This document shows, piece after piece, positions 1 to 35,919 of a stretch of DNA of 35,919 nt. Source of the stretch: Thermoflexales bacterium (GTDB lineage Bacteria > Chloroflexota > Anaerolineae > J036 > Brachytrichaceae). Below the pieces are notes generated by a model, which did no database searches, was not told the origin of the DNA, and saw only the letters and a list, made by a program, of their open reading frames with translations. Location: the NCBI GenBank assembly GCA_025056965.1, contig JANWVF010000150.1, forward strand, positions 1 through 35,919. Reading direction: 5' to 3'. Numbering within the stretch: position 1 is the stretch's first letter; the number at the start of each line of letters is the position of its first letter. A program made the position numbers and the translations under genes.

Positions 1-980
1 TTGTGCGGCATCTCCAAGCCATCGGCGTAACGCACGAAGTTCTCCGCGAAGCACTCCACTGCAAAGTGCGCGACCGAGCCGGCCTTCGAGGTAGGCACGG
101 CTGCTGCATCACCCAGGGCAAACACATTCGGATAGGTCGGCGAGACGAACGTGTGCTTGTCCACAGGCACGAAGTTCAGCGCATCGCCCAGGCCGGAGCG
201 CGCGATTACTTCGTCGCCCATGTTCAGCGGCACGCTCACCAGGAGGTCATACGGCACTTCCTGCTCGTCGTAGGACACGATCTTCTTGGCGTCCGGCTCG
301 ACGCGTTCAACCATGAAGTCGGGCACGACCTGGATGCCCTTCTCCTCCAATAGGCCGCTCAGGTGCTTCGAGGCGATGGGCTTGGTGAACGCGCCGGAGA
401 GCGGGGTCGCGTAGATCAGCTCGACGCGGTCGCGCATGCCGCGCTCGCGGAAGAACCAGTCGGCCAACATCAAGAACTCCAGCGGCGCGACTGGGCACTT
501 GATCGGGTTGTCCACCACGTTCACGACTAGCCGGCCGCCCTGCCACGTGCGCAGGTGCTGCGCCAGCGCCAGCGCGCCCTCCAGCGTGTAGAAGTCATGG
601 ATGGAGCGTCGCCACTCGTGCTCGGCCAGGCCGGGTGTCTGGTCAGGGCGGATTTGCGCGCCCGTCGCGATCACCAAGAAGTCGTAGTCGAGATAGCGGC
701 CGTCTTTGGCCAGCCGCACGCGATTGCGCTCGGCCTCAATCATCTCCACAGACGAGATGATCAGCTCCACGCCGGGCGGGATGAAGTCTCGTCGCGGCTT
801 GACTACATCGCGCTTGCCGTAAATGCCGAACGGGATGAAGAGGAAGCCGGGTTGATAGTAATGCGTCTCGCTCTGGTCAACAACGGTAATCTTCCAGACG
901 TCGTCTTCCAACATGCGGCCTAGCCGATTGGCGACCATTGTGCCGGCCGTGCCGGCGCCCAAAATCAAAAGCTTCTTCAT
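1..980 (-). CDS. Sulfide:quinone oxidoreductase-like FAD flavoprotein (3' end outside window)
   Basis: The frame runs from ATG 980 to the window edge: 326 residues seen, no stop. The N-terminus has a dinucleotide-binding fold (LILGAGTAGTMVANRL, residues 5-20), an ATG motif near residue 106 and the second FAD signature FALGDAAAVPTSKAG at 287-301, typical of the SQR/NDH-2/FCSD family. Cys162 in NPIKCPVAP sits where SQRs carry one redox-active Cys of the sulfide site. No Cys lies near the position of the first SQR Cys, and the third would lie past the edge. SQRs oxidise sulfide to sulfur and pass electrons to quinone at the membrane. Its start overlaps the stop of the upstream regulator by 4 bases (ATGA), so the two are co-transcribed. 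A related NAD(P)H-quinone reductase role remains possible. Confidence 0.8.
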   Translation of the reverse strand, partial: MKKLLILGAGTAGTMVANRLGRMLEDDVWKITVVDQSETHYYQPGFLFIPFGIYGKRDVVKPRRDFIPPGVELIISSVEMIEAERNRVRLAKDGRYLDYDFLVIATGAQIRPDQTPGLAEHEWRRSIHDFYTLEGALALAQHLRTWQGGRLVVNVVDNPIKCPVAPLEFLMLADWFFRERGMRDRVELIYATPLSGAFTKPIASKHLSGLLEEKGIQVVPDFMVERVEPDAKKIVSYDEQEVPYDLLVSVPLNMGDEVIARSGLGDALNFVPVDKHTFVSPTYPNVFALGDAAAVPTSKAGSVAHFAVECFAENFVRYADGLEMPH

Positions 981-1738
981 CTGGCTTGCTCCTCGGGCAG
1001 CGACATTGCGTCGCTTCCCTGTCGAATCATGGCGATGTGCGAGAAGATGTCGGCCACGCGCTGCACCCCGCGCAGCGCCTTGGCCAACCGGTCACGATCA
1101 AGGCGATAGACCTCCTGAGCGTTCGCTTTGACGCGCATCTCATCCGCGCCGAACATCCGCGCTAGTTCGCTCAGCCGAACATCTGCCGGTGGCCACACTT
1201 CCGGGGCGATGCCGCCGATGACCACCATGCCCTTTAGCTCGCTGCCTACGCGGATCAGGCCTCGCGCACACAGCAGCCCCATCTCGCCGGGCGATAACCT
1301 TGGCTCGATGGCTGGCGCGGCGGCAAGCTGCTGCCACGTCTTGATGCAGTGGGCCATGCCGTGAGCACCCTGCACCAGGGCAATGAAGAAGCCGCAAGGA
1401 TGGCTCACTTGCGTGATCGGCCGGCCGAGCAAATCGGTCGTCACCATCATCACGTCCAGCGCCTCGGCGAACGCATCCTGGATCATCTGCACGCACTCCA
1501 GCGGCAACAGTGCGCGCAACCCATTCGGCGCCTGCTCATCCGCCACAGGCGATCGGCCTTCGAGCGTCGCGAGGGTGGCACGCTCATGCAACCAGCGCGC
1601 CACCTGCTCCGGTTCAAAGCGCCACTGTTTGCCCACGCGGATGGCCGGCAACCGACCGGCCTCGACCATGCGGTAGATCGTCGTCCGATCCACCTTGAGC
1701 AGGTCTTGCACCTGATGCGTTGTGAGTAGTCCGGCCAT
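977..1738 (-). CDS. HTH (excisionase-type) transcriptional regulator with PocR sensory domain
   Basis: This 253-residue protein starts with a MerR/excisionase-like helix-turn-helix (LTTHQVQDLLKVDRTTIYRM, then VGKQWRF and a WL helix, about residues 3-52). A PocR-type ligand-binding domain follows (about 75-205), recognisable by spaced Cys residues in SHPCGFF, AHCIKTW and GLLCARGLI and by GMVVIGGI. PocR domains are predicted to bind small organic ligands. A start at 1738 is chosen over the longer frame to 1804 because the HTH begins at once and GAGG lies just upstream. The stop overlaps the SQR-like start by 4 bases, so this is probably a cis-encoded regulator of that flavoprotein. The upstream spacer holds three TGCATC repeats (read on this strand) that could be its own operator. 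Confidence 0.85.
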   Translation of the reverse strand: MAGLLTTHQVQDLLKVDRTTIYRMVEAGRLPAIRVGKQWRFEPEQVARWLHERATLATLEGRSPVADEQAPNGLRALLPLECVQMIQDAFAEALDVMMVTTDLLGRPITQVSHPCGFFIALVQGAHGMAHCIKTWQQLAAAPAIEPRLSPGEMGLLCARGLIRVGSELKGMVVIGGIAPEVWPPADVRLSELARMFGADEMRVKANAQEVYRLDRDRLAKALRGVQRVADIFSHIAMIRQGSDAMSLPEEQAR

Positions 1739-1788
1739 CGCCAACCTCGTTCTGCCTTGTCGCTGGTGCAGCGCATACACGCTGCGCT

Positions 1789-1812
1789 GATGCACATGAT
1801 GCATACGATGCA
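1789..1812. repeat. Three GATGCA direct repeats at 9-base spacing (possible operator)
   Basis: GATGCA occurs at 1789-1794, 1798-1803 and 1807-1812, an exact 9-base period. On the minus strand it reads TGCATC three times. The array lies 51 to 74 bases upstream of the start of the HTH-PocR regulator. This suits binding by an oligomeric regulator, but binding is inferred only. Confidence 0.45.
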
Positions 1813-1829
1813 GCAGATGACATCCCCTT

Positions 1830-1845
1830 TGTGATGCGTTTCACA
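1830..1845. promoter_or_regulatory. CRP/FNR-family-like palindrome TGTGA-N6-TCACA
   Basis: The sequence TGTGATGCGTTTCACA is a perfect match to the two half-sites of the classical CRP-family operator. It lies between the divergent regulator/SQR operon and hisD. If hisD uses the -10-like TAAAAT at 1885-1890, the site is centred about 59-60 bases upstream of its start point, near the -61.5 position typical of class I activation. The match is seen directly; the identity of any binding protein is inferred. Confidence 0.45.
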
Positions 1846-1856
1846 CCTGGCCGGTC

Positions 1857-1878
1857 GGCCAGCTGATGGGCCAGCTGA
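1857..1878. repeat. Tandem GGCCAGCTGA repeat, 12-base period
   Basis: GGCCAGCTGA occurs at 1857-1866 and again at 1869-1878. Each copy contains the palindrome CAGCTG. The pair lies just upstream of the -10-like TAAAAT (1885-1890) of hisD, where a repressor could block the promoter. The function is not known. Confidence 0.4.
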
Positions 1879-1911
1879 CGGCTCTAAAATGCCCATCGGG
1901 ACATTCAGGCT

Positions 1912-3252
1912 ATGTTGAGGATCATGGAACTCGAAGAGGCGACGGAGGCGCTCTTGCGCCGGCCGCCGATTGATGAAATCGTCGTCACCGAAGGAATGCG
2001 CCGACGCACGGTCGCGGCCTTCGGCGAAGACCTGCATCCGGAAGAGGCTGTGCGGCGCATCCTGCGCGACGTGCGCGCGCGGGGCGACGCCGCGCTGGTG
2101 GAATGGACACAGCGTCTGGACGGCGTCACGCTCGGTGGCGAGCAGATTGAGGTGAGCGACGCGGACATCGCCGCCGCCTACGACCGCGTGGATAGCGAGG
2201 TCGTCGCGGCGATGGAACGTGCTGCCGAGCGCATCGCCCGGTTTCACGCGCGGCCGGTTGCCCAGTCCTGGATGCTGACCGAGCTGGGTGGCGTGCTAGG
2301 TCAGCTCATCCGGCCGTTGGCGAGGGTGGGGGTGTATGTGCCGGCCGGCGCGGCGCCGCTGCCTTCGTCGCTATTGATGACGGCGATTGTGGCGCGGCAG
2401 GCCGGCGTCGAGGAGGTCGTCGTATGCTCGCCACCGCAGCGCGAATCGCGGCTGCCCCATCCGCTCATCCTTGTCGCCGCCGACATCGCCGGCGTGGACG
2501 CGGTCTACGCCGTCGGCGGGGTGCAGGCGATCGGCGCCATGGCCTACGGCAGCGAGACCATCGAGCGCGTGGACAAGATCTGCGGCCCGGGGAATACCTT
2601 CGTCGTGCTGGCCAAGCGCCAAGTGTACGGCGTGGTCGGCATTGATTCACTGCCCGGGCCGACCGAGACCGTTATCGTGGCAGATGAGAGCGCGCATCCC
2701 GCCTGGGTCGCGGCGGACATGATGGCGCAGGCCGAGCACACCGCCGGCATGGCGCTCCTCATTACTCCGTCGCGCCGCCTGGCCGAAGCCGTTAATGCGC
2801 AGCTTCAGTCCCAAATCGCCGACCTCCCCGAACCCAACCGCAGCGACGTGCGCGACTCGTTCGCCCACCGCAGCGGCGCAGTGATCGCCGAGGACTTGGC
2901 AGAGGCCGTCGCGCTGGCCGATGACTTCGCCCCCGAGCACTTGTGTCTGTCGGTCAAGGATGCGTGGGCATGGGTGGATAAGATTGGCAATGCCGGCGGC
3001 GTGTTCGTTGGCGAGCACTCCTACGAGGTGCTGGGTGATTATGTGGCCGGCCCCAGCCACGTCATGCCGACCGGTGGCACGGCGCGCTTTGCATCGCCGC
3101 TGAACGTGCTCGATTTTGTGCGGGTGATGAACGTGATCGCGCTCGATGAAGCGACGGCGCAACGCCTCGCGCCAGTAGCAGCCAAGCTGGCGGAGGCCGA
3201 GGGGCTATATGCCCACGCCAACGCCATTCATCGGAGGCAGCCACGGCCTTAA
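1912..3252 (+). CDS. hisD: Histidinol dehydrogenase
   Basis: HisD carries out the last two steps of histidine synthesis, oxidising L-histidinol to L-histidine with two NAD+. The 446-residue protein has the family length and signatures: AYGSETI, KICGPGNTF, GPTETVIV, MAQAEHTAG (zinc-binding Gln and His), DDFAPEHLCL (catalytic Glu-His) and GPSHVMPTGGTARF followed by LNVLDFVR. ATG 1912 gives the longest frame. ATG 1924, four codons in, has GAGG three bases upstream and may be the real start. It is a lone his gene here, divergent from the HTH-PocR/SQR operon and sharing its operator-rich spacer. No other his genes flank it. Confidence 0.95.
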   Translation: MLRIMELEEATEALLRRPPIDEIVVTEGMRRRTVAAFGEDLHPEEAVRRILRDVRARGDAALVEWTQRLDGVTLGGEQIEVSDADIAAAYDRVDSEVVAAMERAAERIARFHARPVAQSWMLTELGGVLGQLIRPLARVGVYVPAGAAPLPSSLLMTAIVARQAGVEEVVVCSPPQRESRLPHPLILVAADIAGVDAVYAVGGVQAIGAMAYGSETIERVDKICGPGNTFVVLAKRQVYGVVGIDSLPGPTETVIVADESAHPAWVAADMMAQAEHTAGMALLITPSRRLAEAVNAQLQSQIADLPEPNRSDVRDSFAHRSGAVIAEDLAEAVALADDFAPEHLCLSVKDAWAWVDKIGNAGGVFVGEHSYEVLGDYVAGPSHVMPTGGTARFASPLNVLDFVRVMNVIALDEATAQRLAPVAAKLAEAEGLYAHANAIHRRQPRP

Positions 3253-3407
3253 ACGGCGGCGCTGCGCAAAACCGAATCGCATTTCATTCGTAGGCGGCTC
3301 GCCGATCGAACGAGGTCGCCGACTTCAGACAGCTGCTTCAATCGTCGGTATTCCGCTAGATTGAGCCAGCCCTGGATTCCACGCCGCCCCCAACTGCCGC
3401 CCAACTA

Positions 3408-3437
3408 TTGAAAAGCGCGGCATTCTGTGTTTACACT
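3408..3437 (+). promoter_or_regulatory. Promoter for the AHSA1-PDZ-DinB gene, probably leaderless
   Basis: TTGAAA (3408-3413) and TACACT (3432-3437) are separated by 18 bases. The expected start point falls at about 3444-3446, that is, at the ATG 3446. No Shine-Dalgarno sequence is present, which fits a leaderless mRNA. Confidence 0.5.
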
Positions 3438-3445
3438 TATGCACC

Positions 3446-4609
3446 ATGGCTACTAAGACCATCTCTGTCAAACGCGCCATCCAGGCCCCGGCAGAGCACG
3501 TCTATCGTGCGTTCACCAATGCCACGTCGCTGCGTGAGTGGTTCTGCGACGGCGCGATGGTGCAACCTTATGTCGGCGGCCGGCTATACTGCCAATGGAA
3601 CGATGGCCGCGCCTTGATGGGCAAGTACACCGCCCTGACGCCCGACAAGAAGATCGCCTTTGAATTGCGCGGCGACGAGGAGGGGAATTACTCTCAGTGC
3701 GCCATCGCCTTGTCGTTCAAAGACGGCGTTACCTCGCTCCAGCTCACCGATACCAGCGACGGCAAGCTGTGGCTCAAGGCGGCAGAGGCGAGCGAAGCGA
3801 ACTGGAATCTCGCGCTGGACAACCTCAAGTCGGTATTGGAGACCGGCGTTGACCTGCGCCTGGCACGGCAGCCGGTGTTGGGCGTAGAGGTCGGCGAGCC
3901 GCGGCCGGGAGATGAGGGAGTTCGCTTAGAAGGCGTCACCGAAGGCATGGGCGCCCGCGAAGCCGGCCTGCAACAGGGCGACGTCATCCTCAGCGTGAAC
4001 GGCAAGAAGACCCCGAACTGGAGCGCGATCGGCGCCGCGTTGAACGGACACACGGCAGGAGATAAGGTCAAGGTCGTCTTTCGGCGCAACGGCAAGACGA
4101 TGAACGCCACCGTTACGCTGTCGGCGCAGCCGACGCCCGACGTGCCGGCGACGGCCGAGGCGCTCGCCGAGATCGTCGCCCGCAAATACACCGAGGTCAA
4201 CCGCGACCTAACCCAGGCTTTCAAGGGTGTGAGCGAAGAGAAAGCTGCCCGCGCACCGGCTCCTGGTCAATGGAGCGCGCGCCATGTGCTGGCGCACCTC
4301 ATCGCAGAAGAGCGCAACCTGCACACTTGGCTCACCGACCTGATCGCCGGCAATGAGCCATGGTACGAAGGCGAGACCGGCGCGCTGCGCGTTCGGCTCG
4401 ACGCAGTCATCAACGGCTTCCCTACCGTCCAGGCCTTGCTGACCGAACTCAAGCGCAACGAGGCAGAGACGGTGGCGCTGCTCAATGCGCTGCCCGATGA
4501 GTTCGTCGCTCGCAAAGGCAGCTATCGCCGCCTAGCCCTGCGGATGCTGTATTGGCCCGATCACGCGCGCGAGCACCTCGCCCAGATCATCGCCGCGGTC
4601 AAACACTAA
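3446..4609 (+). CDS. AHSA1/SRPBCC-PDZ-DinB three-domain fusion protein
   Basis: The 387-residue protein joins three domains not usually seen together. Residues about 5-135 are an AHSA1-type SRPBCC fold (VKRAIQAPAEHVYRAFT, LREWFCDGA, and a W-N-ALDNLKSVLETG end). Residues about 143-228 are a PDZ domain (LGVEVGEP, AREAGLQQGDVILSVNGKK, then VKVVFRRNGK). Residues about 240-387 are a DinB-like four-helix domain (PGQWSARHVLAHLIAEE and WPDHAREHLAQI). His284, His373 and His377 look like the intact DinB metal triad. There is no signal peptide, so it is cytoplasmic; PDZ domains of this kind are more usual in exported proteases. The function is unknown; a thiol- or metal-dependent enzyme with a peptide-binding module is a guess. 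Its stop overlaps the convergent glycosidase by 4 bases. Confidence 0.8.
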   Translation: MATKTISVKRAIQAPAEHVYRAFTNATSLREWFCDGAMVQPYVGGRLYCQWNDGRALMGKYTALTPDKKIAFELRGDEEGNYSQCAIALSFKDGVTSLQLTDTSDGKLWLKAAEASEANWNLALDNLKSVLETGVDLRLARQPVLGVEVGEPRPGDEGVRLEGVTEGMGAREAGLQQGDVILSVNGKKTPNWSAIGAALNGHTAGDKVKVVFRRNGKTMNATVTLSAQPTPDVPATAEALAEIVARKYTEVNRDLTQAFKGVSEEKAARAPAPGQWSARHVLAHLIAEERNLHTWLTDLIAGNEPWYEGETGALRVRLDAVINGFPTVQALLTELKRNEAETVALLNALPDEFVARKGSYRRLALRMLYWPDHAREHLAQIIAAVKH

Positions 4610-6612
4610 ACCGAGCGCTGCGCCTCGATCCAAATCGCTTCCGAGTCAAACTCGTCCAGCCTCAGCTCCAGCCCATCGCGCATGAGCGCCGCGCCGGTCA
4701 TCGTCCCCAGGTCGCCGCGGTCCTCGGCGCGGGCGCGGTAAACGGTCGTCGCTTCCAAGCCGCGCGGGCGTATGGTGCGCTGCGTCGGGCCGCCCATGGC
4801 GCGGAACACCATCACCACGCTGCGCGATCGGTCGGGCGAGACGGCCTGAATGGCGTCCCAGCCCCAGCCCCGTCCCTCCACGTTGTAGCGCGGGGCAAGG
4901 AGGTGGATCACTTTGGCATCGCGCGTCAAGGTTCGCAGCTCCTTGTATCGGGCAATGGCCGCGCGCGTCTCGGCGACTTGCTGCGGCGTCCATTCGGTGA
5001 TCCGCTGCATCAGGATTAGCGGCCCGCCGAAGATGGCGCTGCGCAGCGTATAGCGATTCGGATCGTCCTGCATGTAGCGCACGCTGTAACGCAGCGAGAA
5101 TGGGAAGGACGCGCCGTAGATGCCCTGCCGGGTCGCGTAGGTGGCGATGTTGTCCACGGTGATGCTGGTGTGGTACAGGCGTGCCATCTTGTAGGTCAGC
5201 ATGCAGCCGCCGTCCTCGCAGTTCTCTAGCGTCACGTGCGGCCGCTGCCGGCGGATGGTGGCGATTAGGCAGTCCAGGCCGCGCTCGGAGTTGGCATAGT
5301 TGCTATCGCCCGGCGCGTGCGTGTGGTCATTGCGCCCACATCGCTTCACCATGTCTTCCCCGTCTTGGATGATGTAATTCACGCCCTCTTCGTCAATCAG
5401 CCGCATGATCTCGCCGGTCAACCATTCGCGGCACGGGACATGGCCCAGGCACAGCGGCGCGGCGCCGAAGTAGTCGTCGCCGGTGTGGATCAGCCACTCG
5501 GGATGCGCTTGTGCGGCCGGCGCATCCAAGCTCATCTGCGCCAGCGCCATATGCACGCCGAAGCGCATGCCCAGTGCGGCGCAACGCTCGCTCAGCGGGC
5601 GCAAACCGCGCGGGAACTTATTCGGATCGGGCCGCCAGTCGCCGATGCGGCGCGCCCAGCCTAAATCCATCACCACGGCCTCGATCCCCAACTCGGCGCA
5701 TCGTTCGATGGCTGCCAGCTGCTGCGCCTCGTGAATGTCCTGCCCATAACCCCAAGAGTTGTATTGCGCCCATGGGTAGCGCTCGTCCGGCGCCGGCGGA
5801 TACACGTGAGCTTCGGCAAAGCGCTGGGTGACGTAACCTGCCTCGTCCCAGTCGCCCAAGAAGCGCCCGATGAAACAGGCTGGCACGTCAAACGTTTGCC
5901 CGGGCGCGAGTGCGTGTGCCAGGTCGTCAATCGTGCTGCGCAGAAAGGTGTGGCCCTCCCGTGCCCAGGCAAACAATCGGCTCTTGCCGTTGAACTCGAT
6001 GCCCAGCACCAGTCCGATGTCACTGCGCGCCACGTCGGGCTCGTCGGGCGAGTCCAAGCCAGCGCGCAGCGCTGCCCATGCGCAACTGCTCGGCGCCCAG
6101 TAATGCGCGCCGAACGATCCCATGCGGATTTCGTGCGCCGCGCGCCCGGGGACGATCTGCACCTTGTGCAAAGCGAACTTGTCCGGCCGGTAGTTCCAAC
6201 TGAACTGCTCGACGTGGAATAGGTTGTTGCGCCCATCTAACGGCGCGCGCATGTTCAGGATGTCGCAGCCGGTAACCTGCACCGGCTCATCGCTCAGGTT
6301 GATCAGCTCGGCCCACATGCGCACGAACGGGTGACCGGCGAAAGCCTGCACATGCTGAATGAGTTGCAGGCGCCCATCGGCGCTCGGAACGCGCAGGGTC
6401 AGCGTGAGCGTCCCATCGGCAGGCGCGCCGAACCGGACGTCGGCTGCAGCGCTCAACTGCAATCGTTGACCGCCGACGGTGATGCGGCTGAGCGGGGACG
6501 GCGAGACGTCGAGTCCGGGATGGGTCGCGCTCGTCATCTGCCATGTTAATTCGCCGTCGGCCAAGGCGACGCGACACGCAACGGTAGGAGTCTCAAGCAT
6601 CCATTCTGACAT
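4606..6612 (-). CDS. GH36-type alpha-galactosidase (putative)
   Basis: The 668-residue protein has the GH36 layout: an N-terminal beta-sandwich (about 1-240), a (beta/alpha)8 barrel and a C-terminal beta domain. Barrel motifs are VVMDLGWARRIGDWRPD then KFPRGL, YIIQDGEDMV at the usual nucleophile strand, and LENCEDGGCMLTYKMARLYH then VDNIA around the acid/base. The nucleophile strand is normally KWDxN; here the Asp is kept but its surroundings differ, so substrate specificity is uncertain. It would release terminal alpha-galactose or a related sugar. No signal peptide is seen, so it acts on imported oligosaccharides. ATG 6612 is chosen because homology starts there; no RBS is seen, but CACAAT lies 9 bases upstream. 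galK at 12.6-13.7 kb could use the galactose released. Confidence 0.75.
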   Translation of the reverse strand: MSEWMLETPTVACRVALADGELTWQMTSATHPGLDVSPSPLSRITVGGQRLQLSAAADVRFGAPADGTLTLTLRVPSADGRLQLIQHVQAFAGHPFVRMWAELINLSDEPVQVTGCDILNMRAPLDGRNNLFHVEQFSWNYRPDKFALHKVQIVPGRAAHEIRMGSFGAHYWAPSSCAWAALRAGLDSPDEPDVARSDIGLVLGIEFNGKSRLFAWAREGHTFLRSTIDDLAHALAPGQTFDVPACFIGRFLGDWDEAGYVTQRFAEAHVYPPAPDERYPWAQYNSWGYGQDIHEAQQLAAIERCAELGIEAVVMDLGWARRIGDWRPDPNKFPRGLRPLSERCAALGMRFGVHMALAQMSLDAPAAQAHPEWLIHTGDDYFGAAPLCLGHVPCREWLTGEIMRLIDEEGVNYIIQDGEDMVKRCGRNDHTHAPGDSNYANSERGLDCLIATIRRQRPHVTLENCEDGGCMLTYKMARLYHTSITVDNIATYATRQGIYGASFPFSLRYSVRYMQDDPNRYTLRSAIFGGPLILMQRITEWTPQQVAETRAAIARYKELRTLTRDAKVIHLLAPRYNVEGRGWGWDAIQAVSPDRSRSVVMVFRAMGGPTQRTIRPRGLEATTVYRARAEDRGDLGTMTGAALMRDGLELRLDEFDSEAIWIEAQRSV

Positions 6613-6717
6613 AGTGCAGGGATTGTGGCACAGCCGAGCGAGCACGGGCTCGGCGCAGCGTCGCGCCGACTGCGCTTGCGCGCCTCGGCAGGTTCGTCCA
6701 TGATAGCCGCCGGTCGA

Positions 6718-8283
6718 ATGTCCACCCCTACGCTCACGCAGCTCCCCGCAAGCCGCCTGGCGGCCCTGATCGCTCAGGGCGAGGTGTCCTCAAGCGAAGT
6801 CGTCCGGGCGCACATCGCCCGCATCGAAGCGGTCAATCCCAAGATCAACGCCGTTGTCGTCAAACGATTCGAGCACGCGCTGCGCGAAGCGGCTGCGGCC
6901 GACGAACGGCGCGCACGGCGCGAGCCGCTGCTGCCTCTTCACGGCGTGCCGATCACCATCAAGGAGTGCCTGGACCTAGCCGGGACGCCGAGCACCTTCG
7001 GCATGCCCTCACGACGTGCCGACATCGCTCAGGCGGATGATCTCTACGTAGCGCGCCTCGTCGCCTGCGGCGCAATCGTGCTCGGCAAGACGAACGTGCC
7101 GCAGGCGCTGATCTACAACGAGAGCAGCAACGCCCTCTACGGGCGGACGAACAATCCTTGGGATGTGACGCGCACAGCTGGCGGCAGCAGCGGCGGTGAG
7201 GCAGCGATCATCGCCGCGGGGGGCTCGCCCCTTGGTCTGGGCACCGACATCGGCGGCAGCCTGCGCCTGCCGGCGCATTTTTGCGGCATCGCCAGCCTCA
7301 AGCCTACTTCGTTGCGCACGCACGACTACAGCCGATTCTCCACACTGGCCTTCGAGTTCGGACCGATCGCGAGCGTCGTCGGCCCGATGGCGCGCGATGT
7401 GGAGGATGTCGCGCTGGCCTTCAGCCTGATTGGCGCTTTGCCGCATCCGCGCCTTCCATTGCCGCACGCGCCGGGCGACCCCGCGGCGGTGGATGTGTCG
7501 AAGCTGCGCGTGGGGTACTTTACCTGCGACGGGCTGATGCGCCCATCGCCGGCCGTCGCCCGCGCCGTGACCGAGGCAGCGAACATGTTGCGCGCTGCCG
7601 GCGCGCAGGTGATCGAGTGGAGGCCGCCTGACCTTCAGCGCGTCGAAGCGCTCTATATGGGCCTGCTCACGGTCAACGGCGCGCCGGTATTCCGTGCCGC
7701 CTTGGCGCACGACCGGCCGGAGCCGCAACTGGCGCGGTTGTATTGGCTGGCACAACGTTCGCCGCGCACCGTGCGCCGCATCCGGCGGATCCTCACCGCG
7801 CTGCGCCAAGCGCACCTGGCGCGTCAGCTGGGGCATGTCGGCCTGACGGGCGAGGATCTGCCGCGCCTGCTCGACGAGGCTGAGGCTTACCGTCGTGCCT
7901 TTGCCGCAGCAATGGATCGCGCCGAGATTGGACCGCTTGATGCGCTGCTCAGTCCGGCCTGCTTCTCGCCGGCCTGGCCCCATGGCGCGAGCCGCGAGCT
8001 GATCACCGGTGGCGCCTACTGCATCCTCTACAACCTGTTGGGCTACCCGGCCGGCGTTGTGCCCGTCACGCGCGTGCGGCCAGATGAGGCAATTGCGCGA
8101 CCGCCTTCGCTTGACGTCGTGGACATCGCCGCTCGCCGCGTGGACATCGGCAGCGCCGGGTTGCCGATTGGCGTCCAAGTGGCCGCGCGGCCGTGGCAAG
8201 AGCACGTTGCGTTGGCAGTGATGCGATTCATCCAGGACGAAGCGCGCCAGCGCGAAGGCTATCCAGGCAAGCCACCCGTTTAG
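6718..8283 (+). CDS. Amidase signature family amidohydrolase
   Basis: This 521-residue protein has the amidase signature fold shared with GatA and fatty-acid amide hydrolase. The catalytic Lys is in PITIKECLD, the cis-Ser in AGGSSGGEA and the nucleophile Ser in GTDIGGSLRLPA, so the Ser-Ser-Lys triad is complete. The middle and C-terminal regions (LLSPACFSPAWP, YNLLGYPAGVVPVTRV, GLPIGVQVAARPW) also fit. There is no gatB or gatC nearby, and the C-terminal half resembles FAAH-type enzymes more than GatA, so a stand-alone amide hydrolase is likely; the substrate is unknown. ATG 6718 is preferred because the conserved N-terminal helix starts there; ATG 6700 is an alternative. It is divergent from the GH36 gene with about 100 bases between the starts. 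Confidence 0.85.
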   Translation: MSTPTLTQLPASRLAALIAQGEVSSSEVVRAHIARIEAVNPKINAVVVKRFEHALREAAAADERRARREPLLPLHGVPITIKECLDLAGTPSTFGMPSRRADIAQADDLYVARLVACGAIVLGKTNVPQALIYNESSNALYGRTNNPWDVTRTAGGSSGGEAAIIAAGGSPLGLGTDIGGSLRLPAHFCGIASLKPTSLRTHDYSRFSTLAFEFGPIASVVGPMARDVEDVALAFSLIGALPHPRLPLPHAPGDPAAVDVSKLRVGYFTCDGLMRPSPAVARAVTEAANMLRAAGAQVIEWRPPDLQRVEALYMGLLTVNGAPVFRAALAHDRPEPQLARLYWLAQRSPRTVRRIRRILTALRQAHLARQLGHVGLTGEDLPRLLDEAEAYRRAFAAAMDRAEIGPLDALLSPACFSPAWPHGASRELITGGAYCILYNLLGYPAGVVPVTRVRPDEAIARPPSLDVVDIAARRVDIGSAGLPIGVQVAARPWQEHVALAVMRFIQDEARQREGYPGKPPV

Positions 8284-8307
8284 TCCCCTCGCGCCGCGCA
8301 TCGGTCT

Positions 8308-9177
8308 TCACAGCGCAGCGATTGCCCGAATGTGGTCGGGGGTGGTGCCGCAACATCCACCGATGATCGCTGCGCCTAGGCTACGCCATTCATGCGCCGC
8401 GCGCGCATACGCATCCGGCGCCACCGCATTCGTCAACGTCCAGCCCAACGTCTCATCTACGTGGCCGACGTTGCCGTATGCGCCGACGGCGACGTGTGGC
8501 GGGGCAGCGCTGCGCAGGATCCTCACCGCCGAGGCGACCTGTTTGACCGGGATGCAGTTGACCAGCACGGCCTGCGGCACAAACGGCAGCACGGCGCGCA
8601 CTGCGTCGTCCAGCGCCTCGCCGCTCAGCAGGCGATTCTCGCCGTCAAGCGTGAAGCTGACCCAGACCGGCTTGCCAGTGGCGTGCGCGGCGCGGGCGGC
8701 TGCAATAGCCTCGCGAATCGTGTTTTGCGTCTCGACCAGGATCAAATCTACGCCGGCCTCGGCCAAGTAGCGAGCCAGGAGGGCGTGTTCCTCGGCCAAT
8801 TCGGCGTCGCTAGGCACAAGCTCCGGCGAATAACAGTCCTCGACCGGAGCAATGCTGCCGGCCACGCGAATGGGAGCGGATTGGCCTTGCCCTCGTTGCC
8901 ATTGCGCGATCGCGCGTCGCGCCAGGCCGACTGCTCGGAAGGTCAACTCGCGCGCGCGATGCGCGATGCCGGCCTTGGCCAAGGCGCGCACGTTGGTGCG
9001 AAACGTGTTCGTCGTGATCACCCGCGCCCCGGCTTCCAGGTAATCGCGGTGGATCTGCGCGACCACCTCGGGCGCGGCATCAAGCGCGATCGCTGACCAC
9101 AGCGGCAACGACGTATCTACGCCGCGCCGCGTCAGCTCCGTGCCCATCGCCCCATCCAGGATCACGATCTCGCTCAT
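8308..9177 (-). CDS. Homocysteine S-methyltransferase family protein
   Basis: The 289-residue protein transfers a methyl group to a thiol, most likely from S-methylmethionine or a betaine-type donor to homocysteine, giving methionine. It begins with ILDGAMGTELTRRG, includes TNTFRTN, and carries the zinc ligands as one Cys in VNCIP and a Cys pair in GGCCGTTPDHI near the C-terminus. The length fits the MmuM/BHMT single-domain group and not cobalamin-dependent MetH. ATG 9177 is chosen because the conserved beta-strand follows it directly; a longer frame to 9207 adds ten unrelated residues. It lies 41 bases downstream of comEC on the same strand and is probably transcribed with it. Confidence 0.88.
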   Translation of the reverse strand: MSEIVILDGAMGTELTRRGVDTSLPLWSAIALDAAPEVVAQIHRDYLEAGARVITTNTFRTNVRALAKAGIAHRARELTFRAVGLARRAIAQWQRGQGQSAPIRVAGSIAPVEDCYSPELVPSDAELAEEHALLARYLAEAGVDLILVETQNTIREAIAAARAAHATGKPVWVSFTLDGENRLLSGEALDDAVRAVLPFVPQAVLVNCIPVKQVASAVRILRSAAPPHVAVGAYGNVGHVDETLGWTLTNAVAPDAYARAAHEWRSLGAAIIGGCCGTTPDHIRAIAAL

Positions 9178-9218
9178 CTGGTGGTCCGCCTCGTCTGAAT
9201 GTTCCATGTGGCGTGCTA

Positions 9219-11450
9219 CTACCGTCCTTGCGCGACCAAGCGCGCGCCGTCGCTGGTGTATGCGATCTGGCCTGCGTCTTTCAAGTTGACAGCGCGGATG
9301 CGCGGGTCAAGCCCTATGGGCGGCGTGCCTGCAGAATCTGCCCAGACGACCCAGCGCGGGCGCGCCGCGTTCAATTCGGCGATGTCGGCCTTCGCCGGAG
9401 CGAGGAAGATCAACGTCGGCGCTGTGGGATGGCCGAGTGCCTGGTGATCGCCCACTAAGTCCATGGCCACCGCGCCGTGGATCACCCGAACCCCGATGAC
9501 CTGAGCGCCGTCGCGCGCGGGCGCGCGCATCTCGATCGCGACGAACACATCCCCGTCCAGCGTCAGCGACATGCCCGGCGTCGCCGTCACGACACGCGCT
9601 ACACTCGACGCAACTGCACCTTGCCACTCGGCCGCCGATTCCCCTGCTACCTCATCACCGGATGGAACCAGGAGCGTGCCTACGCGGTAGCGCCTTAGCA
9701 ACGGCAACGCATCTAGCCGGCCGCGCTCGTTGCGCTGCGGCACGATCAACAGCTCGATCTCGCGATCCCAGACCGGCACAACGCGCTCGAGCAGCGCAGC
9801 CGCATTACCTTCGCCGACGAACACGGCTTGCTTGCCGCTCGGCGACTGGATGACGGCGCTGCTGCCCATGAAAATCGCGTGTAGCTTGCCGTCGGGCCGC
9901 TGAAACCAATAAATCCCGCCCAACACTACGGCGACCAGGGCGATGGCCAGCGTCGCTACCGTTCCGGCACGCGCGCGGATTAGATCGGCGACGGCGCGTC
10001 GCTGCGCAGCAGGTTGCAGCATGAAGACGGTGAGCGAGAGCAGGATGAGGTAATACGCCAGCGCGGCCGGCGGACCGAAACCGTACACCGGGGTCACTGC
10101 GCCCTTGAAGTCGCTGAGCCACATGATGATGCGAATCGTCGCACTGAGAAGGGCATGCACCGGCAGCGCGACTAACGCGCCGACTACCTGCGGGGCAAAT
10201 AACCCCACGAATGCCGCGAAGCCACCGAGGATCATGATCGGCGGCTGTAACGGCAGGACGAGTGCGTTGGCCAGCAGGGTGACGTTGGAGAACATTTCAT
10301 AGACCGCGAGGATGAGCGGCAACGTGGTCAACTGCGCTACCAGCGTCATGAGGATGCCGTCTAGGAAGAGCAGCATCGCTTTCTGAGCGTATGCGTTGTG
10401 CAGGCGCTCCTGCACCCACTCTCGCACCCGCCCGGATAGGCGATCGGCATACAGCACCAAACCCAGCGTCGCGGTGAAGCTCAGTTGGAAGCTGACGTCG
10501 AACAACGTCTGCGGGTTGGCGACCAGCATCAGGCAGGCCGCTGCGCACAACGTGTTCAGCGTGAAGCCCTTGCGCCAATGGAGCGCGCCGAACAAACCGA
10601 TGCCGGCCATCAACGCAGCGCGCACCACTGAGGCCGACGCGCCGACGAAGACCGTGTAGAGCGCGATCACCGGGATGGCGAAGAGCGCCGCCCGGCGCGG
10701 GTTCAGCAGGCGGCCGAGCCCAGGGACCACCAGCGCGATGACGATGCTAACGTTGAAGCCGGAGATGGCGACGATGTGCGATGTGCCAGTGCGCCGAAAT
10801 GCGATCTTGACTTCTTCGGGGAGATCTTTGTCGTCGCCGATCAGGATGCCGTTCAGCAGCGCCGCTTCCGTCCGCGGCAAGATGCGCCGGACGGCCTGGC
10901 GCACGGCGTCCCTGGCGTCGAGCAGGCGCGCGACCAATAGATTGCCGTGACCCGCGCCGATGCGCACGAGCCGGCGCGGCCGACGCATCCATGAGAACAC
11001 GCCTTGGCGAGCCAGATATTCGCGATAGTCGAAGGCGCTCATGCGCGGCGGCGCGTCCAGCAGGCCATCGGCGCGCACGACGTCGCCGTATCGCCAGCCG
11101 GTCGCGCCGGCCTCGGCGGGGATGCGAATCAGCACCAGGTCATCAAGCGCCTCATCTACATGGGATGCGCCGATCACGCGCCACGGCTGCACGCGCAGGT
11201 TGGTGTGCGTCGGGCGCACGTCCGGCTCCGCCACAATCACGCCTTCCAAAGTTACGCGCTGGCCGTTGTAGCGCGCGATGGACTGCGGCCCGGGGAGCGG
11301 CGCGCTCAGGGTGTAGCGCAGCGCACCGAATGCGACCAAGGTACAAAAGGCAGCCGCCCAGACCGCTTCGGCCGAGCTGCGCAGCCGCCACGCGCCGATC
11401 GCCGCCAACGCGCCGATCCCACAGGCCAGCGCTGGCAACCATGTCGGCAT
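9219..11450 (-). CDS. comEC: ComEC/Rec2-family competence protein with degenerate C-terminal domain
   Basis: ComEC forms the inner-membrane channel for single-stranded DNA in natural transformation. The 743-residue frame has an N-terminal membrane and OB-like region (about 1-180), the Competence domain with LLNGILIGDDKDLP and FRRTGTSHIVAISGFNVS and many hydrophobic helices (about 190-500), and a C-terminal metallo-beta-lactamase-like domain (521-743). In that last domain the usual DVGQGDA, DGG and THPHADHIGGL motifs are replaced by FMGSSAV, VGEGN and VPQRNERGRLDAL, so the metal site is lost. ATG 11450 is the first legal start. The same frame upstream, to the SDR stop at 11565, reads as a further typical ComEC membrane helix (AIAAGIWLASQFP) but has no ATG, GTG or TTG. 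Confidence 0.85.
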   Translation of the reverse strand: MPTWLPALACGIGALAAIGAWRLRSSAEAVWAAAFCTLVAFGALRYTLSAPLPGPQSIARYNGQRVTLEGVIVAEPDVRPTHTNLRVQPWRVIGASHVDEALDDLVLIRIPAEAGATGWRYGDVVRADGLLDAPPRMSAFDYREYLARQGVFSWMRRPRRLVRIGAGHGNLLVARLLDARDAVRQAVRRILPRTEAALLNGILIGDDKDLPEEVKIAFRRTGTSHIVAISGFNVSIVIALVVPGLGRLLNPRRAALFAIPVIALYTVFVGASASVVRAALMAGIGLFGALHWRKGFTLNTLCAAACLMLVANPQTLFDVSFQLSFTATLGLVLYADRLSGRVREWVQERLHNAYAQKAMLLFLDGILMTLVAQLTTLPLILAVYEMFSNVTLLANALVLPLQPPIMILGGFAAFVGLFAPQVVGALVALPVHALLSATIRIIMWLSDFKGAVTPVYGFGPPAALAYYLILLSLTVFMLQPAAQRRAVADLIRARAGTVATLAIALVAVVLGGIYWFQRPDGKLHAIFMGSSAVIQSPSGKQAVFVGEGNAAALLERVVPVWDREIELLIVPQRNERGRLDALPLLRRYRVGTLLVPSGDEVAGESAAEWQGAVASSVARVVTATPGMSLTLDGDVFVAIEMRAPARDGAQVIGVRVIHGAVAMDLVGDHQALGHPTAPTLIFLAPAKADIAELNAARPRWVVWADSAGTPPIGLDPRIRAVNLKDAGQIAYTSDGARLVAQGR

Positions 11451-11564
11451 CGGAAACTGCGACGCGAGCCAGATGCCGGCAGCGATCGCTAGGGCGATCG
11501 GAACGAACGGCGAAGCGCGCGTTACCCCATGGCCGAAGCGCGGCCACGACCGAAGCCTAGGCCG

Positions 11565-12599
11565 TCAGAAGAATCGTTTGATGATCCCCAGCGCCCCTTG
11601 CTTCCACGGCACGCGATGGGAAACGCCGGATTTGTTGGCGAACTTCTCGTAGTTATCCAGATACCAGCGATAGTTTCTCAGCAGCGCATCCTTGTTGGAG
11701 TATTTCGGCTTGAAGCCAAGCACCCGCTCGGCTTTCTCGATCGAGACGAACGAATCTTTAGAGATCGTCTCGTATACCCACTTATACAACGGCGAGAGCT
11801 TAAACACCTCCAATATGCGCAGCGCCCAGATCACCGGCTCGGCCGGCAGAGGCCGAACTTTCTTGCCGTGTCCGGCGTAGTCGAGCACAGCCTGGAAGTC
11901 CTCGGCCACGCTGCCGAACTCCTTCGCGCCGATGTTGAACGTGTCGTTGGTCTTCTCGCACGGCAAGGTGCAACACAGATAAATCGCGTCACACAGATCT
12001 TCCACGTCGAGATACTGATAGCGATTCTTGCCGTTGCCGAGCACGGGGAAGCCGCGCCCCTCGCGCGCCCAGTCGTAGAGCAAGGCGAACACGCCCAGGC
12101 GCTCCGGGCCGATGAACGACTTGGGGCGGATGATCGGGATGCACATCCCCTTCTCGCGATACTCTAGGCAGATGCGCTCCGCCTCGATCTTGGCCTCGCC
12201 GTATGGGCCGACGCCCTGCAGCCTGTCGTCCTCGCGGATCGGATGATGATCTGGGATGCCGTATACCGCGGTCGAGGAGATGTGGATCAAGCGCTCGACG
12301 CCCGCCTGATACGCTGCATCCACCACGTTGCGCGTGCCGACGACGTCCGTGGTGTAGATGTCCTCTTTGGAGTAAAGCGGCAACGCCGCCGCGGCATGCA
12401 CGACGATGTTCACGCCGGGCATGGCACGCTCCAGCGCGGCGCGGTCGCGGATGTCGGCCCGGATGAATGTGATGCGATCGCGCTCCGGGTAGTCGAAGTC
12501 CGCGATGTCGTAGCAGATGACCTCGTGGCCTTTGCCCAACAGATAGCGGGTCAGGTTAATGCCCAGGAAGCCGGATCCACCGGTGATGAGAAATTTCAT
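11565..12599 (-). CDS. Extended SDR, NDP-sugar epimerase/dehydratase-like
   Basis: The 344-residue protein is an extended short-chain dehydrogenase of the NDP-sugar epimerase type. It has the NAD-binding FLITGGSGFLGINL at the N-terminus, Ser-Thr in HISSTAVYG, the catalytic pair in YGEAK and a substrate loop RPKSFIGPERLG. Its start at ATG 12599 has GGAGGG upstream and overlaps the galK stop by 4 bases (ATGA), so the two are translationally coupled. This pairing hints at a UDP-galactose/UDP-glucose 4-epimerase role completing galactose use, but sequence similarity to classical GalE looks only moderate. Other nucleotide-sugar epimerase or dehydratase activities are possible. Confidence 0.8.
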   Translation of the reverse strand: MKFLITGGSGFLGINLTRYLLGKGHEVICYDIADFDYPERDRITFIRADIRDRAALERAMPGVNIVVHAAAALPLYSKEDIYTTDVVGTRNVVDAAYQAGVERLIHISSTAVYGIPDHHPIREDDRLQGVGPYGEAKIEAERICLEYREKGMCIPIIRPKSFIGPERLGVFALLYDWAREGRGFPVLGNGKNRYQYLDVEDLCDAIYLCCTLPCEKTNDTFNIGAKEFGSVAEDFQAVLDYAGHGKKVRPLPAEPVIWALRILEVFKLSPLYKWVYETISKDSFVSIEKAERVLGFKPKYSNKDALLRNYRWYLDNYEKFANKSGVSHRVPWKQGALGIIKRFF

Positions 12600-13741
12600 A
12601 GCGCCCTCCAGCTTGCCCCGTCGCTCGCCACGCACGCATAGACCTTCGGCTGGCGGCCAGTGCGCCGCGGATACTCCTGCGCGACTGCCTGCGTCAACGC
12701 ACCGACCTGGTCATCATCCACCAGGGCGATGGCGCAGCCGCCGAAGCCTGCGCCGGTCATGCGCGCGCCATACACGCCGTTGATGCTTCGCGCGATCTCC
12801 ACCACTGCGTCCAGCTCCTTGCTGCTCACCTCATATAGGTCGCGCAGGCTGTCGTGCGACTCGTTCATCAGCCGGCCAAACGTCCTCACGTCATTCGCGC
12901 GCAGCGCGGCGACGGCATCCAGCACGCGCTGATTTTCGTAGACGACGTGCGCAGCGCGCCGCGCGATAAGGTCGGGTAGTTCACTGCGCCGCTGCTCGAA
13001 CGCCTCCACCGATACGTCGCGCAGCGCCGGGGCGCCTAGCATGCGGGCGGCCTGCTCGCATTGAGCGCGACGTTCGTTGTAGGCGCTGGCGGCCAGGCTG
13101 CGCGGCGCCGAGGTGTCCACCACAAGCACGGTCACGCCCGCAGGCATCGGCGTCAGCTCATAGGCCAGCGAGCGGCAATCAATGAACAAGGCGTGGCCGG
13201 CCTTGCCGAGCGATGAGATGAATTGGTCCATGATGCCGCAATTCACGCCGACGAACTGGTTCTCGGCGCGTTGCGCCAGCCGGGCGGCCTGTGCGCCGTC
13301 CAGCGTCAGCGGCGATCCTGCCGCGGCGAATGCCATCAGCGTCGCCATTTCGATAGCAGCTGAAGACGACAGCCCGCTGCCGATCGGCACATCCCCATAG
13401 ATCACGCCGTCGAAGCCGCGCAGATCAAAGCCGGCCTGCTGGAGCACGTCGGCCACGCCGCGCGCATAGTTGCTCCATGCGCCATCGCTTGCCTTCGCGA
13501 TGCGATCGAGCGAGAAACCGACTTCGTCGTCAAAGTTCGCCGAGCGCAGCCGCACGACACGGTCATCGCGCGGCGCGCCGACGATGGTGACATCGCGATC
13601 AATGGCCATCGGCAGCACGAAGCCGTCGTTGTAATCGGTGTGCTCGCCGATCAGGTTCACCCGGCCGGGCGCGCGCGCGACGAAGGCTGGTTGCCGGCCG
13701 AAGGTTTGTGCAAAGTGGGCGACGAGTTCCGTCACGTTCAT
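12596..13741 (-). CDS. galK: Galactokinase
   Basis: GalK phosphorylates alpha-D-galactose at C1 with ATP, the entry step of the Leloir pathway. The 381-residue protein has all GHMP-kinase signatures: the galactokinase box GRVNLIGEHTDYNDGFVLPM near the N-terminus, the ATP loop PIGSGLSSSAAIE, the CGIMDQFIS segment, and the C-terminal motif MTGAGFGGCAIAL. ATG 13741 is chosen because MNVTEL is followed at the usual distance by the substrate-binding box; the reading frame stays open to 14068 but that extension is unlike coding sequence and overlaps another gene. Its stop overlaps the SDR start. A terminator just upstream separates it from the small membrane protein gene, so galK must have its own promoter. 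Confidence 0.93.
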   Translation of the reverse strand: MNVTELVAHFAQTFGRQPAFVARAPGRVNLIGEHTDYNDGFVLPMAIDRDVTIVGAPRDDRVVRLRSANFDDEVGFSLDRIAKASDGAWSNYARGVADVLQQAGFDLRGFDGVIYGDVPIGSGLSSSAAIEMATLMAFAAAGSPLTLDGAQAARLAQRAENQFVGVNCGIMDQFISSLGKAGHALFIDCRSLAYELTPMPAGVTVLVVDTSAPRSLAASAYNERRAQCEQAARMLGAPALRDVSVEAFEQRRSELPDLIARRAAHVVYENQRVLDAVAALRANDVRTFGRLMNESHDSLRDLYEVSSKELDAVVEIARSINGVYGARMTGAGFGGCAIALVDDDQVGALTQAVAQEYPRRTGRQPKVYACVASDGASWRAL

Positions 13742-13760
13742 AACAGCGGCAAAGTGTAAC

Positions 13761-13795
13761 AAAAAAGAAGCCGAGCTTCTTTGAAGCCCGGCTTC
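13761..13795 (-). terminator. Rho-independent terminator after the small membrane protein gene
   Basis: Read on the minus strand, GAAGCCGGGCTTC, a 3-base AAA loop and GAAGCTCGGCTTC form a 13-position stem with a single G-T wobble-type mismatch, followed by six T. It stands 27 bases past the stop of the 87-residue gene and 20 bases before galK. Each arm is itself nearly palindromic. Confidence 0.85.
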
Positions 13796-13821
13796 CCTCG
13801 CCTGCGATGGGTCGCTGCGCT

Positions 13822-14085
13822 TTAGGGCACGAACAGCGTGACGTTGTTCAGGAGCGCAGCCAGCGAGGCAATGATCAACATCACGCCGACGGCCATGAGA
13901 AATACGGCGATGAAGCGCACGAATCGCCAAGTGTCGTCCGGCCCGAAGGCTTCGTTGATGCGACCGGCCAGCGGCATGCTGATCGCCTTCTCGCGCGGCA
14001 GCAGCAGCGTAGCGAAGCCGCACACGAAGAGTAGGCCGGCGACGGCGAGTCCGATGAACGGGCTCCAAATCTGAAGGGTGCTCAT
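13822..14085 (-). CDS. Small two-helix membrane protein, unknown function
   Basis: This 87-residue protein has two hydrophobic segments, about residues 7-29 (IGLAVAGLLFVCGFATLLL) and 58-80 (FIAVFLMAVGVMLIIASLA). A polar linker of about 28 residues joins them (PREKAISMPLAG and AFGPDDTWRFVR). The gene is well supported: a strong Shine-Dalgarno AGGAGGT lies 8 bases before ATG 14085 and a strong terminator follows the stop. It appears to be a single-gene transcription unit. I do not recognise the family. It stands divergent from the ECF transporter but does not look like an S subunit, which would have about six helices. Confidence 0.8.
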   Translation of the reverse strand: MSTLQIWSPFIGLAVAGLLFVCGFATLLLPREKAISMPLAGRINEAFGPDDTWRFVRFIAVFLMAVGVMLIIASLAALLNNVTLFVP

Positions 14086-14187
14086 GTTAGGACCTCCTGG
14101 AAAGTGTAAGAGCGATAAGTCCGCTTGCGCGAGATGCGCATAACATATTGTAATTCACTTTCTTCGACCTTATACACCGTTTACAAT

Positions 14188-14205
14188 CTAGGGGCTATCC
14201 CCTAG
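14188..14205. promoter_or_regulatory. Perfect 7-base palindrome upstream of the ECF operon
   Basis: CTAGGGG and CCCCTAG flank a 4-base CTAT loop. A -10-like TACAAT (14182-14187) ends directly before it, so the predicted start point falls inside the palindrome. It could be an operator overlapping the start point or a short 5' hairpin in the mRNA. No good -35 is seen. Confidence 0.4.
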
Positions 14206-14224
14206 AGGTTACCTGATCGGGCTC

Positions 14225-15736
14225 GTGGCCATCAACATCACTCATCTGAGCTACACCTACGCTAACCGCACGACGCCGGCGCTGCACGACGTTACGCTGG
14301 ATTTCCGCCCCGGCCAGGTGACGTTGGTCGTCGGCAGAAGCGGCAGTGGTAAGACCACGCTCATCCGATGTATCAACGGGCTAATCCCGCACAGCTACAA
14401 GCATGGCACGCTGCGCGGCGAGATTCGTTGCTTTGAGCAGTCCACCGCCGGCCTGTCGTTGGCACAATTGGCGCGGCACGTCGGCACCGTGATGCAAGAC
14501 CCCGATAAGCAGATCGTCGCTGCACGCGTGCTCAATGAGATCGCCTTTGGGCTGGAGAACATCGGCCTGCCGCGCGAGCAGATCGTGGCTCGCGTCCATG
14601 AAGCCGCGCGCCGGTTGCGCATCGAGCATCTGCTCAACCGCGACACACACTCGCTGAGCGGCGGCGAGCAGCAGAAGGTGGTCATCGCGGCGACGTTGGC
14701 CATGCAGCCGCGGGCGTTGTTGTTGGACGAGCCGCTAGCATCGCTCGACCTGCCCTCGGCGCGCGCCGCGCTGACGCTCTTCCGGCAGTTGGCCGACCAG
14801 GGCATCGCCGTCATCCTGGTCGAGCATCGCGTGACCGAGGCGCTGCGGGTCACTCCGGAGCATTGTGTGGCGCTGCAAGATGGCACAATCGCGTTCGAGG
14901 GTGATTCGGCCGGCCTTCGCGCTTGGCTCGATGCGAGGCGGGGGATGCAAGAAGGCGGCGCATTCCGGCGCCTCGCGTCCGCTGGCGACGGCGCACCTGT
15001 GCTCTCGTTCCGCGACGTTCGCTTCGCCTACCCCGGCGCATCCACGGAGCAGATTGCCGGCGTCTCGCTCGACGTGCGCGAGGGAGACGTAATCGCCCTG
15101 ATGGGTCCGAACGGGGCCGGGAAGTCTACGCTGTGCAAGATGGCCATCGGCTTGCTGCGCCCCGCCCACGGCCGGGTGATCGTCGTCGGCGAAGACGCCG
15201 CGCGCCTGAGCGTGGCCCAGCTCGCCCGCAAGGTGGGCTATGTGTTCCAGAATCCGGCGGCGATGCTATTCGCCAACACGCTGCGCGAGGAGCTGAGCTT
15301 CGGTCCGCGCAACGTCGGCATTGCCGAGGATCGCCTCCAGCAGGTGATCGCCGATGCGCTTGAGACGGTTGGGCTGGAGCATTTGTCCTTGGATCAATCG
15401 CCGTTCGGCTTAAGCTTTGGGCAGCAGAAGCGCGTTGCCGTCGCTAGCGTCTTGGCCATGCAGCCCCACGTGCTCATCCTGGACGAGCCGACGGCCGGTC
15501 TGGATAGCGGCGCTGCCGAGGATATGTTGCATCGGTTGCTAGGCGCGCAACGCGGCCCGCGGGCGATCGTGATGGTGACGCATGACCTGGCGCTAGCGCG
15601 GCGCTTCGCCAACCGCGTCATCCTGATGGCCGACGGCCGCATCGTTGCCGACGGCGCGCCGAGCGACACGTTAGACAACCCGACGGTGATGCGGCGCGCA
15701 GGGTTGACCCTCGATGAATCCCCAACTTACGATTGA
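14225..15736 (+). CDS. ECF transporter ATPase, two ABC domains fused (EcfA-EcfA')
   Basis: The 503-residue protein holds two complete ABC ATPase domains in tandem. Domain 1 (about 1-245) has Walker A GRSGSGKTT, signature LSGGEQQKV, Walker B LLLDEPLASLD and switch VEHR. Domain 2 (about 260-503) has GPNGAGKST, LSFGQQKRV, LILDEPTAGLD and VTHD. Such fused pairs power energy-coupling factor (ECF) importers for vitamins or metal ions. The start is GTG 14225; ATC-AAC-ATC follows with no nearby ATG, and no clear RBS is seen. The T subunit gene follows after 12 bases. No substrate-binding S gene is adjacent, so the substrate cannot be told from this window. Confidence 0.9.
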   Translation: MAINITHLSYTYANRTTPALHDVTLDFRPGQVTLVVGRSGSGKTTLIRCINGLIPHSYKHGTLRGEIRCFEQSTAGLSLAQLARHVGTVMQDPDKQIVAARVLNEIAFGLENIGLPREQIVARVHEAARRLRIEHLLNRDTHSLSGGEQQKVVIAATLAMQPRALLLDEPLASLDLPSARAALTLFRQLADQGIAVILVEHRVTEALRVTPEHCVALQDGTIAFEGDSAGLRAWLDARRGMQEGGAFRRLASAGDGAPVLSFRDVRFAYPGASTEQIAGVSLDVREGDVIALMGPNGAGKSTLCKMAIGLLRPAHGRVIVVGEDAARLSVAQLARKVGYVFQNPAAMLFANTLREELSFGPRNVGIAEDRLQQVIADALETVGLEHLSLDQSPFGLSFGQQKRVAVASVLAMQPHVLILDEPTAGLDSGAAEDMLHRLLGAQRGPRAIVMVTHDLALARRFANRVILMADGRIVADGAPSDTLDNPTVMRRAGLTLDESPTYD

Positions 15737-15748
15737 GTCGGTGATCCG

Positions 15749-16450
15749 ATGCGTATCGAATCTTTCGACCCGCGCGCGCGGGTGACCTTCTATGTTTGCC
15801 TGACCACGGTGGTTTTGGTGGTAAACGACTTGCGCATCCTGGCCGGGCTGGCGCTCTTGAGCCTCGGCGTGCTCATCTACGCGCGTGTGTCGTGGGAGCG
15901 CATGAGGCGCATCTGGCTGGGCGCGATCGTCTTCATGGCGCTGATCACGGCGCTCAATTTGCTGTTCCGCTCACCGGTGGAAGCGGCGCAGCAGGCAATG
16001 CGCGCCGTCGCCATGGCCGCGGCCTCGCTGGCCATCGTGCTCACGTTCAACCCGGCCGACTTGGGCATCACCTTTCGTCGCATGGGCTTCCCCGACAAGT
16101 TTGCCTTCGCGCTCGACCTGACCGCACGTTTTGTGCCTACGCTCATCCGCGACTTCAAGATCACGATAGATGCCCAGAGGGCACGCGGCTACGAGCTAGA
16201 ATCGAGCGATCGCAGCCTGAAAGGCATCCTCACCGTGGGTCGTCGCTTCGTGCCCCTGATCGTGCCGGTCGTCGTGCGGGCCGTGTTGGACGCCGAAGAT
16301 CGCGCTAACGCGATGGACTTGCGCGCTTTTGGGACGGGGCCGCGCACCTGGTTACAAACGCTGCATCTACGGCCGCGCGACTTGATGCTGATTGCAGCTT
16401 CGTTCGCGCTGCTGGCCGGCGGGATTGCCGCGCGACTGTTGTTGGGCTGA
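15749..16450 (+). CDS. ecfT: ECF transporter transmembrane T subunit (EcfT)
   Basis: The 233-residue membrane protein links the ECF ATPases to substrate-specific S subunits. It has several hydrophobic segments, including residues about 13-50 and a last helix near the C-terminus (LMLIAASFALLAGGIAARLLL). Two Ala-Arg-Gly-like coupling motifs are present: DAQRARGYELE and AMDLRAFGTG. These contact the ATPases in known ECF complexes. It follows the fused ATPase gene by 12 bases in the same operon and ends 7 bases before the convergent antiporter gene. The lack of an S subunit suggests a shared module that serves S genes elsewhere. Confidence 0.88.
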   Translation: MRIESFDPRARVTFYVCLTTVVLVVNDLRILAGLALLSLGVLIYARVSWERMRRIWLGAIVFMALITALNLLFRSPVEAAQQAMRAVAMAAASLAIVLTFNPADLGITFRRMGFPDKFAFALDLTARFVPTLIRDFKITIDAQRARGYELESSDRSLKGILTVGRRFVPLIVPVVVRAVLDAEDRANAMDLRAFGTGPRTWLQTLHLRPRDLMLIAASFALLAGGIAARLLLG

Positions 16451-16457
16451 GCTGCGC

Positions 16458-17906
16458 TCAGCTCTTGAGGATTTGCTGGCGCGCCGTTTCGGCGTCTTCC
16501 TTGCTCGCCAGCAAGGTAAGCGTATCCTCGGCTTCGATCACGGTGCTGCCGGTCGGCACGATGTGGTTGCCGTTGCGCGTGATCAGCACGATCAGCGCAC
16601 CCCTCGGCAGATGTAGATCCACGATTTGCTTGCCCACTGCCGGCGATCCGGCGCTGATGCGGATGTCCATCGGCCGGGCGCGCGAGCCGTCTATGATGCG
16701 GATAGTTGGCGGTGGGCGCCGCTCTTCCGGTCGGTTTAGCCCAAGCCAGTTTGCCACCAGCGACACGGTCGTGCCTTGGATCAGCACCGATGTGAGCACC
16801 ACGAAGAAGACCAGGTTGAAGATCAAGCCAGCCTTTGGCAAGTCGGCCACCAGTGGGAAGGTAGCCAGGATGATCGGTGCTGCGCCGCGCAGGCCAACCC
16901 ACGATACTAGGATCAGTTCGCGCAGCGACATGCGCGCCCAGAACAGCGAGAGGAAGACCGCTGCCGGCCGCGCCACGAAGACCAGGAAGGCCGCGCTGAG
17001 CAGAGCCACGCCGGTGAGCGGCAGCAACTGCGAGGGGAACACCAGCAAGCCGAGGGTGAGGAACATGGCGATCTGCATCAGCCAGGCCAGGCCGTCGTGA
17101 AAGTGCGAGAGGCTGCGCTTGTGGATGAAGTCCTGGTTGCCCATGAACAGGCCGCATAGGTAGACCGACAGGAAGCCGTTGCCGCCGACCAGCGCCGCGG
17201 CGCTATAGGCAACCAGCACGATCGTGATCGTAATGACTGCGTAAAGACCGTCGGCCTGCAATCGAATGCGGTTCATCACGCGCACGCCGAGGTAGCCGAT
17301 CGCTAGTCCCAGTACCGCGCCGAGCGACATCTGCAACACGAACATCGGCGCTAGGCTCAGCGCACTTGCGCCCGGCGTCGTCATTAGGCTGATCAGGCCG
17401 ATGGTGAGAAAGACGGCCATCGGGTCGTTGCTGCCGGATTCCAGCTCGATCAGCGGTTCGAGGTTGCCGGCCAGCCGGGTGGAGCGCGTGCGCATCAGGC
17501 TGAACACTGCCGCGGCGTCGGTGGATGAGATGACGGCGCCGAAGAGCAGGCCTTCTAACAGCGAGAAGCCCAACACGACCATCGCGAACACGCCCGCCAC
17601 CAGCGCCGTGGCGAGGACGCCGATCGTCGCCAGCGCTAAGCCCTGCTTGAGCACTGGCTTGATCTCGACCCATGACGTGTCCAAGCCACCCGAGAACAGG
17701 ATGAAGATGAACGCAACTACGCCGACCGCCTGCGCCAGTTGGGCGTCGTCGAAGTAGATACCGCCGAGGCCTTCCGATCCGGCCAACATGCCGATGGCTA
17801 GGAACAACGCGAGCGACGGCACGCCGAGCACGCCGGATGCCTTACTGGCCAGCACGCTCAAGGCCAACAACCCGGCGGCGATCAGCAGGATCTGTTCAAC
17901 CGGCAT
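16458..17906 (-). CDS. K+/H+ antiporter, CPA1 family with TrkA-C domain (CvrA/NhaP2-like)
   Basis: The 482-residue protein has about 12-13 hydrophobic segments over residues 1-390 and a cytoplasmic TrkA-C domain at about 405-480 (DIRISAGSPAVGKQIVDLHL, GALIVLITRNG, EAEDTLTLLA). Transport motifs SSTDAAAVFS and ELESGSNDPMAV, with the Asp residues needed for cation exchange, are intact. Length and layout match NhaP2/CvrA, which exports K+ (or Na+) in exchange for protons and takes part in pH and volume control. The start is ATG 17906. The patatin-like gene on the same strand ends 11 bases upstream, so co-transcription is possible. Ion specificity cannot be read from sequence. Confidence 0.88.
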   Translation of the reverse strand: MPVEQILLIAAGLLALSVLASKASGVLGVPSLALFLAIGMLAGSEGLGGIYFDDAQLAQAVGVVAFIFILFSGGLDTSWVEIKPVLKQGLALATIGVLATALVAGVFAMVVLGFSLLEGLLFGAVISSTDAAAVFSLMRTRSTRLAGNLEPLIELESGSNDPMAVFLTIGLISLMTTPGASALSLAPMFVLQMSLGAVLGLAIGYLGVRVMNRIRLQADGLYAVITITIVLVAYSAAALVGGNGFLSVYLCGLFMGNQDFIHKRSLSHFHDGLAWLMQIAMFLTLGLLVFPSQLLPLTGVALLSAAFLVFVARPAAVFLSLFWARMSLRELILVSWVGLRGAAPIILATFPLVADLPKAGLIFNLVFFVVLTSVLIQGTTVSLVANWLGLNRPEERRPPPTIRIIDGSRARPMDIRISAGSPAVGKQIVDLHLPRGALIVLITRNGNHIVPTGSTVIEAEDTLTLLASKEDAETARQQILKS

Positions 17907-17917
17907 CCCGCAGAATT

Positions 17918-18853
17918 TTAAGGTTTGGGATGAGCGATTGGGGTGTGAATATCTTGGAGAAACGGCCGCGCGCCGGGCGGGCCAGGGGGCAGTTCATGCG
18001 CCGTGTAGCGGTGGGGGTAGCGCACTTCGTTGGGCCTAGGCCGATCAAGATATTCGCAGGCCAGGCGCTCGCCCTCGGCCAGCATCGCGTCAGTCTTGGA
18101 GAAGTCGCCCAACTGTAGGTTGGCGTAGGCCGGCAGCGCGATGTGATGCACGACGACGCCCGCGTGTTGTGTGGCAATCTCCAGCTCGCGCAGCGCCAGG
18201 CTGTATAGCGGCCGCCTGAGGGCGTGACCGGCGATCTCGAAGACGCTCCTGGGCGATGCGGCAGCCTCCACCTCGAACGCCAAGTCGAGCGCCCAAATCT
18301 CGGTAGCGCCGCGCGCCAACGCGACTAAGACCGGCAAGTTCGAGATGACCCCGCCGTCTACGAAAGCCTGGCCCTCGTGATAGGTGGGCGGGAAGAAGCC
18401 CGGCACCGCAGCGCTGGTCAGCACGGCGTCAATCAACGGCGCGCTTGGGTCATCGCCGTAAAGGTAGAGCGTGAGCGTCTGCAAATGACAGATCGTCACG
18501 TAGAGTGGGATTTGTAAGTCGCCGAACGTGCGCACGTGCTTCGGCAGGGTTTGCGCGATGTAGGCGCGGAGGCGTCGGTTGTCGGCCAGGTGATCGCTGC
18601 CGCGCAGCGCCCCAAGCACTGACTGCAAAGGTGAGTTGCCGAACAGCTTGCGCCGGCTGGCGTCGCGCCATAGCTCAATCATGCGCTCGGCCTGCGCGAG
18701 CGTCGGTTCGGCAGCCAGGTAAGCGCCGTGCAGCGCGCCGACCGAGGAGCCGACGATGATGTCGGGCGTGATGCCGCGTCGCAGCAGTGTTTTGATCGCG
18801 CCGGCCTGCAGCGGGCCGCGGTTGCCGCCGCCGGAGAGGACAAATGCGCGCAC
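17918..18853 (-). CDS. Patatin-like phospholipase family protein
   Basis: The 311-residue protein has the complete Ser-Asp dyad set of patatins: the oxyanion motif SGGGNRG at residues 7-13, the nucleophile elbow GSSVG near 36-40 and the Asp motif FVDGGVISNLPV near residue 165. The family hydrolyses lipid acyl esters. There is no signal peptide and no membrane segment, so it resembles cytoplasmic RssA-type proteins. The start is GTG 18853, with no ATG near and no clear RBS; a strong hairpin (18863-18893) ends 9 bases upstream and could shape translation. The biological substrate is unknown. Confidence 0.87.
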   Translation of the reverse strand: MRAFVLSGGGNRGPLQAGAIKTLLRRGITPDIIVGSSVGALHGAYLAAEPTLAQAERMIELWRDASRRKLFGNSPLQSVLGALRGSDHLADNRRLRAYIAQTLPKHVRTFGDLQIPLYVTICHLQTLTLYLYGDDPSAPLIDAVLTSAAVPGFFPPTYHEGQAFVDGGVISNLPVLVALARGATEIWALDLAFEVEAAASPRSVFEIAGHALRRPLYSLALRELEIATQHAGVVVHHIALPAYANLQLGDFSKTDAMLAEGERLACEYLDRPRPNEVRYPHRYTAHELPPGPPGARPFLQDIHTPIAHPKP

Positions 18854-18862
18854 GACGTAGAA

Positions 18863-18893
18863 AGGGGGTCAGGCGCGCAGAGCCTGACCCCCT
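18863..18893 (-). terminator. Perfect 12-base hairpin between the ftsH-like and patatin genes
   Basis: On the minus strand AGGGGGTCAGGC and GCCTGACCCCCT pair perfectly across a 7-base loop and are followed by TTTCT. It lies just after the FtsH-like stop (18907) and directly before the patatin start (18853). It may be a terminator or attenuator with a short T run. A dispersed palindromic repeat is an alternative. Confidence 0.55.
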
Positions 18894-18906
18894 GGGAGAA
18901 ACTCAC

Positions 18907-21021
18907 TCACTTCTGCTCCGCCGAAGGCGGCTCGTGGCTATGGCCATTGACGATTTCGGGGGTGAAATCGCCGATGCCGTTGCTGATCAAGGTTGGCTCT
19001 TCGCTCGGTGAGCGGTTAGCGTCTGAACCGACGGTCACGGGCGCCGGCGCATGCGCCGTGCTGCCGTTCGACGCGCCGTTGATGATCACTACAGGCTCAT
19101 CTTCGGCGACACGTCCGCCGCCGGCTGAGGGCTCTTCGACGGGCTGAGGCATCGGCTCGCTGAGCAGATGGCCGTTGCTCTTGCCGTTGCGCAACTCGGC
19201 GAGCGTCTGGGCGCGAATGGCCGCCAGCGTGCGCGGGATGATCTCCTCTTCCTTGAAGGCTTCCAGGCTCTGGTTGGCCTCGATGATCTCGACGACCTCC
19301 TTGCCGTTCAAGGTGTTCTTGGCGAGGAGTTCCTCGGCCAGCGCGGTTACCTCCTTCCAGTGGCGGCGGAGCAGCTTCTCGGTCACCTGCTCCATCTGCA
19401 GCCAGTACTTCTCCAGCACGTCATCCTGCGCCATGGCCGCAGCTATGTTGTCGGCGCCAAATGCGCCGAAGCGCATCGCCATGCGCGGACCGAAGTAGCC
19501 GTAGACCGCCAGCTTCCACAGGTTGATCTGAACGTTGCGGTAGTCGCTGCCGGTGGAAGCGAACATCTCGCCGGTCAAAATCTTCTCGGCGGCGCGGCCG
19601 GCCAGCGACACGATGATCTCGTAGGCGTAGCGCATCACCGGCTCGATGTGCTGATCAATGGTGTCCACGGGCATGACGTGCCCTTGAGCGCCGGTGGACA
19701 GGCGCACGATCGTCGCGCGCACGATCTTCTGATCGGGCATGACATAGTACTGCGCGACGGCGTGACCAGCCTCATGGTAGGCCAACACACGCCGCTGATT
19801 CTCGTCCATCTCCTCCACCGGCGTCTCGATGCCGACGGTTTGCTCCATGAAGGCTTTGTCAATGTCCTTCTGGCTGACCTTCCTGCGGCCGTCGAAGAAG
19901 GCCAAGCGAACCGCATCTTTGGTGATGGCGCCGGCGATGTCGGCGGGCGTCATGCCGGCCGTGTCGGCCACGATCGCCTCAACGTCCACCGTATCGTCGT
20001 GCTGAATCTTGCTCAGATAGCCTTGGATGATCAACCGGCGGCTGGCGCGGTCGGGCGCTTCCACGGCGATCTTGGTGTCAAGCCGCCCGGAGCGAGTGAG
20101 CGCGGGATCGAGCACATCCGGCCGGTTGGTGCTGCCCATCCACATTACATGCCAATTGCGCTTCGGCTTATATTCCCGACCGAACAGGCGATAGACGCGC
20201 CGCCAGAACTTCTCGCTGCGCGAGGGCTTGTTCATACCGTCCATCTGGCTCAGCAGCGTCGAGAGGGCGAACATGCCCAACCCGAAGCCGGTGAAGCTGC
20301 CCACCAGCGGGCCGCTGCCGCGCACGCCGCCGCGGTTCATGCCGACGGCGTCAATCTCGTCAATGTAGGCTACGCACGCGCCGTACTTCTTGGCCAGATC
20401 GCGCGCCCACTTGCAGAAGCGCAGCACCTTCAGGATGTCCATGCCCCAGAACATGCCTTGGAAGCTGGTGCCCTGCGCGCTGATGAATGCCATGCCCGAT
20501 TCGCCGGCGATGGCCTTAGCCAGCATGGTCTTGCCGGTGCCGGGCGGGCCGTAGAGCAGCAAGCCGCTGATGTACTTGCCGCCCATCTTCTCGAACTCTT
20601 TGCGGTCGCGCAGCAGGCTCATCCACTGCTTGACCAGCTTGACGAGCTGCGGCTGGCCCCAGTAGTCGTCGAAGGTCACGGTGGTGTCGTCTCCAGGGCG
20701 AATAATCTCGACCTCCGGACGAGAGAGGAACCAGAAAAGCAGGCCGAACTGCAGCACGATGCTCAACAGCACGGCCATGATGCGCAAGGACAGATCAAGG
20801 GCCAGGCCGACGGCGCTGAAGAACATGTTCAGCGACACGTCGTCTATCGTGGCCAGCATGTAAATCGTGACGGCAATGCTGACCAGGATGGTGATTTTGA
20901 TGAAGCTGCGGATCGCCCGGCGAATGCGGTTCGGCCAGCGGTTGTAGGGAATGTCGATCTTCTTCTTTTGTTTCTTAGGTTTCGGATCAGACATGCTCAA
21001 AGGGCCGGGAAGGCTCGCCAT
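18907..21021 (-). CDS. FtsH-like membrane AAA+ zinc metalloprotease, divergent
   Basis: The 704-residue protein has a short Lys-rich cytoplasmic start, two membrane segments (about 40-58 and 63-100) with almost no external domain, an AAA+ ATPase and an M41 peptidase. Walker A is GPPGTGKT (158-165), Walker B VAYIDEID (217-224), the Arg pair RSGR (310-313), the zinc motif HEAGH (416-420) and the probable third ligand Asp493 in STGSDYRN. Unlike housekeeping FtsH, it has an insertion of about 25 basic and aromatic residues (264-289) before the TNRP segment, RSGRLDT in place of RPGRFDR, and a long low-complexity acidic tail (after about 600). It is probably a second, specialised FtsH that degrades membrane proteins. 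ATG 21021 is supported by AGGAG 8 bases upstream. Confidence 0.88.
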   Translation of the reverse strand: MASLPGPLSMSDPKPKKQKKKIDIPYNRWPNRIRRAIRSFIKITILVSIAVTIYMLATIDDVSLNMFFSAVGLALDLSLRIMAVLLSIVLQFGLLFWFLSRPEVEIIRPGDDTTVTFDDYWGQPQLVKLVKQWMSLLRDRKEFEKMGGKYISGLLLYGPPGTGKTMLAKAIAGESGMAFISAQGTSFQGMFWGMDILKVLRFCKWARDLAKKYGACVAYIDEIDAVGMNRGGVRGSGPLVGSFTGFGLGMFALSTLLSQMDGMNKPSRSEKFWRRVYRLFGREYKPKRNWHVMWMGSTNRPDVLDPALTRSGRLDTKIAVEAPDRASRRLIIQGYLSKIQHDDTVDVEAIVADTAGMTPADIAGAITKDAVRLAFFDGRRKVSQKDIDKAFMEQTVGIETPVEEMDENQRRVLAYHEAGHAVAQYYVMPDQKIVRATIVRLSTGAQGHVMPVDTIDQHIEPVMRYAYEIIVSLAGRAAEKILTGEMFASTGSDYRNVQINLWKLAVYGYFGPRMAMRFGAFGADNIAAAMAQDDVLEKYWLQMEQVTEKLLRRHWKEVTALAEELLAKNTLNGKEVVEIIEANQSLEAFKEEEIIPRTLAAIRAQTLAELRNGKSNGHLLSEPMPQPVEEPSAGGGRVAEDEPVVIINGASNGSTAHAPAPVTVGSDANRSPSEEPTLISNGIGDFTPEIVNGHSHEPPSAEQK

Positions 21022-21058
21022 GGAACGAACTCCTTACTCTTCAAATTCGCGTTTCTTG

Positions 21059-21086
21059 ATTGTAGTATTGCCCCAAGGCAAAACAA
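21059..21086 (-). promoter_or_regulatory. Sigma70-like promoter of the ftsH-like gene
   Basis: On the minus strand TTGTTT (21081-21086) and TACAAT (21059-21064) are 16 bases apart. A leader of about 30 bases with an AGGAG ribosome-binding site then leads to ATG 21021. Confidence 0.5.
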
Positions 21087-21118
21087 GCTAGATTGATTTA
21101 GAGTTCGGTGAGAAGATC

Positions 21119-22648
21119 GTGATAATCGCCCTTGGTTTAGGCCCTGGAGATGCAAAGCTTATAACACGGGAAGCTTGGGATGTGCTGAGCGCGAGCGAAA
21201 TTGTCTACCTGCGCACGCGGCGTCATCCTGCGGTTGCCGGGCTTCCGGCGCACCTTGCGCTGCGCGACTTCGACGCGCTCTACGATAGCGCGACCGACTT
21301 CGACGACGTGTATCACCGCATCGCCGAAGCGATCCTAGCAGCCGCCCAGGCGACGCCCGGCGATGTGGTCTATGCCGTGCCCGGCCATCCTTTGGTGGGC
21401 GAAGCGAGCGTGTGGCTGATCCTTCAGCGCGCCCGACAGCTCGGCATCCCCACCCGCATCGTCGGCGGGATGAGCTTCATCGAACCCACGCTCGAGGCCT
21501 TGAGCGTCACGCTCTCAAATCCGAGCGGGGACGCCGAGACGACGGCGCCGGCGCACGGCTTCTCCCTAGATCCGCTCGACGGGCTGCAAATTTGCGACGC
21601 GCTCGAGATCGCCGCGCTGCACCATCCCCCCTTGAACCCTGACAAACCGGCGTTGATCGCCCAAATTTACGCGCGCGCGGTTGCGTCGGACGTCAAGCTC
21701 ACGCTGATGAACCAGTATCCGCCGGAGCATCCGGTCTTCGTCGTGCGCGGCGGCGCGAGCCTCGCTGCCGAGGGCGCGCGCGCGTCGCCGGCCTGCCAGC
21801 GCGTCGTTTTGTCGCAGCTCGACCATGCCGACCGCTTCGACCACCTCACGTCGCTGTATGTGCCCCCGCTGGCGCGACCGGGTGGCTTCGAGTCGCTGCG
21901 CGAGACCATCGCACACCTACGCGCGCCAGAAGGCTGCCCGTGGGATCGCGAGCAGACTCACGAGTCGCTGCGGGGCACGCTGCTGGAGGAGACCTACGAA
22001 GTGCTGGCTGCCATTGACGCCGGCGACCTGGCAGCATTGAGAGAGGAGCTGGGCGACTTGCTGCTCAACGTGGTAATGCAGGCGCAGATCGCCACCGAGG
22101 CCGAGGAGTTCCGCATGTGCGACGTGATTGCCGAAGTGGACGCCAAACTCCGCCGCCGCCATCCGCACGTCTTCGGCGATGTCGCCGTCCGCGACGCCGA
22201 CGAGGTCATGGTCAACTGGCACGCCATCAAGCGCCAAGAGAAAGCGGCCAAGGGTGAGGAGGGCGGCTCGGCGTTGGACGGCATCGCGCCGACGCTGCCC
22301 GCGTTGGCGCAAGCTCAGAAGATGGCTCACCGCGCCGAAAAGGCCGGCTTCCGATGGAACAGCCACGGCGACCGGCTGGCCAAGGTGCGCGAGGAGCTGG
22401 AGGAAGCGGCCAACGCGCGCGACGACGCCCATCGCGCCGAAGAGATCGGCGATCTGATCTTCACCATCGCCGATTGGGCGGATGGCTACGGCATTGATGT
22501 CGAAACGGCAGCGCGCGAGGCTAACCTCAAATTTGCCCGCCGATTCCGCGCCTTGGAGCGGATCGCCCGTGAGCGCGGGCTGTCGTTGAGCGCGATGAGC
22601 CAGGCCGAAATGCTGGCCATTTGGAAGGAAATTAAGCAGTCCGAATGA
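21119..22648 (+). CDS. mazG: Tetrapyrrole methylase-MazG fusion (YabN-type)
   Basis: The 509-residue protein joins an N-terminal SAM-dependent tetrapyrrole-methylase-like domain (about 1-225; start IIALGLGPGDAKLIT, later YAVPGHPLVGE) to a full two-repeat MazG nucleoside triphosphate pyrophosphohydrolase (about 255-505). MazG motifs are GCPWDREQTH at about 272, LLEETYEVLAAI and REELGDLLLNVV, with the metal-binding Glu/Asp set repeated as REELEEAA and AEEIGDLIF near the C-terminus. MazG removes non-canonical or excess NTPs as NMP plus pyrophosphate. The same fusion is known as YabN in Bacillus, where the methylase part has no clear role. The start is GTG 21119 and the stop overlaps the next gene by 4 bases. 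Confidence 0.92.
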   Translation: MIIALGLGPGDAKLITREAWDVLSASEIVYLRTRRHPAVAGLPAHLALRDFDALYDSATDFDDVYHRIAEAILAAAQATPGDVVYAVPGHPLVGEASVWLILQRARQLGIPTRIVGGMSFIEPTLEALSVTLSNPSGDAETTAPAHGFSLDPLDGLQICDALEIAALHHPPLNPDKPALIAQIYARAVASDVKLTLMNQYPPEHPVFVVRGGASLAAEGARASPACQRVVLSQLDHADRFDHLTSLYVPPLARPGGFESLRETIAHLRAPEGCPWDREQTHESLRGTLLEETYEVLAAIDAGDLAALREELGDLLLNVVMQAQIATEAEEFRMCDVIAEVDAKLRRRHPHVFGDVAVRDADEVMVNWHAIKRQEKAAKGEEGGSALDGIAPTLPALAQAQKMAHRAEKAGFRWNSHGDRLAKVREELEEAANARDDAHRAEEIGDLIFTIADWADGYGIDVETAAREANLKFARRFRALERIARERGLSLSAMSQAEMLAIWKEIKQSE

Positions 22649-23484
22649 AGCTGGCCATCCTGAGCGACATCCACGGCAACTATCCGGCGTTGCTCAATGT
22701 CATCGCCCACGTCGAGGCGTGGCAGCCCGACATCGTCGCCGTTGCCGGTGATACCGTCAATCGCGGGCCGCGCTCGGCGGATTGTCTGAACCTGATGCTC
22801 ACCAAAGTGCGCGAGCTCGGCTGGCTCACCATCATCGGCAACCACGAGGAGTACGTGATCGCCCAGGCCAAGCCCGACTGTCCGACGCGCGGGCCGCAGG
22901 CCGAGATCCAGCGTGCCTCACGCTGGACGTACGAGCGCTTGAATCGCAACGTGTCGGCGCTTGAGGCGATGCCATTCGCGCGTGACCTACGCGGGCCGGA
23001 CGGCGGCGATGTGCGCATCGCGCATGGCTCGATGCTCGGCACGCGCGACGGCGTGTATCCTCAGACGACCGACGACGAGCTTGCGCTCAAGCTCGGCCGT
23101 CCGCTGCCGAAGGTATTCTGCGTCGGCCATACTCACCAACCTCTTACCCGCGCCCTGGACGGCGTGTTGATCGTCAACGCCGGCTCAGTTGGGTTGCCGT
23201 TCGATGGCGATTGGCGGTCGAGTTACGCGCAGGTGACTTACTGCAAAGGGGAGTGGCGCGCTCACATCGTGCGTTTGGAATACGACCGGCAGCAGGCGGA
23301 GCGTGATTTCTACGAGACTGGCTTCCTCGACGAGGGCGGGCCGTTGGCGCGCGTCATGCTGCGCGAGCTTCAGATCGCCCGCGGGCTGATTTATAGTTGG
23401 GCGAAGGAATTCGAGCAGCCGGTGTTGGATGGCCAAATTGGCATGGAACAGTCCGTTGAACGCTTTCTGCGACAGTATTGCTAG
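22645..23484 (+). CDS. Calcineurin-like metallophosphoesterase
   Basis: The 279-residue protein has the metal-binding motifs of the family in order: ILSDIHGNYPALL (D-x-H) at the N-terminus, AGDTVNRGP, IGNHEEYV, a His in RIAHGSML and CVGHTHQPL near residue 160. After the core, INAGSVGLPFDGD matches YfcE/MJ0936-type phosphodiesterases that cleave small phosphodiesters or nucleotides. A C-terminal helical extension of about 60 residues follows. It starts inside the MazG stop (ATGA), so the two are co-translated; a shared nucleotide clean-up role is plausible but not shown. Confidence 0.88.
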   Translation: MKLAILSDIHGNYPALLNVIAHVEAWQPDIVAVAGDTVNRGPRSADCLNLMLTKVRELGWLTIIGNHEEYVIAQAKPDCPTRGPQAEIQRASRWTYERLNRNVSALEAMPFARDLRGPDGGDVRIAHGSMLGTRDGVYPQTTDDELALKLGRPLPKVFCVGHTHQPLTRALDGVLIVNAGSVGLPFDGDWRSSYAQVTYCKGEWRAHIVRLEYDRQQAERDFYETGFLDEGGPLARVMLRELQIARGLIYSWAKEFEQPVLDGQIGMEQSVERFLRQYC

Positions 23485-23535
23485 ATGTGCAGCTCGTGCC
23501 GAGCGCGGCGCCGGCCTATGAGCTAGCCCTTGCGT

Positions 23536-24207
23536 ATGACGACCAGGATATCCGACATCTTCGTCACGGTGGACATCGTCATCTTCACCCTCCGCGACGA
23601 CGATTTACAGGTGTTGCTGGTGAAGCGCAAGACGCCGCCCTTCGAGGGGTGCTGGGCGATCCCGGGTGGCTTCGTGCAGCACGATGAATCACTTGAGGAC
23701 GCTGCCGCGCGCGTGCTGTTCGATGAAGCGGGCGTGCGCGGCGTGCATATCGAGCAGCTCTATACCTTCGGCCGGCTCGGCCGCGACCCGCGCGGGCGCA
23801 TGGTGACCGTAGCCTACTTCGCGCTCGTTCCGGCGCCCCTGGCGCTGCACGCCGGCAACAGCACCAGCGACGCGCAATGGCAATCCGTCTATCACCTGCC
23901 CGAGATGGCCTTCGATCACGCCGAGATCGTTCATTACGCACTCAAGCGACTGCGCTACAAGCTGGAATACACGGCGGCCGGCTTTCGGTTGTTGCCCAAA
24001 GCCTTCACGCTCAGCCAGCTGCAGAAGGCCTACGAGACGGTGCTCGGCGAGCGCTTGGACAAGCGCAACTTTCGCCGCCGCATTTTGCAGGCGCAGGTGA
24101 TCGAAGAGACGGGCGAGATGCAGAGCGGTGAAGGCCGCCCCGCCAAGCTGTATCGTTACCGCGAGGACGCCGTGGCCGAGGTGAAGGCACGGCGGTTGTT
24201 CCCCTAA
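23536..24207 (+). CDS. NrtR-like Nudix-domain transcriptional regulator
   Basis: The 223-residue protein has an N-terminal Nudix fold (about 8-140) and a C-terminal winged helix (about 150-215; FTLSQLQKAYETVLGERLD then RNFRRRIL and GRPAKLYRY). This is the layout of NrtR, the ADP-ribose-responsive repressor of NAD metabolism. The Nudix box reads GGFVQHDESLEDAA then RVLFDEAG; the catalytic R-E-U-x-E-E core has become R-V-L-F-D-E, so hydrolase activity is probably lost and a sensor role favoured. ATG 23536 is chosen over TTG 23530; no RBS is seen. No NAD genes and no recognisable NrtR box are close by. It is 51 bases past the phosphoesterase gene and convergent with the transporter operon. Confidence 0.82.
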   Translation: MTTRISDIFVTVDIVIFTLRDDDLQVLLVKRKTPPFEGCWAIPGGFVQHDESLEDAAARVLFDEAGVRGVHIEQLYTFGRLGRDPRGRMVTVAYFALVPAPLALHAGNSTSDAQWQSVYHLPEMAFDHAEIVHYALKRLRYKLEYTAAGFRLLPKAFTLSQLQKAYETVLGERLDKRNFRRRILQAQVIEETGEMQSGEGRPAKLYRYREDAVAEVKARRLFP

Positions 24208-24237
24208 ATCGTCCGTCGCAGCCTCGCTCGCACAAAC

Positions 24238-25932
24238 TCAGCGGATCGCCCGCCGCGCTGTGTTGCTTAGCACATCCACGGCAAACGTCAGGATCAGCAG
24301 CATGATCAGCGTCGCCGTCACGCCGCTGTAGTCGAAGCTGCTTAGTTGCTCGGTCAACAGACGCCCCAGGCCACCCGCACCGACGAAGCCGATGATCACC
24401 GTCTCGCGCATGCAATTCTCCCAGCGGTAGAAGATGTAGGCCAGAGACTGCGGCAGCGTCATCGGCAATCCGCCATATAGAAAGGCCTGCGCCGACGGTA
24501 CGCCGGCGTGTTGCAGGGCGCGCACCGGCCGCTTGTCCGCGTTCTCGACCGCCTCGGCGATCAACCGTCCCAGGATGCCCAGGTTATGCACGCCGATCGC
24601 CAGCGCGCCCGGCAGCGGGCCGGGGAAGATGATGAACAGGATCAACAGCGCCCACACGGGCGCCGGGATGGCGCGGCAGAAGAGCAAAAAGGCGCGCGCG
24701 ATGCCGTAGGTGAACATGGCTCGGCGCGTGTGTCGCGCCGGACGCGCCGCCGGATACGCCAACAGAATGCCGAATAGGCCGGCCAGCGCGATCGCGAAGA
24801 CCGACATGGCCAAGGTCTGCGCCGCAAGGTTGAGCAGCGTGAGCGCGTTCGCCGGTGATAGGTCGGGCGGGAACATCTGGCGCAGCATGTCGCCGAGGAG
24901 CATCGTCGTGTGCGGCGCGAACAACCTGCTCGGGTCCGGCTGCACATACCAAAACGCCAGCGGCGTGAGCACCAGGGCGGCGGCCAGCAAGCCGAGCAAC
25001 GTGCGTGAGCCGGACGTCGCACGCGCGCGCGCAGCCGCCTCCGACGCACAATCCGCGCCCGCGTTGAGTTCGAGTCGCGTAGGCGCGCCCAGCGCTTGCC
25101 GGATGCGCGCGCTGAGCCAGTCGGTCAGGCCGCTCAGCACCAACAGCGCCGCCATCAGCGTCCACATCTCTTGATAGCGCAGCGATTGCAGGCTCAGCAA
25201 GATTTGGTAGCCCAGGCCGCCTGCGCCGATCACGCCCAGCACCGTGGCCGAGCGGATGGCACATTCCAGGCGATAGAACGAATACGAGATCAGGTTGGGC
25301 AAGGCGCGCGGCAGTAAGCCGTAGAGCATGGCCCGCGCGGGCGGCACGCCGCTGTTGAGCAGCGCACGCAGCGCATCGCGCGGCGTCTCGTCCAGGATCT
25401 CCGAGAACACCTTAGCGGTGATCGCACCGAACGGGATGCCCAGCGCCAGGATTGCCACGAGTGGATCGAGGCCGAGGATGCGCACCAGGAACAAGCCCCA
25501 GATCGCCTCGTGGATCGCCCGCGGCACGACCAGGGCGCCGCGGGCGATCAGCCAAGGTGAACTGAGGAGCCGCGCCTTGGGCCGGCGCGCCTGCCACCAC
25601 ACCTCGGACGAAAGCAGGCCGCCGAGAGAGCCGATGACCAAGCTAAGCGCCAGCCCGCCGATGGCGTAAGCGAAGGTCACCAACGTCGCTTCGAGCGTGA
25701 GGAGCAGGAAGTCCGTGCTGAGTTCGGGACGCAGGGCCGCCGCGAAGAACTGCTGCACCAGCGCCCATCCGCCGGCGTTAACCAAGTCGCCGCGGAATAG
25801 GCCCACCTGAACCGCCGACCAGACGAAGGCGAGCAACGCGGCGAACGCGACCAGCCGTGCGCCGTTCAGCACGCTGCGCCAGGGCAGCGTCGCCTGCAGC
25901 GTGACGAGCGGAGTGCCGAGCGAAGAACTCAT
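24238..25932 (-). CDS. phnE: PhnE-family ABC permease, two permease domains fused; putative selenium oxyanion importer
   Basis: The 564-residue protein contains two PhnE-type permease halves. Each has a binding-protein-dependent permease loop: DETPRDALRALLNSGVPPARA with GVIGAGGLGYQI (near 170-245) and NADKRPVRALQHAGVPSAQA with GFVGAGGLGRLL (near 450-520). A single chain can therefore form the whole channel. The family imports phosphonates, phosphite or related oxyanions. The start at ATG 25932 overlaps the ATPase stop by 4 bases. The long frame to 26034 is not used because it lies inside that gene. Gene order D-C-E and the neighbouring selD suggest selenite or selenate as substrate (inference). 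Confidence 0.87.
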   Translation of the reverse strand: MSSSLGTPLVTLQATLPWRSVLNGARLVAFAALLAFVWSAVQVGLFRGDLVNAGGWALVQQFFAAALRPELSTDFLLLTLEATLVTFAYAIGGLALSLVIGSLGGLLSSEVWWQARRPKARLLSSPWLIARGALVVPRAIHEAIWGLFLVRILGLDPLVAILALGIPFGAITAKVFSEILDETPRDALRALLNSGVPPARAMLYGLLPRALPNLISYSFYRLECAIRSATVLGVIGAGGLGYQILLSLQSLRYQEMWTLMAALLVLSGLTDWLSARIRQALGAPTRLELNAGADCASEAAARARATSGSRTLLGLLAAALVLTPLAFWYVQPDPSRLFAPHTTMLLGDMLRQMFPPDLSPANALTLLNLAAQTLAMSVFAIALAGLFGILLAYPAARPARHTRRAMFTYGIARAFLLFCRAIPAPVWALLILFIIFPGPLPGALAIGVHNLGILGRLIAEAVENADKRPVRALQHAGVPSAQAFLYGGLPMTLPQSLAYIFYRWENCMRETVIIGFVGAGGLGRLLTEQLSSFDYSGVTATLIMLLILTFAVDVLSNTARRAIR

Positions 25933-26681
25933 GCGCGAATGCGATACAGCGCTTCCATCATCGCCGGCGTAACCTGATCGGTCGGCAGGTCGAACTGCAC
26001 CCGCCCCTCGCGCAGGCCGACGATGCGATCGCAATGGCTGTAAGCGTATTCGAGCGCATGCAAGCTCACGACCAGCGTCTTATCGAAGCGATCGCACAGC
26101 GCTCGTAGCAGCGTCATGATCTCGCGGCTGCGCTCCGGGTCAACGCTGGAGATCGGCTCATCGGCCAGGATGGCCACCGGATTCTGCACCAGCACGCGGG
26201 CGATAGCTACGCGCTGCTGCTGACCACCGGAGAGATTGGCCGTGCGCTCGTAGAGTTTGTCGGCGATCCCCACGTTCTCCAACGCGCGAACCGCCGCTTC
26301 GCGTTCCAGAGGAACGACCAGCGACAGGACCGCTTTGGCCAGCGACCAGCGCCCAAGGTGACCGGCATTGACGTTGTGGATGACGCTCAAGTTGGGCACC
26401 AGGTTGAACTGCTGGTAGATCGTGCCGATCTGTCGTTGCACGTGCCGCAGCGCGCGCGCCGAAAGACGTGCCGGATTCTGGCCCAGCAGGCGCACTTCAC
26501 CGCTTGTCGGCGCAATCGAGCCGTTGAGCACGCCGAGCAAGGTGCTTTTGCCGGCGCCGCTCGGCCCGATCAGCGCGACTCGCTCGCCGGCCTCGATCCG
26601 CAGCGAGACATCCTGCAGCGCCGTCAGTGCGCCGTAACGCACGGTGACGCGCCTCAGCTCGAAGATGGGAAGCGGTTGCAC
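25929..26681 (-). CDS. phnC: PhnC-family ABC transporter ATP-binding protein
   Basis: The 250-residue protein is a single ABC ATPase: Walker A GPSGAGKST (about 37-45), a Q-loop in GTIYQQFNLV, signature LSGGQQQRVAIA, Walker B ILADEPISSVDP and switch VVSLHALEY. The sequence between Q-loop and signature (NVNAGHLGRWSL) is typical of PhnC. It energises the fused permease encoded next. The start is GTG 26681, 21 bases after the stop of the binding-protein gene, with a purine-rich GGAAGAG upstream; the stop overlaps the permease start by 4 bases. Substrate assignment depends on the binding protein and on the selD neighbour. Confidence 0.9.
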   Translation of the reverse strand: MQPLPIFELRRVTVRYGALTALQDVSLRIEAGERVALIGPSGAGKSTLLGVLNGSIAPTSGEVRLLGQNPARLSARALRHVQRQIGTIYQQFNLVPNLSVIHNVNAGHLGRWSLAKAVLSLVVPLEREAAVRALENVGIADKLYERTANLSGGQQQRVAIARVLVQNPVAILADEPISSVDPERSREIMTLLRALCDRFDKTLVVSLHALEYAYSHCDRIVGLREGRVQFDLPTDQVTPAMMEALYRIRA

Positions 26682-26702
26682 GGCGCTCTTCCAGCGTTCC
26701 GG

Positions 26703-27617
26703 TTACTTGATCTTGCCGATCTGGCGCGCGATGGTTTCGATGTTGGCGTAGTTCTCGTTCTTCGTCTCGATGAACTTTTGCGCGCCGAAGAGATCGAGGA
26801 TCTCCTTGTGCGCCGGGTTCGCCGCATCGAGGCTCAGGAAGGCCTTCTTGACCTGCTCGATGAAGCCCGCGCCGAATTTCTGCTCTACGTCCGGCCGCAC
26901 GATCCAGTGATAGTCGTAATAGGCCGGTGTGCGCCAAATGACGATGACCTTGCTGGTGTCCACCTCGCCGGCGGCGACGCGCGCCTTCCAGACCTGTTCG
27001 TTCAGCGCACCGGCCTCATATGCCCCGGCTTCCACGAGTTTGATCGTCTTGTCGTGCGAGCCGGAGAAGCCCGGCTCACCTTTTAGGTCGGACAGCGCCA
27101 CGCCGGCTTGGCTCATGAAGAACTGGGGCATGAGTCGGCCGGAGGTGGATGACTCGCTGCCGAAGGTAAACGTGCGGCCCTTCAGAGCGGTCAACCCGCT
27201 GATGTCCTCGAACGGCTGAATGCCGGAGGCGGTGTTGGCGATGAACACGCTGTGGAAGTTCTCGTCAATGTCGCGCTGGATGATGGCCTGCGCGCCCTCC
27301 ACTTGCAGGCGGGCCTGCACGCCGGTGAGGCCGCCGAACCAGGCCATGTCCACATCGCCGGTGCGGAAGGCATTCACGACGGCCCCGTAGTCGGTCACCG
27401 GCTTGTAGATCACCTCTACACCCAGTTGCGCTTTCAGATAGTCGGAAAGCTTGCCGTAGAGCCGATTGAGGCGCTCCGGGTCTTGGTCGGGGATTGCGGA
27501 GATGACGAACGCCGAGGCGGATGCTTGAGGTCGGGCGGCCGGTGGCGCAGTGCACGCGGCGAGCACGACCGACGCGAACAGGGCGAGTGCCCAATAGGTT
27601 TTTGAGGATCGAAACAT
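26703..27617 (-). CDS. PhnD-like lipoprotein, putative selenate/selenite-binding protein of ABC transporter
   Basis: The 304-residue protein starts with a lipoprotein signal (LFASVVLAACTAP; Cys about 22) and is a periplasmic-type binding protein of the PhnD family. Landmarks are ISAIPDQDPERLNRLY, PVTDYGAVVNAFRTGDVDMA, WFGGLTGVQARLQ, FGSESSTSGRLMPQFF, FSGSHDKTI and AYYDYHWIVRPDV. From memory, this pattern matches a PhnD subgroup annotated as putative selenate-binding and often placed next to selD, as here. The substrate could instead be phosphite or a phosphonate. ATG 27617 is chosen for its AAGGAG five bases upstream and for the signal peptide; the longer frame to 27971 is noncoding. First gene of a three-gene operon. 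Confidence 0.85.
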   Translation of the reverse strand: MFRSSKTYWALALFASVVLAACTAPPAARPQASASAFVISAIPDQDPERLNRLYGKLSDYLKAQLGVEVIYKPVTDYGAVVNAFRTGDVDMAWFGGLTGVQARLQVEGAQAIIQRDIDENFHSVFIANTASGIQPFEDISGLTALKGRTFTFGSESSTSGRLMPQFFMSQAGVALSDLKGEPGFSGSHDKTIKLVEAGAYEAGALNEQVWKARVAAGEVDTSKVIVIWRTPAYYDYHWIVRPDVEQKFGAGFIEQVKKAFLSLDAANPAHKEILDLFGAQKFIETKNENYANIETIARQIGKIK

Positions 27618-27909
27618 CGTTACTCCTTGATTTGCAAGCGATTTGAGAATGGCCAACACACAAGCGCAACATCCCCATGCTCGCGTGCGCCTCTCGCTTG
27701 CGCCGGAGTTACGATGGACTCGAATCTTCCGCGGCAGGGTTGAGGACGCCCGCGGCAGCGGGGTCGTGTAAATGGCGCAACACGCGCGCCGAGGAGAGAT
27801 CAGTTCAACGACCGTGCATCCAACGCATCCTCTCAACCTCCCTGCGAAAGCTCTCTTTTGCCTAACGCCTGGCCGGATGATAACGCATCGGCTCGGGTAA
27901 GATGGGGAT
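27618..27909. other. Divergent intergenic region between the transporter operon and selD
   Basis: This 292-base spacer is the longest gap in the window and must hold promoters for both operons. I see no convincing -35/-10 pair, no tRNA and no known riboswitch. It does hold a long-range imperfect inverted repeat: 27734-27749 against 27825-27845, with GCAGGG, TTGAG and GGA blocks pairing around small bulges. Small hairpins lie inside, such as CGTGT/ACACG at 27764-27783. It could be a structured leader for either side. Confidence 0.35.
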
Positions 27910-28962
27910 GTGACGACTGCCAGGAAGATCAAGCTGACGTCGCTCGCGTCGTGCGCGGGTTGAGCCGGCAAGCTGAGTCCTGAGACTCTGGCCGCCGTGT
28001 TGCGTCCGCTTCAGAATCGCTTTCGGCCCGAGGACTACCCCGACTTGTTGGTCGGCCTCGGCCGACCGGACGATGCTGCCGTGTATCGTCTGTCGGATCA
28101 GCACGCTATCGTTCAGACCGTGGACTTCTTCACGCCGGTCGTGGACGATCCCTACGCATACGGTGCAATCGCAGCGGCCAACGCAATGAGCGATATTTAC
28201 GCCATGGGCGGTGAAGTGCTCTTCGCGCTCAACATCGCGGCGCTGCCGGAAGATCTGCCTGCCGAGGTGGTGAGCGAGATTCTGCGCGGCGGCGCGGACA
28301 AGGTGGCCGAAGCCGGCGCCGTCATCGCCGGTGGCCATACCATCAAGGACAAAGAGCCTAAATACGGCCTGTGCGTCACCGGCATCATCAACCCGTCCGA
28401 GGTGATGGCCAAGGGCGGTGCGCGGCCGGGTGACCTCCTCGTGCTGACCAAGCCGCTCGGCGTCGGCGTCGTCACCACGGCCATCAAGCGCGACCTGGCC
28501 GATCCGGCGCACGTTGACGCGGCGATCGCCAGCATGTTGCGCCTGAACCGCAACGCGGCTCGTGCCGCGCGCGCCTCGGGCGCACGGGGAGGCACCGACA
28601 TCACCGGCTTCGGCTTGCTGGGGCACGCGCTGGAGATGGCCGACGCTGCCGGCGCATGCTTCCGCTTTTCGTGGGGTGCGCTCCCCTTCTTGCCCGGCGC
28701 GCTAGAACATGGCCAGGACTGGGTGTTCCCGGGTGGCGCGGCGACCAACGAAGCGACGTACCGCCACGCCGTGCAGTTCGATGCCGCGTTAGAAAGCTGG
28801 CAGCGCATGATGCTCTTTGATCCGGAAACCAGCGGCGGCTTACTCATCGCCATCGCCGCGTCGAAGGCCGATGCGCTCGTGCGCGAGCTACGCGCCGGCG
28901 GCGACGCGGCGTTCATCGTCGGCGAGGTGGTCGCGGGCAGCGGGATCATCGTGACGAGGTGA
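27910..28962 (+). CDS. selD: Selenide, water dikinase (SelD) with in-frame UGA read as selenocysteine
   Basis: SelD makes selenophosphate from selenide and ATP, the selenium donor for Sec-tRNA and selenouridine. From GTG 27910 the frame gives a 350-residue protein of normal length if TGA 27961-27963 (codon 18) is read as Sec. The N-terminus then reads KLTSLASCAG-Sec-AGKLSPETL, matching the family pattern in which a catalytic Cys/Sec is followed three residues later by an essential Lys (here Lys21). Later motifs are normal: TVDFFTPVVDDPY, AANAMSDIYAMGG, VIAGGHTIKD, GTDITGFGLLGHA and DPETSGGLL. Upstream the frame closes at TAA 27898, so GTG 27910 is the only usual start. A start at TTG 27997 would remove the catalytic site. 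Confidence 0.9.
27964..27993 (+). ncRNA. Candidate bacterial SECIS hairpin within selD mRNA
   Basis: Directly after the UGA, GAGTC (27975-27979) and GACTC (27984-27988) form a 5-base stem with a CTGA loop; GGC 27967-27969 and GCC 27991-27993 can extend it past an asymmetric internal loop. The loop begins 17 bases after the UGA, within the range usual for bacterial SECIS elements. The G is third in the loop, not in the first two positions as I recall for the common consensus, so the exact fold is uncertain. Confidence 0.4.
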
Positions 28963-28968
28963 TGAGCG

Positions 28969-29274
28969 ATGGGGGAGAGCATAACGGTCAAATGCGCGTG
29001 GCGTTTGCCGGATCAGGTGCGCATCCATGCTACCTTCGACGCCGAGGTGATCGAGTATGACGAGCAGCAGGATCGCTGGTTGGTGCGGCTGACCGGCGTG
29101 CGATCTACCGACGCTCCGGATCAAGCGCGCGCCCTCGTCGAGTCGCAAGCCGGCAGATGGGCATACGTGCCCAGCGAGGCGCGCCGATTCGGCCTGACGC
29201 TGCCGCTCAAGTTCGAGACGTTGACCGGCCAGATACGCTTCTTTTATGCGAACGATCCGCGTGAAGGGAGGTGA
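28969..29274 (+). CDS. Unknown 101-residue protein in the selD operon
   Basis: I do not recognise this protein. It starts at ATG 28969, six bases after the selD stop, and ends six bases before the next gene, so it is almost certainly in the same operon. It has no signal peptide and no membrane segment. The pattern of alternating hydrophobic residues (VRIHATFDAEVIEY, RWLVRLTGV, GQIRFFY) suggests a small beta-rich fold. A single Cys occurs at residue 9 (VKCAW). Base composition and codon use look like the neighbours. A role in selenium handling or in proline catabolism is equally possible. Confidence 0.75.
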   Translation: MGESITVKCAWRLPDQVRIHATFDAEVIEYDEQQDRWLVRLTGVRSTDAPDQARALVESQAGRWAYVPSEARRFGLTLPLKFETLTGQIRFFYANDPREGR

Positions 29275-29280
29275 AGACGA

Positions 29281-30918
29281 ATGCCCACGACAAAAGTGAA
29301 GCCCAAGCGCGCCCCGGCGCGCAAAAGCAAGCCCGTCGCCAAGGCGGCGTTTCAGATCACCTATGCTAACTTGAGCAGCGCGCTGAGCGACCCGGAGATG
29401 CTGGCGCGATTCGACAAGGCCTTCGCCAAAGTGCGCGCCCACATCGGCGACCATGCCCGCACCTACCCAATGCTCATCGGCGGCGTCGAACGCTTTGCCG
29501 CAGTCCAGTTCGCCAAAACTACGCCGATTGACACCGGCCTGACCCTTGGCTACTTCCAAAAGGGCGACGCGCAAGACGCGCGAGATGCGGTCGCCGCCGC
29601 CAAGGCAGCCTTCCCGGCCTGGAGCGCGACGCCCTGGAAGCGCCGCGTAGCGCTGATGCGCAAAGTCGCTTCGCTCATCAACCGTCGCCTGTTCGACATC
29701 GCTGCATGGGTCAGCATCGAAGTAGGCAAGAGCCGCGCCGAGGCCCTCGGCGACGTGAAGGAAGCGGCCGACTTGATCGAGTACTACTGCGACCAAATGG
29801 AGGCCAACGCCGGTTTCGAGAAACCGCTGTTGCCGGAGGGCGGCGTAGGCACGTCGCGCAGCGTCCTCAAGCCATATGGCGTGTGGGCAGTGGTGTCACC
29901 GTTCAACTTCCCGATGGCGCTCACCGGCGGCCCGGCCGGCGCGGCGCTCATCGCCGGCAACACCGTAGTGATCAAACCGGCCAGCGACACGCCGATGACG
30001 AGCTGGCTGCTCACCGAATGCCTGCGCGATGCCGGCCTGCCAGCCGGTGTCTTTAATTACGTCACCGGGCCAGGCAGCACGGTGGGCGAAGAACTGGTGG
30101 CTAACCCCGACGTCGCCGGCATGACCTTCACCGGCTCGTTCGAGGTCGGCTTCAGCCTGATCCAGCGCTTCAACCAGCATATGCCTCGCCCGCTGATCGC
30201 CGAGATGGGCGGCAAGAACGCAGTGATCGTCAGCGACCGCGCCGATTTGGAGAAGGCGGCTGAGGGCGTGGTGCGCGCCGCGTTCGGCCTAAGCGGCCAA
30301 AAGTGCAGCGCGACCAGCCGCGTGTACGTGCATCGCGCCGTAAAGGACCAATTCGTAGATTTGCTCAAGCGCAAGACCGAGGCGCTGAAAGTAGGCGATC
30401 CGACGCAGGCCGGCGTGTTCACCGGTCCAGTATGTAACCGCAACGGCTACCAGACCTTTCAACGCGCCGTGGAACAAGCGCGGCGCGACGGCGGCATCTT
30501 CGTCACCGGCGGCCGCGTGCTGACCGAGGGCGAACTGGCTAAGGGTTTCTTCTGCGCGCTCACCATCGTGGACGGCCTGCCGCTCGATCATCCGCTGTTC
30601 TGCGAGGAGCTGTTCACGCCGTTCCTGCTAGTGGCGGCCGTGGATTCGCTGGAACAGGCTATGGCCGAGGCGAACAAGGTGCAGTATGGCCTGACAGCAG
30701 GATTCTTCAGCAAGGATCGCCGAGAGGTCAGATACTTCCTCGACCACATTCAAGCCGGCACGGTATACGTCAATCGCGAGCGCGGCGCAACCACCGGCGC
30801 CTGGCCGGGCAACCAGAGCTTCGGCGGATGGAAGGCCAGCAGCAACACCGGGCGCGGCGCCGGCGGACCGTATTACCTGCAACAGTACATGCGCGAGCAG
30901 AGCCAGACGGTGTTCTAG
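29281..30918 (+). CDS. pruA: Delta-1-pyrroline-5-carboxylate dehydrogenase
   Basis: The enzyme oxidises glutamate semialdehyde (from proline or arginine) to glutamate with NAD+. The 545-residue protein has the P5CDH form of the aldehyde dehydrogenase fold: YPMLIGGVE, AFPAWSATPWKRRVALM, VKEAADLIEYYCDQM, VSPFNFPMAL, FTGSFEVG, the catalytic Glu in IAEMGGKNAV, the catalytic Cys in SGQKCSATSRVYVH and a C-terminal FGGWKASSNTGRGAGGPYYL. The first 25 residues are Lys/Arg/Ala-rich and extra to the fold. A strong Shine-Dalgarno GGGAGGTGA overlaps the stop of the 101-residue gene, supporting ATG 29281 and operon membership. No proline dehydrogenase gene is adjacent. Confidence 0.93.
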   Translation: MPTTKVKPKRAPARKSKPVAKAAFQITYANLSSALSDPEMLARFDKAFAKVRAHIGDHARTYPMLIGGVERFAAVQFAKTTPIDTGLTLGYFQKGDAQDARDAVAAAKAAFPAWSATPWKRRVALMRKVASLINRRLFDIAAWVSIEVGKSRAEALGDVKEAADLIEYYCDQMEANAGFEKPLLPEGGVGTSRSVLKPYGVWAVVSPFNFPMALTGGPAGAALIAGNTVVIKPASDTPMTSWLLTECLRDAGLPAGVFNYVTGPGSTVGEELVANPDVAGMTFTGSFEVGFSLIQRFNQHMPRPLIAEMGGKNAVIVSDRADLEKAAEGVVRAAFGLSGQKCSATSRVYVHRAVKDQFVDLLKRKTEALKVGDPTQAGVFTGPVCNRNGYQTFQRAVEQARRDGGIFVTGGRVLTEGELAKGFFCALTIVDGLPLDHPLFCEELFTPFLLVAAVDSLEQAMAEANKVQYGLTAGFFSKDRREVRYFLDHIQAGTVYVNRERGATTGAWPGNQSFGGWKASSNTGRGAGGPYYLQQYMREQSQTVF

Positions 30919-30932
30919 GTCCGGTGCGCCGA

Positions 30933-31217
30933 TCAACCGACCTCGAGCCGTATGGTCACTTCGTCACCTTCGACGAGCTGCTCCGTCTTTCGCACAACCG
31001 CTTTGATCGGCACTAGGAAGCGGCCGTCTTTGGGGAACAGCGACGTAGTGAATTCAGTCTGGCCAATCCATACGCGCGCGGGGATCACGCCCCAGCCGTA
31101 AGTGACCATGCGCTGAATGGACTTCAAGGCCTGGCTTTCCTGCTCTGGCACCGCCACGAAGTAGTGTGGTGCCGGCCCGCGCCAGCGGAAGATTACGCCA
31201 TTGAACTCCAGATTCAT
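30933..31217 (-). CDS. DUF1905 domain protein
   Basis: The 94-residue protein matches the small beta-barrel DUF1905 family: EFNGVIFRWRGPAPHYFVAVPE at the start, GWGVIPARVWIGQTEFTTSLFPKDGRFLVPIKAVVRK in the middle and EGDEVTIRLEV at the end. Members stand alone or are fused to YdeI-like domains; their function is not known. ATG 31217 is chosen because GAGG lies upstream and the domain begins at once; the longer frame to 31274 would overlap the divergent gene. It is convergent with pruA and divergent from pgeF. Confidence 0.85.
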   Translation of the reverse strand: MNLEFNGVIFRWRGPAPHYFVAVPEQESQALKSIQRMVTYGWGVIPARVWIGQTEFTTSLFPKDGRFLVPIKAVVRKTEQLVEGDEVTIRLEVG

Positions 31218-31272
31218 ATTTGCCTCGCCGAGCATGGATGAATGCTTGACCATGATACAGTAGCTGCCAACC

Positions 31273-32121
31273 ATGCATCGGTTGACGCATCACGCCCTGG
31301 TCTACTACCAGTTCGACGCGCTGCGCGCCGCAGACGTCAATCACGGCATCTTCACCCGCCTCGGCGGCGTGAGCGAAGGGCCATGGGCCTCACTGAACAT
31401 GAGCTGCACTACCGGCGACGCCACCGAGCCGGTGCGCGAGAACCGCCGCCGTGCGCTGGACGCGCTCGGACTGGCGCCGGAACAGTCGCTCACCTCGTGG
31501 ATGGTACACGGCAACCACGTGCGCGTGGTCTCGTGCGACGACCTGCGCCTGCCCGGCGCGAACGACGTGCGCGCCGACGCCATGGTGACGCGCGATCGCG
31601 GCCTAGCGCTTACGCTGCGCTTCGCCGATTGCATACCGGCGTTATTCTGCGATCCGGTCAAGGGTGCGATCGGCATCGCCCACGTCGGTTGGCGCGGCAT
31701 CGTCAACGGCGTGTTGACCGAGACCGTGCGCGCGATGGCATGCGCGTTTGGCTCTCGCCCTCGTGACATCCTTGCCGGCATCGGCCCGTCCATCGGGCCG
31801 GCCAGGTTCGAGGTGGATGAAGAGGTCGCCGCGCAGATTCAGGCGGCGGTGCCCGAGCCGGTCGTGCTCAGGACGGCGTGCGAGGAGGTGAGCCAGGAGG
31901 GGATGGCTTCCTCTGCCTCGTCACCCGATCGGCTCATCAACGGCGCGCAGAAGCCGCACGTAGACTTGTGGGCGGCGGCGCGCGCGCAGCTCGAGGCCGC
32001 CGGCGTGCGGCATGTCGAGGTGGCGGCAATCTGCACGGCCAGCAACACGCACGAGTGGTTTAGTCACCGCGCCGAACGCGGCAAGACCGGACGCTTCGGC
32101 GTCATCATCGCGTTGGAGTGA
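31273..32121 (+). CDS. pgeF: PgeF/YfiH (LACC1-like) multicopper-type purine nucleoside phosphorylase
   Basis: The 282-residue protein belongs to the YfiH/DUF152 family, also called polyphenol oxidase. Members act on purine nucleosides and have been linked to peptidoglycan quality control in E. coli. The metal site is intact: His in WMVHGNHVRVV, Cys in FADCIPALF and His in IAHVGWRGIVNG. Other family features are GIFTRLGGVS, NMSCTTGD with ENRRR, and a C-terminal ICTASNTHEWFSHRA. A short loop at about 205-220 (VSQEGMASSASSPDR) is extra. It starts at ATG 31273, 55 bases from the divergent DUF1905 start. Confidence 0.9.
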   Translation: MHRLTHHALVYYQFDALRAADVNHGIFTRLGGVSEGPWASLNMSCTTGDATEPVRENRRRALDALGLAPEQSLTSWMVHGNHVRVVSCDDLRLPGANDVRADAMVTRDRGLALTLRFADCIPALFCDPVKGAIGIAHVGWRGIVNGVLTETVRAMACAFGSRPRDILAGIGPSIGPARFEVDEEVAAQIQAAVPEPVVLRTACEEVSQEGMASSASSPDRLINGAQKPHVDLWAAARAQLEAAGVRHVEVAAICTASNTHEWFSHRAERGKTGRFGVIIALE

Positions 32122-32150
32122 CGGCTCGGCCCACCGGCCCTTCACGCCGC

Positions 32151-32915
32151 TCACTCGCCGTAGATCTCGCGGGGATCCACCGGCGTCAGCCGTGGAATGA
32201 AGCGCGGCACGGCCTTCAGGTAGCGCTCGTACTGCGCGCCGAAGCGCTTGCGCAATTCCTGCTCCTCCAGCCGCAGCTGCATGGTCAACTGCGCGATGTA
32301 AATGCCCAGCGTCAGGACGAGAAACCAGTTCTGGGTGAGCAGTGCCGCGCTGCCGATCAGCGTCATGTCGGTGACGTAAAGCGGGTTGCGCACATAGCGA
32401 TACGGGCCGGAGACAACCAAGCGCTGCGGCACGGCGTAACGTTCAGCCATCTCCCCCGGCGGGAAGAGCGCCGGCACGAACAGCAGGCGTTTCCAACCCA
32501 TTTGTCCGGCGGCCCACACCCCGACGAGCACCGAGACCGTTACGCCGACCCCGCCGATGGCTTGCAGCCAAAGTGGGCCGGACCATGTCCAGTTCAACCA
32601 GGTTGGTGCGAAGGCGATGAGCACCAACGATGTGCCGATCCACATTAGGCCCACCTCGACCAAATACCAACCGAGCAGCCCTCGGCGCTTTACCCACGCG
32701 CGCCAGCGCTCGAGCATCGGGTATGTGAACAGGTCAATGACCACCATGCCCAAGTAGAACGCCGCGACGTAGACCGGCAATAGCGTCCACCGGCCGATCA
32801 CGGCATCGCCGATGACGCACACGACGAACGAGAGCAACCACAGCCACGATGGCCCATGGTGCCACTGCGCGCGCGCCGCATCCGAAGCTTCGGGAGAAGT
32901 GTCATGCACAGCCAT
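32151..32915 (-). CDS. Isoprenylcysteine carboxyl methyltransferase-like membrane protein
   Basis: The 254-residue protein has about five to six hydrophobic segments. Its C-terminal half carries the SAM-binding signature of the ICMT/PEMT membrane methyltransferases: GPYRYVRNPLYVTDM, then EEQELRKRFGAQYERYLKAVPRFIPR. Bacterial members methylate phospholipids or other small lipophilic acceptors; the substrate here is unknown. The start at ATG 32915 precedes a short soluble stretch and the first membrane helix (WLWLLSFVVCVIGDAVIG). It is convergent with pgeF (29-base gap) and follows the glycosidase gene on the same strand, which ends 37 bases upstream. Confidence 0.83.
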   Translation of the reverse strand: MAVHDTSPEASDAARAQWHHGPSWLWLLSFVVCVIGDAVIGRWTLLPVYVAAFYLGMVVIDLFTYPMLERWRAWVKRRGLLGWYLVEVGLMWIGTSLVLIAFAPTWLNWTWSGPLWLQAIGGVGVTVSVLVGVWAAGQMGWKRLLFVPALFPPGEMAERYAVPQRLVVSGPYRYVRNPLYVTDMTLIGSAALLTQNWFLVLTLGIYIAQLTMQLRLEEQELRKRFGAQYERYLKAVPRFIPRLTPVDPREIYGE

Positions 32916-32952
32916 GCCGAGGATTGTATGAAATGTGCCGGGCGACCGCCGA

Positions 32953-34098
32953 TCACGGGACGAGCGCGCGTTTCACCTCATCGTAAATCGGCAGCGGCTC
33001 TAGCGATGGCGTGACGAAGGTGAAATGATCGCGATAGCCGCGCGCCGGCGCCGGCAACTTGAACACCCAGAATGCAACGCAGCGCACCCAGGGCCAGTGC
33101 GCTTGCGCGTAGTCGAGTGCGCGAATCGTATATTCGATCCGCTGCGCCGGCGTGACGCCGTTCACCCAGTTCACATCATCGTTCCAGCCGGTCTCGGTGA
33201 TGTAGATGGGCGAGTCGTCGCCGTAGGTCTGCATGATTGCGCGCAGCAGCTCGACGCGCCGGAAGTTGATCGCGTCGGGGTGCGGCGGCGCCTCGGGCGG
33301 CATCGTCGTCCCGTAGGTGTGGACGGCAAGCGCATCCCAAGGAAGATCGGCGCGGGGGTGTCGCGTTTCGCGTTTTGCCGCTGCATACATCTCCTCCAAG
33401 TAGGCTAAGTCGCTCAGCGCCACATCGCGATTGCGCTCGATCGTCGGCGCGAGCGCGCCGGCTAGCACGACGGCATCGGGATTGGCCTGTTTTATGGCGG
33501 GATAGACAGTGTGCAACAGCGCCACGTAGGCCGCCGGATCTACGCGCCGCATGCCCCATTCGTTCTGCAAGTTCGGCTCGTTCCAGATGATGAAGTGCGA
33601 CACGCGGCCGCTGAAGTGTGCCGCAAACGCAGCCGCAAAGTCGGCAAAGTCGCGGTAGTGCGGCGGATCGAGATGCGTGAACGTGGAGTCCGGCGGGCGC
33701 GCCCACGCGGGCGTGAAGCCGAGCCGAGCGATCACCTTGAGCCCTTGTCGGTCGGCATAATCCACGATGCGTTCCGCGCCGGAGAAGTCGCGCTGCCCTT
33801 TGCGCTTCTCGTAGTAGGCCCACGGGAAGAATTCGACGATCCAAGTTGCCCCCATTTCGCGCACCATCTCCAATCCGCGCTTGATCTTCCATGCCTCGGC
33901 CTCTTCGACGAAGCGCGTGTGCAAGCCGGCCAGCGCGTTGCGCGTGACCACGCGCTGCTGCGGGCCGAGCGCGACCGGCGAGCTCGGTGGACGCACCTGC
34001 AACAGGAGCCCGGCCAACACGGCAAACGTGAGAAAGGGGACGAGGCGACGAAAGCAGGCCGCAATCGAGATTGCAGATTGCGAATTACGGGTTACCAT
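32953..34098 (-). CDS. Clan GH-A glycoside hydrolase (GH39/GH5-like), membrane-anchored or secreted
   Basis: The 381-residue protein has an N-terminal hydrophobic segment (about 19-36) and a (beta/alpha)8 glycosidase domain. The acid/base Glu is in FIIWNEPNLQ (Glu174) and the nucleophile in IYITETGWND (Glu302). The start of the barrel (GATWIVEFFPWAYYEKRKGQ, then RLGFTPAWARPP) resembles GH39-type enzymes. It probably acts on a beta-linked polysaccharide outside the membrane; the exact substrate is unknown. The start ATG 34098 is doubtful: residues 2-13 (VTRNSQSAISIA) are encoded by a heptamer repeat, and the start is only 7 bases from that of the divergent gene. Confidence 0.82.
   Translation of the reverse strand: MVTRNSQSAISIAACFRRLVPFLTFAVLAGLLLQVRPPSSPVALGPQQRVVTRNALAGLHTRFVEEAEAWKIKRGLEMVREMGATWIVEFFPWAYYEKRKGQRDFSGAERIVDYADRQGLKVIARLGFTPAWARPPDSTFTHLDPPHYRDFADFAAAFAAHFSGRVSHFIIWNEPNLQNEWGMRRVDPAAYVALLHTVYPAIKQANPDAVVLAGALAPTIERNRDVALSDLAYLEEMYAAAKRETRHPRADLPWDALAVHTYGTTMPPEAPPHPDAINFRRVELLRAIMQTYGDDSPIYITETGWNDDVNWVNGVTPAQRIEYTIRALDYAQAHWPWVRCVAFWVFKLPAPARGYRDHFTFVTPSLEPLPIYDEVKRALVP
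34061..34095. repeat. Degenerate heptamer tandem repeat
   Basis: The plus strand reads, in sevens, GCAATCG - AGATTGC - AGATTGC - GAATTAC - GGGTTAC. The first unit is the reverse complement of a variant unit, so a 6-base hairpin GCAATC/GATTGC with a 2-base loop forms at 34061-34074. Such degenerate heptamer arrays look like the short intergenic repeats seen in some Chloroflexota (from memory). Confidence 0.6.
34071..34098 (+). promoter_or_regulatory. Promoter of the SMP-30 gene, probably leaderless
   Basis: TTGCAG (34071-34076) and TACCAT (34093-34098) are 16 bases apart, and ATG 34106 follows the -10 by 7 bases. The start point would fall at the start codon. The promoter is built from the heptamer repeat units. 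Confidence 0.4.
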
Positions 34099-34105
34099 CC
34101 TCTGT

Positions 34106-34972
34106 ATGGAATACGAACTCGAACTAATCGCCGATTATGCCTGTGAATGCGGCGAGGGGCCGCTGTGGCATCCGATGGAGAAGCGCGTGTACTGGTTGGA
34201 CATTTTGAACCCGCGCATGTTTTGGTACGAGCCGGCGACCGGCCGCCACGCGCAGTTCGACGTCGGCCGCGTCGTTGGTGGTTTCACCATCCAGGCGGAC
34301 GGAGCGCTGTTGTTGTTCATGGATCGCGGCTCCGTCGCGACCTGGAAAGACGGCCAACTGCGCATGATCATCGAGGAGCTGCCCGAGGAGCGCGAGACGC
34401 GCTTCAACGACGTGTTTGCCGATTCGCGCGGACGAGTGTTCTGTGGCACGATGCCCACGCGCGACCGGCTCGGCCGGCTATATCGCCTCGACCGCGACGG
34501 CTCGATTCACAAGCTGCTCGACGGCATCAGTTGCTCGAACGGCATGGGGTTGACGCTCGACCGCAAGCATTTGTATTACACCGATAGCGAGGTGCACACC
34601 ATCTATCTGTTCGACTACGATGAGGAGACCGGCGCGCTGAGCAACCAGCGCATCTTCGTCAAGCACGGTCCGGAGGACGGCTTGCCGGACGGCATGACGG
34701 TGGATGCCGAGGGCAACGTCTGGTCGGCGCACTGGGACGGGTATTGCCTGATTCGCTACGACCCCAACGGCCACGAGACGCTGCGCATCCGCTTCCCGGC
34801 AAAGAAGGTGTCATCGGTGACCTTCGGCGGCGACGATTATCGCGATATGTATGTCACTACAGCCGGAGGGAACAACAAGGCGGAGGAAGGCGAAGGGGCC
34901 GGCGCGCTGTTCCGCTTGCGCATACCGGGTGTGCGTGGATTGCCAGAGTACCTTTCGCGCATTTTGCTGTAG
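34106..34972 (+). CDS. SMP-30/gluconolactonase/LRE family protein
   Basis: The 288-residue protein is a six-bladed beta-propeller of the regucalcin/gluconolactonase family, which hydrolyses sugar lactones with one divalent metal. The metal ligands can be recognised: Glu in CECGEGPLWHP, Asn in RFNDVFADSRGRVFCGTM, Asn in CSNGMGLTLDRKHLYYTDS and Asp in GLPDGMTVDAEGNVWSAHWDG. ATG 34106 is chosen because the first strand (ELIADYACECGEGP) follows directly; the open frame to 33881 is antisense to the glycosidase. No RBS is seen, which agrees with a leaderless promoter. It is convergent with the FHA gene, 14 bases apart. Confidence 0.9.
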   Translation: MEYELELIADYACECGEGPLWHPMEKRVYWLDILNPRMFWYEPATGRHAQFDVGRVVGGFTIQADGALLLFMDRGSVATWKDGQLRMIIEELPEERETRFNDVFADSRGRVFCGTMPTRDRLGRLYRLDRDGSIHKLLDGISCSNGMGLTLDRKHLYYTDSEVHTIYLFDYDEETGALSNQRIFVKHGPEDGLPDGMTVDAEGNVWSAHWDGYCLIRYDPNGHETLRIRFPAKKVSSVTFGGDDYRDMYVTTAGGNNKAEEGEGAGALFRLRIPGVRGLPEYLSRILL

Positions 34973-34986
34973 CCCTAGCCGCCAAG

Positions 34987-35715
34987 CTATGCCACCGGCG
35001 ACATCGGCGCGGTAGATTGCAGCGCGAACTCCTCGCCGTAAATGATCTCGACGCCGCCTAGCGAGAGCACGTCGCCGGCCTCGAGCGTGCATTGCTTGAT
35101 CGGATAGCCGTTCAAGCGGGTGCCGCCGCTGCTGTTCAAATCCACGGCCAGGAAGCGCTCTGCATCGCTCTGCCAGCGCAACTCCAGATGGTGGCGTGAC
35201 ACGCGGCGGTCGTCCATGACGACGTCGTTGTCGTGTGCTCGCCCCACTCGCACCAGCGTCGAGGTCAGGTTGATCTGTCGCTGGCCATCTACGATGAGGA
35301 AGGGACGGCGCGGCAAAGGTAGCGCCGGCGTGGCCGATGTGTCGGTCTGTGCGAGGTTGAACGCGATCCAGCGCGCCTTCACCTGCAAATGGCGCGGCGG
35401 CATGTGAGATGCGCCCCATAAGAGGACGCGCGGCGGCGCATCTAGGCGCAATCCCATCTGGAGCATGATCTGCCGCACCTGCTCCGAGAGCGCGTCGGCA
35501 AGTTGCGGGTGCTCTCCCTCGAGCGCGCGCAGGTCACCCTCGTTTAGCGTCACCCAGAAGTGATTGGGGGCGACCAGCGAGTTGCTCCCAGCCTGCGCGT
35601 CCTCGATGGCGCGGACGATGGCGCGCAGCACTTCGCTTGCGGCCAGCTTGCCGCCGAGGGCGCGCGCCAGTGACGCTTCAATCAACTGTTGGGCGAGGTC
35701 TTCAAGGCGGTGCAT
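34987..35715 (-). CDS. FhaA-like protein: DUF3662 N-terminal domain plus FHA domain
   Basis: The 242-residue protein starts with the FhaA N-terminal domain (MHRLEDLAQQLIEASLAR then LGGKLAASEVLRAIVRAIED, about 1-115) and ends with an FHA domain (about 140-230; VRVGRAHDNDVVMDDRRVSRHHLELRW, then DLNSSGGTRLNG). FHA domains bind phosphothreonine peptides, so it probably reads the output of a Ser/Thr protein kinase, as in actinobacterial and chloroflexotal cell-wall and division control. No kinase gene lies in the window. ATG 35715 fits the family start exactly. A small ORF overlaps this start by 34 bases in another frame. Confidence 0.88.
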   Translation of the reverse strand: MHRLEDLAQQLIEASLARALGGKLAASEVLRAIVRAIEDAQAGSNSLVAPNHFWVTLNEGDLRALEGEHPQLADALSEQVRQIMLQMGLRLDAPPRVLLWGASHMPPRHLQVKARWIAFNLAQTDTSATPALPLPRRPFLIVDGQRQINLTSTLVRVGRAHDNDVVMDDRRVSRHHLELRWQSDAERFLAVDLNSSGGTRLNGYPIKQCTLEAGDVLSLGGVEIIYGEEFALQSTAPMSPVA

Positions 35716-35801
35716 ATGAACGTGGGATGCCGCTGCAACTCAGATTGTAATGCGGCTTCATCGCGCGCGATGGAGGCCAGCAGGGGAAACGCATCACTCA
35801 T
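35682..35801 (-). CDS. Possible small overlapping ORF upstream of the FHA gene
   Basis: This 39-residue frame (MSDAFPLLASIARDEAALQ at its start) begins with ATG overlapping the stop of the upstream partial gene (AAAATGA) and ends 34 bases inside the FHA gene in a different frame. The ATGA arrangement and nested end look like translational coupling. It has no recognised domain and may be chance. Confidence 0.3.
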   Translation of the reverse strand: MSDAFPLLASIARDEAALQSELQRHPTFICTALKTSPNS

Positions 35802-35919
35802 TTTAAGGTTGCGCCCGCTTGGAGCACTTTGAGCAGGTAGTCGTTGTCCCACCCCGCACGCTGTCGCTTCCCCGCCAAGCTGTCTTTGGCCGTCTTCTCC
35901 AGCTTGAGCAAGTTCAACG
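35798..35919 (-). CDS. 3' end of an unrecognised gene
   Basis: The last 39 codons of a minus-strand gene enter from the window edge and end at TGA 35798. The visible part is charged and helical (KLEKTAKDSLAGKRQRAGWD, then NDYLLKVLQAG). I do not recognise the family. Its stop overlaps the small ORF by 4 bases, so it is likely in one transcript with the FHA gene. Confidence 0.55.
   Translation of the reverse strand, partial: LNLLKLEKTAKDSLAGKRQRAGWDNDYLLKVLQAGATLK

Follow-up and report, generated by a model that had tools for sequence, protein, structure and literature searches.

The selD gene of the window (the whole stretch of 35,919 nucleotides that was analysed) almost certainly encodes the selenocysteine (Sec) form of selenophosphate synthetase, with the UGA at codon 18 predicted to be decoded as Sec. 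Read in this way, selD, the gene for selenide, water dikinase, occupies positions 27910–28962 of the forward strand, starts with GTG and encodes 350 residues, the 18th of which is the predicted Sec.

The selD reading frame and active site

The selD frame runs from GTG 27910 to the TGA at 28960–28962 with a single internal TGA (27961–27963, forward strand), and the nearest upstream in-frame stop is the TAA at 27898–27900 on the same strand. The residues flanking the internal TGA are VTTARKIKLTSLASCAG-U-AGKLSPETLAAVL. Both the frame, open upstream through one TGA to GTG 27910 with TAA 27898 beyond, and these residues agree with what the initial annotation had described. The start column is common to all nine genus genomes; the codon there is GTG in the window, and one relative in the genus (L107) has ATG. 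One detail had to be corrected: the codon at 27997–27999 (forward strand), reported as TTG, is GTG, and TTG is the next codon, at 28000. This GTG, which lies inside the candidate SECIS loop, is the start chosen by a plain, mechanical ORF caller, and the result is a truncated ORF of 321 residues, as had been foreseen for standard callers.

Translated through the TGA, SelD matches TIGR00476 with 373.1 bits against a cut-off of 125, over profile positions 1–310 of 311, and aligns over almost its whole length with SelD proteins of known structure. The TGA falls in the column of the catalytic Cys in PDB 3u0o, which we take to be E. coli SelD, where GCGCK is aligned with U-A-G-K. A conserved Lys codon (27970–27972, forward strand) lies three residues beyond the Sec and supplies the K of the UxxK motif, as the C/UxxK pattern of the enzyme demands; the alignment to the E. 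coli protein thus bears out the earlier placement of the TGA exactly at the catalytic Cys/Sec site.

Conservation of the in-frame TGA

Of the relatives that are named, Candidatus Roseilinea and uncultured Anaerolineae of the Chloroflexota are the closest. SelD with exactly one TGA is found in 9/9 genomes of the genus (Candidatus Roseilinea-like) and, at the level of the family, in all 21 SelD-bearing genomes among the 28 searched; most SelD genes from other members of the class also have one TGA. The observation is confirmed as real and not due to chance because every one of the nine genus genomes has the TGA in the same surroundings. The translated N-termini of the relatives have the TGA at the same site, and a check for the different frame or frameshift that the initial annotation had raised against its own reading found the TGA conserved instead.

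Were the TGA a true stop, selD would be a pseudogene, or a truncated SelD would be expressed from GTG 27997, the very start from which the plain caller obtains its ORF. Such a protein would, however, be without the catalytic residue and the Lys, and protein-level conservation in nine genomes covers both the 17 codons that precede the TGA and the 11 that separate it from the GTG. Codons 2–29 lie upstream of the point at which the caller starts; within the genus their pairwise differences comprise 189 synonymous and 78 non-synonymous changes, and 163 of the 267 are at third positions, which shows selection on the N-terminus. The TGA is moreover kept across the class, and we regard a true stop as extremely improbable. 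Because the window comes from a fragmented draft assembly of 165 contigs, one might suspect that TGC or TGT, the codons for Cys, had become TGA through a mistake in sequencing or assembly. The identical TGA occurs, however, in genomes of many origins that were assembled independently of one another; the relatives refute such an error, and its probability is vanishingly small.

In a sample of the phylum, SelD scored over the cut-off in 315 of 400 genomes. Among the best ~150 of these 315 matches, 19 are without an in-frame stop and the remainder have one TGA, which makes the UGA form the most frequent type of SelD in the listed part of the phylum sample. The four phylum genomes without the TGA that were inspected have Cys at that residue, not Trp or Gly. 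selD thereby shows the combination that marks a bacterial selenoprotein, a conserved in-frame UGA together with Cys homologues. As a separate observation, two Cys-type SelD proteins, L132 (genome G253) and L134 (genome G223), lie in open frames of 743–750 residues and probably represent the known kind with an N-terminal fusion.

Sec decoding machinery

The initial annotation held that the organism has selA, selB and selC, and a search of the genome from which the window comes (3.13 Mb, completeness 99.4%) found all three. selA scores 526 bits (cut-off 268), selB 320 bits (cut-off 242) and the tRNA-Sec with anticodon UCA 74 bits (cut-off 47), and the three genes reside on three separate contigs, away from selD. 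Inspection of the sequence on either side of each gene revealed no other evident selenoprotein gene.

This machinery also bears on two other readings of TGA: reassignment to an amino acid such as Trp or Gly, and translation as Cys by means of an opal-decoding tRNA-Cys. Such codes and tRNAs occur in other bacteria. Against their operating here, selD itself ends in a tandem TGA TGA (28960–28965, forward strand), where TGA remains a stop codon, the genome holds tRNA-Sec(UCA), selA and selB, and the sampled relatives without the TGA have Cys. Reassignment is on these grounds highly improbable, and decoding of the UGA as Sec is the reading that we adopt.

In the family, full-length selA is present in none of the seven genomes that are without SelD; six of the seven have no selA match above background, and the other, 67% complete, has a piece of selA at a contig edge. 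Three family genomes with a UGA-type selD (G019, G021 and G026; completeness 92, 91 and 82%) gave no selA over the cut-off, which probably reflects assembly gaps. The pattern of SelD and selA in the family suggests that the Sec trait is gained or lost as a whole. We also observed four small genomes of this family (G010, G013, G017 and G022; 2.3–2.7 Mb) that are without SelD and SelA and have lost the whole Sec trait.

Candidate SECIS hairpins

The codons following the UGA contain two hairpins. The candidate bacterial SECIS hairpin, at 27990–28007 (forward strand), has six positions on each side of a six-nucleotide loop, CGUGUU (27996–28001); in the window it forms five pairs with one internal C-U mismatch, and 32 nucleotides separate the UGA from the loop. 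The published bacterial SECIS model places the element 16–37 nucleotides after the UGA, with a loop of 3–9 nucleotides that has a G in its first two places, a stem of 4–16 bp and an energy of −7.5 kcal/mol or lower. The spacing, loop and stem of the hairpin lie within this model, the hairpin having been chosen after the sequences had been viewed. It shares with the bacterial SECIS consensus the six-nucleotide loop with G second and then U, the spacing and the location in the coding region, and it differs in that the stem in the window is broken by the mismatch and the energy is weaker than that of the model. Taken as a stand-alone segment of 25 nucleotides, the hairpin has an energy of −5.6 kcal/mol in the window, compared with −10.8 to −11.7 kcal/mol in genus relatives without the mismatch.

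For the window alone the hairpin is weak, as 24% of synonymous shuffles do equally well. Across the UGA-type selD genes (n = 85), 4.93 of the 6 pairs are formed, against 3.79 ± 0.09 in synonymous shuffles, and pairing at the same place in Cys-type selD genes (n = 8) is not above that of shuffles. Among close relatives 94% of cells pair, sliding the partner destroys the pairing, and in the pairs at alignment columns 32–45 and 33–44 both partners are replaced (C-G by G-U and C-G by U-A). Among 32 wider relatives, such compensatory changes are seen in five of seven pairs and none of 500 shuffles reaches the covariation score. The pairing in relatives points to selection on the RNA; the counts of pair changes are inflated by sequence relatedness, and both the hairpin and the set of sequences in each register were picked after inspection.

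The second hairpin (27975–27988, forward strand) lies between the UGA and the SECIS candidate and has 5 bp, GAGUC/GACUC, closed by a loop of CUGA. When the window's codons are shuffled synonymously, a run of 5 bp arises there in 0.35% of cases, and in the 85 UGA-type genes the mean run is 3.24, against 2.20 ± 0.09 in shuffles. It is kept in some members of the genus and not in all. Both hairpins exceed shuffles at the level of the group, and judged from sequence we prefer 27990–28007 as the putative SECIS, with the better fit to the published model, because the loop of 27975–27988 has no G in its first two places and its conservation in the genus is incomplete. The hairpin at 27975–27988 was rejected as the SECIS on these two counts and is possibly an alternative or accessory element. 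At fourfold sites of codons 2–31, variation is 0.17–0.23, compared with a typical 0.3, and is below that in most of selD, as would be expected of an overlapping RNA signal; low variation is also common near gene starts.

Other users of selenium

In the window's genome, neither the formate dehydrogenase alpha subunit (FdhA) nor selenouridine synthase gave a match over the cut-off; Zhang et al. recorded no selenouridine trait in Chloroflexi (PMC1794560). Because of these two negative searches, we considered whether SelD might be the sole selenoprotein and make selenophosphate only for itself. This idea was rejected on finding two AhpC/TSA-type genes with an in-frame TGA. The first, L149, is a SelL-related redox gene (FGUIFC) on the reverse strand of contig C57 of the window's genome, G000 (positions 23365–23829), and matches NF040769 with 148.5 bits (cut-off 120). 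In 9/9 genus genomes the protein has the motif FGU(V/I)FC, which in most of them is followed by a strong hairpin with the loop GGU. The second, L150, is a SelL-like gene with two in-frame TGA codons (LAUHYU) on the forward strand of contig C154 of G000 (positions 4934–5263); read with Cys, it reaches 113.9 bits against NF040769, just under the cut-off of 120. This paralogue occurs in six genus genomes, as LAUHYU in the window's genome and as LAUHYC in five relatives, and the second TGA is either a second Sec in the species of the window or a sequence error. SelD and the SelL-like redox proteins are the likely users of the Sec trait.

Discussion

In the mechanism that we propose, SelB carrying Sec-tRNA(UCA) would decode the UGA at 27961, aided by a hairpin in the codons that follow, 27990–28007 being the candidate for SelB binding. 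SelD would convert selenide and ATP to selenophosphate, which SelA would use to make Sec-tRNA, and SelD would therefore supply selenium to its own active site and to other selenoproteins, among them at least two SelL-like redox proteins. To our knowledge, this self-feeding circularity is common to all Sec-type SelD. The UGA could in addition act as a selenium sensor, such that under scarce selenium translation would end at codon 17 and SelD would fall, and a shorter form of the protein, free of Sec, might be initiated at the GTG in the SECIS loop; we consider this role unlikely.

A review counts the family "selenophosphate synthetase, UxxK" as a verified one and ranks it second among prokaryotic selenoprotein families in how widely it occurs (PMC13188914), and Sec-SelD made up 19% of SelD genes in a survey of 223 genomes (PMC4561486). 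The initial annotation was right that Sec-SelD is known in other bacteria, and overstated the case in suggesting that it might be unrecorded in this lineage: a count made in 2006 already credited Chloroflexi with three selenoprotein families (PMC1794560), and the UGA form predominates among the phylum matches listed. A partial literature search returned no paper that names Sec-SelD in Roseilinea. Sec-SelD is a textbook, well-known kind of selenoprotein, and the find is correct and unsurprising to a specialist. Its value lies in annotation, as plain gene calling cuts off 29 codons at the start of selD, active site included, here and in many related Chloroflexota. The genus, moreover, would decode Sec without a recognisable FdhA or selenouridine synthase, as judged from the window's own genome.

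Compared with known systems, the E. coli SelD of 3u0o is the same enzyme, aligned over residues 5–343, and has Cys where the SelD of the window has its predicted Sec. The structures 2yye and 2zod are presumably those of SelD from Aquifex, which we take to be a thermophile of another phylum; this protein has the same N-terminal motif and is aligned over residues 7–343, and its deposited sequence likewise has Cys at the Sec position. With Sec-type SelD/SPS2 (TIGR00476, UxxK), the SelD of the window shares the catalytic Sec, the Lys three residues on, the length and the domain match, and nothing of substance separates the two beyond the host lineage.
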